Assembly: GCF_024055595.1 (NCBI RefSeq)
Contig: NZ_JAMXOF010000004.1
Location: 124,001-188,000 of the forward strand
Direction of reading: 5' to 3'
From: Mucilaginibacter aurantiaciroseus
Lineage (GTDB): Bacteria > Bacteroidota > Bacteroidia > Sphingobacteriales > Sphingobacteriaceae
Length of the DNA stretch: 64,000 nt
Shown: positions 1-64,000 of the stretch, one piece after another
Numbering within the stretch: the first letter of the stretch is position 1
How the letters are laid out: each line of letters begins with the position of its first letter
Position numbers and translations under genes: made by a program
The notes under the pieces: generated by a model
What the model saw: the letters and a program-made list of their open reading frames with translations, nothing else
The model's database searches: none
Told to the model about the DNA's origin: nothing

Positions 1-1
1 A

Positions 2-472
2 AGCCTGTTGGTTTTTGGAGTGATATTGTTCCTTTTTAAACAATTCAGGATAGCGTTGCTGATATTGGTGATAGCCGTTTTAGGTATCGGCGGCAGTTTG
101 CTGGCCTTGTTTGTCACCAATACACCGCTAAACGTAGGTAGCTATACGGGATTGATCATGATAGTTGGTATTATTGGCGAGAATGCTATTTTTACCTTTT
201 GGCAGTTCCGCGAAAGCGCAAGGACAAGTAGTGTGGATGATGCCATTGTATATTCCATATCAACCCGCCTTCGCCCCAAATTAATGACCGCGTTGGGTGC
301 TATTATAGCGCTAATGCCACTGGCACTGGGCATTGGTGCAGGTGCTCAATTGCACCAGCCTTTGGCTATTGCTGTTATCGGCGGATTTTTAGCCGCACTG
401 CCTTTACTGTTAATTGTACTGCCAAGCATGCTGCGGATCTTTTACCGCGATCATGTTTTCGCCAAGAAATAA
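2..472 (+). CDS. RND efflux transporter, C-terminal part (5' truncated by window)
   Basis: The reading frame is open from the window edge and ends in TAA. The roughly 156 visible codons hold several hydrophobic helices, and the segment with NVGSYTGLIMIVGIIGENAIF followed by a loop containing RLRPKLMTALGAI matches the last transmembrane block of AcrB/CusA-type resistance-nodulation-division pumps, where the helix 10-12 region carries the RPILMTALA-like motif. The protein would sit in the inner membrane and export a metal or small molecule using the proton gradient; the substrate cannot be told from this end. It ends 8 bp before the convergent PAP2 gene, with no obvious terminator between them. 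Family assignment is strong, substrate unknown. Confidence 0.85.
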   Translation, partial: SLLVFGVILFLFKQFRIALLILVIAVLGIGGSLLALFVTNTPLNVGSYTGLIMIVGIIGENAIFTFWQFRESARTSSVDDAIVYSISTRLRPKLMTALGAIIALMPLALGIGAGAQLHQPLAIAVIGGFLAALPLLLIVLPSMLRIFYRDHVFAKK

Positions 473-479
473 GGTACAA

Positions 480-1322
480 TTAAAACTGCATCGAAAACTG
501 CAAACCCAGGTTGCCCTGGTTATATGATGGCAGTAGGATAGAGCTTGTTTTAGGTTCTTTTTTCAACTCAGCAGGCAAATTCCGGTTGATTTCCTTTTCG
601 CGGCCGGCCTTAAACAGGCGGTTGCGGATATAAGGATAAAGCAAGTATGCCGCCTTGGTAGATAAAATACCAAAACCTGCCCCGGCAACAACATCGCTAA
701 ACCAATGGTCGCGGTTGTACATACGGAGTATGCCGGTGGCGGTGGCAAAACTATAACCCACGGCGCTGTAGGCTATAGATTTATCGCCCAGTTCCTGAGC
801 CATAAACTCGGCACCCAAAAAAGCATTGGCCGTATGGCCGGATGGGAAGGAGTAATAGTTAGAACCATCCGGGCGAAGCCTGTGGCTTATCTTTTTTATC
901 CCAAACGTTGTTAAACCCATCATACCCTCGGCCATTGCAAAAATAAGGGTGCGATCAATAAAAGTATTTTTGCCATGTACGCCTACCAGATTTAGCCCGT
1001 AAACCAAGGCTACCGGCGCAAATTGAAAAAAGTTTTCGGGGTGATGGCGGAAGTTTGGGGCATCCTCCATAATATCGTTATTAATGCTTACATCCAACCT
1101 CCTTACCGGTTTAAAAAAGAAATTACTTGCCCCGTAGGCAATCAAAACCGACGGAGGCACTAATGCCCAGGCTTTACCACGTAAATGCTTAACCGTATCC
1201 GGCGCGGTAAAAAGGTCCTTTTTTAAGGTATCTGCAATATTTACTTTCTTGGCTGTATCGATTACCTGTCCCGAGGCGTTAAATCCCGCAAGGCAAAGTA
1301 TCAGGTAGATGATTTTCTTCAA
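480..1322 (-). CDS. PAP2-family phosphatase, exported
   Basis: The 280-residue protein starts with a Sec signal peptide (MKKIIYLILCLAGFNASGQ). All three phosphatidic acid phosphatase motifs are present: KISHRLRP at about residues 144-151 (K-x6-RP), PSGH at 160-163, and R200-x5-H206-x3-D210. The catalytic histidines are therefore intact. Such enzymes remove phosphate from lipid phosphates such as phosphatidic acid or undecaprenyl pyrophosphate on the periplasmic side. The gene lies 19 bp downstream of the YncE-like propeller gene on the same strand, so the two may be cotranscribed. The exact lipid substrate cannot be told from the sequence. Confidence 0.85.
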   Translation of the reverse strand: MKKIIYLILCLAGFNASGQVIDTAKKVNIADTLKKDLFTAPDTVKHLRGKAWALVPPSVLIAYGASNFFFKPVRRLDVSINNDIMEDAPNFRHHPENFFQFAPVALVYGLNLVGVHGKNTFIDRTLIFAMAEGMMGLTTFGIKKISHRLRPDGSNYYSFPSGHTANAFLGAEFMAQELGDKSIAYSAVGYSFATATGILRMYNRDHWFSDVVAGAGFGILSTKAAYLLYPYIRNRLFKAGREKEINRNLPAELKKEPKTSSILLPSYNQGNLGLQFSMQF

Positions 1323-1341
1323 TGTACAAGTGTTAGAGGTA

Positions 1342-2373
1342 TTATTTACCTATTTCAATAATGTGGAATGAACCAGCTATCATGTGTGGGCGCGGGTTGG
1401 CATTCTCTGCCGTTGGCGGTGTTGCTTTCATTTGCGCGGCAGGTAAAAATAAATGATGAGTAGTTAAGTCGATACCTATAGTGCGCGCGCTTTTTTCGGT
1501 AATTATGTTCTCTACAAATACAAATTTATTGGCATTCACCTCTTTAATAACCGACATGTTGCCATCGCCATTTGATGAGTACGCCATCTTTAGGGCAGGG
1601 TCAAAAGCAACGCCATCACAATCACCAATCTTAAATTTGGCCAGATTTTTACCATTTGTGGCGTCCATCACAACCATGGTGGCATTGCCGCCGCAGCCGA
1701 TAAATAAGCGGTTAGTCGCCCTGTCTATAGCTAAGCCTGAGGGCTCATCGCCACCATTTATTTTATAGCGTTTGATTACTTTGTAGGTATTAGCATCAAT
1801 TACCACAACCTCATTAGTAGTTTCGGAGTTTACAAAAACTTTCCCCTTACCGTCAGACACGCCGGTTTCGGGTTTACCGCCAAGAGGGATGGTTGCAACA
1901 ACCTTATCTGTAGCCGGGTCAATTACGGTAGCATCGCTGCTGCGGCCGTTAAATGTGTAAACTTTTTTAGAAAACTCGTCATAAAATATAGCATCAGGAT
2001 TTGTGCCGACGGTTATTTTGCCGATCTCTGCATTCGTTTTCAGGTCGAAAACGGTACAGCTATTATCGCGCCCGTTACTGGTATAACCCTTGCCTAAAGT
2101 TTTAACCAATGCAATACCATGCACACCGTTTGTGTTGAGGATAACACCAATAGAGTCGCCCGTAACCGTGCTTAAAATATTAACCTGCGTACCGTGCGAT
2201 ACGTAGATCTTTTTTTCGGCAGCATCTACCGTAATATAATCCCAACCGCCGCTACTTTTTATAGCATGCTTTTTAAGAATATGTAAGCCGGTTTTAGTTT
2301 GGGCCGAAGTATTTAAAGATACAAGCGCAACGCCAATAATGGTAAACGCTTTTATTATACTAGATTTTGGCAT
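1342..2373 (-). CDS. YncE-like seven-bladed beta-propeller protein, exported
   Basis: The 343-residue protein has a signal peptide ending near NTSAQT and then repeated strands of the YVTN/cytochrome-d1-like propeller type (for example DYITVDAAEKKIYVSHG, VVATIPLGGKPETGVSDGKG, DGVAFDPALKMAYSSNGDG). No catalytic motif is visible. Proteins of this type are secreted binding or scaffold proteins and are often found as partners of surface enzymes; a specific ligand cannot be named. It probably heads a two-gene unit with the PAP2 gene downstream. The 5' flank is a long non-coding stretch, consistent with its own promoter. Confidence 0.8.
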   Translation of the reverse strand: MPKSSIIKAFTIIGVALVSLNTSAQTKTGLHILKKHAIKSSGGWDYITVDAAEKKIYVSHGTQVNILSTVTGDSIGVILNTNGVHGIALVKTLGKGYTSNGRDNSCTVFDLKTNAEIGKITVGTNPDAIFYDEFSKKVYTFNGRSSDATVIDPATDKVVATIPLGGKPETGVSDGKGKVFVNSETTNEVVVIDANTYKVIKRYKINGGDEPSGLAIDRATNRLFIGCGGNATMVVMDATNGKNLAKFKIGDCDGVAFDPALKMAYSSNGDGNMSVIKEVNANKFVFVENIITEKSARTIGIDLTTHHLFLPAAQMKATPPTAENANPRPHMIAGSFHIIEIGK

Positions 2374-2449
2374 GATGGTTAATTTTAATGCTATTTACTA
2401 TCCTATTCTGTAGGAATGTTGGATAATATTTTTTACACGTCACTTATAA

Positions 2450-2596
2450 TTAATAATTTGTGATAGTGAAATCAGAAAAAAGCACCTCCTGATTGCTATC
2501 ATCCTTAAAGTGCAGTCCTGCCCTTGGGCTTCGATCCCATTGTGGTAAAAAATCAGCTTTCAACCGAGTTTCGGATGTAAGTTCTTTCCACTCCAT
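2450..2596 (-). CDS. candidate 48-residue protein in a 426-bp gap
   Basis: The stretch between 2374 and 2799 has no long gene. On the minus strand an ATG at 2594-2596 opens a 48-codon frame beginning MEWKELTSETRLKADF and ending FSDFTITNY before TAA. A purine-rich AGGAAGGGG lies just upstream, which is unusual in Bacteroidota. The opening is loosely reminiscent of bacilliredoxin-like openings (MEW...L), but no Cys is present and no homology is claimed. It could equally be a chance frame or the remnant of a longer gene. The rest of the gap shows no recognisable structure. Confidence 0.25.
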   Translation of the reverse strand: MEWKELTSETRLKADFLPQWDRSPRAGLHFKDDSNQEVLFSDFTITNY

Positions 2597-2799
2597 TTTT
2601 CCCCTTCCTGTAATAAAACTTGCATGTGTTGTTGGTTGTTAATTCTAATTTAAGTTGCACAGCAGTTTGTGTGTTCAAGGTTGACTGCCCTAAAGCAGAA
2701 AATTTATTGTATTTAACCTGTATATTAATTATGCCGCTGTAAGTTTATAGCACCGGTAGTAATCGTATTATACTTCACAAACCCAAACCGATTAACGGC

Positions 2800-3687
2800 T
2801 TATGTCAAATTCTCTGTAAAGAAATCGATGGTTCGTTTCCAGGCCAGTTCTGCAGCGGCTTTATCATACCTTGGTGTTGTATCGTTATGGAAACCGTGGT
2901 TTACGTTCTCGTAAATAAATGCCTGGTATTTTTTGCCGTTCTCTTTTAATGCAGCTTCATACGCAGGCCAGCCGCCAGTTATCCGGGTGTCCTGCGATGC
3001 GTAGTGCAGCATTAGCGGTGCTTTAATTTTCGGCACATCTGCAGCTGAAGGCTGGGCGCCATAAAAAGGTACTGCTGCGGCCAATTCGGGCACGCGTACG
3101 GCCATCATGTTGGCTATACCTCCACCATAACAAAATCCCACAACACCAATTTTACCGTTGCAATCTTTATGGTTTTTAAGGTATTCGTAAGCTGCTATAA
3201 AATCTTCCTGCATTTCATTTGGGTCGCGTTTGCTTTGCAGCTCGCGGCCGGCATCATCATTACCCGGGTAACCACCAACTGGTGTAAGTGCATCAGGCGC
3301 CAGCGAAACAAAGCCAGCTAGTGCCGCCCTCCTGCCTACATCCTCAATGTATGGGTTTAAACCGCGGTTCTCGTGTACAACAATCACACCGCCAAGTTTC
3401 TTTTTAGCACCCTTTGGTTTGGATAGCAAACCTTTTATACTGCCTCCACCTTTTGGCGAAGCATAATTGATATACCCTGAATCCAATCGCGGATCATCTG
3501 CCTTAACCTGAATTTTATTCTTGTAATCGGGCATCAGGAAACTCATCAGGGCGGGCACGGTTAAACCGCCAACCGCGTAAATTGATAGTTTCTCTAAAAA
3601 TACCCGGCGGTCCAGCCGGTTGTGTGCGTAATCATCATACAGGTCAAACACTTCCTGCTTAACATCTTCTTTTTTGATCTCACTCAT
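2800..3687 (-). CDS. dienelactone hydrolase family protein
   Basis: The 295-residue alpha/beta hydrolase shows the dienelactone hydrolase nucleophile elbow GFCYGGG with a Cys nucleophile, an acid in YASQDTRI and the histidine in NVNHGFHND. The N-terminal 50 residues include [21 protein letters not shown], a twin-arginine-like stretch followed by a hydrophobic helix, so export or membrane anchoring is likely. The family hydrolyses lactones or esters; the true substrate is unknown. It is preceded by its own intergenic region and followed by the 426-bp gap, so it appears monocistronic. Confidence 0.85.
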
Positions 3688-3796
3688 GGTAAAAGGCTTT
3701 TTTAAATTTAATAATTAGCGGCAATGGCTTGCTACACTAATACTAACACTCTTGCTACACAGATAGTTTTGATATTTGTTTGAAGAAATAAAACAT

Positions 3797-3830
3797 AAAG
3801 GCCCGCACACTTATGCGTATGCAGGCCTTT
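3797..3830 (-). terminator. hairpin between GH3 remnant and hydrolase gene
   Basis: AAAGGCC at 3797-3803 pairs with GGCCTTT at 3824-3830, with further inner pairing (CGCA/TGCG). It lies downstream of the minus-strand GH3 remnant and is a plausible relict terminator. Confidence 0.5.
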
Positions 3831-3850
3831 AGCAATAAAAATATCAGCAA

Positions 3851-4508
3851 TTATTTTTTACGTTCATCTTTCGCCACTTGTGGCACTAAAGCTTTATTGA
3901 CTTTTTTTTACTGTAATGGCTTTAGCCAGTTTAAATACTTTTTGCAGTTTTATATTTTAGCTTGATGCACCAATTTTAACATTGTAAGTACCCGCTTCTG
4001 CAACCCAGGCAGATTGCTTGGTGTTAAACGAAGCAAGATCTTTAGCGTTGATGGTAAACGTTAACACTTGCGAAGCGCCGAACTGCAATAAGGCAGTATT
4101 GGCGAACCCTTTAAGTTCTTCGGCAGGCTTATCCATGCTTTTTGCATGCGCGTTCAAATATAGTTGCGTTACTTCTTTACCGGCAACTTTACCCATATTG
4201 GTAACTTTTACGCTTGCAGTAATTTTACCTGCGAACGTTGGGCTATTCAAAGTAAGGTTGCTATAAGTAAACCCGGTGTAAGATAACCCGTAACCAAACT
4301 CATAAGCTGTAGCCTTTTTAAATGTATTGTAATAACGGTATCCAACATAAACTCCCTCTTCATAAGTAACCTCTTCCGGTATAGCTTTCATACCCAGCAT
4401 GCCTGTTGTTGCTTTGTAAGGAAACTCCTTACCCGGGAAATTCTTAGCGCTTGGCTCATCTTTATAACTTGCCGGGAACGTAGTTGCCAACTTGATGCCG
4501 GTAGCCAT
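3851..4508 (-). pseudogene. glycoside hydrolase family 3 C-terminal remnant
   Basis: Only the C-terminal part of a beta-glucosidase-type GH3 enzyme remains: the KLATTFPASYKDEPSAKNFPG segment of the second domain, the YEFGYGLSYTGFTYSNL segment, and a fibronectin-III-like C-terminal domain ending near YNVKIGASS. The catalytic (alpha/beta)8 domain is absent, and the ATG at 4508 is simply the first in the frame. An in-frame TAA at 3957-3959 interrupts the tail; the same frame continues with NIKLQKVFKLAKAITVKK to an A8 tract (3902-3909 on this strand), after which the next frame reads KALVPQVAKDERKK to a TAA at 3851-3853. That looks like the original C-terminus. Truncation, nonsense and frameshift together mark a dead gene. 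Confidence 0.85.
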
Positions 4509-4645
4509 TAAACGTTTGGCAAAGTTGCGCGCTCGCCGCTCCTTTATAAATTCGAAAAAGAAAAATACGACGAAAATTACTTTTGGGGGGTAACAAAAAT
4601 ACGTTGCGGCTTATATGGATGCAGAAACTATTAAAAATCAAAATC

Positions 4646-5031
4646 ATGAAAAAGTTATCATTATCAGTTTTAGCATTATCATTTGTTAGTTTATCAGCTT
4701 TAACCCAAACAGCCGAAGTGGAGCTTCAATGGCTGAAGCTCCCGGCCAGCCTATAGGTGGCGTAGTGGTTAAAGGAGGCCAAAACCCAACACAAGCAGCT
4801 ACCGAAGATCACCGTACTTATACAAGTGGAGGGTTTAACACTATTAAACATAACACAAATGATGCAACACGCCCGGGTAACCCAATTGGTATTATTGTTG
4901 TAAAAGGCGGTAAACCGGCAATATCTTCAGACAAAAGCATTAGCGAAAATGGCGTTAAAAAAGCGGAAGTTACCGTTGCAGTAACATGCGAGCCAATAGG
5001 CGGCATTGTTGTAAAAGGTGGGGAAAACTAA
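4646..5031 (+). pseudogene. frameshifted small secreted protein with three PIG-VVKGG repeats
   Basis: An ATG at 4646 encodes a clear signal peptide (MKKLSLSVLALSFVSLSALT) but this frame closes at a TAG at 4754-4756. The continuation lies in another frame, open from about 4690 to 5031 (first ATG at 4729, 100 codons). It contains three near-identical ten-residue units at its residues 8-17, 52-61 and 89-98: PIGGVVVKGG, PIGIIVVKGG and PIGGIVVKGG. The shift of frame is equivalent to one lost base between about 4690 and 4753. I see no XXXYYYZ slippery heptamer there, so a mutation or a sequencing error is more likely than programmed frameshifting. I do not recognise the family. A strong terminator follows, so it was a separate transcription unit. 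Confidence 0.6.
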
Positions 5032-5052
5032 CTTAAGTTAACTATATCAATA

Positions 5053-5090
5053 CAAAGCCCAATGAATTTACTTTCATTGGGCTTTGTTGT
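5053..5090 (+). terminator. Rho-independent terminator
   Basis: A perfect 14-bp stem (CAAAGCCCAATGAA at 5053-5066 with its complement at 5073-5086), a 6-base loop and following T-rich bases lie 22 bp after the secreted repeat gene. Confidence 0.85.
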
Positions 5091-5154
5091 TTATACGCTG
5101 ATGTTGTTAACACACCCTTAATATAGACTGTAAGGTGTATTAACCTTGTGCAGA

Positions 5155-5162
5155 TAGTTTTG
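5155..5162 (+). promoter_or_regulatory. Bacteroidota -7 box TAGTTTTG
   Basis: TAGTTTTG matches the TAnnTTTG consensus. Because transcription would start just after it, the in-frame GTG at 5162 cannot be the start of the next gene; this supports the ATG at 5186. No good -33 TTTG is visible at the usual spacing. Confidence 0.5.
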
Positions 5163-5185
5163 TGGTTCAAACAAAAACAAACACT

Positions 5186-6712
5186 ATGAAGCATTATTTA
5201 TTATTTGTATTCCTATGTCTTTTTATTTTTAGTTGTAAAAAAAACAAGATCACAAACGACCCCAAGCCGGTTAAGCCCGAATTTTTTGTAAATGAAGACC
5301 CTGCTACTTTCAAGGAAATAGGCTCTCTTGATATTGGCGACGTAGGCGCAGCCGAGATCAGCGCGTTCGACGCGGCAACCAACCGCCTTTTTGTAGTAAA
5401 TAATGGGGCCGTAAATAAAGTTGATGTTATCGATTTTAAAGACCCGCTGCACATGTCGGTTATCAACTCTATCAGCATGGCCCCTTATGGCGGTGCAGTA
5501 AACAGTGTGGCTGTATCTGGCGGTAAATTGGCCGCGGCTATAGAATATACCGATAAACAGGCAAATGGAAAAGTTGCTGTTTTTAAAACGGACGACCTTA
5601 GCGTAGTAAAAGTGATAAATGTTGGCGCATTGCCGGACATGGTTACCTACTCGCCCGATGGCAAGTTTATTTTGACCGCTAACGAGGGCGAACCAAATGA
5701 CGCTTACACCAATGACCCTGCCGGTACAGTATCTATCATATCGGTAGCGAACGATTACGCGGTAACTACGATTAATTTCTCTGCATTTGCCGGCCACAAG
5801 GCCGAGCTGATGGCTAAAGGCTTCAGAATATTTGGCTTGGGTAACGATTTCGTAAAAGACATCGAACCGGAATATATCACTATATCTGCCGATTCGAAAA
5901 CCGTATGGGTTACTTTGCAGGAAAATAATGGTATCGCTAAAATTGACATCGCTACTAAAACTATTACCAATATATTTCCGCTTGGCTTTAAAGATTACAA
6001 TGTAGCAGGTAACGAGATTGACCCAAGTGATAAGGACAATAAATTATTTGCTGCCAAATGGCCGGTTAAAGGTATTTACATGCCCGATGGAATTGCTGTT
6101 ATAGAGCAAGGCGGCATACCTTATTTATTTACCGCGAATGAAGGCGATGCAAGAGAATATGGTGGTTTTAGCGAGATAAAGCGAATTAAAGATATTAAGC
6201 TTGATGCAGTATTATTCCCTAATGGTGCCGACCTTAAAAAAGATGCACAGCTTGGCCGTTTAAATATAACCACCACTTTAGGTGATACAGATGGCGACGG
6301 CGATTATGACGCTTTATACTCGTTAGGCTCACGTTCTTTCAGCGTATGGAACGGGCTTGATGGTAAACAAGTGTTCGACAGCAAAAATGAGTTAGATACA
6401 AAAAATATTGCAGCAGGTGCCTATGATGATGGCCGCAGCGATGATAAATCTGTTGAGCCCGAAGGCATAGCAATTGGTAAAATAGGTAATAAAAATGTAG
6501 CTTTTGTAGGTATGGAGCGTGCGGATGCGGTTGCCGTTTATGACGTTACCGATCCAACAAAGCCTGTGTTTCTACAACTGTTAAAATGTGGCGATGCACC
6601 CGAAGGTGTATTGATCATCCAGGCAAAAAACAGCCCTACTAAAAAGAGTTTGTTAGTTGTGAGTAGCGAAAATGATGGTGTGATAAAAGTTTACACTCCC
6701 AATACCATCTAA
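5186..6712 (+). CDS. choice-of-anchor I family lipoprotein (beta-propeller)
   Basis: A lipoprotein signal (MKHYLLFVFLCLFIFSCKKN) is followed by a roughly 490-residue propeller-like region with phrases typical of the choice-of-anchor I family: TANEGEPND, DIEPEYITISADSKTVWVTLQENN, IPLGFKDY-like and LFTANEGDAREYG, plus LGDTDGDGDYDALYSLGSRSFSVW. The family is secreted or surface bound and is often annotated near alkaline phosphatases, but no enzyme activity is established. The start chosen is ATG 5186 because it gives the signal peptide directly and lies 23 bp after a -7 box. The gene stands alone between two terminators. Confidence 0.8.
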   Translation: MKHYLLFVFLCLFIFSCKKNKITNDPKPVKPEFFVNEDPATFKEIGSLDIGDVGAAEISAFDAATNRLFVVNNGAVNKVDVIDFKDPLHMSVINSISMAPYGGAVNSVAVSGGKLAAAIEYTDKQANGKVAVFKTDDLSVVKVINVGALPDMVTYSPDGKFILTANEGEPNDAYTNDPAGTVSIISVANDYAVTTINFSAFAGHKAELMAKGFRIFGLGNDFVKDIEPEYITISADSKTVWVTLQENNGIAKIDIATKTITNIFPLGFKDYNVAGNEIDPSDKDNKLFAAKWPVKGIYMPDGIAVIEQGGIPYLFTANEGDAREYGGFSEIKRIKDIKLDAVLFPNGADLKKDAQLGRLNITTTLGDTDGDGDYDALYSLGSRSFSVWNGLDGKQVFDSKNELDTKNIAAGAYDDGRSDDKSVEPEGIAIGKIGNKNVAFVGMERADAVAVYDVTDPTKPVFLQLLKCGDAPEGVLIIQAKNSPTKKSLLVVSSENDGVIKVYTPNTI

Positions 6713-6722
6713 AAAAATAATT

Positions 6723-6762
6723 AAAATTAAAAGGCTCCGATGTATCGGAGCCTTTTAATTTT
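6723..6762. terminator. bidirectional terminator
   Basis: A perfect 19-bp inverted repeat (6723-6741 with 6744-6762) containing GGCTCCGAT and flanked by A- and T-rich arms lies between convergent genes. It can serve both strands. Confidence 0.9.
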
Positions 6763-6764
6763 AA

Positions 6765-7847
6765 TTATACCTCCTCTTCTTTAAGCGATTGCATATCGAT
6801 CACATAACGAAAGCGTACCTCCTCATCCAGCATCTTATCATATGCCTTGTTAATATCCTGGATCTTGATCAACTCGGTATTGGGCAAAATACCATGCTCG
6901 GCACAAAAATCAAGTACTTCCTGTGTTTCGGCAATACCACCGATTACTGAGCCCGCAACCGAGCGACGGTGCATAGCTACTTCCATGTTGTTAGTAGGTG
7001 CCTGGTATGGTGCCAACACCCCTACTGCCACAATGGTACCATCGCGTTTTAGCAGATTGATGTATTTGTTGATGTCGTATGGGTCGGGAATGGTGTTCAA
7101 TATAAAATCGAACTTTAACTCATGCGCAGCCATCTCCTCCTCATTCTCTGATATGATCACATCTTTTGCGCCTAAAGTTTGGGCGGCTTCACGCTTTTCC
7201 TCCGTGCGGGTAATAGCGGTTACTTCGGCACCCATTGCTGCTGCAATTTGCACACCCATGTGGCCTAAACCGCCGATGCCTACAACACCAACTTTATCGC
7301 CCGGCTTTATGCCCCAGTGCTTTAATGGCGAGTACGTAGTGATACCCGCGCAAAGGATGGGCGCTGCTGCGGCAATATCCAAAGCATCCGGTATACGTAA
7401 TACAAACGATTCCTTTACTACCAGATTAGTTGAATATCCACCGTAAGTATTAAAGTCGCTACCATCAGGCTTCATATGACCGTTATAAGTCGCGGTCCAG
7501 CTTACAGGGCCTTCGCAATAATTCTCCAGTTGTTCCTGGCAGGCCGGGCACACGCCGCAAGAATCTATCATACAGCCTACACCCACGGTATCACCCACTT
7601 TAAATTTGGTTACACCACTACCTGCCGCGGTTACCTTGCCAATAATTTCATGACCGGGCACGCATGGGTATATGGTATTCTTCCAGTCGTTTTTTACCTG
7701 GTGCACATCCGAGTGGCAAACACCACAATATAAAACATCTATCAGTACCTCATCTTCTTTTGGCGCGTTACGCTCAAATTCCATTATCGAGAGGCTGTTA
7801 AATATCGAGCCTGATGTTCCGTAGCCTTTTGCTTTTATAGTTTCCAT
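6765..7847 (-). CDS. zinc-dependent NAD(P) alcohol dehydrogenase (cinnamyl-alcohol type)
   Basis: The 360-residue medium-chain dehydrogenase has the catalytic zinc ligand motif CGVCHSD (Cys41/Cys44 region), GHE at 65-67, four structural zinc cysteines (Cys97, 100, 103, 111) and the nucleotide-binding GIGGLGHMG. It matches the CAD/YahK subfamily, which reduces a broad range of aldehydes with NADPH in the cytoplasm. Length and all zinc ligands are typical, so it should be active. It is monocistronic, with the shared terminator at its 3' end and a roughly 190-bp divergent spacer to the S9 peptidase gene at its 5' end. Confidence 0.92.
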   Translation of the reverse strand: METIKAKGYGTSGSIFNSLSIMEFERNAPKEDEVLIDVLYCGVCHSDVHQVKNDWKNTIYPCVPGHEIIGKVTAAGSGVTKFKVGDTVGVGCMIDSCGVCPACQEQLENYCEGPVSWTATYNGHMKPDGSDFNTYGGYSTNLVVKESFVLRIPDALDIAAAAPILCAGITTYSPLKHWGIKPGDKVGVVGIGGLGHMGVQIAAAMGAEVTAITRTEEKREAAQTLGAKDVIISENEEEMAAHELKFDFILNTIPDPYDINKYINLLKRDGTIVAVGVLAPYQAPTNNMEVAMHRRSVAGSVIGGIAETQEVLDFCAEHGILPNTELIKIQDINKAYDKMLDEEVRFRYVIDMQSLKEEEV

Positions 7848-8035
7848 AGTTTTAGTTTGTAAATGATGTTATAATAACCGAATTAACAAACTATAGTTTT
7901 ACGATAATTTATAAAATTAAAAGAAACCAAACTCCAGTTATATGTAACAATCATTATATTTATTACAGCTTATAAAATTGTTAAAATGCTTTACTTTAGT
8001 ATCTTCAAATGTTATTACTGACTAACTGATAAATA

Positions 8036-10363
8036 ATGAACAAATACTTACTAACGGTAACGGCTTTGGCGATGGCTTTGGGAACCAACGCACAGCAAAA
8101 TGCCCCCATAACCGCTAAGGATTATGAGCGTGCCGAGGTTTTTTTAGGCTACAATACTTCCCCTTTGGTTGCCAGGGCAAACGTTTCCCCTAATTGGCTC
8201 CCGGGCGATAAATTCTGGTATAGTGTATCAACCGCGCAAGGCAACGAATTTATACTGGTTGACCCCGCTAAAAAAACACGTACCACCGCGTTCGATTCAC
8301 AGGAACTTGCCGCAGCTTTATCAACCGCAACCGGCAAAACTTATGATGCTAACAAATTGCCATTTCAAAGCATTAATTATTCGGCCGATGGCAAATCTGT
8401 TTTATTTTCTGTAGATGCTAAAAAATGGGCATATAACCCGGCAACTAACCAGTTGACCGCCGATACTTCAAAAGCTGTTGCGGGTAAAACGGCTACTTTA
8501 ACAGGCCGTGCCGCACGTGGTGGTGGCAACGAGGTGATGTCGCCCGATTGTAGCAAAGCTGTTTTTATAAAAGACTATAACCTTTGGGTGCGTGATGTCG
8601 CCAGCGGCAAACAAACCCAACTGACTACCGATGGCGTAAAAGATTTTGGCTATGCCACCGACAACGCCGGATGGACCATGAGCGACAGGCCGATTGTATC
8701 GTGGTCGCCTGACTCTAAGAAAGTGGCAACCTTTCAGCAGGACCAGCGAAAGGTGAGCGACATGTACCTGGTTACTACCAACGTGGGTAAACCAACCTTA
8801 ATGTCCTGGAAATATCCATTGCCGGGAGATAAAGATATTGTTACTATCCAACGGGTTATTATTGATGTAGAGAACCCAAAAGTTATCCGCTTTAATATCG
8901 CGCCCGATCCGCACCGTGCTACGCTGAGCGATGATATAGCCAGCAGCGGCAGCTTTGATGATGCCGACTGGAAAGCCGATGGCAGCGAGTTTGCATTTGT
9001 ATCAACCTCTCGCGACCATAAGAATGAGAAATTCCGAATAGCAAATGCCACTACCGGTGCCGTACGCGAGGTATTTGAAGAAACCGTTAAAACTCAATAT
9101 GAATCGGGTTGGGACGCCATCAACTGGCGTTACCTGCCTGCATCTAAAGAGATCATTTGGTTCTCGGAACGCGACAACTGGGGGCACCTGTACCTTTACG
9201 ATGCCACAACCGGCAAACTAAAGAACCAGATCACTAAAGGCGATTTTGTAGTTACTAAACTGCTAAAAGTTGATAAAAAAACCCGTACCCTATACTTTAC
9301 TGCAGGTGGCCGCGAGCCGGGCAACCCATACTTTTCACACTTTTATAAAATTGGTTTCAATGGTAAAGGTTTAACCTTGCTGACGCCAGAGGCTGGCAAC
9401 CACAATGTTAACTTCTCCCCAAATGAAAATTACTTTGTGGATACCTACTCACAGCCCGATGTACCGCCGGTTACCGTTCTGCGCGATATGAAAGGCAACT
9501 TGTTAGCCACTTTAGAAAAAACGGACGTATCGAGGCTTGCCGCTACAGGCTGGAAAGCGCCTGCTCCTGTTAAACTAAAAGCACATGATGGCACAACCGA
9601 TATTTATGGCCTGGTATTTACGCCAACCAAAATGGATGCAGGTAAAAAATATCCGGTTATAGATTATATTTACCCTGGCCCGCAAGGTGGTGGTGTAGGT
9701 AGCTGGTCGTTCATCGCATCCCGTGGCGACCACCAGGCACTTGCCGAACTGGGCTTTATTGTTGTAGTGATAGAAGGCACCAGCAACCCGCTACGTTCAA
9801 AAAGCTTTCATGATATGAACTATGGTAATATGGGCGACAACACCCTGCCGGATCAGATTACAGGCATTAAGCAGTTAGCTGCCAAATACCCTATAGATAC
9901 TACTAAAGTGGGTATCTGGGGGCACTCTGGTGGTGGTTTTGCTACTGCTACCGCGATGTTTAAATACCCTGATTTCTTTAAGGTAGGGATCTCAGAATCT
10001 GGCAACCACGAGAACCGCAACTACGAGGATGATTGGGGCGAACGCTACAATGGTTTAGTAGAAAACTCAAACTACGATGCACAGGCAAACCAAAACTTTG
10101 CCAAAAACCTAAAGGGTAAACTGATGCTTGCCCACGGTATGATGGACAACAACGTGCCACCATACAACACCCTGTTAGTTGCCGAAGCATTGGAGAAAGC
10201 CAACAAAAGCTTCGACCTGGTGATATTCCCTAACAGCGCGCATGGATACGGCCAGTATTCATACTACATGATGCGCCGCCGCTGGGATTATTTTGTGAAG
10301 AACCTGTTAGGTGCCGAGCCACCTTATGATTACGTTCTTGGGCCCAAATCGACCAAACGCTAA
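8036..10363 (+). CDS. dipeptidyl-peptidase IV-like S9 peptidase, exported
   Basis: A 20-residue signal peptide (MNKYLLTVTALAMALGTNAQ) precedes an eight-bladed-propeller domain and a C-terminal alpha/beta hydrolase of the prolyl oligopeptidase family. The catalytic triad is visible: Ser at about 631 in GHSGGG, Asp about 704 in MMDNNVPP and His about 736 in SAHGYG. Bacteroidota DPP-IV enzymes release X-Pro dipeptides from peptides in the periplasm. Total length of 775 residues is slightly longer than average but typical. A terminator follows directly, so it is a single-gene unit. Confidence 0.92.
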   Translation: MNKYLLTVTALAMALGTNAQQNAPITAKDYERAEVFLGYNTSPLVARANVSPNWLPGDKFWYSVSTAQGNEFILVDPAKKTRTTAFDSQELAAALSTATGKTYDANKLPFQSINYSADGKSVLFSVDAKKWAYNPATNQLTADTSKAVAGKTATLTGRAARGGGNEVMSPDCSKAVFIKDYNLWVRDVASGKQTQLTTDGVKDFGYATDNAGWTMSDRPIVSWSPDSKKVATFQQDQRKVSDMYLVTTNVGKPTLMSWKYPLPGDKDIVTIQRVIIDVENPKVIRFNIAPDPHRATLSDDIASSGSFDDADWKADGSEFAFVSTSRDHKNEKFRIANATTGAVREVFEETVKTQYESGWDAINWRYLPASKEIIWFSERDNWGHLYLYDATTGKLKNQITKGDFVVTKLLKVDKKTRTLYFTAGGREPGNPYFSHFYKIGFNGKGLTLLTPEAGNHNVNFSPNENYFVDTYSQPDVPPVTVLRDMKGNLLATLEKTDVSRLAATGWKAPAPVKLKAHDGTTDIYGLVFTPTKMDAGKKYPVIDYIYPGPQGGGVGSWSFIASRGDHQALAELGFIVVVIEGTSNPLRSKSFHDMNYGNMGDNTLPDQITGIKQLAAKYPIDTTKVGIWGHSGGGFATATAMFKYPDFFKVGISESGNHENRNYEDDWGERYNGLVENSNYDAQANQNFAKNLKGKLMLAHGMMDNNVPPYNTLLVAEALEKANKSFDLVIFPNSAHGYGQYSYYMMRRRWDYFVKNLLGAEPPYDYVLGPKSTKR

Positions 10364-10385
10364 ATCAGCGAAAAATACCAATAGT

Positions 10386-10414
10386 AAAGCCCCGATCACA
10401 TCGGGGCTTTTTTT
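10386..10414 (+). terminator. Rho-independent terminator
   Basis: Stem AAAGCCCCGAT (10386-10396), loop CAC, complementary arm to 10410, then TTTT. It lies 22 bp after the S9 peptidase stop. Confidence 0.9.
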
Positions 10415-10419
10415 GTAAA

Positions 10420-10909
10420 TTATTGTGCCGATGGCGGAGGCGTTTTTGTACCCCAATTTGTATTGGGCTGGCTGCCCATCACAAAGGTTAGCTTGCCGCC
10501 TTTTATTAATTCATCGCGGTAAAGCCAGCAATTATCAAGCGGCGTGCCATTAAACTCGGCTGATTGGATGTATAAATTGTCCCTACCGTTGTTTTCGGTT
10601 TCGATAATTAGGATTTTGCCATCGCCCAGTTTAATGGTTGCTTTGACAAATATCGGGCTGCCCAATTCAATTATCGGGCGCAGGTCTGTAAAACCTTTCA
10701 CATCAAACAGGCTCAAAGCATTTATTACATACTTGGAACCAAGTTGCCCCCGGTCTTCGTCCTTCCCGTAACCATAACCGTGGGTAGGTTCGATACCGTA
10801 AAATTCCTGACCTATAAGCCTTGCCCATTTTTGCGTTAGCCATGGCTAGCCCAAGAAATTGAATAACCAGCTCAGTTGTTCTGCCTGCTCTAATGTAACA
10901 CTTAAAATT
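10420..10909 (-). pseudogene. GH92 alpha-mannosidase C-terminal remnant with a nonsense codon
   Basis: The frame ending at 10420 carries the C-terminal signature of family GH92 exo-acting alpha-mannosidases: IGQEFYGIEPTHGYGYGKDE, then DRGQLGSKYVINALSLFDVK, the PIIELGSPIFVKATIKLGDG strand and a GGKLTFVMG end. The acidic KDEDRGQ stretch corresponds to the family's catalytic-base region. Going upstream the frame meets a TAG at 10846-10848, yet the same frame beyond it still reads like GH92 (LEQAEQLSWLFNFLG) to about 10909. Roughly 600 residues expected upstream are missing; 10910-11074 shows nothing recognisable. This is a truncated, mutated gene. Confidence 0.85.
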
Positions 10910-11074
10910 ATTTGATTAGTTGAGTACTAAGAACAGCCCCGGCTTAACTAATATTTAAATTATTTGACTCATTATGGGTGTAAATAACATACGTTTTAAA
11001 ATGAGAAACTAAGAAAAACGCTCAACTTAACAGATATTAATATCTAAATATTATTTACAGGAAATATTTGCGTG

Positions 11075-12595
11075 TTACTTTATATAACCGCCTTGGTTAT
11101 CAAGTTCTTTTAAGAACTTTTCAGCATTCGCCAAATGTTTATCACGCTTTTCGGAAGCCATTTTATCGAAGGTTTTAACGAGCATGCCCAGCCTCGGGTT
11201 TTGCAGGAAGAAGTTGCGATGCACATGCATAAACCGCCAGAACATGCCATCCCAGGTTTCCTGCCAGTCGCCTTTTGGCCAGTCGCCCATTTTCAAGAGA
11301 TAGTTGCTACCGCTGATATAGGGCTTGGTTGTCATCAGCCCGCCATCGGCAAACTGCGTCATACTATAGGTATTGGGCACCATTACCCAGTCGTAGGCAT
11401 CAATATACATCTCCATAAACCATTGATAAACTTGGTCCGGGTCAAACTCGCAAAGCAGCATAAAATTGCCCATTACCATCAGCCGTTCTATATGGTGACT
11501 GTAGCCTGTATGCAAAAGCTTTTTAATAACCACATCTACCGGCACAATCCCGGTTTCTCCTTTCCAGAATGAGGCGGGAATCTTCCTTTTAAAGCCCCAG
11601 TAGTTTTTGGTACGTTGTTTTACCCCTTCGCGCTCGTAAACAATATGGATAAACTCACGCCAGCCCATAATTTGGCGAATAAAACCCTCGAGTGAGTTTA
11701 GCGGGATACTATTCTCTGCGGCAAAATCAAGCGCCCCATCAATCACCTGCTGCGGGTTTAGCAGGCCAATATTAAGCATGGGCGTGAGTACCGAATGATA
11801 CAGGAAACTTTGTTGCGACACCATTGCATCTTCATAGATCCCAAAGTTATGGAAACGCTGTTTTAGAAAGTTTTGCAGCCATTGCTCAGCCTCCTGATAA
11901 TTAACCGGGTAAAAGCCACCAAGGTTACCAAACGGCGATGCGGTGCCTCCGTAATTGTCCGGATACTGTTTATCAACCCATTGCTGCGCATCGGTTACGT
12001 ACTTGTTTTCGGCAGGTACATCTAACACGGGCACCGCTTCATTTTTTGGAAACTTCAACCTATTTTCGCTGTCGTATGTCCATTTGCCGCCTAAGGGTTT
12101 GTCATTGGCTTCAATTAGTATTTTGCGCTGTTTCCGCTGTGCGATATAAAAATCGGTTTGGAAATAGGTTTTGCGGCCATCAAAATAATCGGCCACCTCA
12201 TCGGTGCTGTTGAGGTAATTGGGACTGCGGTATTTTGCTAACGCGATGTTATATTTAGCGCAGCCGCTATCTAAACGTTTCTCCAGCCAATAGTCAGCAA
12301 CATCGGCATAGTGGATTTTCTCCACCCCTTGTTTAGCCAGGTGCGGAATAAGTTTACGTACATCACAAAGTTTTTCCGTAGCTTCAATATACTCTATTTT
12401 GAAGCCTTTATCCCGCAAAAAATCAGCATAAAACTGCATGGATGCGCGGTGGAGCACCAGTTTCATTTTATGAAAAGTAAATTGGTTAAAATAAAGCTCC
12501 TCTTCTATCAGATAAACCAAACGATCATCTTTCACGGCCGGATGCTTCTCAAACAACTGGTGCGGAAAAATTAACGTGATACTTGTTGCGTGCAT
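11075..12595 (-). CDS. photolyase/cryptochrome-related protein (FeS-BCP type)
   Basis: The 506-residue protein starts MHATSITLIFPHQLFEKHPA and matches the deoxyribodipyrimidine photolyase-related family (FeS bacterial cryptochromes and photolyases, (6-4) repair type). It has an N-terminal Rossmann region followed by a helical FAD-binding domain with SYHHIERLMVMGNFMLLCEF and a C-terminal segment with PNTYSMTQFADGGLMTTKPY typical of the family. The role would be light-driven repair of UV photoproducts. The gene is intact although both neighbours are dead: GH92 on one side, a DUF3108-like remnant on the other. It appears to be monocistronic. Confidence 0.85.
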   Translation of the reverse strand: MHATSITLIFPHQLFEKHPAVKDDRLVYLIEEELYFNQFTFHKMKLVLHRASMQFYADFLRDKGFKIEYIEATEKLCDVRKLIPHLAKQGVEKIHYADVADYWLEKRLDSGCAKYNIALAKYRSPNYLNSTDEVADYFDGRKTYFQTDFYIAQRKQRKILIEANDKPLGGKWTYDSENRLKFPKNEAVPVLDVPAENKYVTDAQQWVDKQYPDNYGGTASPFGNLGGFYPVNYQEAEQWLQNFLKQRFHNFGIYEDAMVSQQSFLYHSVLTPMLNIGLLNPQQVIDGALDFAAENSIPLNSLEGFIRQIMGWREFIHIVYEREGVKQRTKNYWGFKRKIPASFWKGETGIVPVDVVIKKLLHTGYSHHIERLMVMGNFMLLCEFDPDQVYQWFMEMYIDAYDWVMVPNTYSMTQFADGGLMTTKPYISGSNYLLKMGDWPKGDWQETWDGMFWRFMHVHRNFFLQNPRLGMLVKTFDKMASEKRDKHLANAEKFLKELDNQGGYIK

Positions 12596-12682
12596 AGTTT
12601 CAGAACATGTTGTAAAGGCAAATTGTTCTACTTACCAAACCTTAAAAATACATTATATATTGCATCGGGCTTTTTTTTTCTT

Positions 12683-13312
12683 CTAACGGAAACCACCGGG
12701 GAAAACAACTTTCTCCTTTATAAACCCGTGGCCTTTTTTACTGATTTAAAATGTTTTGGTGGCGTGCTGGCCTTTGTAATTGCTTTCATTAAAAAGTTTC
12801 CAGCAATCAACCTTTTGGTTATCCATGGCCATCATCACTTCGCTGCCAATTACTTTATAAATTATATAATCGGGTTTGCCCAAGCCTGCATCATAAAAAT
12901 TGATGGCAAAGGTTTTACCTGTAGCCAATGGCAGCATCTGGAAAGTTCCCATATCCAGATTCCAGTTAAAGTTGGGCGAGGTAAAATCCAGCTAAAAATC
13001 TTTTGCATTATTACTTGCAACCGTATCTGCACCTTTAATTTTATCGGCATTCCAATACTACGCCCGGTTTTTACCGGCAACGTTTTCGGCATGATATATT
13101 GGCGCGAAATCGCTCATGCGGTTTACCAAGTAAACCATGCGGTAGCTGGTGCTATCGCTGCCATACCAATGCTGGCTGGTTACCAATACCTGCTGACCAG
13201 CCCGTGTTTCTACTTTGGTATCGCGCAGCCAAAGCCAATAACCCAAGTTCTTTGTTTTCTTGGGCGATTGAAAATAAACCAAATATTGGCGCAAGCCAAG
13301 CTTTAAGGTAGC
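12683..13312 (-). pseudogene. DUF3108-like periplasmic protein remnant, three in-frame stops
   Basis: One continuous minus-strand frame from about 13312 to a TAG at 12683-12685 reads as a single protein broken by stops at 13058-13060 (TAG), 12992-12994 (TAG) and 12746-12748 (TAA). Recognisable phrases are LGYWLWLRDTKVETRAGQQV, LVTSQHWYGSDSTSYRMVY, SDFAPIYHAENV, then after the first stop YWNADKIKGADTVA, then LDFTSPNFNWNLDMGTFQML, and after the third stop ISKKGHGF. Similar proteins in this phylum are exported, of unknown function. The N-terminus with its signal peptide is gone. No frameshift is needed, only three nonsense codons plus 5' truncation. A 238-codon plus-strand frame over the same DNA is its antisense shadow. 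Confidence 0.75.
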
Positions 13313-13324
13313 AGTGTTTAAGCG

Positions 13325-13761
13325 ATGAGCGACATTATGCACTACTTTGTCGACGAAAGCCCCAAACAAGAAGCTAACCTGGGTACCAAGATTTAATTCC
13401 TAAAGAATTATATAACGTTGCAAAAGATTTGCATTCGCTATGATATTGATCTCATTTTCACCAAAGATTGCAATACCGCCCAAGTTACTGATGACCTTTG
13501 TAGAGAACATTTTAAGCATGGCATTGATAAAAGCAGCAGCACTAATAAAAAATAGAGATCTCGCTAACTCAGCAAAATGGCAGGCTGATATTCACTACAA
13601 GCAACACAATTAACCGAGATACGTTAAATGCAGTGTAAACGGGGTTTGATATCGAAAACCTGCGCAAGCGGCTAATGCTGCTTTACGGCAATAATTTTGA
13701 ATTAAACGTTGAAAATAAAGGCGATATTTATGTGGCAAACCTAAACATCCCACTGGCATAA
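13325..13761 (+). pseudogene. LytS-type histidine kinase remnant
   Basis: Scattered frames reconstruct the C-terminal half of a LytS/YehU-family sensor kinase: SDIMHYFVDESPKQEANLGT, a stop, FLKNYITLQKI, IDLIFTKDCNTAQV, FKHGIDKSSST, then after a frame change KIEISLTQQNGRLIFTTSN, a stop, and IENLRKRLMLLYGNNFEL to VANLNIPLA and TAA. The His-box half and all transmembrane segments are missing, and the N-box region looks internally deleted. At least two nonsense codons and one frameshift are present. It is immediately followed by the partner regulator remnant. Confidence 0.8.
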
Positions 13762-14460
13762 ATTTAAAGTATATCATTATCGACGACGAGCCCAACGCGG
13801 TTAAACTGATGGAGGTGATTATTGGGCAAACCACCCAATGGTAGCTTTTGGGTAAATACTACAACGCCCTGGAGGCAATGAATTTCCTGAAAAAGCAAAC
13901 TGTTGATTTTATCTTTCCGGATATTAATATGCCATACCTTACCGGGATGGAACTGGCCGGCCTGCTCCCCAAAGAAACCAAAATTGTATTCACTACCGCT
14001 TATATACCGAGTATACCGCAGATAGTTACGCTTTCCAAACTATCCACTAACTGTAAAACCTATTACATTAAAACGTTTCCTGTCTGCCACCCAAAAAATT
14101 GAGGCTGCATTTGGTAAACAGCCGGTTGCAGAAAGCAAAGCCGATGAGGGCTACTTCTTTGTAAAAACAGGCAAAACCCTACGCAAGATCCTGCTGGATG
14201 AGATGCTTTATTTTGAAGGAGAAAAAGAATACGCGCGCATGATTACCGGTGCCGAGGAGTTATTGATCTACCGCCGTTTAAAAGATATTGAAGAGCAGCT
14301 ATTATCACCTTTTGTGCGGGTGCACAACTCTTATATCGTCAACACCAAATTGCTCAGTTAAATACAGGATAACCATATTTACATTGGCGATAAACAGATT
14401 CCGGTTAGTGAAAATTTTAGAAATAGTTTTATACCGGTAATAAAGGAGAGGATGTTTTAG
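13758..14460 (+). pseudogene. LytTR response regulator remnant
   Basis: The frame opens with an ATA where an ATG is expected (ATA AAT TTA AAG), then reads YIIIDDEPNAVKLMEVII-like receiver sequence, a TAG at 13842-13844, and LLGKYYNALEAMNFLKKQ followed by DFIFPDINMPYLTGMEL, which retains the phospho-acceptor Asp. The frame then shifts twice between about 14000 and 14050 before resuming as PITLKRFLSATQKIEAAFG. The LytTR DNA-binding domain (DEMLYFEGEKEYARMI, SPFVRVHNSYIVNTK) follows, with a TAA at 14359-14361 before the original end at 14460. The regulator is dead. Kinase and regulator formed an operon with overlapping stop and start. Confidence 0.85.
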
Positions 14461-14480
14461 GAGCCTTATTAAAACACACT

Positions 14481-14573
14481 TCATTGCAAGCGATAGCGTG
14501 GCAATCCCCTACTTACAGAGCCGCAGACAAATCTACCGAAGATTGCAACGTTGCTATAGTTCCTCGCAATAAC
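14481..14573. repeat. palindromic interspersed repeat, family A copy 1
   Basis: About 93 bp with imperfect inverted arms (TCATTGCAAGCGATAGCG near one end, TTGCTATAGTTCCTCGCAAT near the other) and inner GGCAATC/GATTGC pairing. Its 71-bp core matches 24094-24164 in the opposite orientation with only a handful of differences. Confidence 0.75.
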
Positions 14574-14598
14574 ACTTTTTTTTGACCATGTGAGTTAC

Positions 14599-15618
14599 CT
14601 ACGATTCCGTCAATTCTCCCCTTAGATCCTTTTCCAAACAGCGTTTTACCTCTTTAGGGTCATCAAGTTGGCCAAGCAGGTACATCATTTTGGTGACGGC
14701 TGCTTCGTAGGTCATATCGTAACCGTTGGCTACGCCGATGTCTTTAAGCTGTTTGCTGGTTTCGTAGCGGCCAAGCTCAACAGTACCCACTTTACATTGC
14801 GAAATATCAAGGATCACTTTGCCGTTATCGATAGCGTTTTTCAGCAGGTCGATAAACCATTGGTCGGTAGTGGTATTACCGGCGCCGAAAGTTTCCATTA
14901 CAATACCGCGTACATCGGCACCTAAAATGGTTTCCACAACCTTAGGACTAATACCGGGATAAAGTTTTAGTACCGCTACATCGTTAACCAACGTGTTATG
15001 AATTTTCAACGGACCTGTTCCAGGTTCGCGGATGTCGTTCACGCTAAAACGCAGGTGCACGCCAGACTCGGCCAGTATTGGGTAATTTGGCGAGCGGAAT
15101 GCTTCGAATTTTGATGAATTATATTTGAACGCGCGGTTACCACGAAACAGTTTGTAATCAAAATAGATACAAACCTCGGGCACACGCGATTTATCGTTCT
15201 TTTTAGCTTTTGCTATCTCTATCGAAGTCATCAGGTTTTCCTTTGCATCGGTACGTACCGCGCTGATGGGTAACTGCGACCCGGTGAAAATTACCGGCTT
15301 GTCCAGATTTTGCAGCATAAAGCTTAGCGCTGATGCAGTAAAAGCCATCGTATCCGATCCGTGTAATATTACAAAGCCGTCCACCTCGTCGTAATTGGCT
15401 TCTATAAGCGCGGCAAGTTCGGCCCAAACTTCGGGGTTCATGTTCGATGAATCGATGATATGCTCAAACGAGTGCACCTTAATTTTACAATTAAGCTTTT
15501 CCAGTTCGGGCACGTTATCCATTATCTGTTCAAAGTTGATGGGTACCAACGTTTTTGTAACAGGGTCGCTCATCATACCAATTGTCCCTCCGGTATAGAT
15601 GATCAATATCTGGCTCAT
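14599..15618 (-). CDS. ansA: type I (cytoplasmic) L-asparaginase
   Basis: The 339-residue protein begins SQILIIYTGGTIGMM, where the TGGTIG motif holds the first catalytic Thr, and contains VILHGSDTMAFTASALSFML with the second catalytic Thr-Asp pair. No signal peptide is present, so it belongs to the cytoplasmic AnsA class that converts asparagine to aspartate and ammonia. It follows tatD after 33 bp on the same strand and could be cotranscribed with it (order on the minus strand: tatD upstream is at lower coordinates, so ansA comes first). Length is typical. Confidence 0.9.
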   Translation of the reverse strand: MSQILIIYTGGTIGMMSDPVTKTLVPINFEQIMDNVPELEKLNCKIKVHSFEHIIDSSNMNPEVWAELAALIEANYDEVDGFVILHGSDTMAFTASALSFMLQNLDKPVIFTGSQLPISAVRTDAKENLMTSIEIAKAKKNDKSRVPEVCIYFDYKLFRGNRAFKYNSSKFEAFRSPNYPILAESGVHLRFSVNDIREPGTGPLKIHNTLVNDVAVLKLYPGISPKVVETILGADVRGIVMETFGAGNTTTDQWFIDLLKNAIDNGKVILDISQCKVGTVELGRYETSKQLKDIGVANGYDMTYEAAVTKMMYLLGQLDDPKEVKRCLEKDLRGELTES

Positions 15619-15651
15619 TTGGGTCAGGTTTATACTGTAAAATAATATATA

Positions 15652-16419
15652 CTACACACCAAATATTGTTTTTGAATTTTGAGTGGTGATAGCTGCCACC
15701 TCTTCAATAGATACTTGGTATAGCTCCGCCACTTTTTGGGCTACGTAGGTTAAATAAGAGCTTTCGTTAGGTTTACCACGATACGGAACGGGTGTAAGGT
15801 ACGGAGAATCAGTTTCTAAAACCACATGCTTTAAATCAATTTGTGGTAATATCTTGTCCAGGCCCCCATTTTTGTAAGTAACTACACCGCCTATTCCCAA
15901 ATAAAAGCCCATTTCAGTGATTTTGTTGGCTTGCTCCAGCGTACCGGTAAAACAATGGAAAATGCCGCGCAGGTTCTCATCTTTACTATCCTGCAAAACC
16001 TGGTAAACCTCGTCGAACGCATCGCGGCAGTGGATCACTATGGGCATTTTCATGCTCTTTGCCCAATCTATCTGCAATTTAAACGCCTGGATCTGCTCGG
16101 TTAAAAAGGTTTTGTCCCAGTACAAGTCTATCCCAATTTCGCCAACGGCATACAACGGGTATTTATGTAACGATGCTACAATAAGCGATAGCTCGTGTTC
16201 CCAATCCTCCTTTACCGAACATGGGTGCAGGCCCAGCATCGCGTAACAGTTATCGGGATAAGCAGCCAGCAGATCAAACATCAGCGGTAGCGATGCGGCA
16301 TCAACATTGGGTAAAAACAAACGGCTTACGTTACTATCCAGGCAACGCTGCATTAAAGCCGTACGCTTATCTGCCTGGGTTTCGTAATATAAATGGGTAT
16401 GTGTGTCTGTAAATACCAT
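15652..16419 (-). CDS. tatD: TatD family hydrolase/deoxyribonuclease
   Basis: The 255-residue metal-dependent hydrolase opens with FTDTHTHLY (the HxH metal ligands), and has GEIGIDLYWD with the bridging Glu, PIVIHCRDA, GIFHCFTG and ETDSPYLTPVPYRG, all conserved in TatD enzymes. Members act as 3'-5' exonucleases on DNA and RNA and are linked to DNA repair. It lies 33 bp from ansA on the same strand and is transcribed toward lower coordinates after passing the FKBP gene region, from which it is separated by 30 bp. All metal ligands are seen. Confidence 0.92.
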   Translation of the reverse strand: MVFTDTHTHLYYETQADKRTALMQRCLDSNVSRLFLPNVDAASLPLMFDLLAAYPDNCYAMLGLHPCSVKEDWEHELSLIVASLHKYPLYAVGEIGIDLYWDKTFLTEQIQAFKLQIDWAKSMKMPIVIHCRDAFDEVYQVLQDSKDENLRGIFHCFTGTLEQANKITEMGFYLGIGGVVTYKNGGLDKILPQIDLKHVVLETDSPYLTPVPYRGKPNESSYLTYVAQKVAELYQVSIEEVAAITTQNSKTIFGV

Positions 16420-16449
16420 GGCACAAAAGTAAGAAAGGGGCTTTCTATA

Positions 16450-17448
16450 TTAATTTTTCTTTTTAGCTGAAGTTCGTTTTTTTAACGGCGCTCTTTTCTT
16501 TAACGGCGCTTTAGCTGCAGGTTTCACAGCATCGTGTTTAACCCTCACCACTTTTACCAGTTCTACATCAAATAGTAGTGTTGAGTATGGTTTGATATCA
16601 GCACCTGCACCACGCTCGCCATAAGCTAACGCCGATGGGATAATGAACGTTGCCTTAGAGCCTTCGTTAAGCAGAGCCAAACCTTCGTCCCAGCCTTTTA
16701 TTACACGGCCGGCACCTAAAGCAAAGCTAATAGGCTCGTACGTGCGGCCCGGCTGGTTTAAGCCACCGGCTTTTGCATCAGCCTCTACACTGCTATCAAA
16801 CGTTTTACCCTCTAATGTGCGGCCGGTATAGTTTACATATACGGTATCGCCATTAAGCGGTTTTGGTTTAATGCCTGCAGATCTAACCACGTAATGCAAA
16901 CCAGACGGTGTAGTTTTAGCAACAAGGCCATGGGTTTTAATGTAGTTGGCCAAAGTTACCATTTCAGTCGCTTTAACTTTTTCGCCTTCGGCTTTAACCT
17001 TTTCCATAGCGGCATTACGCTCGGCCATGGCTTCTTCTAAAGTTTGCGAGCTAATGATTTTTAATTTAAAAACAATGTTGCCACCTTTTTTTAATATCGG
17101 GGGCATCTCGGTTTCGTGGCCTTTAAAAACAGAATCAACCGGCACTTTCACTATCGCGCTATCGTTAACCGACATCAGCGGGAAAATATCCATCAGGTCG
17201 GCAACATTGGTTGACGGGTGGATCTGCGTTTTTATTGGCTGCCCCTGCTTGTAGGTACTAAACAATACCGAATCGGCATCGGTTGCCTGGATAGCGTTAA
17301 ACGTAATAACATTGTTCTGCTTTAGTTTTGCACCCGGGCTGCTGCTGATTATTTGATACTGCACACCCTTTGCGGTACGCTGAAACTGCGCGCTGGCCTT
17401 AAAGCCAAACAGGCAAAGTATTAAACCTAAAAAAATAGTACTCTTCAT
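16450..17448 (-). CDS. FKBP-type peptidyl-prolyl isomerase, exported, two-domain
   Basis: A signal peptide (MKSTIFLGLILCLFGFKASA) is followed by a degenerate FKBP-like domain (about residues 25-130), a charged helical linker (EAMAERNAAMEKVKAEGEK) and a canonical FKBP domain (TVYVNYTGRTLEGKTFDSS, GRVIKGWDEGLALLNEGSKA, IPSALAYGERGAG). The basic Lys/Arg-rich tail (APLKKRAPLKKR) is unusual. It probably folds envelope proteins in the periplasm. A paralog of the same layout lies upstream on the same strand, separated by a terminator hairpin, so the pair arose by duplication but is not a simple operon. Confidence 0.88.
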   Translation of the reverse strand: MKSTIFLGLILCLFGFKASAQFQRTAKGVQYQIISSSPGAKLKQNNVITFNAIQATDADSVLFSTYKQGQPIKTQIHPSTNVADLMDIFPLMSVNDSAIVKVPVDSVFKGHETEMPPILKKGGNIVFKLKIISSQTLEEAMAERNAAMEKVKAEGEKVKATEMVTLANYIKTHGLVAKTTPSGLHYVVRSAGIKPKPLNGDTVYVNYTGRTLEGKTFDSSVEADAKAGGLNQPGRTYEPISFALGAGRVIKGWDEGLALLNEGSKATFIIPSALAYGERGAGADIKPYSTLLFDVELVKVVRVKHDAVKPAAKAPLKKRAPLKKRTSAKKKN

Positions 17449-17451
17449 AAT

Positions 17452-17486
17452 AAAAAAAGCCTCCCGGGTATTCTCCGGAAGGCTGT
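17452..17486 (-). terminator. terminator between the two FKBP genes
   Basis: On the minus strand AGCCTTCCGG pairs with CCGGGAGGCT and is followed by a run of seven T. It ends the upstream FKBP gene's transcript 15 bp after its stop. Confidence 0.85.
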
Positions 17487-17500
17487 ATAAGTTTTATAAA

Positions 17501-18469
17501 TTATCTTGCTTGCGGTGGCATTGCCGGTTGTTGTAACGGTTTTGGCGCGTTAGGGTTAGCTTTGATGATCTGCACTACTTCTATATTGAAAGTTAGCGGT
17601 GCAAACGCACCAATACGTGGCGGGTAGCCCTGCTCGCCGTAACCAATGGCTGATGGTACTACAAAAGTTGCTTTAGCACCTTTGTTTAGCAATAGCAAAC
17701 CTTCTTCCCATGCGCTAATTACGCGGCCTTCGCCAACAGGGATCTTAATAGGCTCGTATTTGCGGCGGGCATCGTAAATTTTAGGGTCGGTTTTGGCATC
17801 CTCTTTAACACTTGTGTCAAACAGTTTACCATTTAACAACCTGCCTGTGTAATTAACAATTGCAGTATCGCCTTTAACGATGTTAGCACCACTACCCGGG
17901 GTGTTAATTACGTATTGCAAGCCAGATGCTGTAACAGTAGCTTTAATTTTTTTATCGTCTACATACTTCTTGATCTTAGCCGGCTCTTGTTTTTTAATGA
18001 TTTCGCTTTGTGCTTTAAAGTAATCGGTAACATGTGCCTGGAAAACCGGCTCTGTTTGGTTACCTCTTGGAATCACCTTTTCAACTTTGATTTCGTAAAT
18101 AAGGTATTTACCTTTTATGCCCGCAGGCCTTGGAGCGCCTTTTTTAAACATCGAATCGATAGCTAACTTAACAGTCGCGCTATCACCTTCGCTTAGTAAC
18201 GCGAATGCAGCAGAAACATCACCTTTACGAGGTTCTTTTTCCATTATCTGCGGTAAAGGACGGCCTAATTCGTAGGTACTGCCTAATACAGAATCGCCAT
18301 CTGTTTTTAAGATAAGGTTAAGGCTGATAAAATCGCCTGGTTTAATGGTTGCGCCAGATTTATCTGTACGGATATTGTACAACATGCCACCTGCACCTTG
18401 TTTAAAACCACCTTTGCAACTTGCAAGCCCTAGTGCTGCAACTGCTATGATCATTAAGTTTTTTTTCAT
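17501..18469 (-). CDS. FKBP-type peptidyl-prolyl isomerase, lipoprotein, two-domain
   Basis: The signal MKKNLMIIAVAALGLASCKG ends in a lipobox with Cys19, so this is a lipoprotein. As in its neighbour, a weak N-terminal FKBP-like domain precedes a linker and a canonical C-terminal FKBP domain (TAIVNYTGRLLNGKLFDTS, GRVISAWEEGLLLLNKGAKA, VPSAIGYGEQGYPPRIGAFA). The C-terminus ends in a Pro/Gln-rich tail. It acts as a periplasmic proline isomerase or chaperone. It lies 15 bp from the upstream NrnA-like gene, so they may form a two-gene unit. The N-terminal domains lack the usual hydrophobic pocket residues and are probably not catalytic. Confidence 0.88.
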   Translation of the reverse strand: MKKNLMIIAVAALGLASCKGGFKQGAGGMLYNIRTDKSGATIKPGDFISLNLILKTDGDSVLGSTYELGRPLPQIMEKEPRKGDVSAAFALLSEGDSATVKLAIDSMFKKGAPRPAGIKGKYLIYEIKVEKVIPRGNQTEPVFQAHVTDYFKAQSEIIKKQEPAKIKKYVDDKKIKATVTASGLQYVINTPGSGANIVKGDTAIVNYTGRLLNGKLFDTSVKEDAKTDPKIYDARRKYEPIKIPVGEGRVISAWEEGLLLLNKGAKATFVVPSAIGYGEQGYPPRIGAFAPLTFNIEVVQIIKANPNAPKPLQQPAMPPQAR

Positions 18470-18484
18470 TTTGTTTGTTAGTTC

Positions 18485-19498
18485 TTATTGTAATAATAGT
18501 GTTTTATACTCGGGTAATATTGATTTAAATTTTGCTACGGTAGCCTCCATCGATTCGTCAGACTGGCCGCCTGCCGCATTGCGGTGGCCGCCCCCCTGGA
18601 AATACTTTTTACATATTTCGTTCGCCGGAAACTCATTTTTTGACCGTAAGGATAATTTAACCTTATCGTTGCGCTCTACTATAAAGGCCGCCAAATGTAC
18701 GGTGGCAATTGAAAGTGCATAGTTAACAATTCCTTCGGTATCGCCGGTGTTTACATCAAATTTGGCAATATCGGTTTTACTAATGGCCATTATAGCTGTA
18801 TTGTATTCGGGCAGTATCTCTAAACAGTTTGCAAGGCAATGGCCTAAAAAGCGCAAACGGTTTTCTGATGAACTACTGTATATTAATTCGTGGATGCGTG
18901 AGTTATTGGCGCCTGCATCAATTAAGTGGGCCGTAATACGGTGCACGGTTGATGTTGTATTTGGCAACCGGAATGATGCGGAATCTGTCATGATGCCTGT
19001 ATACAAACAGGTAGCCACATCTTTATTAATCAATTCGGCATGCTGCAGCTGATCTGCAATAAAGGTGTAAACCAATTGCGCGGCAGCACATGCGTTGATA
19101 TCCCAGTGGCGGTAATCGTCAAAATCTTCGGGTTCCAGGTGATGGTCTATCATCACTTTGTAGGCATTGCTTTCGCCAACCAGCGGGCCCATATCATTAA
19201 TACGGCTCAGTGCGTTAAAATCAAGGCAAAAGATGATCTCTGCATCGGCAATTAGTTTGGCAGAAAGGTCGGGGTTTTCGGTAAAAATGATTACCTCCCC
19301 GTTGCCCGGCATCCAGTTTAAAAATTCGGGATAATCTGTAGGGGCAATTACTTTAGCGTGGTGCCCTTGCTGTATAAGGTAGTTATACATCCCTAATGAC
19401 GAGCCCATAGCGTCACCATCGGGTTTATGATGGGTAGTAATTACAATTTTACGGGGCTGACTCAAAAGTTCAGTAAGCGAGGCTAAATCTAACATCAA
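18485..19498 (-). CDS. DHH family phosphoesterase (NrnA-like oligoribonuclease/pAp phosphatase)
   Basis: The 337-residue protein has the DHH-DHHA1 layout: HHKPDGDAMGSSLGMY near residue 22, LDFNA, MIDHHLEPEDF with the DHH motif, TGIMTDSASFR, and the C-terminal GGGHRNAAGGQ of DHHA1. NrnA-type enzymes degrade nanoRNAs and dephosphorylate 3'-phosphoadenosine 5'-phosphate in the cytoplasm; which activity dominates here is not visible. It lies upstream of the lipoprotein FKBP gene with a 15-bp gap and is divergent from ndk. Confidence 0.9.
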   Translation of the reverse strand: MMLDLASLTELLSQPRKIVITTHHKPDGDAMGSSLGMYNYLIQQGHHAKVIAPTDYPEFLNWMPGNGEVIIFTENPDLSAKLIADAEIIFCLDFNALSRINDMGPLVGESNAYKVMIDHHLEPEDFDDYRHWDINACAAAQLVYTFIADQLQHAELINKDVATCLYTGIMTDSASFRLPNTTSTVHRITAHLIDAGANNSRIHELIYSSSSENRLRFLGHCLANCLEILPEYNTAIMAISKTDIAKFDVNTGDTEGIVNYALSIATVHLAAFIVERNDKVKLSLRSKNEFPANEICKKYFQGGGHRNAAGGQSDESMEATVAKFKSILPEYKTLLLQ

Positions 19499-19585
19499 TT
19501 TTAAAAGATTTGCAAATCTAAGTAAATTTATTAAATACGTGTAGCATATTTATGGCAAAAGCTTTAAGTTTCAGTTATAAAACGC

Positions 19586-19593
19586 TACTTTTG
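19586..19593 (+). promoter_or_regulatory. -7 box TACTTTTG upstream of ndk
   Basis: TACTTTTG fits the TAnnTTTG consensus and lies 32 bp before the ndk ATG. A convincing -33 element is not visible. Confidence 0.5.
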
Positions 19594-19625
19594 CGCCTCT
19601 TTAATAATAAAAAGAATATCATACA

Positions 19626-20045
19626 ATGGCAAATAACAGAACTTTTACAATGATAAAGCCCGATGCAGTTGCAAACGGCCACATTGGCGCTATTTTAGAC
19701 CAGATAACCAAAGCTGGTTTTAAAATTGTAGCATTAAAATACACATCCCTTAGCGCAGAAAAAGCAGGCGAATTTTACGCGGTACATGCTGAGCGTGGTT
19801 TCTTTGCAGATCTTGTTGGCTTTATGTCATCAGGGCCTATCGTAGCAGTTATATTAGAAAAAGATAACGCAATCGAAGATTTCCGTAAACTGATCGGCGC
19901 CACAGACCCATCTAAGGCTGATAAAGGTACCATCCGTAACCTATTTGCAAAATCTATTGATGCAAACGCGGTACACGGTTCAGATTCTGACGATAATGCA
20001 GCGATAGAAGGCAACTTCTTCTTCTCGGCGTTCGAACGTTTCTAA
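19626..20045 (+). CDS. ndk: nucleoside diphosphate kinase
   Basis: The 139-residue protein starts [21 protein letters not shown], has the family segment [20 protein letters not shown] and carries the phosphohistidine in [12 protein letters not shown]. It transfers gamma-phosphates between nucleoside tri- and diphosphates in the cytoplasm. All key residues are present and length is typical. It is a single-gene unit bounded by a -7 box and a strong terminator. Confidence 0.96.
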
Positions 20046-20063
20046 GTTACTGACAGTCAATGA

Positions 20064-20104
20064 AAAAGCGCTTTGTAAATATTTTTTTTACAAAGCGCTT
20101 TTTT
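20064..20104 (+). terminator. Rho-independent terminator after ndk
   Basis: A 16-bp stem containing AAGCGCTTTGTAAA and its complement with a T-rich loop and trailing T run starts 19 bp after the ndk stop. Confidence 0.9.
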
Positions 20105-20189
20105 ATTGGTGTTTTTCTTGCTAAATAACTATTTGTATGTATATTTACACATCCGGGTTACCAAACGCCTGAATATAAACGTAAATATC

Positions 20190-20390
20190 ATGAAGTCACT
20201 AATTAAATATCTTATCTATTCTGTAGTTATTATAGGTATTATTGTTACTTCTATTAGTATTTTCAGGGACCATCCCGAGGCTCAGTTCGCGTTTATATTT
20301 CCGGGCATCTTCATGCTTGCGTTTTCGCAAATCATGGATGATAGTTTCCGTAATGTAAGCCACCGCTTACGTATAACCCGCGGCAAATAG
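20190..20390 (+). CDS. small membrane protein of unknown function
   Basis: The ATG at 20190 begins a 66-residue protein, MKSLIKYLIYSVVIIGIIVT, with one long hydrophobic helix and a second less hydrophobic one (FAFIFPGIFMLAFSQIM), then a basic tail (SHRLRITRGK). The frame stays open back to 20106 but that stretch begins right behind the ndk terminator and would precede the signal-anchor, so the later start is preferred. No function is recognised. It is convergent with the DUF721 gene, 10 bp away. Confidence 0.6.
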   Translation: MKSLIKYLIYSVVIIGIIVTSISIFRDHPEAQFAFIFPGIFMLAFSQIMDDSFRNVSHRLRITRGK

Positions 20391-20400
20391 TTAGCTAATT

Positions 20401-20691
20401 TTATAGAAATACGATATCGGCAACCAGTTCGGTTTTAACAAAATCATTTATTTTTTGAATTATTTGTTCGCGCATCATTACAAGTTCGTGTTTAATAACT
20501 GATGATTCTATCCGCAGAAACAATTTCTTATCTTTTATAAATAACTCCTTGGTACGGTTAGCTACCGATTTACCTACAATGTCAGGCCATAGGGTTACAA
20601 TGGCCGTTTCGTCAAACTTTCGTTTTATTTTATAAACGTTAAGCATCTGCTCAATGGCTTCCTTAAGCGATTTATCGTTTGCTTTACGCAT
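20401..20691 (-). CDS. DUF721/DciA-like protein
   Basis: The 96-residue protein (KSLKEAIEQMLNVYKIKRKF, WPDIVGKSVANRTKELFIKD, LFLRIESSVIKHELVMMREQ) matches DUF721, the family that includes DciA, a loader of the replicative helicase. In Bacteroidota it typically follows recF, as here: its ATG overlaps the last codons of recF by 8 bp, so they are translationally coupled. The functional link to replication is known for DciA; for this short form it is inference. Confidence 0.85.
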   Translation of the reverse strand: MRKANDKSLKEAIEQMLNVYKIKRKFDETAIVTLWPDIVGKSVANRTKELFIKDKKLFLRIESSVIKHELVMMREQIIQKINDFVKTELVADIVFL

Positions 20692-21784
20692 TTACGTTCC
20701 CTTCCGTTACTTTAAATAATTTCACCTCCACATTTATTTTCTCAAAGATCCCCTCTACCCTTGCGCTGCTTGTATCGGTGATTAATACCTGCCCAAAATC
20801 GTTGTTAGATACCATCTGCATCAATTTGGTAACACGGTTATCATCCAGCTTGTCAAAAATATCATCCAACAAAAGCAAAGGCTTAAACCCGTTTTTTTGG
20901 GTGAGGAAAGTGTACTGCGCCAGCTTCAACGCTATCAGGAAAGATTTTTGCTGCCCCTGCGACCCAAACTTTTTCATTGGCATACCATGGATGTTAAATT
21001 GCAGGTCGTCCTTATGGATGCCCATAGTAGTACGCTCCAATATCCGGTCGCGTTCCATGCTCTTCTTCAACAGGGCGGCAAAATCATCATTCAGCAATTG
21101 CGACTCATAATTTAACTGCACCTGTTCGGCATCCTCGCTAATGAACTGGTAGTGCCGGTTAAAGATGTCGGTAAATGCTTCCATAAACGCCCTGCGCTTT
21201 TCAAAGATGCGCTTGCCGGATACGATCAGCTGCTCATCAAAAACCGAAAGCAGTTCCGGGTCGTAACGGCCGGTATCGGCAATTTGCTTTAACAGCGCGT
21301 TGCGGTTGGCTAATACCTTATTATAAGCTATCAGTTCGTCCAGGTAGTGATGGTTGGTTTGCGAAATAACGTTATCAATAAATTTACGGCGCTCCTCGCT
21401 ACCCTCTATAATAATACTGATATCATACGGGGAGATCATCACCAGCGGCAACAGCCCGATATGGTCGGCCAAACGCTGGTAGTCCTTTTTATTACGCTTG
21501 AATTGCTTTTTTTGGTTTCGCTTAACGCCGCAGGCCACCACCTCTTTGTTCCCGTTTTTTTGGAACACACCGTTGATCATGAAAAAATCGGCACCCTGCT
21601 TTATTTGCTGGGTATCTATCGGGTTAAAATAGCTCTTGCAAAGCGACAGATAATGAACCGCATCCAGCAGGTTGGTTTTACCCGCGCCATTATTACCCAC
21701 AAAAGCATTCACCCCCTCGGAAAGCGAAATTTCGGCCTCGGTGTAGTTTTTAAAATTGATGAATGAGAGTTGCTGCAAATACAT
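20684..21784 (-). CDS. recF: DNA replication and repair protein RecF
   Basis: The 366-residue SMC-like ATPase opens LQQLSFINFKNYTEAEISLS and has Walker A GNNGAGKTNLLDA, the signature FGSQGQQKSFLIALKLAQY and Walker B LLLLDDIFDKLDDNR. It binds gapped DNA and helps load RecA. All ATPase motifs are intact. It is the first gene of a two-gene unit with DUF721. A -7 box lies only about 10 bp before the ATG, giving a very short or absent leader. Confidence 0.95.
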   Translation of the reverse strand: MYLQQLSFINFKNYTEAEISLSEGVNAFVGNNGAGKTNLLDAVHYLSLCKSYFNPIDTQQIKQGADFFMINGVFQKNGNKEVVACGVKRNQKKQFKRNKKDYQRLADHIGLLPLVMISPYDISIIIEGSEERRKFIDNVISQTNHHYLDELIAYNKVLANRNALLKQIADTGRYDPELLSVFDEQLIVSGKRIFEKRRAFMEAFTDIFNRHYQFISEDAEQVQLNYESQLLNDDFAALLKKSMERDRILERTTMGIHKDDLQFNIHGMPMKKFGSQGQQKSFLIALKLAQYTFLTQKNGFKPLLLLDDIFDKLDDNRVTKLMQMVSNNDFGQVLITDTSSARVEGIFEKINVEVKLFKVTEGNVNA

Positions 21785-21794
21785 AAGCGGGGAG

Positions 21795-21802
21795 CAAATT
21801 TA
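21795..21802 (-). promoter_or_regulatory. -7 box TAAATTTG for recF
   Basis: On the minus strand TAAATTTG (plus-strand CAAATTTA) fits the consensus and sits 10 bp before the recF ATG. A -33 motif is not evident. Confidence 0.45.
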
Positions 21803-21847
21803 GTGTTTTTTGGTTGGTTTATTAGTTCAAGGGTGCATTAGTTTAGA

Positions 21848-21998
21848 GACGCGATACTTCGTATCTATTAATGCAAGGATATTAATTATCAATACACGGG
21901 ACATTAGTTTGTTGTGAGCATTTGTGTGATCGGTATATTCTGATACCCGAAGTATCGCGTTTCTACGGGCAGCAACAATGTATAGACGCGATATTTCG
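21848..21998. repeat. cluster of three family B repeat units
   Basis: The gap of 364 bp between recF and the TPR gene carries GACGCGATACTTCG at 21848-21861, its inverted copy CGAAGTATCGCGT at 21948-21960 and a variant GACGCGATATTTCG at 21985-21998. The first two form an inverted pair that could fold together with the adjacent GTATC/GATAC bases. Related units occur at 35844 and 62498. No gene is visible here. Confidence 0.7.
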
Positions 21999-22095
21999 TA
22001 TTTCTTTGCAGAAAGGCAATTTACAACCTATTTAACACTCCATTAACCGCTAATAACAAACCCTTTACCTATATCACAACTATCCAAAATTTAAA

Positions 22096-22126
22096 TTTGC
22101 TAAAAAGATTGAAAACCGTATTTTTG
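22096..22126 (+). promoter_or_regulatory. promoter of the TPR gene
   Basis: TTTG at 22096-22099 and TATTTTTG at 22119-22126, separated by 19 bp, match the Bacteroidota -33/-7 pattern. The ATG follows 22 bp later. Confidence 0.7.
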
Positions 22127-22148
22127 CAATCTTAATTTTTAAATACAG

Positions 22149-22823
22149 ATGTCAGTACCCGAGGTGAATACAAAAACTACAGCAGATAAAACAAGTGTTG
22201 TAAAGAGCGGTAGTTTTGTTCAGGAGAACCAAAAAAGCTTACTATTTATTGCAGCATCTATTGTTGTAATGATTTTTATTTACATAGCATACCTTAAACT
22301 TTACCTTGCACCAAGGGAAGTTACCGCTGCAAACCAAATGCACGTAGCGCAAGATTTTTGGGCTAAAAAAGATTGGGATAAAGCTATTAATGGCGATGCC
22401 GGTTACCCTGGTTTCAAAAAAATTATAACAGATTACAGCAACACTAAAGTTGCTAACCTTGCATACTTTTACTTAGGCACTGCTTACTTAAACAAAGGCG
22501 AATACCGCCAGGCAATTGATAATCTTACCAACTACCGTGGCGATGACAATATGGTTGCTGCCGAGGCTTTAGGAAACACGGGTGATGCTTATGTTGAATT
22601 GAAAGATTTAGAAAAAGCTGAAACTTACTTCAAAAAAGCTGCTGATAAAGCAAGCAATAAATTTCTTACCCCGTTTTACCTGAAAAAGCTGGGCCTGGTT
22701 TACGAAGCTAAAAAAGACAACAAAGCTGCTGCCGATGCTTACAAAAAGATTAAAACTGATTACTTTGACAGCGCCGAAGCACAAAACATTGACGAGTATA
22801 TTGCACGTGTTGACACGAAGTAA
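22149..22823 (+). CDS. membrane-anchored TPR protein (YfgM-like)
   Basis: The 224-residue protein has a cytoplasmic N-terminus, one transmembrane helix (SLLFIAASIVVMIFIYIAYL) and then about four tetratricopeptide-like repeats (VANLAYFYLGTAYLNKGEYR, AEALGNTGDAYVELKDLEKA, PFYLKKLGLVYEAKKDNKAA). The layout resembles YfgM-type proteins that hold periplasmic chaperones or the translocon; this specific role is inference. It ends before a terminator, so it is monocistronic with its own promoter. Confidence 0.8.
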   Translation: MSVPEVNTKTTADKTSVVKSGSFVQENQKSLLFIAASIVVMIFIYIAYLKLYLAPREVTAANQMHVAQDFWAKKDWDKAINGDAGYPGFKKIITDYSNTKVANLAYFYLGTAYLNKGEYRQAIDNLTNYRGDDNMVAAEALGNTGDAYVELKDLEKAETYFKKAADKASNKFLTPFYLKKLGLVYEAKKDNKAAADAYKKIKTDYFDSAEAQNIDEYIARVDTK

Positions 22824-22845
22824 TTAACCCGATACTACAAAACAC

Positions 22846-22876
22846 AATAATGCCTGCCTCAAAAGCAGGCATTATT
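22846..22876 (+). terminator. terminator after the TPR gene
   Basis: A perfect 12-bp stem AATAATGCCTGC with a 7-base loop. Its presence also excludes the ATG at 22850 as the ribH start. Confidence 0.8.
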
Positions 22877-22909
22877 TATTTAAACCAATTTCTATCTTTA
22901 CCGATACGT

Positions 22910-23407
22910 ATGGCTACTCAATTAAAAAACCTGTCAGATTTTTCAACCTCGAGCGAGATCCCATCAGCCGAAGGCTATAGCTTTGGCATTGTAGTTGCCG
23001 AGTGGAATGCCGAAATAACCAACGCATTGTACCAAGGTGCTTATGATAGCCTGATAAAATACGGCGCCAAGCCAGAGAATATCCATTCGTACCCCGTACC
23101 GGGAAGCTTTGAATTAACCAGCGGTGCCGAGCTTTTATTAAAAAACAAAAAGCTGGACGCGGTAATAACCTTGGGGTGTGTAATACAGGGCGAAACCCGC
23201 CACTTTGATTTTATTTGTGCCGCGGTTGCAAATGGCGTAACTAATGTTGCCATAAAATATTCAAAACCTGTTATATTTGGTGTGTTAACTACTGATAATC
23301 AGCAACAGGCAATTGACCGCAGTGGCGGCAAACATGGCAACAAAGGCGACGAAGCCGCTGTTACTGCCATTAAGATGGCCAAACTGAACGAAACCTTAAT
23401 TGGATAA
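22910..23407 (+). CDS. ribH: 6,7-dimethyl-8-ribityllumazine synthase
   Basis: The 165-residue protein contains GIVVAEWNAEITNALYQGAY, PVPGSFELTSGAELLLKNK, AVITLGCVIQGETRHFDFIC (with the catalytic His) and PVIFGVLTTDNQQQAIDRSG, all diagnostic of lumazine synthase. It condenses 5-amino-6-ribitylaminouracil with a butanone phosphate in riboflavin synthesis. The frame is open back to 22850, but that upstream part lies inside the preceding terminator, so ATG 22910 is chosen. Other rib genes are not in the window. Confidence 0.95.
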   Translation: MATQLKNLSDFSTSSEIPSAEGYSFGIVVAEWNAEITNALYQGAYDSLIKYGAKPENIHSYPVPGSFELTSGAELLLKNKKLDAVITLGCVIQGETRHFDFICAAVANGVTNVAIKYSKPVIFGVLTTDNQQQAIDRSGGKHGNKGDEAAVTAIKMAKLNETLIG

Positions 23408-23437
23408 AACCGTATAAACAACAAGTTAAACAAGCAC

Positions 23438-23545
23438 ATGAAAAAGATTTTATACATAGCACTTTTCGCACTGGCTTTAGGCAGCATGGCTTCATGCTCT
23501 AACAAATTATGCCCTGCATACGGTTCGTACCCTAACCACCGCTAA
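23438..23545 (+). CDS. 35-residue lipoprotein
   Basis: This frame is too short for most gene finders. MKKILYIALFALALGSMASC is a full lipoprotein signal with the lipobox ending at Cys20. The mature part is only 16 residues, CSNKLCPAYGSYPNHR, with one further Cys. Similar mini-lipoproteins ending in CPAYGxYPxxx occur widely in Bacteroidota as far as I recall, but no function is known to me. It starts 30 bp after ribH on the same strand and may be cotranscribed with it. Confidence 0.65.
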   Translation: MKKILYIALFALALGSMASCSNKLCPAYGSYPNHR

Positions 23546-23631
23546 CACAGCCATTTATCATTTTATCCCCTTTAGCCTAAAACTAAAAAGCAGTTTTACA
23601 TTATTTTTACGATTGAACAGGCACTATATAT

Positions 23632-23639
23632 TACCTTTG
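23632..23639 (+). promoter_or_regulatory. -7 box TACCTTTG directly before the bacilliredoxin gene
   Basis: TACCTTTG matches the consensus and ends only 4 bases before the ATG at 23644, so transcription would begin at or near the start codon (leaderless). A TTG at 23613-23615 is a possible -33 at slightly short spacing. Confidence 0.5.
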
Positions 23640-23643
23640 TTTT

Positions 23644-23973
23644 ATGGAATGGATATCGTTGGACACGGCAGATCAGATAGATAATATTAAACAGCAAGCG
23701 GGCTACAGCTTAATTTTTAAACACAGCACCCGTTGCTCTATCAGTATGATGGCTAAAAGGCGTTTTGAGATGGACTGGGAAAACCTGCCATCAGATATGC
23801 CACTTTACTTTTTAGACCTGATCAAACACCGCGACCTATCTGCCAAAGTAGCAGAAGACTTTTCGGTTCACCACGAGTCGCCGCAGATGCTATTGATAAA
23901 AGATGGCGAATGTGTGCTCGATCAATCGCACGGCTCTATCTCGGTTGATGAGGCCATGAGTGTGGTTTCTTAA
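23644..23973 (+). CDS. ytxJ: monothiol bacilliredoxin, YtxJ/BrxC family
   Basis: The 109-residue thioredoxin-fold protein begins MEWISLDTADQIDNI and has the single redox Cys31 in KHSTRCSIS, followed by YFLDLIKHRDLSAKVAEDF, the conserved HESPQMLLIKDG (cis-Pro) and the LDQSHGSIS end. The family removes or senses bacillithiol on protein thiols. It fits with bshA, the first committed bacillithiol synthesis gene, elsewhere in this window. It is a single gene with a very short leader. Confidence 0.88.
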   Translation: MEWISLDTADQIDNIKQQAGYSLIFKHSTRCSISMMAKRRFEMDWENLPSDMPLYFLDLIKHRDLSAKVAEDFSVHHESPQMLLIKDGECVLDQSHGSISVDEAMSVVS

Positions 23974-24080
23974 GAGAGTCAAGATTTTTAGAGTCAGGAA
24001 TCAAGACTGAAAATATATACGATCCGCAGGAGTTATCCTGCGGATTTTTTATGGCCTCCACCCTACTTTCAAAACCGCGC

Positions 24081-24176
24081 GACACTGCGATGAGCGATAG
24101 CGAGGTGGCAATCTTCGATAGACTTGTCTGCGGCTTTGTAAGTAGGGGATTGCCACGCTATCGCCCACAATGACGG
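24081..24176. repeat. palindromic interspersed repeat, family A copy 2
   Basis: The arms GCGATAGCGAGGTGGCAATC (24094-24113) and GATTGCCACGCTATCGC (24148-24164) pair, within outer CACTGCGATG/CACAATGACG flanks. The core is nearly the same as copy 1 at 14481-14573, inverted. It lies in the roughly 290-bp gap before lipA, which otherwise holds no gene. Confidence 0.75.
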
Positions 24177-24292
24177 GATCTAATAAAGCAATGACGGTTG
24201 GGGTAGATGCACAATCCCCCTTATTATCGTTTCTGCGTAATATTCCTTTCCATACGGGATGCACCTAATTGCTTTTTACCTATTTTTGTAAC

Positions 24293-25171
24293 ATGATAGA
24301 TTTGCCAGTAGTACCCGCCAACCAACCTCAGCGCAAGCCCGATTGGTTAAGGGTTAGGCTTCCGGTAGGGAAGGAATACGCCCACGTACGTGGTTTGGTT
24401 GACGAACATAAGCTGCACACCATCTGCGAAAGCGGCAATTGCCCTAATATGGGCGAGTGCTGGGGGGCCGGTACAGCTACGTTTATGATACTGGGTAATA
24501 TTTGTACCCGCTCGTGCTCTTTCTGCGCGGTAGCAACCGGCAGGCCCCTTGCTGTGGATACTGACGAGCCGAACCGGGTAGCCAATTCGGTAAAACTGAT
24601 GCAGGTTAAACATTGCGTGATTACTTCGGTAGACCGCGATGATATTAAAGACGGTGGTTCTATCATCTGGGCCGAAACCATCAACTCAATCCGTCGCGAA
24701 AGCCCGGATACCACTCTTGAAACTTTACTGCCCGATTTCCGTGGCATTTGGGATAATCTTGATCGTGTTTTAGAAACCCGCCCCGAAGTTGTATCCCATA
24801 ATTTAGAAACCGTACGCCGCTTAACCCGCGAAGTACGTATCCAGGCAAAATATGACCGTAGCCTTGAGGCACTAAAACGCACATCGGCTACCGGCCTGCG
24901 CACCAAATCTGGCATTATGCTTGGCCTGGGCGAAAAAGAAGCGGATGTACTGGAAGCAATGGACGATTTGCTGGAAGCTGGCGTACACATCCTTACTTTA
25001 GGCCAGTACCTGCAGCCAACCCGTAACCATCACCCGGTAATTGATTGGATCCACCCGGACCAATTTGCCATTTACAAGGAATGGGGATTGAAAAAAGGTT
25101 TCAGGTATGTAGAAAGCGGCCCGCTGGTGCGCTCATCTTACCATGCCGAAAAACATTTGTTTGAAATGTAA
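24293..25171 (+). CDS. lipA: lipoyl synthase
   Basis: The 292-residue radical SAM enzyme shows the auxiliary cluster cysteines Cys45, Cys50 and Cys56 ([12 protein letters not shown]) and the radical SAM cluster Cys71, Cys75 and Cys78 (CTRSCSFC), then [14 protein letters not shown] and the [11 protein letters not shown] and [12 protein letters not shown] segments. It inserts sulfur at C6 and C8 of octanoyl groups on lipoyl domains. ATG 24293 is chosen over 24269 because it gives the usual N-terminus and a TATTTTTG box occupies 24281-24288. Its stop is followed in the same frame, without further stops, by the sigma factor gene. Confidence 0.95.
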
Positions 25172-25195
25172 GTTTTCCTTTATATCTTCATCGAG

Positions 25196-25750
25196 TTGAG
25201 CTCCAAACGTAAAATATCATTATCCGAAGAGGAATTAGTCCTTGCATTGCGCAACCGTGAAAAAATCGCGGTTGAGGCATTGTACGATATGTATTCCGCA
25301 TCATTATTTGGTGTTATCTCACGCATCATCACAGATGAGGCCATCGCCGAAGATGTTTTACAAGAAACTTTCGTAAAAATCTGGCACTCGTTTTCGGGCT
25401 ACAGCGCCGAAAAAGGGCGTTTATTTACCTGGATGGTAAACATCGCACGCAATTTAGCTATAGACAAGGTTAGATCGAAGGATTTTAAAAACCAGAGCAA
25501 AAACCATGAGCTTGAAAATAACGTAACTTTTATTGACGAACAAAGAAATACAGTTTATAAGCCTGAGTTGTTGGGCATCAGGGAATTAGTATCTACCCTA
25601 AAACCCGAGCAAAAGTCGATCCTCGACCTTGTGTATTTTAAAGGTTACACCCACGTGGAAGCCGCCGAAGAACTTGGCGTACCGCTGGGCACCATTAAAA
25701 CAAGATTAAGGATGGGCATACTGCAACTCAGAAAACATTTTAATGAATAG
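25196..25750 (+). CDS. ECF sigma-70 family factor (SigK-like), TTG start
   Basis: The 184-residue protein has region 2 (EALYDMYSASLFGVISRIIT, AEDVLQETFVKIWHSF, GRLFTWMVNIARNLAIDKVR) and region 4 (YFKGYTHVEAAEELGVPLGT with IKTRLRMGILQLRKHF). It directs RNA polymerase to a stress or envelope regulon. Between the lipA stop and TTG 25196 no ATG or GTG exists in frame, and the first ATG is about 29 codons inside region 2, so TTG is the likely start. It is 24 bp after lipA and overlaps the anti-sigma gene by one base. Confidence 0.88.
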   Translation: MSSKRKISLSEEELVLALRNREKIAVEALYDMYSASLFGVISRIITDEAIAEDVLQETFVKIWHSFSGYSAEKGRLFTWMVNIARNLAIDKVRSKDFKNQSKNHELENNVTFIDEQRNTVYKPELLGIRELVSTLKPEQKSILDLVYFKGYTHVEAAEELGVPLGTIKTRLRMGILQLRKHFNE

Positions 25751-26577
25751 TGGAAAACGTTAAGGAATATATCGAATCAGGCATCTTAGAACTTTATGTT
25801 CTGGGTGACATCAGCGCTACTGAAAAAGCGCAGGTGGAGGAGATGGCTGCGAAATATCCGGAGATAAGTGCTGAAATCATAGAAATAGAAAGATCAATTG
25901 AGTTTTATGCCGAAGAGCATGCCGTTGAACCATCAGAAAACTTGCGCGCCAAAGTATTGAACAGCTTGCTGGTTAACCTGGGCGATGATAATACCTTCTT
26001 AAAAGCAAAAACACACCAGGATGATGACAACGTACGTAGCTTATCTGCCGCACGTGTAACTAGTTTTTATAAATACTCCTTTGCTGCCTGCCTTACCTTA
26101 TTATTAATAAGTATTTATGGCCTGGTGAACTTGTACAGCAAACTGCAGGAATCAAATACACAGCTTAGCGCTTTACAAACAGATAAAGTTCGTATAGCTA
26201 ACCAGGTTAGCCTGCGCGACAACGAATTACAGGTTTACCGTGATACTGCTTTTAAAGTTTTAAAACTTAAAGGCACTGCCAAAGCCCCTGCAGCCGCCAT
26301 GGTTTTAGCATGGAATTCGATTAGTAAAAAGGTTATGGTAGCTGTAGCAAGCGTGAAGCTGCCACAGCACGATGAGAAACACCAGTACCAACTATGGGCG
26401 CTTGTAAATGGCAAACCTGTAGATATGGGTGTGTTCGACCAGCCAAAGGCAGATACCGTAGGTGTAAAGGAAATGAAAGCCATTGCATCAGCACAGGGGT
26501 TTGCTGTAACGCTTGAACCAAACGGTGGTAGTATTAACCCAAGCATGGATCAAATGGTGGTTATCGGCACATTTTAA
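25750..26577 (+). CDS. anti-sigma factor, RskA-like
   Basis: The 275-residue protein starts at a GTG overlapping the sigma stop (TAGTG). Its N-terminal cytoplasmic part (ESGILELYVLGDISATEKAQ) is the sigma-binding zinc-less ASD-like region of the RskA group, followed by a transmembrane helix near residues 96-118 (YSFAACLTLLLISIYGLV), a coiled-coil stretch and a periplasmic domain with YQLWALVNGKPVDMGVF. It would hold the ECF factor until an envelope signal releases it. Overlap with the sigma gene supports coupled translation. Confidence 0.87.
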   Translation: MENVKEYIESGILELYVLGDISATEKAQVEEMAAKYPEISAEIIEIERSIEFYAEEHAVEPSENLRAKVLNSLLVNLGDDNTFLKAKTHQDDDNVRSLSAARVTSFYKYSFAACLTLLLISIYGLVNLYSKLQESNTQLSALQTDKVRIANQVSLRDNELQVYRDTAFKVLKLKGTAKAPAAAMVLAWNSISKKVMVAVASVKLPQHDEKHQYQLWALVNGKPVDMGVFDQPKADTVGVKEMKAIASAQGFAVTLEPNGGSINPSMDQMVVIGTF

Positions 26578-26597
26578 CGAGATTTTAAGATATTTTT

Positions 26598-26631
26598 AAA
26601 GCCGCTTTGCAATGTGCAGAGCGGCTTTTTT
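26598..26631 (+). terminator. terminator after the sigma/anti-sigma genes
   Basis: Stem AAAGCCGCT pairs with AGCGGCTTT around a short loop, followed by T residues, 20 bp after the stop. Confidence 0.85.
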
Positions 26632-26772
26632 GTTAAAGTTTTGTTAAAAAGCAGGCTTTTTATAAAACAATTGAATATTTAGCGTTGTTAATGTAACTAA
26701 TGTATGGCTCGCACGTCATATATACAGTTAGTTAGAAGTATATAGTTCTTTATAAGATCAGTTAATAGTTTA

Positions 26773-26807
26773 AAAAGCGAGTGTTTGATACTGACACTCG
26801 CTTTTTT
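26773..26807 (-). terminator. terminator of the nnr gene
   Basis: AAAAGCGAGTGT (26773-26784) pairs with ACACTCGCTTTT (26794-26805). It abuts the nnr stop codon and can end transcription from either side. Confidence 0.85.
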
Positions 26808-28312
26808 TATGCCTTTAATTTTGCCATTGTAACCGGCAACTGGGTAATAATTTTGGTAGGTAATACCACATTTAACCTGTTGGGCAAAGCTAACTCATCG
26901 CCCGCCTTACCATGAATATATACGCCTAATGTACACGCATCCTTTGGCGAATATTTTTGCGCTAACAGTGATATGATGATTCCTGTAAGCACATCTCCCA
27001 TCCCACCCGTAGCCATAGCCGCGTTCCCTGTCGAATTAAAATATAGTTTTCCATCCGGAGTAGCAGTAATGGTATAATCGTTTTTAAGGATGATGTAAAT
27101 GCCTAACTCTTTTGCCTTTGCTTTAGCCGTTTGCAGGCGTTGCCACCAGTTGGTATGTTTCCCAAACAGGCGGTCAAACTCTTTCATGTGCGGGGTAATG
27201 ATACTCCCGGCAGGGATTTTTTTTAGCAAGTTTTGATTTTCTGACAGTACGTTCAGCGCATCCGCATCTATCACAACGGGTTTATTGTAGTTTTTAAATA
27301 TAGCTTTCAGCAGTTTTAAAGTACTCGGTTCCTGGCCTAAACCCGGGCCAATGGCAATAGCACTAAATTTATCCCATTCGATTTCCGGTAGCTTAATTTC
27401 AGAACGCACCAAAGCCATCACTTCGGGCATAGAACTATTTAAGGCAACCAATCCGCTTTGCGGGATGCACGCTGTGGTTAACCCCGCTCCTGCATGCGCA
27501 CAGGCAGATGCTGAGAGCAATGCCGCACCCATGGTTTCATACTTACCGGCTATGATCAGCGCATGTCCATATGTGCCTTTATTACTAAAGCGATGGCGTG
27601 GTTTAATGAGTTGCTTTGCATCCTTTTCTTCTACGAGATAGTAAGGCGTATCAACCGAGTTGATAAAATCCTCATCTAAACCAATCTTCACTACTTCGCA
27701 GCAATTGATATACGAGCGGCTCTCGGGTAGCAGGAAATTAAGTTTTGGTTGCTGAAAGGTGATCACCAGGTCGGCATTTAAAACGGTGGCATCTTTGGGG
27801 ATCTCACCATCGGCGTAAAAACCGGTGGGCACATCAACGGCTACCACGGTTTTGCCAAGGCTGTTAAGGTAGTCGGCCAATATTTTGTAATCGCCGGCGA
27901 GGGGTTTATTAAGCCCACTCCCCAGCATGGCGTCAATAATTATCTCGGCTTGTTCTAAGGGCGTTTTAGAGCCGTTTTCAATCTCCTTTATGGTGATTTT
28001 TGTCGCTTTTAAACGCTTAAAATTTACGTTAAAATCGTCGCTGGACTTATCGCTAAACCGGCAAATTTTCACATCAATATTGCAGTAACCATGGTTGCAC
28101 AAAATGCGGGCAATGGCTAAACCGTCGCCGCCATTATTGCCCGTGCCACAGTAAACAGCAATGGTTTGCTTCTTATCCTGAAAATGATTGATAAACCAAC
28201 CCACAAAGGCTTTACCGGCCCGCTCCATCAGGTCGACAGAGCTAATAGGCTCATTAGCTATAGTATAAGCGTCAGCTTCGCGAATTTGCTTTGATATGAA
28301 TAAAGGTAGCAT
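26807..28312 (-). CDS. nnr: bifunctional NAD(P)H-hydrate epimerase/dehydratase
   Basis: The 501-residue fusion has an N-terminal YjeF_N epimerase domain (AVYCGTGNNGGDGLAIARIL, about residues 52-71; VDVPTGFYADGE) and a C-terminal ADP-dependent dehydratase of the ribokinase-like fold (KGTYGHALIIAGKYETMGAA, AIGPGLGQEP, VIDADALN, NAAMATGGMGDVLTGII). Together they repair the hydrated, damaged forms of NADH and NADPH. Both sites look intact. The gene is followed by a terminator and preceded by the Fic gene 40 bp upstream on the same strand. Confidence 0.93.
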   Translation of the reverse strand: MLPLFISKQIREADAYTIANEPISSVDLMERAGKAFVGWFINHFQDKKQTIAVYCGTGNNGGDGLAIARILCNHGYCNIDVKICRFSDKSSDDFNVNFKRLKATKITIKEIENGSKTPLEQAEIIIDAMLGSGLNKPLAGDYKILADYLNSLGKTVVAVDVPTGFYADGEIPKDATVLNADLVITFQQPKLNFLLPESRSYINCCEVVKIGLDEDFINSVDTPYYLVEEKDAKQLIKPRHRFSNKGTYGHALIIAGKYETMGAALLSASACAHAGAGLTTACIPQSGLVALNSSMPEVMALVRSEIKLPEIEWDKFSAIAIGPGLGQEPSTLKLLKAIFKNYNKPVVIDADALNVLSENQNLLKKIPAGSIITPHMKEFDRLFGKHTNWWQRLQTAKAKAKELGIYIILKNDYTITATPDGKLYFNSTGNAAMATGGMGDVLTGIIISLLAQKYSPKDACTLGVYIHGKAGDELALPNRLNVVLPTKIITQLPVTMAKLKA

Positions 28313-28352
28313 ATATCCTAAAGATAGGATTTATGGTTTTGTTTTGGGAGAA

Positions 28353-29759
28353 TTAATAATGATCGTTTTTATTATCAGAACCATCAATTCTTACTTTAAT
28401 TTCATTTATAAGATGATTTTTTATAGCGTTAACCACTTCTGACAATTGATTAATAGAAAATGATTCTTCATATTTTTTTTCTCTATTATAAATTGACTTT
28501 AAAAAAATTTCATCTTGTGAACCCGTTGCCATTATATTTAAATCGTAACCATAGTGCCTAAAGTCAATATTTAAATAAATGCAAAAATCAATTGGAATTT
28601 CTGCTCCGTTTAAACTAAAAAGCTTGTATTCCCAACCAATATTTTTTACATCATTTTCGTAAATATCAATGCCAAATATTTTCTTTTTACCTAAGTTATT
28701 TAAAATACCATTGACTTCAGATGCAGTCAGGTGCCAATCTGGATCTGATATTTGATGGCTATTGTTTACACTGCAGAAAATTTGAAATTCATTAAATAAT
28801 TCTTTGAAATGGCCTAATGTCTGCTTAATTCTTTCCCATAATTCCGTTTCAATTATCCTATAGGTATTATAAAGTACTTTTGGCGATTTAGGCTTGCCTT
28901 TTATAGAGCCCTTTGCTTTTAAAAGTTGTATTTCTTTTACGAAATCGTCCTCTTCCTCAATTTCTTTCCCTTCTATCGTATCAAGCGTGATTTGCAACGA
29001 GCGCACAAGTAAGCCTGCCATAAAATCATTAAACAGGTTTGTATCGCCGCCGTAACTTTGGATATCGGTTAAATATTTGTAATAGTTTTTCTTTTCAGTT
29101 TCTTTAATATAAAGTGGCGGGTAGCCGTATGATATCAATATGAGGTTAGTAAAAATACGTGCGGTACGGCCATTACCATCATAAAAGGGATGGATATTAA
29201 GATAATCTAAATGAAATTTTAAGGCTAACGATACGGGATGAATTGCTCCTTTTTGATCACGTGCTATTTTTTCCTTTTCATCATTTGTCCAATTAACCAA
29301 TTCATGCATTCGTTGCGATACATGGTCATGTGGTACAAAATCGTAACGTTCGCCCTCGTTATTATACATGTAGTTATCTGCATTTTTCCACTGGCCAATA
29401 TATTTTTGATTTTCCGGATTTTCCTCATACATAATACCTGTATGAATTTCTTTTATCCGGCTTTCAGACATGTTAAGTTCGCCTTTACCCATTCTCATGA
29501 TAGTGCTGACCACCTTATCATGATTTTTCATTTCCTGGATATCTTTTAACGGCTTACCATTAACATCAATAGCATCAATCATAACCGTGCGTGTTTCACG
29601 CTTGGTTAACGAATTACCTTCCATGCTGTTAGAGGTGTAGTTCCACTCTAACCGTAACTTGTAGTTTATCTTATTAAGCAACGCCACAGGTATCGCGCCA
29701 TGCTGTGCAATAGCAGCCTGAAGATCGCTCATTTGTTGTAGCTTTTCTATATAGCTCAT
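28353..29759 (-). CDS. Fic family AMP transferase-like protein, self-inhibited class
   Basis: The 468-residue protein carries the Fic core IHPFYDGNGRTARIF with catalytic His and an N-terminal inhibitory helix TSNSMEGNSLT that fits the S/TxxxE(G/N) motif, so it belongs to the N-terminally autoinhibited Fic class. Such proteins transfer AMP to a hydroxyl of a target protein. A roughly 200-residue C-terminal region (WERIKQTLGHFKELFNEF onward) is of unknown fold. That part is noticeably AT-rich compared with the neighbours, a hint of recent transfer. No adjacent antitoxin gene is seen. Confidence 0.87.
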   Translation of the reverse strand: MSYIEKLQQMSDLQAAIAQHGAIPVALLNKINYKLRLEWNYTSNSMEGNSLTKRETRTVMIDAIDVNGKPLKDIQEMKNHDKVVSTIMRMGKGELNMSESRIKEIHTGIMYEENPENQKYIGQWKNADNYMYNNEGERYDFVPHDHVSQRMHELVNWTNDEKEKIARDQKGAIHPVSLALKFHLDYLNIHPFYDGNGRTARIFTNLILISYGYPPLYIKETEKKNYYKYLTDIQSYGGDTNLFNDFMAGLLVRSLQITLDTIEGKEIEEEDDFVKEIQLLKAKGSIKGKPKSPKVLYNTYRIIETELWERIKQTLGHFKELFNEFQIFCSVNNSHQISDPDWHLTASEVNGILNNLGKKKIFGIDIYENDVKNIGWEYKLFSLNGAEIPIDFCIYLNIDFRHYGYDLNIMATGSQDEIFLKSIYNREKKYEESFSINQLSEVVNAIKNHLINEIKVRIDGSDNKNDHY

Positions 29760-29788
29760 TGCTTAAATTTACAAGTAATATCGATACT

Positions 29789-32635
29789 TTACTTTATCTT
29801 CATTTCTTTTTTCAAGAATTGGCCGGTAAAGCTATCCTTCACCTTGCATAGGCCCTCCGGTGTGCCGCTGAACAGGATCTTACCACCGCCCGAGCCACCT
29901 TCGGGGCCAAGGTCAATAACGTGGTCTACCACCTTAATCACGTCCAGGTTATGCTCGATAACCAATACCGAGTTGCCCTTATCTACCAGTTGATTAATTA
30001 CCCCAAGCAATACGTTAATATCCTCGAAATGCAGGCCAGTGGTTGGTTCATCTAATATATAGAAAGTGTTACCGGTGTCTTTTTTACTTAGTTCGGTTGC
30101 CAGTTTTACACGCTGTGCCTCACCGCCGGATAGGGTTGTTGATGACTGCCCTAAGGTGATATAACCCAAACCAACATCAAACAAGGTTTTAACCTTACGG
30201 TAAATGGACGGGATGTGCTCAAAGAACGGTGTTGCATCCTCAATACTCATATCCAGCACATCGCTAATGGATTTACCCCGGTAGCGTACTTCCAGTGTTT
30301 CGCGGTTGTAGCGGCGGCCGCCACATTCTTCGCAGGGCACCTGTACATCCGGCAGGAAATTCATTTCTATCACCTTTTGACCCGCACCCTGGCAGGTTTC
30401 GCAACGGCCACCTTTTACGTTGAACGAGAAACGGCCCGGTTTGTACCCGCGAATCCTCGACTCGGGCAGCGCCACAAACAGGTTACGGATGTCCGAGAAC
30501 ACTCCCGTATAAGTAGCCGGGTTTGAACGCGGCGTACGGCCAATAGGCGTTTGGTCTATCTCTATTACTTTATCAATATGTTCAAGTCCCTCTATCTTAT
30601 CGTAAGGCAAAGGCACCTTTTTAGCACGGAAGAAGTGATGGTTTAATATTGGGTACAAGGTTTCGGTGATCAGGCTTGATTTACCACTACCGGATACACC
30701 CGTTACCCCAATCAGTTTACCCAATGGAAAATCGACAGAAACTTTCTTAAGGTTATGCCCTGTAGCCTTTTTAAGCGACAAGGTTTTACCATTTCCCTCG
30801 CGGCGCTTTTCGGGGATGGCAATTTCACGCTCGCCGTTGATGTATGATGTGGTAAGCGTATGGTGTGCCATTAGCTCGGCAGGGGTGCCCTGTGCTACGA
30901 TTGTACCACCGTGTACACCGGCAGCCGGGCCCATGTCAATCACGTGGTCTGCTTCCAGTATCATATCCTTATCGTGCTCCACAACTAAAACGGTATTACC
31001 CAGGTCGCGCAGGTTTTTAAGGGCATTAATCAGTCGTTCGTTATCACGCTGGTGCAGGCCGATGCTTGGCTCATCCAGAATGTACATTACATTCATCAAC
31101 TGCGAACCTATTTGTGTAGCCAGCCTAATGCGCTGCGCCTCGCCACCCGAAAGGGTTTTGGCGGTGCGGTCTAAAGTCAAATAACTTAAACCCACATCCA
31201 GCAAAAAGCCAATACGTGCGCGAATCTCTTTCAAGATTTCTTTGGCAATTACATTCTGGCGTTCGTTCAGCCTGTCTTCCAGGCCGGTGTACCACTTATT
31301 AAGTGTGGTGATATCCATACAGGCCAGTTCGAAGATGTTCTTCCCGTCGACCTTAAAGTGCAGCGATTCTTTCTTTAAACGTGCGCCATCACAAACGGGG
31401 CAGGTACGCAATACACGATAGTTTTCCATATCGTCCATACCTTCGTCGTTGCGGCGTTCCTGCTGCTCTTCCAGCATCCTTATGATACCATCAAACGTAA
31501 CCTGGTAGTTTTGCACGTTCCATTTATTGTATTCTACGGCAACGGTTATCATATCCGGCGTGCCGTTCAATATCATATCCAGCTGCTCGCGGGTAAGTTT
31601 ATCTATTGGGGTAGATAGCGAGAACTCATACTTTTTAGCCAGTGCCTTCAACACCTGGAAGATCCAGGTTTCGCGGTACTCGCCAATAGGTGCAAGTCCG
31701 CCGTTTAGGATGCTTAGCTTAGAATTTGGCACTACCGATGCTTCATCAACCTCGAAGATATACCCTAAACCATTACACTTTCCGCAAGCGCCATATGGCG
31801 AGTTAAACGAAAAAGTATTTGGCTGAGGCTCATCATACGAGATGCCCGAAACCGGGTCCATCAGGTATTTACTAAAGTAGGCTACGTTATTGTCTTTATC
31901 GCCAATACGGATGATACCCTTGGCAATTTTTAATGCCGATTGTACCGAGGTATATAACCTTTTGCTATCGGCTTCGCTCACCACTAAACGGTCAACCACA
32001 ATATCAATATCGTGGATCTTGTAACGGTCTACCTGCATTTTGGCTTCCACATCGGCAATGGCGCCATCTATGTAAACCTTTAGGTAGCCCTGCTTGCGAA
32101 TCTGCTCAAAAAGTTCGCGGTAATGGCCTTTGCGGGCCTTTACCACGGGTGCCAAAATATTAATCGGCTGCCCGTCAAACTTATCAAAAATGGTTTTCAG
32201 GATCTGCTCCTCGCTCATGCGTTCCATCTTCTCGCCTGTGGTGTAGCTGTAAGCATCACCTGCGCGGGCAAAAAGCAAACGCATAAAATCGTAGATCTCG
32301 GTAATGGTACCAACCGTGCTGCGTGGGTTTTTACTGGTGGTTTTTTGCTCGATTGCAATTACCGGGCTGAGGCCCGATACCTTGTCCACATCAGGCCGCT
32401 CCATCCCACCCATAAACTGGCGCGAGTAGGCCGAAAATGTTTCCATATAACGGCGCTGCCCCTCGGCATAAATGGTATCGAAAGCTAATGACGACTTGCC
32501 GCTGCCACTCAATCCGGTTATAACAACCAGCTTATTGCGCGGGAAAGAAACATCTATATTTTTTAAATTATGTACTCGGGCACCATAAACTTCAACTTCA
32601 CTTTGCTCGCCCAGATCTAACGTTTTTTCACTCAT
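29789..32635 (-). CDS. uvrA: excinuclease ABC subunit A
   Basis: The protein of 948 residues has two ABC ATPase halves: [20 protein letters not shown] with signature [17 protein letters not shown], and [19 protein letters not shown] with [18 protein letters not shown], plus zinc modules (CPVCDG and [11 protein letters not shown]). It recognises bulky DNA damage with UvrB in nucleotide excision repair. The frame is open to 32743, but the upstream 36 codons lack family similarity and hold a possible TATATTTG promoter box (32704-32711), so ATG 32635 ([19 protein letters not shown]) is chosen. The gene is 29 bp from the Fic gene. Confidence 0.95.
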
Positions 32636-32847
32636 ATATTTTTCAGAAAACAAGACAGTTACGGCATAGTTTGCACTTGCCGCGTAATTACTAAAAAAGT
32701 TCGCAAATATACGCAAAACCGACGGCGATTTATAGCAAAGCACTAATGCAGAAAATAGTAGCTGTGTAAAATTTAAAAAACGGGAAGGCTTTTTGGTACG
32801 GTAAACAAGGCTTGAGCTAATGCTTTCCGGTGTAGCGGTACGCCTTA

Positions 32848-33132
32848 CTACAGCGCCACCCCCTCAATCAAAAGCATGTTTTCGACAGAACTGTTTTTTA
32901 ATTCCATGCTTTTTAATCGCCTTGGATCATTTTTATATCATTCAAAATCGGCTTTGCTGTTAAACGTTACCAAATGCACCTCGCAAGGTAGTTGACGGTT
33001 GATTTTTATAAACGCGTTTTGTGCAGGTATTAACCGGTAAACCAGCTGGCCATTATGCCCTTTTTGAAGCGGTATCACCTCGTCTTCAAACGTATAAAGC
33101 TCTTGTTCATGCCCCGGTTTTATAAAAATCAA
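32848..33132 (-). pseudogene. DUF1330-like small protein with one in-frame TGA
   Basis: A single frame reads from TTG 33132 (IFIKPGHEQELYTFEDEVIP) through EVHLVTFNSKADFE to a TGA at 32938-32940, then continues without a frame change as YKNDPRRLKSMELKNSSVEN and MLLIEGVAL to TAG at 32848-32850. The total length of 94 codons and the strand pattern suit a dimeric alpha/beta barrel of the DUF1330 or monooxygenase-like group; the family call is tentative. The likely original start, two to nine codons upstream, has lost its ATG. One substitution separates it from an intact gene. Confidence 0.6.
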
Positions 33133-33261
33133 TTGTGTGTAATAGATTATAGGGCCAGCGTTCGAACAATAATTTTTACTTATCTTCCATAAGATATAAT
33201 CTTAAGCCTGTTTAAGCAAATTTAAATGTTGCAAAAACGCCTTAACAGCCGCTAATGCAAA

Positions 33262-33290
33262 AAAAGCCACCCCAACAGGGATGGCTTTTT
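33262..33290 (-). terminator. terminator of the lytic transglycosylase gene
   Basis: AAAAGCCA pairs with TGGCTTTT with an inner CCC/GGG pairing, followed on the minus strand by T residues, 28 bp after the stop. Confidence 0.8.
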
Positions 33291-33317
33291 GAATGTGCTC
33301 CGTAATATTAAATTACT

Positions 33318-34109
33318 TTAATTGTTGTGTGCAACTAAAAACGGCATTGGCTTTTGCATATAGCTATAAAAGTTTTTATAACCATATTTAGCAGGCTTAT
33401 TGATGATCTCTTTCATTGCAACAAGCTTGTAAACGTACGAACCGGTTTCGCGATTAAGTGTCATGCGGAAATAGTTGTCCTCATTTTGCTTGTTCATGGC
33501 GCGTTCCAGTTTAATAGAACCGTTATTGTAAGCAGCAGCGGCCAATGTCCAGCTGTTAAACTCACCGTACAGTTCCTTAATGTACTTGCAGGCAGCTATG
33601 GTAGATTTACGCAAATTTAAGCGGTCATCTTTACCCTTGCCAACCTTTAAACCGTAGGTGCGTGCGGTACCAGGCATAAACTGCCATACACCACGTGCGC
33701 CTTTGGGTGATGTACCTTCGCACAAGCCCGATTCTACTAACGGTACGTACTTAAAATCTTCGGGGATCCCGTAGGCTTTTAAGATAGGTTCTATGATAGG
33801 GAACATCTTGTCGGCTTTAGCATGTAAAACGTTCGATTGAACTGTTTTGTACCCGTGCTTTGATATTGATTTTTTTAATTTAAAATCTACTCTTTTGTCG
33901 TTTACAGGCAGTGCTTCGTTCGCAAAATTATACGCCACTTCGGCATCATTAACAGTGTGGTTAAAAATGTAATTTGAAGGTGTATTAATAATAATTTTTG
34001 GGGTAAAAACGGGGTCTGTACTGTAAATGTTAAGTCTGGAAATGATAACCAGCACCAGGATTACGGAGCACGTAATTAAGTGTTTTTTTGTCATTTCAAT
34101 TCTAATCAT
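33318..34109 (-). CDS. lytic transglycosylase, SLT family, membrane-anchored
   Basis: The 263-residue protein has an N-terminal hydrophobic helix (LITCSVILVLVIISRLNI) that may be a signal anchor, then an SLT domain with the catalytic Glu in YVPLVESGLCEGTS and the conserved GARGVWQFMPGTARTYGLKV and LAAAAYNNG. It cleaves peptidoglycan glycan strands. The start could be 34109 or the ATG at 34094; both lie downstream of a good promoter. It is a single-gene unit bounded by a terminator. Confidence 0.9.
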   Translation of the reverse strand: MIRIEMTKKHLITCSVILVLVIISRLNIYSTDPVFTPKIIINTPSNYIFNHTVNDAEVAYNFANEALPVNDKRVDFKLKKSISKHGYKTVQSNVLHAKADKMFPIIEPILKAYGIPEDFKYVPLVESGLCEGTSPKGARGVWQFMPGTARTYGLKVGKGKDDRLNLRKSTIAACKYIKELYGEFNSWTLAAAAYNNGSIKLERAMNKQNEDNYFRMTLNRETGSYVYKLVAMKEIINKPAKYGYKNFYSYMQKPMPFLVAHNN

Positions 34110-34137
34110 TAATTATACTTTTTGGTATGATATAATG

Positions 34138-34169
34138 CAAAGGTATGTTATATTAATCAGATTGTCAAA
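34138..34169 (-). promoter_or_regulatory. promoter of the lytic transglycosylase gene
   Basis: On the minus strand TTTG (plus 34166-34169) and TACCTTTG (plus 34138-34145) are spaced 20 bp, an almost ideal Bacteroidota -33/-7 pair. Confidence 0.75.
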
Positions 34170-34330
34170 CACTTACTTAAAGCTTAGTGTTTTGATAATT
34201 TTAAACCAGTGCCAAAATCGTGGTTTAAAACGGTTTAAACGTACTTTTTGAGCCCGATTAAAAAGTTGCTTTTTTGGTTTAAAAGTTGTACTTTTGACCC
34301 TCACGCTGCGAAAGCGCAAAACAAAAAATT

Positions 34331-35761
34331 ATGGTATTTAAACGACCAGCAGGTAGTCGCGACGACAGGCCGAACAACTCTCAAAACCGCTCGAAAAGTG
34401 GTGGCGAAAACGGCAAAAGACCATCATCATCCTCTACAGGAAAATCATTCGGCGCAGGCCGCACAGATGGCAAAAAAAACTTCTCGGTAGATAAACGCGA
34501 ATCTACCTACTCAAAACCCAAAACCGGTAAACCAGATACTGAAGGCACCGACAGGCCTAAGAAAGCCTATGGCCAGCCCTCATCATTTAGCGGTGGCGAT
34601 AAAAAAGCATTTGTACCAAAAGGCCGCCCATATACCGGCAGGCCCGCAGATAACGACCGCCCTAAACGCAGTTTCGGCGGCGATGCACCACAAGGCGACC
34701 GTAAAAGTTTTACCCCGCGCGATAAGCCTTATAGCGGCCGCACACCGGGTGGCGATAGCGAAGGCGGTAGCACTTTCCGCAAACCAGGCTTAGGCCCGGC
34801 ATCATACGGCCCACGCAAAAACCCTGTTGCCGGTGATAAACCATTTAATAGACGACCCGCCGGTACCGATGGCTCAGGCGGACCAAAGAAAAGCTTTGGT
34901 GAGAAAAAATTTAACAATACCCGTGGAGGCGTAAAAGATTTTCCGAGTACTTCAACAGGTTTACGCAAACGCGAAGGTGATGATGCCCCGGCAAAACCTA
35001 CCATGCGTGGCCGTAAAAACCCGGTTGTTAAACCTAAAGACGACGGCCTGATACGCCTTAACCGTTATATTGCCAATGCAGGTATCTGTAGTCGCCGTAA
35101 GGCCGATGAACTGATCGCTGCAGGTGTGGTATCGGTAAACGGCGAGGTGATCTCTGAACTGGGCCACAAGGTTGACCCGCTTAAAGACCTGGTACGTTAC
35201 AACGGCGAGGCTTTAAAACGCGAAAAAAACGTTTACGTATTGCTTAATAAACCAAAAGACTACATTACTACTACGGACGATCCTCAGGAACGCCGTACCG
35301 TTATGCACCTGGTAGAAAAAGCCAGCCGCGAACGCATTTACCCTGTTGGCCGCCTTGACCGTAACACAACCGGTTTAATATTGATGACCAACGATGGCGA
35401 CCTTGCCGATAAACTTTCTCACCCCCGTAACAGTGTTACTAAACTTTACCTGGTAGAGCTTAACAAAGCACTTAGCCAGGGCGATCTGAATAAGATCGAA
35501 TTTGGTGTAGAGCTTGAAGATGGTGTGATTAAACCTGACAGCGTATCGTATGTAACGGGTGGTACAAAAAAAGAGATCGGCATCCAGATCCATAGCGGTA
35601 AAAACCGTGTTGTGCGCCGCATCTTCGAATCGCTTGGTTACGATGTTGTAAAACTCGACCGCTCGGTTTATGCCAACCTTACCAAAAAAGATCTTCCGCG
35701 TGGCCGCTGGAGATACCTTGATGAGAAGGAAGTGATACAATTGAAGCATTTGATAAAATAA
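34331..35761 (+). CDS. RsuA/RluB-type pseudouridine synthase with a long disordered N-terminus
   Basis: The last 240 residues are a complete synthase: an S4 domain (RLNRYIANAGICSRRKADEL) and the catalytic core with Asp in YPVGRLDRNTTGLILMTND and the KNRVVRRIFESLGYDVVKL end. The first roughly 235 residues are a low-complexity, basic Gly/Pro/Ser/Lys/Arg-rich tract (for example DRPKRSFGGDAPQGDRKSFT and KSFGEKKFNNTRGGVKDF) with repeated K(S/A)F and RP units and no predicted fold. It would modify a uridine in 23S or 16S rRNA; the tail may bind RNA. A -7 box TACTTTTG lies at 34289-34296. Confidence 0.9.
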   Translation: MVFKRPAGSRDDRPNNSQNRSKSGGENGKRPSSSSTGKSFGAGRTDGKKNFSVDKRESTYSKPKTGKPDTEGTDRPKKAYGQPSSFSGGDKKAFVPKGRPYTGRPADNDRPKRSFGGDAPQGDRKSFTPRDKPYSGRTPGGDSEGGSTFRKPGLGPASYGPRKNPVAGDKPFNRRPAGTDGSGGPKKSFGEKKFNNTRGGVKDFPSTSTGLRKREGDDAPAKPTMRGRKNPVVKPKDDGLIRLNRYIANAGICSRRKADELIAAGVVSVNGEVISELGHKVDPLKDLVRYNGEALKREKNVYVLLNKPKDYITTTDDPQERRTVMHLVEKASRERIYPVGRLDRNTTGLILMTNDGDLADKLSHPRNSVTKLYLVELNKALSQGDLNKIEFGVELEDGVIKPDSVSYVTGGTKKEIGIQIHSGKNRVVRRIFESLGYDVVKLDRSVYANLTKKDLPRGRWRYLDEKEVIQLKHLIK

Positions 35762-35782
35762 GATCAGAATATACGTAATATT

Positions 35783-35806
35783 AAAAGGCGCCTTTTGGCG
35801 CCTTTT
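35783..35806 (+). terminator. terminator after the pseudouridine synthase gene
   Basis: AAAAGGCGCC and GGCGCCTTTT form a perfect 10-bp stem with a TTTT loop and trailing T run, 21 bp past the stop. Confidence 0.92.
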
Positions 35807-35843
35807 TTTGTTTAGCTTGGTTCGACGAATATTATAATGTGGC

Positions 35844-35862
35844 GACGCGATACTTCCCGTCT
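35844..35862. repeat. family B repeat unit
   Basis: GACGCGATACTTCCCGTCTC is a half-unit of the GACGCGATACTTCG family seen at 21848 and 62498, followed by its CCCGTCTC end. It lies in the 295-bp gap before the SIMPL gene, which is otherwise empty. Confidence 0.55.
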
Positions 35863-36056
35863 CCCTCCTTAAGGGCTTCCATACAAATATTATTAAAATA
35901 TTTGTGCTCATTATTATTGGCTTAAGTGTTTATTATCAACTTATTAAAACATCAAATCGCGTTATGGGTTACTAATTTATATTTATTGATGTTGCTAATT
36001 AAACTTTCGGCACGTAATTAACTCTACATTATACAAATACTAGAAAGACACACAAC

Positions 36057-36743
36057 ATGAAAAAATTATTCTTAATAACCGCACTTGTTGCTACCACCTT
36101 TGGGGCATTCGCACAAAACGCAGACCTGCGCCGTAAAATTGAAGTTACCGGCATTGCCGAGCAAGAGGTTACGCCCGATATTATCAACGTATCTATCTCT
36201 TTAAAAGAGTACATGAACGGTAAAACCAAAGTGACCATTTCTACCCTGGAAAAACAATTAGAAAAAGCGGTTGCCGAAGCCGGTATTGCCAAAGAGGATT
36301 TTACCATCAACAGCCTATCATCATGGAATTACCAGACCGAGAAAAAGAAAAACCCGGACTTTTTAGCCAGCAAACAATACGGCATCAAATTTCGCGATCT
36401 GAATAAATTTGACCAGATCTTAAGCAAGGTTGATGCTAAAGGCATCCAGAGCACAAACATCGATAGCTACGATTATTCTAAGATCAACGATATTAAAAAC
36501 GCCCTTAAACTGAAAGCTTTGATAGCTGCCCGTGATAAAGCAGCTTTTTTAGTGAGCGGCCTTGGCGATAAATTGGGCAGCGTGCTAAACATTACAGAAA
36601 GCGATAACAGCAGTTTCCCGCAGCCACGTAACGTAATGTTTATGTCAAAAGCAGCAAGCGCTGATGTAGCGCCGGTATCTGACATCGATGTGCGTAAGAT
36701 CAAACTGAGTTTCCAGATCAACGCCATTTTCGAAATAAAATAA
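36057..36743 (+). CDS. SIMPL domain (DUF541) protein, exported
   Basis: A signal peptide (MKKLFLITALVATTFGAFAQ) precedes a single SIMPL domain of about 205 residues: RKIEVTGIAEQEVTPDIINV, KAVAEAGIAKEDFTINSLSS, YGIKFRDLNKFDQIL and AALKAR-like ALIAARDKAAFLVSGLGDK. The family is periplasmic with roles in stress tolerance that are not well defined. Length is normal. It is monocistronic with a terminator behind it. Confidence 0.85.
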   Translation: MKKLFLITALVATTFGAFAQNADLRRKIEVTGIAEQEVTPDIINVSISLKEYMNGKTKVTISTLEKQLEKAVAEAGIAKEDFTINSLSSWNYQTEKKKNPDFLASKQYGIKFRDLNKFDQILSKVDAKGIQSTNIDSYDYSKINDIKNALKLKALIAARDKAAFLVSGLGDKLGSVLNITESDNSSFPQPRNVMFMSKAASADVAPVSDIDVRKIKLSFQINAIFEIK

Positions 36744-36758
36744 TTAACCCTGTATATT

Positions 36759-36790
36759 AAAGCGGCCCTGAGTAATCGGGGCCGCTTTTG
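36759..36790 (+). terminator. terminator after the SIMPL gene
   Basis: Stem AAAGCGGCCC with its complement GGGCCGCTTT and a T tail, 15 bp past the stop. Confidence 0.88.
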
Positions 36791-36853
36791 TTTTGGGGCT
36801 ACGGCAAACATTTATTTTACAGGCATGTTATTATAAAAAATAAATTTACCCTT

Positions 36854-37093
36854 ATGAAAACGTTAAAATATTTTGCCATCGTTATTTTATTATCAGCATC
36901 GGTAACTGCTTGTAAAGATAGCGGCAGCAAGGCTCTAGGCGGCTCGGCAGATACCGTAGCCAAGTTGGGAACCGGCGATCCAAACAATACCCGGGCGGCT
37001 GATTCAACAAAAACGGACAGCCTTAACAAAGGCAATGCCGACCCAAGCGGCCGCGGCGCAAGCGATACCTTAAACGCGCGACCAATTCATTAA
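36854..37093 (+). CDS. small lipoprotein of unknown function
   Basis: The ATG at 36854 starts a 79-residue lipoprotein, MKTLKYFAIVILLSASVTAC, with the lipobox Cys at residue 20. The mature part (KDSGSKALGGSADTVAKLGT and DPNNTRAADSTKTDSLNKGN) is polar, Asp/Ser/Thr rich and probably unstructured. The frame extends upstream to 36788, but that region follows a terminator, so the later start is preferred. No function is recognised. Confidence 0.6.
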   Translation: MKTLKYFAIVILLSASVTACKDSGSKALGGSADTVAKLGTGDPNNTRAADSTKTDSLNKGNADPSGRGASDTLNARPIH

Positions 37094-37176
37094 CAGTTGC
37101 TTATAACTATAATATTGCTTGTAGTTTGTTAATATAGAATATACATTTTATATTCGTGTCCCTTAACTGTTTGAGC

Positions 37177-37587
37177 ATGATACGTACACGTTCTAAAAAA
37201 GTACTTTTGGTTGCCCCGCAAGCTTTCCCCGACCAGCTACTGGCCGAGTACGATAACGTGAAACATATTTTTGCCATTACCTCGATATTCCCGGAAATGC
37301 ACGAAACAAAACCCGATGTGATCCTGTTTGACCATGCGCACATGGCAGGCAACCTGGAACGCATATTACGCCGCCTGCAAACCAACCCTTTTTATAAGCA
37401 CATTAAAATTTGCTGCTACAAGCGTAACGAAAGTATCACTGCCGATGCCACGCTTAAAGTTTTGGGTGTTGATCATATGATCTATCATGCCGATCTGCAA
37501 AAAACTTCCAAAAGTAATGTCGCGCTAAACGCCATCAACAATCTGGTGAACGCTTCGTTATTGAGGTTGATGGCCGGGGTGGTATAA
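37177..37587 (+). CDS. receiver-like domain protein lacking the acidic pair
   Basis: The 136-residue protein has the length and strand pattern of a stand-alone response regulator receiver. VILFDHAHMAG resembles the beta-3 phospho-acceptor strand with Asp52, and IKICCYKRN and HMIYHADLQK take the places of beta-4 and beta-5. The N-terminal strand VLLVAPQAF lacks the Asp/Glu pair that binds Mg2+, and no output domain follows. It may be a degenerate receiver acting as a binding protein. The start is ATG 37177; an upstream TTG/GTG region has no support. Confidence 0.6.
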   Translation: MIRTRSKKVLLVAPQAFPDQLLAEYDNVKHIFAITSIFPEMHETKPDVILFDHAHMAGNLERILRRLQTNPFYKHIKICCYKRNESITADATLKVLGVDHMIYHADLQKTSKSNVALNAINNLVNASLLRLMAGVV

Positions 37588-37826
37588 GTGTTCACTGGTT
37601 CATTAGTTGATTGGTGCATTAGCGTTGTGCCCTGCAATTCTCAACCTCCAGAATTTTCAGCCTTCTCGATTTTTGAATTTTGACTTGTGAATTTTTACTT
37701 ACATCTCTCCTATCAATCATTTTACATACGGGTAACACTTTTACAACAAATTGCTGTTAAACTTGTATGTTCATTATCAGTGCTAAAAACATAACATTGG
37801 TGAGGGCTTAAAGCGTATCACACAAA

Positions 37827-38984
37827 ATGAAAATAGGAATAGTTTGTTATCCCACCTTCGGCGGAAGCGGGGTTGTTGCTACAGAGTTAGGTAAAGCCCT
37901 TGCAGACCGCGGGCACCAAATTCACTTTGTTACCTACAACCAACCTGCGCGCCTCGATTTTTTCTCCGAAAACCTTTTTTACCACGAAGTATCGGTATCG
38001 CAATACCCATTGTTTGATTACCCACCGTATGAACTGGCCCTTGCCAGCCGCCTGGTAGACGTGGTAAGGTTTGAGAAACTGGACCTGCTGCACGTACACT
38101 ACGCTATTCCCCATGCATCTGCAGCGTTTATGGCAAAGCAAATCCTGGCAACTTACGGCATTTCTATTCCGTTCATCACTACGCTGCACGGTACCGATAT
38201 TACTTTAGTTGGGCAGGATAACACCTATAAACCGGTGGTTACCTTCTCCATTAACCAAAGCGATGGCGTAACCGCGGTATCTGAGCATTTAAAAAACGAC
38301 ACCTATAAATATTTTAAGATAGAGAAGGACATTAAAGTGATCCCCAACTTTATCGACCTTACACGTTTTAGCCTTAAACCGAAGGATCACTTTAAAAAAG
38401 CCATCGCCCCTAATGGCGAAAAGGTTTTGGTGCATACTTCTAACTTCCGTAAGGTAAAACGTACCGAAGATGTGGTAAAGATGTTTGCCAAAGTGATAGA
38501 GAAGATCCCGGCTAAATTATTAATGGTTGGCGATGGCGGCGAACGCTCTTTATGTGAACGCCTTTGCCGCGACCTGGGCATTAACGAGCATGTACGCTTT
38601 TTAGGCAAGCAGGATGCCATCGAAGAGATCCTATCGGTAGCCGACCTGTTCCTGATGCCGTCACAGTCCGAAAGTTTTGGTTTGGCAGCATTAGAAGCTA
38701 TGGCCTGCAAAGTTCCTGTTATCAGCAGTAACGCGGGCGGTTTGCCAGAGCTAAACATAGAAGGTGTTACCGGCTTTTTACTGGATATTGGCGATGTTGA
38801 CGGCATGGCCGAGAAAGCAATCTATATTTTAGAGGATGAGGACAGGCTTAACCAATTTAAAGAAAACGCTCTTAAACGCGCTAAAGAACTGGAGCTTGCC
38901 AACATTATGCCACTGTACGAAAACTTCTACAAAGAAGTGATAGAAAAGAATAAACTGGAAGTTGCTAAATGCAGCAATAAATAA
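37827..38984 (+). CDS. bshA: N-acetyl-alpha-D-glucosaminyl L-malate synthase
   Basis: The 385-residue GT4 glycosyltransferase starts MKIGIVCYPTFGGSGVVATE, has LHVHYAIPHASAAFMAKQIL, ITTLHGTDITLVGQDNTYKP and SESFGLAALEAMACKVPVIS, all typical of BshA. It joins UDP-GlcNAc to L-malate, the first step of bacillithiol synthesis. The start is supported by the immediate GGSGVV loop of the Rossmann fold. The 239-bp upstream gap has no gene; it holds a 28-bp sequence that resembles one at 21814. The later bsh genes are not in the window. Confidence 0.93.
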   Translation: MKIGIVCYPTFGGSGVVATELGKALADRGHQIHFVTYNQPARLDFFSENLFYHEVSVSQYPLFDYPPYELALASRLVDVVRFEKLDLLHVHYAIPHASAAFMAKQILATYGISIPFITTLHGTDITLVGQDNTYKPVVTFSINQSDGVTAVSEHLKNDTYKYFKIEKDIKVIPNFIDLTRFSLKPKDHFKKAIAPNGEKVLVHTSNFRKVKRTEDVVKMFAKVIEKIPAKLLMVGDGGERSLCERLCRDLGINEHVRFLGKQDAIEEILSVADLFLMPSQSESFGLAALEAMACKVPVISSNAGGLPELNIEGVTGFLLDIGDVDGMAEKAIYILEDEDRLNQFKENALKRAKELELANIMPLYENFYKEVIEKNKLEVAKCSNK

Positions 38985-39058
38985 TGTAACATAATTATAA
39001 CCTTTTGGCCTGATTTGTGTTTATACACCAATCAACATATATTATAATAAGAAATAAC

Positions 39059-39559
39059 ATGAAAAAGATATTCCAAACAACCATTGCCATTTTAGCTGTT
39101 GCCTTTATTTTCTCGGCTTGTTCAACACCGAAGCAAACAAACGCGGGTACTACAACATCTGCAAATGTGTCTCGAGGTAAATTTACCGGCACATGGACGC
39201 TTACTAACGTAAGCTATGACGGCCTTTTACCAGGCGCTGTACAAAACGTGTTTGACCAGGCATCGCCAAAGGATTTTGTAGGCAGCACCTGGAAATTTAC
39301 TAATAGCGGTAACGGTATTTATACCTTACAAAGCGGCGCGTCGCAACCCATATTCTGGTCGGTGTTTAACGGTGGCAGCACCGGTACGCAGTTCCAGTTC
39401 AAAAAACTTTACCAAGGCGATAAAGCCAAAAACGTAGCCGAAGGTTACCGTTTAGATATTGGCAATATAGACAATGCCAACATGACCTTACGCTCACCTG
39501 TACCAATTGGTAACAGCGGCAAAGGTTACATCGTTTACTCGTTTACCAAAGCCCAGTAG
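39059..39559 (+). CDS. lipocalin-like lipoprotein
   Basis: A lipoprotein signal (MKKIFQTTIAILAVAFIFSA then Cys) is followed by about 145 residues with a GxW-type opening (KFTGTWTLTNVSYDG) and alternating strands (DFVGSTWKFTNSGNGIYTLQ and TQFQFKKLYQGDKAKNVA), consistent with a small beta-barrel of the lipocalin-like class. Ligand unknown. ATG 39059 is chosen because the 14 codons before it are not signal-like. Followed directly by a terminator. Confidence 0.65.
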   Translation: MKKIFQTTIAILAVAFIFSACSTPKQTNAGTTTSANVSRGKFTGTWTLTNVSYDGLLPGAVQNVFDQASPKDFVGSTWKFTNSGNGIYTLQSGASQPIFWSVFNGGSTGTQFQFKKLYQGDKAKNVAEGYRLDIGNIDNANMTLRSPVPIGNSGKGYIVYSFTKAQ

Positions 39560-39597
39560 ATAAAGTAAAAATTCAAAATCTTTAACTAATAAATGCA

Positions 39598-39632
39598 AGA
39601 AGCCGAAAGTGTATGACACTTTCGGCTTCTCT
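39598..39632. terminator. bidirectional terminator
   Basis: A perfect 15-bp stem (AGAAGCCGAAAGTGT, 39598-39612, with 39616-39630) and a 3-base loop between convergent genes. Confidence 0.92.
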
Positions 39633-39655
39633 GTTTTTGAATTTTGAATTTCCTC

Positions 39656-40798
39656 TTACATCGCTGATGCAAACTTCACACAAACCGGGTTGCCAACTTC
39701 TACACGGCTAACGGCCTGCCCAATTTTGCCGGTATTCTCATCTATTTTGTACACAATGATGCTATCGCTGGTTTGATGCGCGATAACGATAAACCTACCC
39801 GATGGATCGATAGCAAAGTTACGCGGGCCTTTGCCACCTGTAGGCTTACGCTCGATAAAGGTAAGCTCGCCATTTTCCTGGTTGATTGAAAATACAGATA
39901 TATCATTAGCATCGCCACGGTTAGTGGCATACAAGAACTTTCCGTTTGGTGTGATGTGGATATCCGCAGCACCTGTAGCGCCTTTAAAACCATCAGCCAA
40001 TAAAGTAATGTCTTGTTTCAATTTAGGTTTGCCGTTGTTATAGTCGTACACTAAAACCGCGCTTCCCATTTCCATAATGGCGTACAGGTATTTTTTATCG
40101 TTAGAGAAAGCCAAATGGCGTGGGCCGTAACCCGGGGTTACACTTACAAATGCCGGTTTAACAGGCACTATCGGGTTCTCCTTACCGCCTTTGTATTTGG
40201 TGATGTTTATTTTATCGGTACCCAGGTCGGTGTACAGCACATATTTTTCATCGGGCGATAGAACCGCCGTGTGCACGTGTGCTTTCTCCTGGCGCTCTTT
40301 ATTTACGCCATGGCCTTCATCCTTTATGGTTTGCACCGCAGCGCCAATAGAACCATCTACATTAATAGGTAACACCGCGATATTACCACCCGAGTAATTG
40401 GCTACAAACAGGTTCTTCTGTTCTTTATCAACCGATACATAACATGGCGAACCACCCAATGTCGATACTTTATTGATAAAAGTTAAGGCGCCTGTTTTAC
40501 CGTCAAATTTAAATGAGCTAACCTCGCCGTTATCATTCTCGTTTACCGCGTATACAAATTTATTATTGGCCGATACCGCCACATACGATGGGTTGCTTAC
40601 ATCATCGATACGGTTAAGATAAGCTATGCGGCCGCTTTCAGTATAAAAACGATAAACGGATAACCCGCTGCTTTTACCGCTTGTATAAGCGCCAACAACA
40701 ATATCATAGCTTTTTGGGAAAAGGGACTTTTTGGGCTTTTGCTGCGCGGTGCCTAAAAAAGGGGATAACATAGAGATCAATATCAGTAATTTTTTCAT
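39656..40798 (-). CDS. lactonase family protein (6-phosphogluconolactonase-like), exported
   Basis: The 380-residue seven-bladed propeller begins with a signal peptide ending FLGTAQQKPKK and shows the lactonase family strands GLSVYRFYTESGRIAYLNRI, GGSPCYVSVDKEQKNLFVAN, YGPRHLAFSNDKKYLYAIME and GPRNFAIDPSGRFIVIAHQT. The family includes the YbhE-type phosphogluconolactonase, but an exported copy is unlikely to act on that substrate, so only the fold is claimed. It is bounded by a terminator at its 3' end and by the repeat-rich gap upstream. Confidence 0.8.
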   Translation of the reverse strand: MKKLLILISMLSPFLGTAQQKPKKSLFPKSYDIVVGAYTSGKSSGLSVYRFYTESGRIAYLNRIDDVSNPSYVAVSANNKFVYAVNENDNGEVSSFKFDGKTGALTFINKVSTLGGSPCYVSVDKEQKNLFVANYSGGNIAVLPINVDGSIGAAVQTIKDEGHGVNKERQEKAHVHTAVLSPDEKYVLYTDLGTDKINITKYKGGKENPIVPVKPAFVSVTPGYGPRHLAFSNDKKYLYAIMEMGSAVLVYDYNNGKPKLKQDITLLADGFKGATGAADIHITPNGKFLYATNRGDANDISVFSINQENGELTFIERKPTGGKGPRNFAIDPSGRFIVIAHQTSDSIIVYKIDENTGKIGQAVSRVEVGNPVCVKFASAM

Positions 40799-40920
40799 TA
40801 GGAATTTTTGGTTTATAAGTGCAAGTTAATAAAACAATTTATAAAGTTGGGGTGCTTGTATGAGACGAGGAATGGCGGGGGAAGTTTAATGCGAGTTTTT
40901 ACATCAGAGCTTAACATAGG

Positions 40921-41018
40921 CGTCATTGCTGTAAGGAGCGAAGCAATCCCTTTAGGACAATTATACACCTTGCATGATGGATTTACTTAAAAAGATTGCT
41001 TCGCACCTTGCAATAACG
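40921..41018. repeat. palindromic interspersed repeat, family A copy 3
   Basis: Two arms of about 25 bp, GTCATTGCTGTAAGGAGCG onward at 40921-40948 and GATTGCTTCGCACCTTGCAA at 40994-41018, are imperfect complements around a 45-bp spacer. GCGAAGCAATC pairs with GATTGCTTCGC. The same outer CGTCATTGC/GCAATAACG ends occur in copies 1 and 2. It lies in the 573-bp gap between the lactonase and lspA, which has no gene. Confidence 0.7.
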
Positions 41019-41270
41019 GAACATTTATATATCGATGGGTTTAAGATCGATCGCTACATTTTTAACCAGCGTTGGCTCAAATCTCAAAGCGGGCGTGCCG
41101 GGTGTATGGCGGGAATGTCGGTTTAGTTTCGAAGTACGCGCATATGGCGAGAGAGCGTTAAAAACCGGCAGGGCCGGTGGAAGTGTTGCTTTGACTTGCC
41201 CTTTTCTTTTGGTTCGCCCGCTGTCGACATGCGTGCCGCATGTGCCTAAACAGGACAGGTATACAGTCGA

Positions 41271-41304
41271 CTGATCTATCGAAGATCGCCACGTTATAGC
41301 TCGC
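41271..41304. repeat. partial family A repeat
   Basis: GATCTATCGAAGATCGCCAC and following TTATAGCTCGC match one arm of the family A core (TCTATCGAAGATTGCCAC in copy 2's opposite strand). The rest of the element is not found. Confidence 0.5.
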
Positions 41305-41327
41305 AAAGACGCGTGATTTAAACAAAA

Positions 41328-41351
41328 AAAGCCCCGATAAATCGAGGCTTT
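41328..41351 (-). terminator. terminator of the ileS-lspA unit
   Basis: AAAGCCCCGAT pairs with ATCGAGGCTTT (one mismatch) 20 bp past the lspA stop on the minus strand, flanked by a T run in that direction. Confidence 0.85.
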
Positions 41352-41371
41352 AAATATTGTATAGAAGCTTT

Positions 41372-41977
41372 TTACTCCTCTACCATTTCGCTATTAGGGC
41401 TACTAACCTCGGGCTCTTCCTGTTGAAAGTAGCGCTTTTGATTTAATAGTATCATGATGACACCTACTGATATGGCAGCATCAGCCAGGTTAAATACCGG
41501 GCGGAAGAAAGTATACTCCTCGCCTCCCCAGATGGGCACCCATGCCGGGAACTGGCCTGTTAACAGCGGGAAATAAAACATATCTACTACACGGCCGTGG
41601 AAGATGCCGGCGTAATTGTAGATGACCCCGTAAAAGGTAGAATCGATAATATTACCCAGCGCACCGGCTAATATTAAGGCTACCATCATCACAAGGCCGC
41701 GGTGGTATTTATGTTTGACCAGAAACACCAAAGCGAAACCAATACCACAAACCGCGACGATGCGGAATAGCGTTAAAGCCAGTTTACCAAGCTCGCCGCC
41801 CAATTCCATGCCAAAGGCCATGCCGTTGTTTTCCACGTAGTTTAGCATCCCGCGATTACCCATAAAGTGGATCTCCTCGTGCATTTGCATGTGGGTTTTA
41901 ACCCAGATCTTGATGATCTGATCGAGCAGGATAATTAAAGCAGCAGTAAAAAAAGGTTTTGTATAAGCAGCCTTCAT
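41372..41977 (-). CDS. lspA: lipoprotein signal peptidase
   Basis: The 201-residue membrane protein has four hydrophobic segments and the catalytic Asp motifs of signal peptidase II: VENNGMAFGMELGG, GALGNIIDSTFYGVIYNY and VFNLADAAISVGVIMIL. It cleaves prolipoproteins at the lipobox Cys. The C-terminal tail is longer than usual. It is the last gene of an operon whose first gene is ileS, and the DUF-like DksA gene directly precedes it with a single-base gap. Confidence 0.92.
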   Translation of the reverse strand: MKAAYTKPFFTAALIILLDQIIKIWVKTHMQMHEEIHFMGNRGMLNYVENNGMAFGMELGGELGKLALTLFRIVAVCGIGFALVFLVKHKYHRGLVMMVALILAGALGNIIDSTFYGVIYNYAGIFHGRVVDMFYFPLLTGQFPAWVPIWGGEEYTFFRPVFNLADAAISVGVIMILLNQKRYFQQEEPEVSSPNSEMVEE

Positions 41978-42355
41978 TTATTGCTTCAGTTTAGCTTCCA
42001 TAGTTAGCGTTGTATGCGGTACCGCACGCAGGCGTTCTTTAGGGATTAGCTTACCGGTTTCGCGGCAAATACCATAGGTTTTGTTTTCGATACGTATCAA
42101 AGCAGCCTCTAACTGCTCAATAAATTTCTTTTGGCGGGCAGCTAACTGGTTAATTTGTTCTTTTTCCAACGTTGCAGATCCATCCTCCAATGTTTTGTAA
42201 GTACCTGCAGTATCATCTGTACCATTCGCGTTTGGCGAACTTAACGAAGTAGCTAATGCATTTAGCTCTTCTTTGGAGCTGCGTAATTTTTCTAATAATA
42301 GGCCCTTAAATTCTACTAATTCCGAATCAGAGTACCTTGTTTTTTGGTTTTCCAT
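41978..42355 (-). CDS. DksA/TraR-like protein without an intact zinc finger
   Basis: The 125-residue protein has the coiled-coil hairpin typical of DksA (SDSELVEFKGLLLEKLRSSK, EKEQINQLAARQKKFIEQLE) and the C-terminal YGICRETGKLIPKERLRAVP. The C4 zinc finger has only one of its four cysteines (in YGIC), so it does not bind zinc in the normal way. Related Bacteroidota proteins share this degenerate finger. It may bind RNA polymerase, but the coiled-coil-tip residues are not readable as DksA's DxxDxA. It lies between ileS and lspA with no spacing. Confidence 0.8.
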   Translation of the reverse strand: MENQKTRYSDSELVEFKGLLLEKLRSSKEELNALATSLSSPNANGTDDTAGTYKTLEDGSATLEKEQINQLAARQKKFIEQLEAALIRIENKTYGICRETGKLIPKERLRAVPHTTLTMEAKLKQ

Positions 42356-45300
42356 TTAAGTTTTAATTATAGCAATCAAAATTTCATATTCGTCAATAAC
42401 GGCCTTTTCGCCTTCAGTTAGCTGATTATCAAGCGCAAGGCTATCAGCTAAAATTTCGGCGCAAATATAAGCTAAATTATTCTCCGCTGCTTTCCAGATC
42501 TCCGCGCCGCAATTCACAGCCACGGTTATCTTGTCGGTAACTTCAAATCCTTTAGTCTTACGTAAGTTTTGTATGCGGTTTATCAGTTCGCGGGCAATAC
42601 CTTCCTCTTTCAGCTCATCGGTTATCGTAACATCTAAAGCCACGGTTAGTTTGCCTAAATTTGCAACCTGCCAGCCCGGAACATCTTCTGCGATAATTTC
42701 CACATCCGATAACAGGATATCGTATTTGCCATCAAGCACCGCAATTGTGCCTGTAGTTTCTAATTCCGAGATCTGTTCCTGGCCAAACGCATTGATAGCC
42801 GCGGCTACATCTTTCATATCTTTACCAACCTTAGTGCCCAGGGCCTTAAAGTTTGGTTTTATCTTCTTTTTAATGAAACCGGCGGCATCGGTAATGTACT
42901 CAATATCCTTGATGTTCGTTTCAGAAAGAATCAGTTCTTTAACCTTCTCTATCTGCTCCTTAAAGGTCTTGTCCAATATCGGCAATAATATTTTGCTTAA
43001 CGGGCGGCGAACCGGGATTTCTATTTTTTTACGAAGCGATAATACCAGCGATGAAATATCCTGCGCCATTTGCATCCGCTCTTCAAGGGCACTATCTACC
43101 AGGCCGTTATGATATTCCGGGTAGTAAGCAAGGTGTACCGATTCAAACTCCTCTTTACCGGTAACGCTGTTCAGATCAGTATATAAACGCTCTGCAAAGA
43201 ACGGCGCTATAGGCGACATTAATTTACTGATAGCAATCAAACAGGTATAAAGCGTTTGATATGCCGATAACTTATCTTCCGAATTATCCGACCTCCAGAA
43301 ACGGCGCCGGCTCAAGCGGATGTACCAGTTGCTAAAATGCGCGTCAACAAATTCCTGTATGGCGCGGGCAGCTTTAGTTGGTTCAAAATCGGCGTAGTAA
43401 CCGTCAACCTCTTTGCTCAGAGTGTTTAGTAACGATATGATCCAGCGGTCAAGTTCCGGGCGTTTTTCTAAAGCGATCTCGGCTTCTTCGTATTTAAACT
43501 TATCGATGTTGGCATACAGCACAAAAAACGAGTACGTGTTGTACAACGTACCGAAGAACTTACGGCGAACCTCATCAATACCATCGATATTGAATTTAAG
43601 GTTATCCCATGGCGACGCGTTGCTGATCATATACCAGCGGGCTGCATCGGCACCAAATTGCTCGATAGTTTCAAACGGATCGATACCATTGCCTAAACGT
43701 TTAGACATTTTGTTACCGTTCTTATCAAGCACGAGCCCGTTTGATACCACATTTTTAAACGCTACACCTTTGTTACCAACCAGTTCGTTCACGGCTTTAA
43801 TCTCGTCACTGGCTTCGCTCAGCATTACCGCAATGGCGTGCAGGGTAAAGAACCAGCCGCGGGTTTGGTCTACACCCTCAGCAATAAAATCGGCCGGGTA
43901 AGCAGCAGCAAACTCCTCTTTATTCTCAAAAGGGAAATGCCATTGCGCGTATGGCATAGCACCGCTATCAAACCAAACGTCGATCAGGTCTGCCTCGCGC
44001 AGCATACGGTTACCGGCTGATGAGGTCAGGATCACATCATCCACATAAGGGCGGTGCATATCCTCCAGTTTAAAGCCCGCAGGCATTAAACCGGCGGCGA
44101 TAGATTTTTCTATCTCGGCATTCAGCTCGGCAATCGAGCCGATACATTTTTCTTCCTTGCCATCTTCCTCGCGCCAGATAGGCAGCGGGGTACCCCAGTA
44201 ACGCGAACGCGAAAGGTTCCAGTCTACCAGGTTTTCCAGCCAGTTGCCAAAACGGCCGGTGCCGGTACTTTCGGGTTTCCAGTTAATGGTTTTATTTAGC
44301 GCAACCATTTTATCCTTCACCGCGGTAGTACGGATGAACCAGCTATCCAAAGGATAGTATAGTATCGGCTCATCAGAACGCCACGAGTGCGGGTAGCTGT
44401 GCTCGTATTTTTTAACGTCGAACGCGCGGTTCTCGGTTTTTAATTTGATGGAGATGAGTACGTCCGTCGGCCTGAAACCTTCTGCGGCACGGTCTGCATC
44501 GGTGTAATATTCTTCTTTAACGTAACGGCCTGCAAAATCGGTAACCTCATCTACAAAGCGGCCCTGCTTATTAACCAAAGGCACATCTTTACCGTTCTCG
44601 TCTTTTATCAGTACCGATGGTACGTTGTTTTCCTTACATGCCCTAAAGTCATCCGCACCAAAAATAGAGGCGGTGTGTACAATGCCGGTACCATCTTCGG
44701 TAGTCACAAAATCTGCCGGGATAACACGGAAGGCGTTTTTCTCCAGGTCTGCATTGGTTACGTACCGCATTAGCTGCTCGTAATGGATGCCCAACAGGTC
44801 GGTGCCTTTAAACTCACGGGTTAAGGACCAGGGGATAATTTTATCGCCGCCTTTGTAATCTTCAAAAGACGCGTTCTCGCCTTCAGCCTTAAAATATTTT
44901 TTCACCAGGTCCTTAGCCAATACAACGCTGATAGGCTCGTACGTATAAGGATTAAAAGTGTTTATTTGTACATAGCTGATGCTTTCGCCAACGGCTAAAG
45001 CACAGTTTGAAGGTAGTGTCCATGGAGTGGTAGTCCAGGCAAGGATAAATACATCGCTGGTTACGCCATCAAATAAAAATGCCGAATCTTTATCGTTCTT
45101 TACTTTAAACTGAGCAACAATGGTGGTATCCTTTACCATTTTGTAGGTGCCCGGCTGGTTCAGCTCGTGCGAGCTAAGGCCGGTACCCGATTTTGGCGAA
45201 TATGGCTGTACAGTGTAACCTTTGTACAACAAGTCCTTATCGTAAAGCTGTTTCAGGATCCACCAAAGGCTTTCGATGTATTCGTTCTCGTAGGTAACGT

Positions 45301-45739
45301 ACGGGTTGTCCAAATCCACCCAATAGCCCATTTTGAGGGTAAGGTCGTTCCAAACGTCGGTATAACGCATTACCTCCTTGCGGCAGGCATCGTTGTATTC
45401 TTTAACGGTTATTTTTTTACCGATATCATCTTTAGTAATGCCTAACGATTTTTCGACAGCTAACTCGATAGGTAAACCATGGGTATCCCAGCCGCCTTTA
45501 CGCTTTACCTGGTAACCTTTTAGGGTTTTATAACGGCAAAAAATATCCTTGATACTCCGCCCCATAACGTGGTGGATACCGGGCATACCATTAGCGCTGG
45601 GCGGGCCTTCATAAAAGGTGTACGGCTTGCTTGCCGGCCTGCTGCTGATACTTTTTTCGAATATGCTGTTCTGTTTCCAGAAATCCAGCACGTCTTTACC
45701 CGTTTGGGATAGATTTAACTGCTTATATTCCTTGTACAT
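42356..45739 (-). CDS. ileS: isoleucyl-tRNA synthetase
   Basis: The roughly 1127-residue enzyme has the class I HIGH-like motif in SANGMPGIHHVMGR near residue 55, the editing domain, the KMSKR motif in GNKMSKRLGNGIDPFE, and a long anticodon-binding region. It charges tRNA-Ile in the cytoplasm. The frame extends to ATG 45772, but TATTTTTG at 45770-45777 on this strand would then overlap the coding start, so ATG 45739 (MYKEYKQLNLSQTG) is preferred. It heads the ileS-dksA-like-lspA operon. Confidence 0.95.
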   Translation of the reverse strand: MYKEYKQLNLSQTGKDVLDFWKQNSIFEKSISSRPASKPYTFYEGPPSANGMPGIHHVMGRSIKDIFCRYKTLKGYQVKRKGGWDTHGLPIELAVEKSLGITKDDIGKKITVKEYNDACRKEVMRYTDVWNDLTLKMGYWVDLDNPYVTYENEYIESLWWILKQLYDKDLLYKGYTVQPYSPKSGTGLSSHELNQPGTYKMVKDTTIVAQFKVKNDKDSAFLFDGVTSDVFILAWTTTPWTLPSNCALAVGESISYVQINTFNPYTYEPISVVLAKDLVKKYFKAEGENASFEDYKGGDKIIPWSLTREFKGTDLLGIHYEQLMRYVTNADLEKNAFRVIPADFVTTEDGTGIVHTASIFGADDFRACKENNVPSVLIKDENGKDVPLVNKQGRFVDEVTDFAGRYVKEEYYTDADRAAEGFRPTDVLISIKLKTENRAFDVKKYEHSYPHSWRSDEPILYYPLDSWFIRTTAVKDKMVALNKTINWKPESTGTGRFGNWLENLVDWNLSRSRYWGTPLPIWREEDGKEEKCIGSIAELNAEIEKSIAAGLMPAGFKLEDMHRPYVDDVILTSSAGNRMLREADLIDVWFDSGAMPYAQWHFPFENKEEFAAAYPADFIAEGVDQTRGWFFTLHAIAVMLSEASDEIKAVNELVGNKGVAFKNVVSNGLVLDKNGNKMSKRLGNGIDPFETIEQFGADAARWYMISNASPWDNLKFNIDGIDEVRRKFFGTLYNTYSFFVLYANIDKFKYEEAEIALEKRPELDRWIISLLNTLSKEVDGYYADFEPTKAARAIQEFVDAHFSNWYIRLSRRRFWRSDNSEDKLSAYQTLYTCLIAISKLMSPIAPFFAERLYTDLNSVTGKEEFESVHLAYYPEYHNGLVDSALEERMQMAQDISSLVLSLRKKIEIPVRRPLSKILLPILDKTFKEQIEKVKELILSETNIKDIEYITDAAGFIKKKIKPNFKALGTKVGKDMKDVAAAINAFGQEQISELETTGTIAVLDGKYDILLSDVEIIAEDVPGWQVANLGKLTVALDVTITDELKEEGIARELINRIQNLRKTKGFEVTDKITVAVNCGAEIWKAAENNLAYICAEILADSLALDNQLTEGEKAVIDEYEILIAIIKT

Positions 45740-45769
45740 CAATGTGTTCGCGTCGAATTTTAAAGGTTG

Positions 45770-45777
45770 CAAAAATA
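45770..45777 (-). promoter_or_regulatory. -7 box TATTTTTG of ileS
   Basis: On the minus strand TATTTTTG (plus CAAAAATA) lies about 31 bp before the chosen ileS ATG. No obvious -33 TTTG is seen at 17-21 bp. Confidence 0.55.
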
Positions 45778-45856
45778 GCGAATTTTATTATTAAATGATA
45801 GTTAAATAGGGAATTATGACGGAGAGATTTCGGTGTTATTAGCACTTCGCAAATTA

Positions 45857-45973
45857 ACTCACCCCCTGCCCCCTCTCTGCTGTGCAAAGAGGAGATAAAA
45901 TTTTTATTTTGTAATCTCACCCTTTTCCGCTTGCGGAGAGAGGGTCGACGAGCGAAGCGATGTCGGGGTGAGT
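45857..45973. repeat. intergenic palindrome-rich element
   Basis: ACTCACCCC at 45857-45865 and GGGGTGAGT at 45965-45973 flank an about 100-bp interior that contains a second hairpin (CCTCTCT...AGAGGAG) and another CTCACCCTTTTCCGC...AGAGAGGGT. It looks like an interspersed element of Bacteroidota type. The rest of the 264-bp gap has no gene and holds possible promoter boxes TATCTTTG (45995) and TATATTTG (46008) for the next gene. Confidence 0.5.
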
Positions 45974-46036
45974 AAATCGCCCACATCAAAACAATATCTT
46001 TGTTTCCTATATTTGACTAACAAACTCATCAAACCC

Positions 46037-47683
46037 ATGAAATTAACCTTCATAAGCGTTTTAGCGGCTGCCGCCCTTTTGGCAGGATGCGCCGGTAACG
46101 AAAAGAAAACGACTACCACCACCACCCCCGACACCGGGATGGCGGCAGATATAAGGCAACATATTGCCGTTTTAGCTAACGACAGCCTGCTTGGCCGCAA
46201 GCCATTCACCAAAGGCGAGGACAAAACCATTGCCTACATAGCCGGCGAGTTTAAAAAGCTGGGACTTGAGCCGGGCAACAAAGGCAGCTACTTTCAGGAA
46301 GTACCCCTGGTAGAAATTACTTCTGCCGCGCAGGATCTGAATATTAGCGGCGCGGCTACTGTGGCCCTAAAATCGGGTGTAGATTTTGTGGCCGCTACCC
46401 GCCGCGAGGTAGATAGCCTGAGCCTGAAAAATTCCCCGCTGGTATTCGCGGGTTTTGGTGTGGTTGCACCCGAATACGGTTGGAACGATTATAAAGGACT
46501 TGATGTAAAAGGCAAAACCGTGATCGTTTTAGTGAACGACCCGGGCTTTAAGGCTGGTGAAAAACTGTTTAAAGGCGATACCATGAGCTACTATGGCCGC
46601 TGGACTTACAAGTATGAAGAGGCCGCGCGCCAGGGTGCCGCAGGAGTTATCATCATACACCAAACAGAGCCGGCAAGTTATGGCTGGCAGGTGATCCAAA
46701 ACAGCTTTAGCGGGGCTAAACTTTACCTGCAACAGGCCGATAAGCATATGAACCGCTGCCAGGTAGAAGGCTGGATAAGCGAAGAGGCTGCTGCCAATTT
46801 GCTATCTGCGGCTGGCATCCGGGGCGATATCCGCGCCTATGCCCGCAAGAAAGATTTTAAGGCTGTGGAGTTGAACAGTACGGTATCCTTATCGTTAAAA
46901 AACACGCTTAAATATTCAAAATCGCATAATGTAATTGCCACTCTTAAAGGCACGGCCAAGCCGGACGAAACCATCTTATACACCGCGCATTGGGACCACT
47001 TTGGCGTGGGCAAACCCGATGCAAAAGGCGATAGCATCTACAACGGCGCCATAGATAATGCCAGCGGTGTTGCCGCAATTTTAGCGGTTGCTAAAAAGTT
47101 CACCGCGCAAAAGGAAAAATCAAAACGCTCTATTGTTTTCTTAGCCGTTACTGCCGAAGAACAGGGCCTTTTAGGATCGGAATATTATGCTACGCACCCT
47201 GTTTATCCGCTTAACAAAACGGTGGCCAACTTAAATATTGATGCGTTATCTGACTTTGGCGAAACCAGTAATTTCTCTATCACCGGTAAAGGACAAAACG
47301 ATCTGGACGACTACGTAATAGCCCTAACCAAACCAAAAGGCTGGGATGTGGTGGGTGATGAAACACCTGGCTCGGGCAGCTACTATCGCTCCGACCATTT
47401 CAACTTTGCCAAGGTTGGCGTACCTGCATTAGACTTGCACAACGGGTCAAAAAGCATCCAGCGCGGCGAAGAATTTGGCAAGGCGCAGGCCAAAGAGTAT
47501 AATGAGAAACATTACCACCAACCATCAGACGAGTATAGCGAAGCGATGGATACCAAGGGCATGGCCCAAACCGCTAACCTCATGTACCGGCTCGGCGTTA
47601 AGTTAAGTGGTGAAACCACCTTCCCGGGTTGGAAAAAAGGTTCGGAATTTAAGGCGATCAGGGATAAAGCGATGGGGAAATAA
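46037..47683 (+). CDS. M28 family metallopeptidase lipoprotein with PA domain
   Basis: A lipoprotein signal (MKLTFISVLAAAALLAGCAG) leads to an about 530-residue enzyme. A protease-associated insertion (GWNDYKGLDVKGKTVIVLVN) divides the M28 catalytic domain, which has the zinc and catalytic residues in AHWDHFGVG, NGAIDNASGVAAIL, LAVTAEEQGLLGSEYY, NLNIDALSDFGE and the late His in KEYNEKHYHQPSDEY. It is an aminopeptidase/transferase-type exopeptidase on the cell surface or in the periplasm. ATG 46037 is chosen for the lipobox. It is followed by a terminator. Confidence 0.9.
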   Translation: MKLTFISVLAAAALLAGCAGNEKKTTTTTTPDTGMAADIRQHIAVLANDSLLGRKPFTKGEDKTIAYIAGEFKKLGLEPGNKGSYFQEVPLVEITSAAQDLNISGAATVALKSGVDFVAATRREVDSLSLKNSPLVFAGFGVVAPEYGWNDYKGLDVKGKTVIVLVNDPGFKAGEKLFKGDTMSYYGRWTYKYEEAARQGAAGVIIIHQTEPASYGWQVIQNSFSGAKLYLQQADKHMNRCQVEGWISEEAAANLLSAAGIRGDIRAYARKKDFKAVELNSTVSLSLKNTLKYSKSHNVIATLKGTAKPDETILYTAHWDHFGVGKPDAKGDSIYNGAIDNASGVAAILAVAKKFTAQKEKSKRSIVFLAVTAEEQGLLGSEYYATHPVYPLNKTVANLNIDALSDFGETSNFSITGKGQNDLDDYVIALTKPKGWDVVGDETPGSGSYYRSDHFNFAKVGVPALDLHNGSKSIQRGEEFGKAQAKEYNEKHYHQPSDEYSEAMDTKGMAQTANLMYRLGVKLSGETTFPGWKKGSEFKAIRDKAMGK

Positions 47684-47712
47684 ATAGATTAAACTGAAAA
47701 TCATCCTACTGC

Positions 47713-47745
47713 AAAACCCGGCTAAATATTTCAGCCGGGTTTTTT
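47713..47745 (+). terminator. terminator after the M28 gene
   Basis: AAAACCCGGCT pairs with AGCCGGGTTTT, followed by a run of T, 30 bp past the stop. Confidence 0.88.
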
Positions 47746-47787
47746 GTTTTTATAGAGTTTAGTATATAGCTTTATTCAAACCTTATT

Positions 47788-48858
47788 ATGAAAAAAATAT
47801 TAGTTACCACAACAGAAACGCTACAGGGCTGGGAAATAGTAAATTATATAGAACCGATTTATTCTAACCTAATGGTTGGGGCGAATTTCTTTAGCGACTT
47901 TGGGGCATCGTTTACGGATATTTTCGGTGGCAGGGCAACCCGTTATGAGAAAAGCATTCAATTATTAAATGAAAAAGCTGTTGAGTTTTTAAAAGCTAAA
48001 GCACGCGGCTTAGGTGCCAACTGCATACTTGGGTTAAAAGTTGATGTTGACGAAGTAAGTGGAAAAAACATGCAGATGTTTATGATTACAGCATGGGGAA
48101 CTGCTGTAGTGGTAAAAAATGCTGTAAATCCTATTCAACAATCAAATTCTAAAGAAGTTGATAAAGACAAGATAAACGAACGGGCTAATATTATTCGTCT
48201 GGTTGAGGGGTTGGCAAGTGATTCTTTTAAACTTACATTAAAAGACCTTCAAATAATAGTAGACACCCGCTCTGCAATGTTTAAAGACACACTGTTAAAA
48301 AAGTTTAAAAAATTAGACTCGGTAAATTTTGCCAATAATGATGATTATAAAGAAGTCCTAAAACTTTACAATGATTATTTTTCTACGTTGAGTGTCGAAG
48401 AAGCTATACCATTGTTTTATAATGATTTATTATTAGAAACAGAGAGTCATTACTTAAACAAGGTATTTGAGTTGATAAAAAACAATGACCTTGTAGACTA
48501 CAATTTTATAAATCAACTTTTAGATGGTGATTTAAAGAAAAGAAAACTTGCCTTAAATATTTTGCAAGCAGATAAACCTACTTATAATATGGACGACATT
48601 GCTGCTTTAGAAAAAACGCTCGTTCATTTAATTAAAGCATTCCCGGTAAAAATTACTATTGGGCTAAAAAAAGGTTTTTTATCTTCTACTGAAAAAGAGG
48701 TTTGGACTTGTACTTGTGGCACATCAAATTCAATGGAACTAAAATTCTGCAATAGTTGCACAAATGACCACCATGGTTTCAGGTCGGATGAATTACAGTT
48801 ATCGCAAATCATTACTTTGTTAAGCAATAAATTAGAGGCACTAAAAGTTATGATTTAA
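47788..48858 (+). CDS. YbjQ/UPF0145-domain protein with C-terminal zinc ribbon
   Basis: The N-terminal 105 residues (LVTTTETLQGWEIVNYIEPI, GARGLGANCILGLK-like GLGANCILGLKVDVDEV, TAWGTAVVV) are a YbjQ/UPF0145 fold, normally a stand-alone protein of about 105 residues. An about 200-residue helical middle of unknown fold follows (DSFKLTLKDLQIIVDTRSAM onward). The end has a C4 zinc ribbon (WTCTCGTSNSMELKFCNSC). I do not know this fusion as a named family. The DNA is AT-rich against its neighbours, which suggests later acquisition. It is flanked by terminators on both sides. Confidence 0.7.
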   Translation: MKKILVTTTETLQGWEIVNYIEPIYSNLMVGANFFSDFGASFTDIFGGRATRYEKSIQLLNEKAVEFLKAKARGLGANCILGLKVDVDEVSGKNMQMFMITAWGTAVVVKNAVNPIQQSNSKEVDKDKINERANIIRLVEGLASDSFKLTLKDLQIIVDTRSAMFKDTLLKKFKKLDSVNFANNDDYKEVLKLYNDYFSTLSVEEAIPLFYNDLLLETESHYLNKVFELIKNNDLVDYNFINQLLDGDLKKRKLALNILQADKPTYNMDDIAALEKTLVHLIKAFPVKITIGLKKGFLSSTEKEVWTCTCGTSNSMELKFCNSCTNDHHGFRSDELQLSQIITLLSNKLEALKVMI

Positions 48859-48879
48859 CTTGTAAATAGACTTTTTTAT

Positions 48880-48920
48880 AAAGCGAGGCTGTATCATAAT
48901 TAATGATCAGCCTCGCTTTT
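48880..48920. terminator. terminator after the YbjQ-ribbon gene
   Basis: AAAGCGAGGCTG pairs with CAGCCTCGCTTT around an AT-rich loop that also folds, 22 bp past the stop, convergent with the HAD gene. Confidence 0.85.
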
Positions 48921-49004
48921 GTTTGATTTATTCGGGTATCTGATGGAGTCTATTTCCGTACAGGCGATTCTTAGAGGGCCAATTTGATTTATGATACGGC
49001 CTCT

Positions 49005-49622
49005 TTACACCTTATCAATCCTAACCCATTGCATGCCGGCGGCTTCCGCGGCTTGTACGCCGGGTTCGCCGTCTTCAAATACCAGGCAATGTTTAGGGTC
49101 TACACCAAGTTTTTGGGCGGCGGCCAGGAATGGGTCGGCATAGGGTTTACCATGCTTGGTTTCGCCCGCGCAGATCAGTACTTCCACTTTATCCAGGATG
49201 CCTAAAATCTCTAAAGTTTTCTCAACGGATGTACGGCTGCCGCCGGATACCACACCTATGCGTACTTTGCCCGCGTGGTTTATCAAATGGTTCACCACAT
49301 AGTCAATAGGTTGGGTTTTGTCAATGTATTCACTAAAAAACACCTTGTATTTACGTGCGGCAAAATCAACCGGGTCAAAGGTGGTATGGTAGCGTTTATT
49401 GATCTCGTCAACCACGTTCAGTATCGGCAGGCCTGCAAATTCATCAATAATATCTCCTTCAATTACGTAACCATCATCGGCAGCTACGCGGATATAGCTT
49501 TCCTTATGCGCGCCCATGTTATCGGCAAGGGTGCCGTCGCAATCGTATAAAAACGCTTTAAAATCCCCGGCGGATAGCTTATTTAAAGCTTTATATTTTT
49601 GAGTTGAAGTTGCCTGTTCCAT
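49005..49622 (-). CDS. HAD superfamily hydrolase, beta-phosphoglucomutase-like
   Basis: The 205-residue protein has motif I FLYDCDGTLADNMG, motif II VSGGSRTSVEKTL, the Lys in GETKHGKPYADPFL and motif IV VFEDGEPGVQAAEAAGM, with a helical cap between I and II. This is the beta-phosphoglucomutase or phosphatase-like subfamily. The substrate is not visible from sequence. Divergent from the CotH gene across a 117-bp spacer with a possible TACCTTGC box. Confidence 0.88.
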   Translation of the reverse strand: MEQATSTQKYKALNKLSAGDFKAFLYDCDGTLADNMGAHKESYIRVAADDGYVIEGDIIDEFAGLPILNVVDEINKRYHTTFDPVDFAARKYKVFFSEYIDKTQPIDYVVNHLINHAGKVRIGVVSGGSRTSVEKTLEILGILDKVEVLICAGETKHGKPYADPFLAAAQKLGVDPKHCLVFEDGEPGVQAAEAAGMQWVRIDKV

Positions 49623-49739
49623 AATGGCTGCAAGTATATATATAAACCCGCAAACATTATTGTAATGATTAAGTCAGCAGGTTGTTAACACAGTGTTAAC
49701 CTTTTTTTAATACCTTGCATCACCAGTTATAATCCTTTC

Positions 49740-51284
49740 ATGAAAAAAAGCCTTACTTACGTGTGTTTACTGTTATTGGTTATTGGCTGTAAAAAAGATA
49801 GCACTATTACACCACCTGTAGATACGCCACCTGTTGTGGTGGATAACACCCCGCCCATTACGCTAACCGCTGAGGTAAAAAACAACAGCAAAATTTTTAC
49901 CGACATTACGCTTACCCAGGAAGGTGACATCTTAAAAGGTTACACCACCGGCCCGGCGAGCATCAGCCGCCAATTGGTTTTAACTTTTAAGCTTAAGGAT
50001 GCCGCATCGGTAGTAAAAGTTAAAGATGTGGTACAGGCAAGCGGCGTTACCTTAAATGATTTTACAAAACCTGTTGTATACACCGTAACCGATAGTAAAG
50101 GCGCAAGTAAGGATTACACCGTAGGCATTTACAATTTTACCGGCCTACCTATTTTTAACATTACCACAGCGGCACCCGTAGTATCAAAAGTAGATTACGT
50201 TGCGGGCAGTATTAACATAAATACAAACGGCCTTTACGACCAGGAAACCAATGATATTAAATTACAGATAAAGGGGCGCGGTAATTCTACCTGGGGGATG
50301 CCTAAAAAACCTTACCGCTTAAAATTCGATTCGAAGGCTAAAGTATTGGGCCTGGCATCTGCCAAAAACTGGGTTTTGCTTGCCAATTACACCGATAAAA
50401 CACTGATGCGTAATTATATTGCCGATGGTATAGCCCAAAGCCTTAGCAGCGATTTCGCCCCGCATGGCATATTTGTAGAAGTAGTGATGAACGGAGAGTA
50501 CCAGGGCACTTACATGCTTACCGAACAGGTTGAAGTTAATGCCGCCCGTGTAAACATTACCGAATTAAAACCTGCCGATAATGGCGCATCAGTAATAACA
50601 GGCGGCTATTTATTAGAACTTGACCAGCGAAAGCAAGATCCATATCTTTTTGCAACAAACGGCGGCATACCATTCACCATTAAATCGCCGGATGTGCCGA
50701 GCGATGCCCAAACGGCTTATATTAAAGGCTATATACAAGATACCGAGAGCGCCATTTTTGCTGCAAACTTTGCCGACCTGGTCAACGGTTATGCCAAATA
50801 CATTAATTCAGATTCGTTCATTAATTGGTTTTTGGTGAACGAATTATTTAAGAACCAGGACGCTGCCAACTTTAGCAGTATGTATTACTATAAAGACCGC
50901 GGGGGCAAATTGGGCATGGGCCCCGCCTGGGATTTTGACCTCGGCGCGGGTAACGTAGATTACAGCGATGCCACCAAACCCGAGGGCTGGTGGGTAAAAG
51001 ATGGGCCATGGTTTAAGCGCTTGTTTCAAGACCCCGCTTTTTTGACCAAGGTACGTACCCGATGGCAATTCCTTAAGGCTAACGGCATCCCCGCCATGTA
51101 TAAAAGCATTGATGATTCGCAGGCATATTTGACCTTACCTGCCCAGGAGAACTTCACCAAGTGGGATATCCTAAACAAATATGTATGGCCTAACCCTGTT
51201 GTTTTGGGCACTTACCCAAGAGAAGTTGCACAGCTTAAATATTGGCTAACCCAGCGTGTAGCGTGGATAGATAGTAATTTGTAA
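49740..51284 (+). CDS. CotH kinase family lipoprotein
   Basis: A lipoprotein signal (LLLLVIGCKKDST) precedes an about 110-residue repeat-like domain (VYTVTDSKGASKDYTVGIYN) and a CotH kinase domain with the family's opening KGRGNSTWGMPKKPYRLKF, the interior LLANYTDKTLMRNYIADGIA and the active-site segment GPAWDFDLGAGN. CotH phosphorylates spore coat proteins in Firmicutes; the bacterial lipoprotein forms are less studied and the target here is unknown. It is the first of a small plus-strand cluster with 51294 and 51515. Confidence 0.82.
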   Translation: MKKSLTYVCLLLLVIGCKKDSTITPPVDTPPVVVDNTPPITLTAEVKNNSKIFTDITLTQEGDILKGYTTGPASISRQLVLTFKLKDAASVVKVKDVVQASGVTLNDFTKPVVYTVTDSKGASKDYTVGIYNFTGLPIFNITTAAPVVSKVDYVAGSININTNGLYDQETNDIKLQIKGRGNSTWGMPKKPYRLKFDSKAKVLGLASAKNWVLLANYTDKTLMRNYIADGIAQSLSSDFAPHGIFVEVVMNGEYQGTYMLTEQVEVNAARVNITELKPADNGASVITGGYLLELDQRKQDPYLFATNGGIPFTIKSPDVPSDAQTAYIKGYIQDTESAIFAANFADLVNGYAKYINSDSFINWFLVNELFKNQDAANFSSMYYYKDRGGKLGMGPAWDFDLGAGNVDYSDATKPEGWWVKDGPWFKRLFQDPAFLTKVRTRWQFLKANGIPAMYKSIDDSQAYLTLPAQENFTKWDILNKYVWPNPVVLGTYPREVAQLKYWLTQRVAWIDSNL

Positions 51285-51293
51285 TTTAACCGC

Positions 51294-51485
51294 ATGAATT
51301 TAAAGATCTACATCGTAATATTTGCGGGAGTGGTTATTGTGCTGTTTGCCATATTTAGCTTATTTTTTGTAAGTGCAGAAAACGAACAATGGGGTAGCGT
51401 ATTAATAGGCGCTGTTGTTGGCTGCCTGCTTGCCATAGGCTTCCGAAAAATGAAAAAGAAAAGGCTGGCTGAAAAAAAATCCTAA
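51294..51485 (+). CDS. small two-helix membrane protein
   Basis: The 63-residue protein has two hydrophobic helices (IYIVIFAGVVIVLFAIFSLF and WGSVLIGAVVGCLLAIGF) and a basic Lys-rich tail (RKMKKKRLAEKKS). It starts 9 bp after the CotH gene and could be its partner or simply an unrelated open frame with good membrane character. Function not recognised. Confidence 0.55.
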   Translation: MNLKIYIVIFAGVVIVLFAIFSLFFVSAENEQWGSVLIGAVVGCLLAIGFRKMKKKRLAEKKS

Positions 51486-51514
51486 TATATATTACGCGCC
51501 GCGCCGCTAAACTT

Positions 51515-51721
51515 ATGGAAAAATTAAAATTAGACCTTTTTATTGAGCGTAGTGATATTAGCTTATGGGGTAGGGCTACCTACAACCATAGCTTAATTGT
51601 AGACGTGGCATCGACAGTTACCGAACTTGATCTTCAAATAGCCAAGCTACTTGAAGATTTTGAAGGTATTGACCAACGAGAAGTGAAGTTCGATCAATTT
51701 ATGATAAATAAAAAATCCTAA
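51515..51721 (+). CDS. small soluble protein, HicB-like pattern (tentative)
   Basis: The 68-residue protein (KLDLFIERSDISLWGRATYN, SLIVDVASTVTELDLQIAKL, FEGIDQREVKFDQF) has a strand-strand-helix layout loosely resembling HicB-type ribbons but without the PELPG loop. No toxin gene is next to it. Its stop overlaps the stop of the convergent SDR gene by four bases (51718-51721). Family membership is uncertain. Confidence 0.5.
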   Translation: MEKLKLDLFIERSDISLWGRATYNHSLIVDVASTVTELDLQIAKLLEDFEGIDQREVKFDQFMINKKS

Positions 51722-52494
51722 TAAATATTACGCCCCGCCCCGCCATCAACCTGTATGGTTTGCCCGCTGATGTAGGCGGCCTGTTCTGATGCCAAAAAGG
51801 TTACCAGCGCGGCCAGTTCTTCGGGTTTGCCAATGCGGCCAAGGGGAATGGTTTTAGCTTTTTGTTTGATGGCCTCTTCAGGGTCGGCGTACTTTGGCAG
51901 GGTATGTTTGATGCGGTCTGTCAGGATCAATCCCGGGGCTACATTATTTACAGTGATGTTGTAAGGGCCAAACTCATCGGCCATTAGTTTGGCCATCCCC
52001 ACAACCCCCATCCGCATAGCGGTAGATAATACCGAACCACCCAAAACCGATTTTACCGAACCACTGATAATATTTATAATGCGCCCGCTGCCTGTTTTTT
52101 GCAAATGAGGCAACACTATCCGGCTGGTGCGCGCCATGCTCAGCAGGTTAAGGTCAAAGGCTTGCTGCCACTGCGCGTCATCAAAATTCTCAAACTTATC
52201 AAAAGGCGGGCCGCCGGCATTGTTCAGCAAAATATCTATCCGGCCAAAGGCATCAGCCGCCTTGCTAATAAATTCGGTTACCTGCGCGGCACTGGCTACA
52301 TCAACCGGGATAGCAACAACCTCGTTACCGGTGGCTTCCCTGATCTCCGCGGCGGTTTTGTTCAGCGCCACTTCATCACGCGAGCCTATGATCACTTTCG
52401 CGCCTTCGGCAGATAATGCCATCGCGATAGCTTTGCCCAATCCCTTACTTGCCGCCAATACAATGGCTACTTTGTTAGTTAGTTTTAAATCCAT
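51718..52494 (-). CDS. short-chain dehydrogenase/reductase family protein with atypical active site
   Basis: The 258-residue SDR has the Rossmann glycine loop in AASKGLGKA, where the first Gly is Ala, NNAGG, and the 3' GGAGR end. The catalytic Ser is present (IISGSVKSV) but the usual YxxxK is replaced: the aligned segment is GSVLSTAMRMGVVGMAK with Ser and Arg at those positions. This is a known FabG-like subgroup with altered catalysis; substrate unknown. The gene overlaps the end of 51515. No partner gene is visible. Confidence 0.82.
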   Translation of the reverse strand: MDLKLTNKVAIVLAASKGLGKAIAMALSAEGAKVIIGSRDEVALNKTAAEIREATGNEVVAIPVDVASAAQVTEFISKAADAFGRIDILLNNAGGPPFDKFENFDDAQWQQAFDLNLLSMARTSRIVLPHLQKTGSGRIINIISGSVKSVLGGSVLSTAMRMGVVGMAKLMADEFGPYNITVNNVAPGLILTDRIKHTLPKYADPEEAIKQKAKTIPLGRIGKPEELAALVTFLASEQAAYISGQTIQVDGGAGRNIY

Positions 52495-52669
52495 TTGAAT
52501 TACACTTGTTGTTTAATAACACACCCCTGTTAATATTGCTGCTGTTTGGCAATACCTTGCAAATACCCTCTCGAGAGGGTACCACAGCAGCGGCAACCGA
52601 CACTGCCATTCATGGGGTGTGTTTATGTTTATTGCAAAAACCCATTAACCGTTGCTAACATAAATAAAA

Positions 52670-52677
52670 TATATTTG
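52670..52677 (+). promoter_or_regulatory. -7 box TATATTTG upstream of the DgkA operon
   Basis: TATATTTG fits the consensus and lies 39 bp before the ATG at 52717. A TTG at 52652 has short 15-bp spacing. Confidence 0.45.
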
Positions 52678-52716
52678 TACTAAGCTTAAGGGCTTACACC
52701 TCATTGATAATTTAAT

Positions 52717-52902
52717 ATGAAAAACCAGGTTGCCCGTACATACTTATTGCTGGGCATAGCACTTATACTATTTGCCTGCGCGGCACTGTTTGTACCATCG
52801 GGTAAAATTCAGGATCTTATGAATGGCGGCTCGGCAGGTTTCGCGCTTGCAGGCTGCATCAGCTTTGTGTTGATGCTGGTAGATCATTTTAAAAAACGCT
52901 AA
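52717..52902 (+). CDS. small two-helix membrane protein upstream of dgkA
   Basis: The 61-residue protein (YLLLGIALILFACAALFVPS, AGFALAGCISFVLMLVDHF) has two hydrophobic segments. Its last base pair overlaps the ATG of dgkA (TAATG), so the two are translationally coupled. Function unknown. Confidence 0.6.
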   Translation: MKNQVARTYLLLGIALILFACAALFVPSGKIQDLMNGGSAGFALAGCISFVLMLVDHFKKR

Positions 52903-53267
52903 TGAAAAAGTTTATCCGGAGTGTTGGTTTTGCGCTTAAAGGCATCAGGCATGCCTTTGCAACACAGCTAAACTTCAGGATCCAAACATCTGTAGCGTTG
53001 CTTGCTATTGCGATGGGTTTATATTTTGACATCAGCGCGAACGAATGGCACTGGGTAACGCTTTGTATCGCTTTGGTGCTGATGATGGAACTGTTTAATA
53101 CCAGTATCGAAACCCTGGTAGACCTGGTATCGCCGGGTTATAACGAGCTGGCAGGTCGTGTTAAAGATGTAAGCGCAGCGGCGGTTTTGATAATAGCCAT
53201 ATTTACATTGGTTACCGGCGCTATCATTTTTTTACCGAAAATACTATTACTTTTCCATGTTGCATAA
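52902..53267 (+). CDS. dgkA: diacylglycerol/undecaprenol kinase
   Basis: The 121-residue trimeric membrane kinase has a conserved LNFRIQTSVALLAIAMGLYF, the catalytic MELFNTSIETLVDLVSPGYN and RVKDVSAAAVLI segments. It phosphorylates diacylglycerol or undecaprenol at the inner membrane. It overlaps the start of recO by 11 bp, giving a compact small-membrane-protein, dgkA, recO order. Confidence 0.9.
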   Translation: MKKFIRSVGFALKGIRHAFATQLNFRIQTSVALLAIAMGLYFDISANEWHWVTLCIALVLMMELFNTSIETLVDLVSPGYNELAGRVKDVSAAAVLIIAIFTLVTGAIIFLPKILLLFHVA

Positions 53268-53982
53268 AACCCGTGGCATTGTGTTTAAAACTACCGACTA
53301 CAGCGAGAGCAGCGTGGTGGTGCAGATCTTTACCGAAAAATTCGGCCTGCAATCGTACATCATTAACGGGGCAAAAAAGCCCAAGGCCAAAATTGGCAGC
53401 AATATGCTGCAGCCCCTGCATTTGGTTGATATGGTGGTTTACCATAAAAGCAACGGCAATGTGCAGCGTATAGCCGAACTGAAGAACGCCCCCACGCTGC
53501 TCACCATCCCTTATGATGTGATCAAAAGCTGCATTGCCATGTTCCTGAACGAAGTGTTATACAAGGCCGTAAAACAGCAAACACCGGACGAGAATATTTT
53601 CGATTTCATTTTTAACGCTATTGAACTGCTGGACCACAAAACCCGCGGACTGGCAAACTTCCATCTGCTGTTTTTAGTACAACTAACGCGATACCTGGGC
53701 TTTTACCCGCATGGTGGACTGATGTCTGAAGCTGATTTTTTTGATATGAAGGATGGCGTGTTCAGTAATTATAAACCCGATAGTGTCTCATATCTGTCAC
53801 CACCGCATACCAAAAATTTTTATACCTTGCTTAAAAGCAGTTTCGCCAATATCGACGACGTAAAACTAAGTAACGACGAACGGCGTTACCTCATTAATAA
53901 ACTGTTGGAGTACTACGCCATGCACATAGAAGGTTTCGGGAATATTCGCTCGCACGAGGTACTGGAAGAGGTGTTGGGGTAA
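53257..53982 (+). CDS. recO: DNA repair protein RecO
   Basis: The 241-residue protein has the N-terminal OB fold (TRGIVFKTTDYSESSVVVQI, AKKPKAKIGSNMLQPLHLVD) and the C-terminal helical zinc-like domain, here without obvious cysteines (HLLFLVQLTRYLGFYPHGG). RecO loads RecA on SSB-coated DNA together with RecF and RecR. Its start overlaps dgkA by 11 bp. Confidence 0.9.
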   Translation: MLHKTRGIVFKTTDYSESSVVVQIFTEKFGLQSYIINGAKKPKAKIGSNMLQPLHLVDMVVYHKSNGNVQRIAELKNAPTLLTIPYDVIKSCIAMFLNEVLYKAVKQQTPDENIFDFIFNAIELLDHKTRGLANFHLLFLVQLTRYLGFYPHGGLMSEADFFDMKDGVFSNYKPDSVSYLSPPHTKNFYTLLKSSFANIDDVKLSNDERRYLINKLLEYYAMHIEGFGNIRSHEVLEEVLG

Positions 53983-54013
53983 AAATTTAACGGATAATTA
54001 CTAAATTGAGCAG

Positions 54014-54949
54014 GTGAATAAGCATCTACAAATAATTTTACTGATTTCGGGGTTTATAGTTTTGGCGCTCGCTGGTTGCGGCCCACGCAAACCAGCAAAA
54101 TCAAAAATATCTTTTAAAAGTGTTGAGGGCATTACCTTTCTGGAGGTATCGCGCAAGCAAAATAACGGCCTGACTTACAACGAATATGGCTTCCATTTGA
54201 TACCCGACTGGAAGCTGCGCTTTGTATCTGCCGACTCGGCGGCGCTTTATAGCCCTCAAAAAGGCAAGTTCTTCAATTTCCCGCTGGCTTTGGGTACCGA
54301 TTCTGTTTTCAATATCGCCCATGCCTTTTTAAAGATGAAAGTATTAAGTAAGGATAGCCTGGTATTTCAGTTATTGGAGGCAGAAGGCGATTCCATCAAC
54401 CTGAACAAGTCGCGTGTAACCATGAGGTTGTTCTCTGAAGATTATATCAAAAATAAGCTGCACACCGATATTTCTGTTTTACAGCGCGCCACCAGGCAGG
54501 ATACCCTTTATGTGCGTGGTTTAGTAGCCAAGGCCAATACCGACATTAAAAAAGCATTTGCGGCATCGCAGCCGGTGCAGCTCATCAGCACAAACCCAAA
54601 CGTAGCGGTTGAAAAACGAAAAGCAACTCCCAGCCTGTTAGATAACAAATACAGCACCGATGATGATTACCTTAGCCCGGTTTATGATATTGTGATCCAT
54701 AAAGCCTACCAGGATTTCGACTATTTGTTTGAGGCTACCATAGATGCTGCCGGCACGTGGCATTATAACAAACCTTTAATTGGCTTTTTAGACGACAAGG
54801 TAGCCGAAGCCGCGGCCATCCGCGCAACAACCGGTATTATGAATACCTATCTAAAACTTTTTTTAACCACCGTATCCGGCCAAACTTTGGGCATGAAACA
54901 TGCCAGTATTATTTCGGTAAGAGTTAAGGGATTTGTGGCGGCGAAATAA
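54014..54949 (+). CDS. lipoprotein of unknown function, GTG start
   Basis: A GTG at 54014 starts MNKHLQIILLISGFIVLALA with a lipobox AGC. The about 285-residue mature part (VEGITFLEVSRKQNNGLTYN, LGTDSVFNIAHAFLKMKVLS, PVYDIVIHKAYQDFDYLFEA) is mixed alpha/beta with no recognised domain. It is 31 bp downstream of recO and may be the last gene of that cluster. No homolog is named. Confidence 0.6.
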   Translation: MNKHLQIILLISGFIVLALAGCGPRKPAKSKISFKSVEGITFLEVSRKQNNGLTYNEYGFHLIPDWKLRFVSADSAALYSPQKGKFFNFPLALGTDSVFNIAHAFLKMKVLSKDSLVFQLLEAEGDSINLNKSRVTMRLFSEDYIKNKLHTDISVLQRATRQDTLYVRGLVAKANTDIKKAFAASQPVQLISTNPNVAVEKRKATPSLLDNKYSTDDDYLSPVYDIVIHKAYQDFDYLFEATIDAAGTWHYNKPLIGFLDDKVAEAAAIRATTGIMNTYLKLFLTTVSGQTLGMKHASIISVRVKGFVAAK

Positions 54950-55027
54950 GGTTTAATTAAGTTCGAAAAATGAACAATTAAAGGCGTTTTAAAGTCGATT
55001 TGGGGACGGAAAAAAGTCATTTAAAGT

Positions 55028-56122
55028 CTACTTTTTTTGCTTAAAAAGCCTTAAAATAAAGTTACCCTGTTCTGCTTTTTTCTCTTTGGGAGGGCCAATT
55101 AAAAAGGCGTAATCATGCAGGGGTTCGCAATGGTCGCACACTATTTTAAACATGCCCAACAGTGGCACCGCCAGCACCATCCCGGGGATACCCCAAACCG
55201 CTTCGCCTATTACAATTATCAGGATGGTGAACAGCGGGTTAATATTTAACCTATCGCCAACAACCAATGGCTCAAGCAGATATGTTTGAATGAGTTGTAC
55301 CAGCCCGTAAGTTATCAGCACACCAACAACTACGCGGGTGTCTCCACTTTGTGCCAATGCCATTAAAACGGTAATGGATGTACCTGTGATGTTACCCGCG
55401 AAAGGCACAAGTTCCAGTACCCCGCATAGCACCGCAAAAAACAGGGCATTATTTACGCCTGCAACGGTAAAGCCAATGCCATACATAATCCATAGCATTA
55501 CGATCATCATTCCCAATCCGCCAAGGTAACTTTGGGTTACTTTACCGGCGTTGCCCAATACCAGTTCGGCTTCTTTGCGGTTATCAGGTTTAAACAAACG
55601 CAGTATAAATTTCTTAAAATGAGCCCGATAAAAAATGAAAAGAAAGGTATAAACTAATACCAAAATAGCATCAACCAGTATACCGGCGAACGAACTTATA
55701 AGCGTAGTAACCATACCCGCTGCCTGGCCCATAGTGCTGCCCTGCTGCTCTTTAATGATTTTTTGCTGTTCGCGATGCGAGATACCGAAGTGTTGTTTTA
55801 CATAATCCTTAAGGCCGGCAACTATGTTATTTACACGTTCTTCAATTTTAGACAGGTCTTCTGCCAGATCGCTTAGTTGGTATTGCAAAAGCGTAAGCAT
55901 ACCCCCAATAACCACAAGCAAGGCAACTACACTTAAAATGGACGCCAACCCGTTACCCATCCCTTTACTTTGGAGCCAATGGCACACAGGCAACAACAGC
56001 ATAGATAGTACCATGCCAAAAGTAAGCGGTATAAGCACAGCCGACGCAAAGTATAAGATGCCAAATACCAACACAAAAAGTAAAAGGACACGAAGCGTTT
56101 GGTTAAGGTAGGTGATATTCAT
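55028..56122 (-). CDS. AI-2E family permease
   Basis: The 364-residue membrane protein has the two-block architecture of the AI-2E transporter family: hydrophobic N-terminal helices (VFGILYFASAVLIPLTFGMV), an amphipathic coiled-coil loop (LSKIEERVNNIVAGLKDYVK) and the conserved C-terminal segment with GVLELVPFAGNITGTSITVL, LLEPLVVGDRLNINPLFTIL and WGIPGMVLAVPLLGMFKIVC. Roles range from autoinducer-2 export to sodium/proton antiport, which cannot be decided here. Single-gene unit. Confidence 0.88.
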   Translation of the reverse strand: MNITYLNQTLRVLLLFVLVFGILYFASAVLIPLTFGMVLSMLLLPVCHWLQSKGMGNGLASILSVVALLVVIGGMLTLLQYQLSDLAEDLSKIEERVNNIVAGLKDYVKQHFGISHREQQKIIKEQQGSTMGQAAGMVTTLISSFAGILVDAILVLVYTFLFIFYRAHFKKFILRLFKPDNRKEAELVLGNAGKVTQSYLGGLGMMIVMLWIMYGIGFTVAGVNNALFFAVLCGVLELVPFAGNITGTSITVLMALAQSGDTRVVVGVLITYGLVQLIQTYLLEPLVVGDRLNINPLFTILIIVIGEAVWGIPGMVLAVPLLGMFKIVCDHCEPLHDYAFLIGPPKEKKAEQGNFILRLFKQKK

Positions 56123-56256
56123 TCGGGCAAATTTGAGGGATACGCGGTAAAGATAAAATCACAAAGGGCACTGAGTTTATGTTAGCGATATCAACATTAA
56201 CAGATATTTCAATCGCTGCACCCCGCGCCCTTTGTGAAACTTGTTGATCAGGCCGG

Positions 56257-56499
56257 TTAGCCCAATATGCGTTTCTTGATGTAATCTATAGCAGATTCTG
56301 CCAGGTCGTTACCACCGGTTTGTATAACGTTGCCATCATGTTGGATGGTCAACTCGGCCTCTATGTTATCTTCTATATGTACTATAAGTTTGTCTTGTAC
56401 CTTTTCTACACGGCAAGGTACTTCGCGGCCCGAGTAGTATAACGCAAACTCGTATTTGCCGTCTTTATCTGCGGGGGTGATGTCTTTCTCTTCAATCAT
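56257..56499 (-). CDS. hypothetical 80-residue protein
   Basis: The short soluble protein (MIEEKDITPADKDGKYEFAL, YYSGREVPCRVEKVQDKLIV, DGNVIQTGGNDLAESAIDYI) is rich in strands with a C-terminal helix. No domain is recognised; it contains one Cys. It is preceded by an AT-rich spacer with a possible weak hairpin near 56565-56600. Confidence 0.55.
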   Translation of the reverse strand: MIEEKDITPADKDGKYEFALYYSGREVPCRVEKVQDKLIVHIEDNIEAELTIQHDGNVIQTGGNDLAESAIDYIKKRILG

Positions 56500-56746
56500 G
56501 GTTTAGTTCTTGTAATATTGGGTATAACACCAAAGAGCTTACCAATGTTTCACAAACAAAAAAGAGAAAACTTTTTGGGCTCTCTCTTTTTGTGTTTTTA
56601 CTGACCTCATTATATCATAAAGAACAATTGGTTGGGTAGGATATATAATAATTGACCAAATATAATATCTATATACTTAGTAGACAATATTTAAATAATA
56701 TATTTTTATCAACAACTGAAATAAAATTTGGCCAAATGTTAATAAA

Positions 56747-57667
56747 CTACTTTTTATGAGGCAGCGATTTAATCATCAGCTGTTTAGCGAAGCGTAATCC
56801 CCGCTGTAAAAGGCTGCCTTTACGGTTCTTCAGGAAGTATTTTATGGCTTCGTAAGCCTGCTTATTTTCCTGTAATATTTCCGGATAATATTTAACGGGC
56901 TGCTGTGCTACCTGCACGCCGTACATGTTTTCTATATTGGAATGTACCCCGGTGCCATCGTGCCCAATGTTATGGATGAGCGACCGGCTTGGATTAAGCG
57001 TAAGCCCTTTATTCAAAAAAACTGAGGCATACCACCGGATAGCCCACGAATTGTTATTACGGGCCTTAAAATCCTGCATCTGCTTCCAAAAGTTCATGGT
57101 ACCTTGTATCGAAAATTGATTAATTTTCTCTTCATCAAAAGCCGCCATCAGTTTATCAATATCAGGCTCAAAGTTTTTCCAGGCGCTTGCCCAGGTAGCC
57201 CAGCCCCAGCTAAATGCCGTACGAAAAAAGAAGGTTTCGGGTAAGCCTTCATCCTGCAACGGGAACATATACGCGCTTATGTGCATTACCCTTTCTTCAT
57301 GAGCATAGCGCGCCAAGGCATCGTTAAAATACTGCAATGTATAGCGAGATGATACTAAATCATCCTCAAATACAATTACACTGCCGTATTCGTTCACCAA
57401 TTGCGTAACACCTGCAATGATGGAATTAGCCAGCCCCATATTCTGTTCGCGGGCTATCACCTGTACCGATCTGAAGCCCGTAGCTTCGGCAGCAACACGC
57501 CTAACATCCTCTACAGCAGCCTTGTCGGCATCCGTTTTTGCCCCGTCAGAAAATATGAACAGGTCAGACTCCGCCGCCTGAAAATTTTTTTGCAAATAAC
57601 TTAACGTTTGGCTGGTATGGCCAGGCCGGTTATATACAAATAGCGCTATAGGTGCTGTAGAACTCAA
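56747..57667 (-). CDS. glycosyltransferase, GT2/GNT-I-like
   Basis: The 306-residue enzyme has a nucleotide-sugar fold with SSTAPIALFVYNRPGHTSQT, EQNMGLANSIIAGVTQLVNE, the FEDDL Asp motif at about residue 100, and FFFRTAFSWGWATWASAWKN, a hallmark of a glycosyltransferase group in surface polysaccharide clusters. It has no signal peptide and so acts in the cytoplasm or at the inner membrane. It is the first gene of a four-gene set (GT, two methyltransferases, flippase) on the minus strand. Confidence 0.8.
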   Translation of the reverse strand: MSSTAPIALFVYNRPGHTSQTLSYLQKNFQAAESDLFIFSDGAKTDADKAAVEDVRRVAAEATGFRSVQVIAREQNMGLANSIIAGVTQLVNEYGSVIVFEDDLVSSRYTLQYFNDALARYAHEERVMHISAYMFPLQDEGLPETFFFRTAFSWGWATWASAWKNFEPDIDKLMAAFDEEKINQFSIQGTMNFWKQMQDFKARNNNSWAIRWYASVFLNKGLTLNPSRSLIHNIGHDGTGVHSNIENMYGVQVAQQPVKYYPEILQENKQAYEAIKYFLKNRKGSLLQRGLRFAKQLMIKSLPHKK

Positions 57668-57715
57668 TTATTGATTGATTGTGCTGATAGTTATCGGGAT
57701 AGTGATTGATTTTAC

Positions 57716-58486
57716 TTAGAAGATATCGGCTTGCTTGTCTGTTTTAGTGCATAGTACAGTGTAAGCGTTTGCAAAGCGTTCTTTTAATTTGTCGCTGAGT
57801 TCAACCAGCGTATTCTTCACTGCAAACTGTGCCAATATTTTAAACTTATTAATAATGTTATCGGGCTTTTTTTGGTTGATAAACGTATTGAAACGGGTAA
57901 CCTCGGGGCCGATGATAGAGGTAAGATCCTGCTTCACCTCAAAGCCTTCGGTTTGCAGTAGGTACCTAAGCGAGGTTGGGGTATACATATTGATGTGACC
58001 ATACGCCAGAAAATGCTTTATACGCTTATCTACGTTAGTTTTATAGTCGATGGGTACTTCTATCACAAAATGCTTGCTTACACGCTTTATTTCTCGTAGC
58101 AGCAAGCGCTCGTGCTCCACATGCTCTAACACGTGCGACAGGATGATGAGGTCAAAACTATCATCTTCAAAGGGCAGCTTATACCCGTCAAACTCCTGTA
58201 CCGAAACTACGTTCTTAATATTACGCGATTTAATGTGCTCTACCCCACTATCAGAGATCTCGACCGCGTGATACTCGGTCGCAAAATTATAATCAGATAG
58301 CTTTTTTAGTATGCTGCCATCGCCCGCACCAACTTCCAATACTTTTTTAAACGATTGCCCTTTACAAACATCAATAATATGATACGCCTTGTACTTGGCA
58401 CCCAGCATACGCCAAGCCTCATCATGAGTTTTGTAAAAATCGTCATATGCGGTTTTTACGTTTTCGCTTACAATTTCCTTTGCCAT
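57716..58486 (-). CDS. class I SAM-dependent methyltransferase
   Basis: The 256-residue protein has the SAM-binding motif [20 protein letters not shown], the acidic post-I loop [11 protein letters not shown] and [20 protein letters not shown] (motif II/III), typical of small-molecule or sugar methyltransferases. The C-terminal extension ([18 protein letters not shown]) is helical. Target unknown. Two bases separate it from the next methyltransferase, so it is cotranscribed in the cluster. Confidence 0.85.
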
Positions 58487-58488
58487 AA

Positions 58489-59142
58489 TTAAATATCCAG
58501 GCAGTTATCAGCTTTGTAAAACACCGAGGTTGATTTAAGATAGAAAAGACCCGGCGAGATACCGCTAAGCAGTAAATGCTTAAAACCATTGCTTAGTAAA
58601 AATCCTACTCCTTCTTTGTACACTTCGCGTTCCGAATCATCTAACACTACAACGCCGTTTGGCGATAACGCTTCAACGGCTTGTTTGCAGCAATTTACAC
58701 GGTCGCGGCCATCTACAATAATAATATCAAACTTTTCTGCAAGTTTAACAGGCTTTCGGCAGTAGTCACCATCGCGTACAAGTTCGCAAAATATCAGTTC
58801 GGAGTTATCAGGCTTCTTGCCCGATTTTTCTATTTTATCAAACCATTCCTTATCATGCTCTACTGAAACCACTTTACCTGCATATTTTGCATAAAAGTAG
58901 GTGGAATTGCCAGATCCAAACTCAAAAACGGTATGCTGTTTGGTAAGCCTTGTTTTTATAAAATCAATAAACGAATACGTAACCCAAGGTATTGGGTTGC
59001 CATCCCTGTCAACGGGTGACCTGGTATCAAAAGCTTTAAACCAGCCAATATCCTCCAAATAACCTTTTTTATCGAAAGACAGCAACGCACGCAAATGCGA
59101 TGGGTTGGTTAATACTTTTATAAATGATGAAAATGTACTCAA
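58489..59142 (-). CDS. class I SAM-dependent methyltransferase, second copy
   Basis: The 217-residue protein shows [34 protein letters not shown] and [20 protein letters not shown], a FkbM- or cephalosporin hydroxylase-like SAM fold often found in glycan clusters. It is not closely related to the preceding methyltransferase. It overlaps the flippase gene by four bases (ATGA), so it is coupled to it. Specific substrate not visible. Confidence 0.82.
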
Positions 59143-60455
59143 CGTTTTATGATTTTTTGAAACAGTGAAATTAAAAATAATGATCTTAACATCATAATGC
59201 CCTGCCTGCTTACTTTTGGTATTAGTAAAACAAAAAAGGCCGAACTTGCATAAGCTATCAGCGTAGCAATAGCTGCACCCATCATCCCCATCTTCGGGAT
59301 TAGAAAAAGGTTAAGCACAATATTTACTATCGCCCCAAAACCTGTGCGCCAAAAGGTAAGCTTAACATAGCCTTCGGCAATAAGGTACTGGCTGTTGGCC
59401 GCACCCAAAAACACAAACACACCCGACCAAATATGCACCGATAACGCAGGCGCAGCATAAGCATACTCCGGGGTATAAATTTTATATATTAAATGAGATG
59501 TAAAGGTGATGATAACAGCCGCGGGCAAACTCAGATAAACCATCAGGTCGTATAGGTTTTGGATGCGCTTTTTGTAGCGTTCCAAGTCGTCCCTGCGGGC
59601 ATTTAATATGGCCGGGAACAGCGTGGTTACAATAACAGTAGGTATAAAATTCCAAGCCTCGCTTAATGACGCTACTGTAGCATATGCCCCTGCTTCTTTT
59701 GTACCCGATATGTTTTGAATCATTAACTGATCTATCTTCATATACAAGGAAACCATTATACCCGATATAATTAATGGCCACGAAAGCTGAAGCAACTTTT
59801 TTGCCAATTGGCTATTATATACCCAGTTAAATACATTACGCCCTTTACGCTGATAGGTGAAATAATATCCAATTGCCAGCAGGAAAAAATCAAATGAATA
59901 GGCGTACACAAAAGCAATAAGCGGCATTTTTAAGTAAATAAGAACCAGTTTTATTGCTGCAGATAACAGGTTGCCCGTAACCTGTACCTGCATAATATAT
60001 TTGGATTGTACCTCCGACTGGAAATAGGAATCTATAACATTAAAGGCCTGCACAATGCCTATCACAGAAAAAATAAGTACATAGGTGTATGGGGTCCCTT
60101 TAGCAGGGTACACCTGGTAGCATAGCCATATCAACGGTATACAGGCAATGCCGGCACCAACCTTCATCCAAAATGATGTGCCTAATATGCTATCGCGATT
60201 TTTGGGAAATTGGTGCAGCTCTTTTACAATAAACTGATCGAGCCCTAAGGTTGCAATGGCCGAAAACAAGTAGATATAAGTAATGCCGCCCGTGATGATT
60301 CCCAGCCTGTCTTTACTTAAGTAGCGCGCTACGGCTATGTTTACGATAAGTTTAATAAGCAGGCTTCCTACCTTTCCAATAAAGGCCATCCCCGTATTTT
60401 TAAAATACTTTTCTAAAGCCTGCTGGTCAAATCCGGGGATGCTTGGTATGCGCAT
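59139..60455 (-). CDS. polysaccharide flippase (Wzx/MATE-like)
   Basis: The 438-residue protein has about 12 hydrophobic helices and family motifs such as GMAFIGKVGSLLIKLIVNIA, FNVIDSYFQSEVQSKYIMQV and QLMIQNISGTKEAGAYATVA. It translocates lipid-linked oligosaccharides across the inner membrane. It starts the four-gene minus-strand set. A TATATTTG box (plus 60466-60473) is 10 bp before its ATG. A shared terminator separates it from typA upstream. Confidence 0.88.
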   Translation of the reverse strand: MRIPSIPGFDQQALEKYFKNTGMAFIGKVGSLLIKLIVNIAVARYLSKDRLGIITGGITYIYLFSAIATLGLDQFIVKELHQFPKNRDSILGTSFWMKVGAGIACIPLIWLCYQVYPAKGTPYTYVLIFSVIGIVQAFNVIDSYFQSEVQSKYIMQVQVTGNLLSAAIKLVLIYLKMPLIAFVYAYSFDFFLLAIGYYFTYQRKGRNVFNWVYNSQLAKKLLQLSWPLIISGIMVSLYMKIDQLMIQNISGTKEAGAYATVASLSEAWNFIPTVIVTTLFPAILNARRDDLERYKKRIQNLYDLMVYLSLPAAVIITFTSHLIYKIYTPEYAYAAPALSVHIWSGVFVFLGAANSQYLIAEGYVKLTFWRTGFGAIVNIVLNLFLIPKMGMMGAAIATLIAYASSAFFVLLIPKVSRQGIMMLRSLFLISLFQKIIKR

Positions 60456-60480
60456 AATTTATATACAAATATATAAAAAG

Positions 60481-60518
60481 CAAAGAGCCCTCTGTAATTA
60501 AACGGAGGGCTCTCTTTG
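60481..60518 (-). terminator. terminator between typA and the flippase gene
   Basis: CAAAGAGCCCTC pairs with GAGGGCTCTCTTTG with a 12-base loop; on the minus strand a T-rich tail follows. It ends typA transcription. Confidence 0.8.
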
Positions 60519-60539
60519 TAGTATCAGAAAAGCCAAAGA

Positions 60540-62351
60540 TTACTGTGAGGTAAATTTCTTAGCATTAATTCTTCTTTCGTTCTCGTTCAGGTAAATCTTG
60601 CGTAAACGAATGCTTTGCGGGGTTACCTCAATGTATTCATCAGCTTGGATGTACTCCATAGATTCCTCTAACGAGAATTTAATAGCAGGTGCGATACGCA
60701 CGTTGGTATCGCTACCAGATGCACGCATGTTGGTTAACTGCTTACCTTTGGTTAAGTTAATAACCAAATCATTATCGCGGATGTGCTCGCCTAAAACCTG
60801 GCCTTCATAAACATCAACTCCCGGATCGATGTGGAAACGACCACGATCCTGTAGTTTATCAATAGCAAAAGCAGTGGTTTTACCCGTATCCATAGATACC
60901 AATACACCATTTAAACGACCAGGGATAACACCTTTCCAAGGCTCGTATGCTTTAAAGCGGTGGGCCATAATAGCCTCACCACCTGTTGCGGTTAATACGT
61001 TGTTACGTAAACCGATGATACCACGTGCAGGTATATCAAACTCTAAGTGTTGTAAGTCGCCTTTAGGCTCCATTACCAACAGGTCGCCTTTGCGCTGTGT
61101 TACCAGCTCAATTACTTTACCTGCAACTTCGCCTGGTACATCAACTATTAAGGTTTCAACCGGCTCACATTTAACACCATCAATTTCTTTTACAATAACC
61201 TGTGGCTGGCCTACCTGTAACTCGTATCCTTCGCGACGCATGGTCTCGATCAATACAGATAAATGGAGGATACCGCGGCCGTATACTAAGTATGAATCCG
61301 GAGATTCTGTCTCAACAACTTTAAGCGCAAGGTTTTTCTCCATCTCTTTGTATAAACGGTCACGTAAGTGGCGCGATGTTACAAATTTACCCTCTTTACC
61401 AAAAAATGGTGAAGTGTTGATGGTGAATAACATGTTCATAGTAGGCTCGTCAATATGGATAACTTCCAATTGCTCTGGTTTTTCGAAATCGGCAATGGTA
61501 TCGCCAATGTCAAAACCTTCTATACCTACAACAGCACAAATATCGCCCGAACTAACAGACGTAGCCTTAACTTTACCCAAACCTTCAAAAGTGTAAAGTT
61601 CTTTTATGCGTGATTTTTGGATAGTACCGTCGCGTTTTACCAACGAAACCGGCATGTTCTCTTTTATAGTACCACGTGCAACACGGCCAATAGCAATACG
61701 GCCTACGAAAGATGAGTAATCTAACGAAGTGATCTGCATTTGCAAAGTACCTTCTTCTATAGGTGCAGGTGGGATATTAGCTAATATAGCATCCATCAAC
61801 GGGAAAATATCCTCGGTAGGTTGTTTCCAGTCGGTGCTCATCCAGCCTTGTTTTGATGAACCGTAGATAACCGGGAAATCCAGTTGGTCTTCGGTAGCTT
61901 CAAGGTTAAAGAATAATTCAAAAATTTGTTCGTAAACTTCTTCGGGGCGGCAGTTCTCTTTATCTACCTTGTTTACAACCACAATTGGTTTTAAGCCTAA
62001 AGCCAAAGCCTTTTGGGTTACGAAACGAGTTTGAGGCATCGCACCTTCAAACGCGTCACAAAGTAAAAGAACCCCATCAGCCATTTTCAATACACGCTCT
62101 ACCTCACCGCCAAAATCGGCGTGACCAGGTGTATCAATAATGTTGATCTTAACATCTTTATACATTACCGAAACGTTTTTTGACACGATGGTAATACCAC
62201 GCTCACGTTCCAGGTCATTGTTATCCAAGATTAATTCACCAGTCTCCTGCCCATCACGGAAGATAGCGCAAGCGTGTAAAATTTTGTCAACCAAAGTGGT
62301 TTTACCGTGGTCAACGTGTGCGATAATCGCGATATTTCTTATTTTTTGCAT
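60540..62351 (-). CDS. typA: translational GTPase TypA/BipA
   Basis: The 603-residue protein has all G motifs: AHVDHGKTTLVDKILH (G1), ERERGITIVSKNVS (G2), DTPGHADFGGEVERVLKMAD (G3) and VNKVDKENCRPEEV (G4), then domain II and the C-terminal domains (GRGILHLSVLIETMRREGYE). It binds ribosomes under stress and helps 50S assembly. A perfect -7 box lies upstream. It appears monocistronic. Confidence 0.95.
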   Translation of the reverse strand: MQKIRNIAIIAHVDHGKTTLVDKILHACAIFRDGQETGELILDNNDLERERGITIVSKNVSVMYKDVKINIIDTPGHADFGGEVERVLKMADGVLLLCDAFEGAMPQTRFVTQKALALGLKPIVVVNKVDKENCRPEEVYEQIFELFFNLEATEDQLDFPVIYGSSKQGWMSTDWKQPTEDIFPLMDAILANIPPAPIEEGTLQMQITSLDYSSFVGRIAIGRVARGTIKENMPVSLVKRDGTIQKSRIKELYTFEGLGKVKATSVSSGDICAVVGIEGFDIGDTIADFEKPEQLEVIHIDEPTMNMLFTINTSPFFGKEGKFVTSRHLRDRLYKEMEKNLALKVVETESPDSYLVYGRGILHLSVLIETMRREGYELQVGQPQVIVKEIDGVKCEPVETLIVDVPGEVAGKVIELVTQRKGDLLVMEPKGDLQHLEFDIPARGIIGLRNNVLTATGGEAIMAHRFKAYEPWKGVIPGRLNGVLVSMDTGKTTAFAIDKLQDRGRFHIDPGVDVYEGQVLGEHIRDNDLVINLTKGKQLTNMRASGSDTNVRIAPAIKFSLEESMEYIQADEYIEVTPQSIRLRKIYLNENERRINAKKFTSQ

Positions 62352-62375
62352 GTACTGCGGCCTCTAAATTTTGCG

Positions 62376-62383
62376 CAAAGATA
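62376..62383 (-). promoter_or_regulatory. -7 box TATCTTTG of typA
   Basis: On the minus strand TATCTTTG fits the consensus and is 24 bp before the typA ATG. No clear -33 element. Confidence 0.55.
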
Positions 62384-62497
62384 CGGTTTAGAAATGGCAT
62401 TTGAAAGGCTACGAAGCATTTTACAATTATCTGATTATTACATAATTGTTGCTTATCATGGGGGAGCGATGTAATTGTGTGCTGCCTTTCTGAAAAG

Positions 62498-62517
62498 AGA
62501 CGCGAAGTATCGCGTCT
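62498..62517. repeat. family B repeat, fused palindromic unit
   Basis: AGACGCGAAGTATCGCGTCT is a perfect 8-bp palindrome with an AGTA loop and joins the GACGCGATACTTCG unit to its own inverse. It sits between typA and the esterase gene. Confidence 0.65.
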
Positions 62518-62529
62518 TGTGCTATTATC

Positions 62530-63342
62530 TTACTTCCCAAACGCCCACTGCAAAAACTTAGGCATGGCTTTGCCCCAGGTTTCGGTATCGTGGGTTCCGC
62601 CTAAAACCTCCAAATACTGGATATCGGCGGGGCGTTCGTAACCTTTGGCAAGCAGTTCTTTGATCACATCGATGGTATCGTCGATAGAATCGATGATACC
62701 ATTCTTGTTACGGTCGGCGGTTTCATCTTTAGTGCCTGTTTGCAGCCAAAATTTTAGTTCGGGTTTGCCGATGGTGCTTTTCAGCATGCTGTGCATCAGG
62801 CGGTCGTCATCAGTGTACCCTTTAATCAGGTCTTTACTCCTCCACCAAAACGAGGCCGAGAACGCGCCAACTTTATCAAACAGTTCCGGGTTGTTCCAGG
62901 CAATGTCCATAGCGGTTAAACCACCAAGCGAAAATCCCGCGAAAGCGGTAGTTTCAAAATGATCCATACCGGTATGGTCCGTAATAAAGGGCAGTAATTC
63001 TGTTTTGATGAATTGAGTGTACAGATCAGCCTTGGCACCACGCTTTTTAAAGTCGGGTTTGCCGGCAATACCATACTCCTGTATGCGGTCTTCGCCCGCA
63101 TGAATGGCCACGGTAAGCAGTGGATTTATGCAGTTGCGTTCATATAGGTTCTCCAGGGTATCCACCATTTTCAGGTTTTCCAGTTCCTGTCCGTCGTTCA
63201 ATAATAGTAAGTTAAGGGGTTCTGCAACAGCGCCATCTTCGGGCATTAGTAGAGTGCAGATAACATCGCGTTCAAGTATGGTTGAGGTTATGGTAAGTTC
63301 CTGCAGGGCTATCTTCATTTCAAAATCTGTACTGTAGTACAT
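62530..63342 (-). CDS. esterase family protein, alpha/beta hydrolase
   Basis: The 270-residue enzyme has a nucleophile elbow AFAGFSLGGLTAMDIAWN, NPELFDKVGAFSASFWW, an acid in LQTGTKDETADRNKNG and the His in VLGGTHDTETWGKAMP. This is the putative esterase (Esterase D/IroE-like) group that acts on small acyl or siderophore esters. It has no signal peptide and no operon partner. A second esterase is divergent from it, 130 bp away. Confidence 0.87.
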   Translation of the reverse strand: MYYSTDFEMKIALQELTITSTILERDVICTLLMPEDGAVAEPLNLLLLNDGQELENLKMVDTLENLYERNCINPLLTVAIHAGEDRIQEYGIAGKPDFKKRGAKADLYTQFIKTELLPFITDHTGMDHFETTAFAGFSLGGLTAMDIAWNNPELFDKVGAFSASFWWRSKDLIKGYTDDDRLMHSMLKSTIGKPELKFWLQTGTKDETADRNKNGIIDSIDDTIDVIKELLAKGYERPADIQYLEVLGGTHDTETWGKAMPKFLQWAFGK

Positions 63343-63472
63343 AGTAGTAAAAAATTATTAAGGGGGCAAAAATACCGTTATAGTTTTTAAAAACTACCTA
63401 AAACATAATTATTTGGCACGTTGTTGACATTTATACACAATCCTGCTATCTTACCATCTTAAAACCAACATT

Positions 63473-64000
63473 TTGACTGAACAATATCATCGCTGGCATT
63501 CCCAAAATTTAAACCTCGACCTTGAAATGCTGGTATTTGGCGACCGTGGTTTCCCGGTTATCCTTTTCCCAACTACCAAAGGCCGCTACCATCAAAATAA
63601 AGATTTTGGTTTGATTGACAGCGTGAAATGGTTTGTGGAAGAAGGCCTGGTGAAAATCTATTGCCCCGATACTATTGACGACCTTAGCTGGTATGATAAA
63701 GGCATTAACCCTGCCGACCGCGCCCGCAACTACGCTTGGTATGACAAGATGCTTGTTGAAGAGCTTGCCCCCTGGGCCATGCACGAAACCGGCGTGAGAA
63801 AAGTAGCCGTTGCAGGCTGCAGCTTTGGCGGCTACCATGCGGCAAATTTCGCTTTTAAACACCCTGAGATGGTGGCGCACCTGTTTACAATGGGTGGCGC
63901 GTTTGATATAAAAATGTTTACCGACGGCTTTTATAACGACGATATATTTTACAATAACCCGGTAGATTTTTTACCCGATAGCAATAAGCCCGACCTTTGG
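63473..64000 (+). CDS. esterase-like alpha/beta hydrolase, 3' truncated by window
   Basis: A TTG at 63473 starts a frame open to the window edge (176 codons). The sequence TEQYHRWHSQNLNLDLEMLV, VFGDRGFPVILFPTTKGRYH, PDTIDDLSWYDKGINPADRA and VAVAGCSFGGYHAANFAFKH with the GCSFGG elbow matches putative esterases similar to 62530. The C-terminal acid and His are outside the window. A TTG start is chosen because no in-frame ATG precedes the DLE-strand; an ATG inside that region would cut off the fold. It is divergent from 62530. Confidence 0.8.
   Translation, partial: MTEQYHRWHSQNLNLDLEMLVFGDRGFPVILFPTTKGRYHQNKDFGLIDSVKWFVEEGLVKIYCPDTIDDLSWYDKGINPADRARNYAWYDKMLVEELAPWAMHETGVRKVAVAGCSFGGYHAANFAFKHPEMVAHLFTMGGAFDIKMFTDGFYNDDIFYNNPVDFLPDSNKPDLW

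Follow-up and report, generated by a model that had tools for sequence, protein, structure and literature searches.

The locus at positions 4646-5031 of the window, by which we mean the whole 64-kb stretch of DNA analysed here, raises the question of why a small gene with the start of a secreted protein and three near-identical peptide units should carry a one-base break in its reading frame, and to which family such a gene belongs. We consider it likely that the gene once belonged to a regulon governed by an ECF sigma factor and is now orphaned and decayed.

The window gene and its neighbours

The window gene is a compact one-gene unit on the forward strand, with a promoter (4587-4616), a start codon at 4646, a stop codon at 5029-5031 and a terminator-like hairpin (5052-5087). 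Its first frame (4646-4756) comprises 36 codons followed by a stop and begins, as judged by eye, with a signal-peptide-like sequence. The second frame (4690-5031, 113 codons) is offset from the first by one base, overlaps it from 4690 to 4756 and carries, in translation, unit 1, PIGGVVVKGG (4750-4779); the cassette EDHRTYTSGG (4804-4833), whose counterpart in relatives reads DEHRTYTGGR or DDHRTYTGGR; unit 2, PIGIIVVKGG (4882-4911); the cassette KSISENGVKK (4933-4962), corresponding to KSISEKGIKR in L003 and others; and unit 3, PIGGIVVKGG (4993-5022). The PIG-xxVVKGG units start 44 and 37 residues apart. The original prediction had described the signal peptide (within 4646-4756), the three units at this spacing (within 4750-5022) and a one-base break at about 4690-4753, all of which we recover; its inventory overlooked the HRTY and KSIS cassettes, the promoter and the hairpin. 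The latter has 15 pairs and starts 21 bases past the stop codon; one such hairpin was found against 0.9 expected in shuffled sequence, although its stem is long.

The gene thus retains promoter, signal peptide, five cassettes and hairpin. Membership of the cassette family was defined by at least two shared cassettes behind a signal peptide, in a frame unbroken from the signal peptide through the cassettes; the window gene has PIGG three times, HRTY and KSIS behind a signal peptide recognised by eye, and its frame changes within 4690-4756. As the frame is broken, no full secreted product is expected. Between any two of the units, 7 to 11 of the 30 bases have changed, yet just 1 or 2 residues, and the nonsynonymous codon differences in the three pairs (2, 1 and 1) fall short of the 6.2, 4.8 and 4.3 obtained under simulated random substitution (P = 0.0001, 0.0004 and 0.0028). 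Since these differences are mostly silent, the sequence was selected as protein before the frame broke, and the units bear the mark of past purifying selection.

The window protein has no match among the Pfam and NCBIfam profiles, PF13620 included (E <= 1), so that its description as unlike any family known to the original prediction was fair, and an Rfam scan of 3900-5300 returned no match at the gathering score. Multi-core precursors of peptide natural products are judged by the presence of a peptide-modifying enzyme next door. The six neighbours from 3957 to 12595 are a GH3 fragment, a choice-of-anchor I protein, an ADH, an S9 peptidase, a GH92 fragment and a photolyase-related gene, the region left of 3957 having been viewed by eye only. 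The GH3-type glycosidase fragment (3957-4508, reverse strand, 183 codons) is C-terminal, consists of the Fn3-like domain only and ends just upstream of the cassette gene; in related genes elsewhere in the same genome the open frame runs to 781 and 806 codons. The GH92 glycosidase fragment (10423-10716, reverse strand), likewise C-terminal, covers profile positions 396-464 of 464 and is a further sign of gene loss near the cassette gene.

Relatives and cassette architecture

Within the genus, 11 of 149 genomes, the window's included, matched at E <= 0.01, and six were accepted as carrying family members: the window's genome (G000), G021, G025, G074, G096 and G100. The others (G081, G095, G144, G145 and G162) were not retained, the matching loci (L057-L061) containing neither the searched cassette strings nor two cassettes. 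Counting the window genome in each case, matches occurred in 31 of 399 genomes of a family-level sample and in 5 of 395 genomes of a phylum-level sample that overlaps it. One further match, L004 (E 6e-4, 28% identity), was inspected and not accepted as a relative, and weaker ones (E about 0.03-1), mostly frames of about 700 residues or deaminase-like proteins as judged by eye from those translated, were set aside. No second family copy was found in the window's own genome, where the only other match was weak (E 0.73).

The closest comparison is offered by G021, which encodes an intact relative of 109 aa with a signal peptide almost the same as that of the window gene; from promoter to early coding sequence (4585-4715 of the window) the two share 82% DNA identity. 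An S9 peptidase gene lies downstream of the cassette gene in both, adjoining it in G021 and separated from it by two genes in the window, and the order of S9 peptidase and then photolyase-like gene is common to G021, G096 and the window. The same S9 peptidase adjoins a member of 98 aa that has no PIGG unit in G096 and, in G100, a protein of 665 aa whose N-terminal region resembles a barrel and whose long tail is made of cassettes. Both G100 and G096 also encode short proteins with three PIGG units, so that the window is not alone in having three. Members of 150 and 166 aa occur in Mucilaginibacter pedocola and M. gilvus, and longer ones in a Pedobacter, a Niabella and several MAGs. Carriage on plasmids was rejected for the long relative L039, which matched none of 72,556 plasmid records. 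The cassette proteins, that of the window gene among them, constitute a real family, apparently undescribed as judged by the Pfam and NCBIfam profiles and by the part of the open-access literature covered.

Family members are assembled from short cassettes, namely PGQPIGGIVVKGGKNPGG, HRTYTGGRKNE, KSINEKGVKR, RISMNVTxxKQTQGxxFGEKV, DFNTTRSNRDNR, SSSYAAGR, GWDGSVKGG and NPLY, the combination of which varies gene by gene. In long relatives, the stretch opened by PIGGIVVKGGKNPGG matches PF13620 (CarboxypepD_reg) and PF17210 (SdrD_B), above the cut-off in several, whereas neither profile matches the window protein or the scanned short relatives L035, L036, L048 and L073, all of which keep just the first piece. 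Long relatives probably add an outer-membrane barrel: the model of L039 (mean pLDDT 42.5, five sequences) places one at residues 22-261 with moderate confidence, followed by a tail without a confident model. The top Foldseek matches of this barrel are small outer-membrane beta barrels of the OmpA and TtoA kind; these matches are weak (the best has E 0.0012, so that none reaches 0.001), and the window gene, unlike these proteins, has no barrel at all. On account of the signal peptides and the barrel model, intact cassette proteins would be expected to act at the cell surface. The C-termini of six long relatives (L037, L038, L040, L042, L044 and L084) share a conserved SGLKD(T/V)LKTNV tail that may be a signal for sorting or binding.

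A common promoter and an ECF sigma locus

The promoter of the window gene, consisting of GGGGTAACA as the -35-like element and TTATAT as the -10-like element (4587-4616, forward strand), lies 30 bases ahead of the start codon and is common to relatives. Its consensus, GGGGTAACA-N15-T(G/T)ATATA with a spacer of about 15, is intact in the window and present in 19 of the 32 upstream regions displayed for the family, several columns of this conservation being preset by the search pattern; the 13 regions without it comprise 10 from one Pedobacter protein group plus L037, L040 and L099. The pattern GGGTAACAAA-N12-18-TATA is found at a single place in the 64-kb window (0.01 expected), and GGGTAACA-N15-17-TKATAT occurs once in the window's whole genome, where the reversed-pattern control gave 2. 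Across six whole genomes the strict promoter has 17 sites, seven at cassette genes, four at one lipoprotein and six elsewhere, against 3 sites for the reversed pattern, and one cassette gene, L106 in G096, was discovered via the promoter alone. Over 33 loci (536 kb), 26 sites were found, at 24 cassette genes, one lipoprotein and one place elsewhere (local-shuffle mean 2.3, largest 4), a count that is no specificity test because nearly all of these loci were picked for containing a family gene. L073 and L137 have some DNA in common, and L127 has a promoter under a looser pattern that the stricter 33-locus pattern missed.

The lipoprotein gene that shares the promoter and a neighbouring ECF sigma gene are divergently oriented. 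The sigma gene is followed by an anti-sigma-like gene whose product has TPR-like repeats; downstream of the lipoprotein lie genes for a PKD/DUF7619/DUF7849 protein and for a TPR-CHAT protein with a signal-peptide-like start. Three Mucilaginibacter genomes (L138 2184-9455, L199 and L200) show this arrangement, with the ECF sigma and anti-sigma genes on one side and, pointing the other way, those for the lipoprotein, a PKD outer-membrane-like protein and a secreted TPR-CHAT protein. The promoter precedes the lipoprotein at all 31 loci examined, in several genera, 30 of them in a 3.5-kb stretch and the last in a longer one; at loci holding a 32%-identical sigma paralogue, any promoter match occurred in 4 of 24. 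The 31 were drawn from 41 sigma loci (40 at E <= 1e-60 and a broken copy in G088), with 34 weaker matches (E 1e-55 to 1e-42) outside the count. In most of L143, L144 and L171-L194 the sigma gene itself contains a string similar to the motif, GGTAACA...TTAT, which probably reflects coding constraint or, alternatively, an internal promoter.

Sigma factor and cassette genes co-occur. For this comparison the family-level matches were divided into 18 genomes with promoter-bearing cassette genes and 11 of the promoter-less Pedobacter group, G172 (cut by a contig end) and G409 (matching at 1-49 only) having been excluded and G309 assigned to the promoter-less group from its match alone. A sigma orthologue (E <= 1e-60, a cut-off set after the list had been inspected) is present in 40 of the 399 genomes, namely in 16 of the 18 as against 24 of the 381 others (Fisher P = 6e-16, kinship ignored), and in none of the 11. 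At E <= 1e-40 the sigma factor is found in 75 genomes, 16 of 18 versus 59 of 381 (P = 7e-11, kinship again ignored). Within the genus it occurs in 4 of 6 cassette genomes versus 1 of 143 others (G087), which gives P = 4e-6 with the broken G088 copy excluded and kinship ignored. The two cassette genomes without an orthologue are the window's genome and G074; conversely, 24 genomes have the sigma factor and no promoter-bearing cassette gene detected with the cassette model used. What emerges is a patchy, unannotated, modular family of secreted proteins in the Sphingobacteriaceae that is tied to a single ECF sigma factor and a single promoter.

In comparison with known ECF sigma/anti-sigma pairs, the linked sigma factor passes the sigma70-ECF cut-off (TIGR02937, 68.1 versus 42.9 bits) but falls below that of the nearest Bacteroidota subfamily, Sig70_bacteroi1 (TIGR02985, 54.3 versus 126.4), and the gene after it matches the anti-sigma model weakly (23.7 versus a cut-off of 100). 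No description of this regulon was found in the portion of the open-access literature covered. Surface proteins of Bacteroidota are described as being under an ECF sigma factor also in P. gingivalis, in the regulon of type IX secretion (PorXY-SigP; PMC7712824), the cargo of which differs.

Loss of the sigma locus and the fate of the window gene

Aligned with G096, the window's genome keeps the flanking genes and lacks about 6 kb, the alignment ending at L138 2828 and resuming at 9082. Broken remnants stand at both edges. On one side the CHAT gene is reduced to its C-terminal part (residues 660-881, with two internal stops), and on the other so is the anti-sigma gene (residues 107-242, with one internal stop). 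The scar lies at G000:C2 about 447118-448160 (L198 10118-11160), with the TPR-CHAT and anti-sigma remnants facing each other. Sigma factor, lipoprotein and PKD genes are missing from this genome, its best sigma match being a paralogue of only 32% identity, so that of the two marks of the regulon, the promoter and a cognate sigma factor in the genome, it has the first alone.

The regulon model that we favour runs as follows. In intact relatives the dedicated ECF sigma factor, adjoined by its anti-sigma-like gene, would read the GGGGTAACA-type promoter and probably transcribes the divergent lipoprotein gene together with single genes, scattered over the genome, that encode secreted or outer-membrane proteins made of short interchangeable peptide cassettes. 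The window's genome would have lost the sigma gene, the lipoprotein gene and the greater part of the anti-sigma gene, which a single deletion would explain most simply. The window gene would thereafter have been a target without its presumed controller, on which selection may have relaxed, and its frame would then have decayed. The apparent regulon would thus have been caught while decaying, with its controller gone and one target left, promoter whole and frame broken.

The original prediction had asked whether this was a recent pseudogene or a gene still live, which was the right question. Homologues with intact frames exist, and the evidence favours real decay. That the gene is intact and live, the break being a sequencing or assembly error and the promoter being read by another sigma factor, appears unlikely. 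A single base is involved, promoter, cassettes and hairpin are otherwise whole, and in G074, which lacks the sigma orthologue, a promoter-bearing gene has remained intact, so that loss of the sigma factor need not mean decay. Against an error speak the quality of the assembly, which comprises 9 contigs at a rated completeness of 99.63%, and the open frames of large neighbours such as the 775-codon S9 gene. Real decay is preferred because the presumed controller's locus is gone with broken remnants left, because the likely signal-peptidase position reads ALT in the window gene versus ALA in G021 (by eye), and because the GH3 and GH92 genes close by are fragmentary; frame break, residue change and fragments together are consistent with ongoing decay, and we infer that the break resides in the cell rather than in the assembly.

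Quite unlikely, too, is a link between promoter and sigma factor that is coincidental or driven by lineage, the promoter having spread by gene duplication or being recognised by a different sigma factor. Both sigma and cassette genes have a patchy distribution and possibly share lineages, and G074 has the promoter without the sigma factor; however, the promoter also precedes the cassette-free lipoprotein beside the sigma gene at every locus examined, and the promoter-less group lacks the sigma factor throughout. Under the regulon model, one may further speculate, though we hold this extension to be doubtful, that lipoprotein, PKD outer-membrane protein, secreted TPR-CHAT (caspase-like) protease and modular cassette proteins would form a sigma-run surface system with the interchangeable and strongly conserved cassettes as processed or recognised surface peptides, and that the window genome, having lost the controller, would be losing the cassettes.

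Programmed -1 ribosomal frameshifting, which the overlap of the two frames at an offset of one base could accommodate, is very improbable, given that the intact relatives examined encode their cassettes in one frame and that the X XXY YYZ pattern has a single instance with its start in 4646-4759, CCCAAAC at 4704, which is in the wrong frame; the earlier statement that no slippery heptamer was found was right in substance. A chance open frame without biological history, which the original prediction had allowed for should reads agree with the break and homologues be absent, is refuted by the intact homologues with the same cassettes that the search of relatives turned up and by the synonymous bias among the units.

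The controller has apparently been lost a second time at G088:C1 642852-643396 (L145, L200), where the orthologous sigma gene is broken and the lipoprotein gene retains its promoter.
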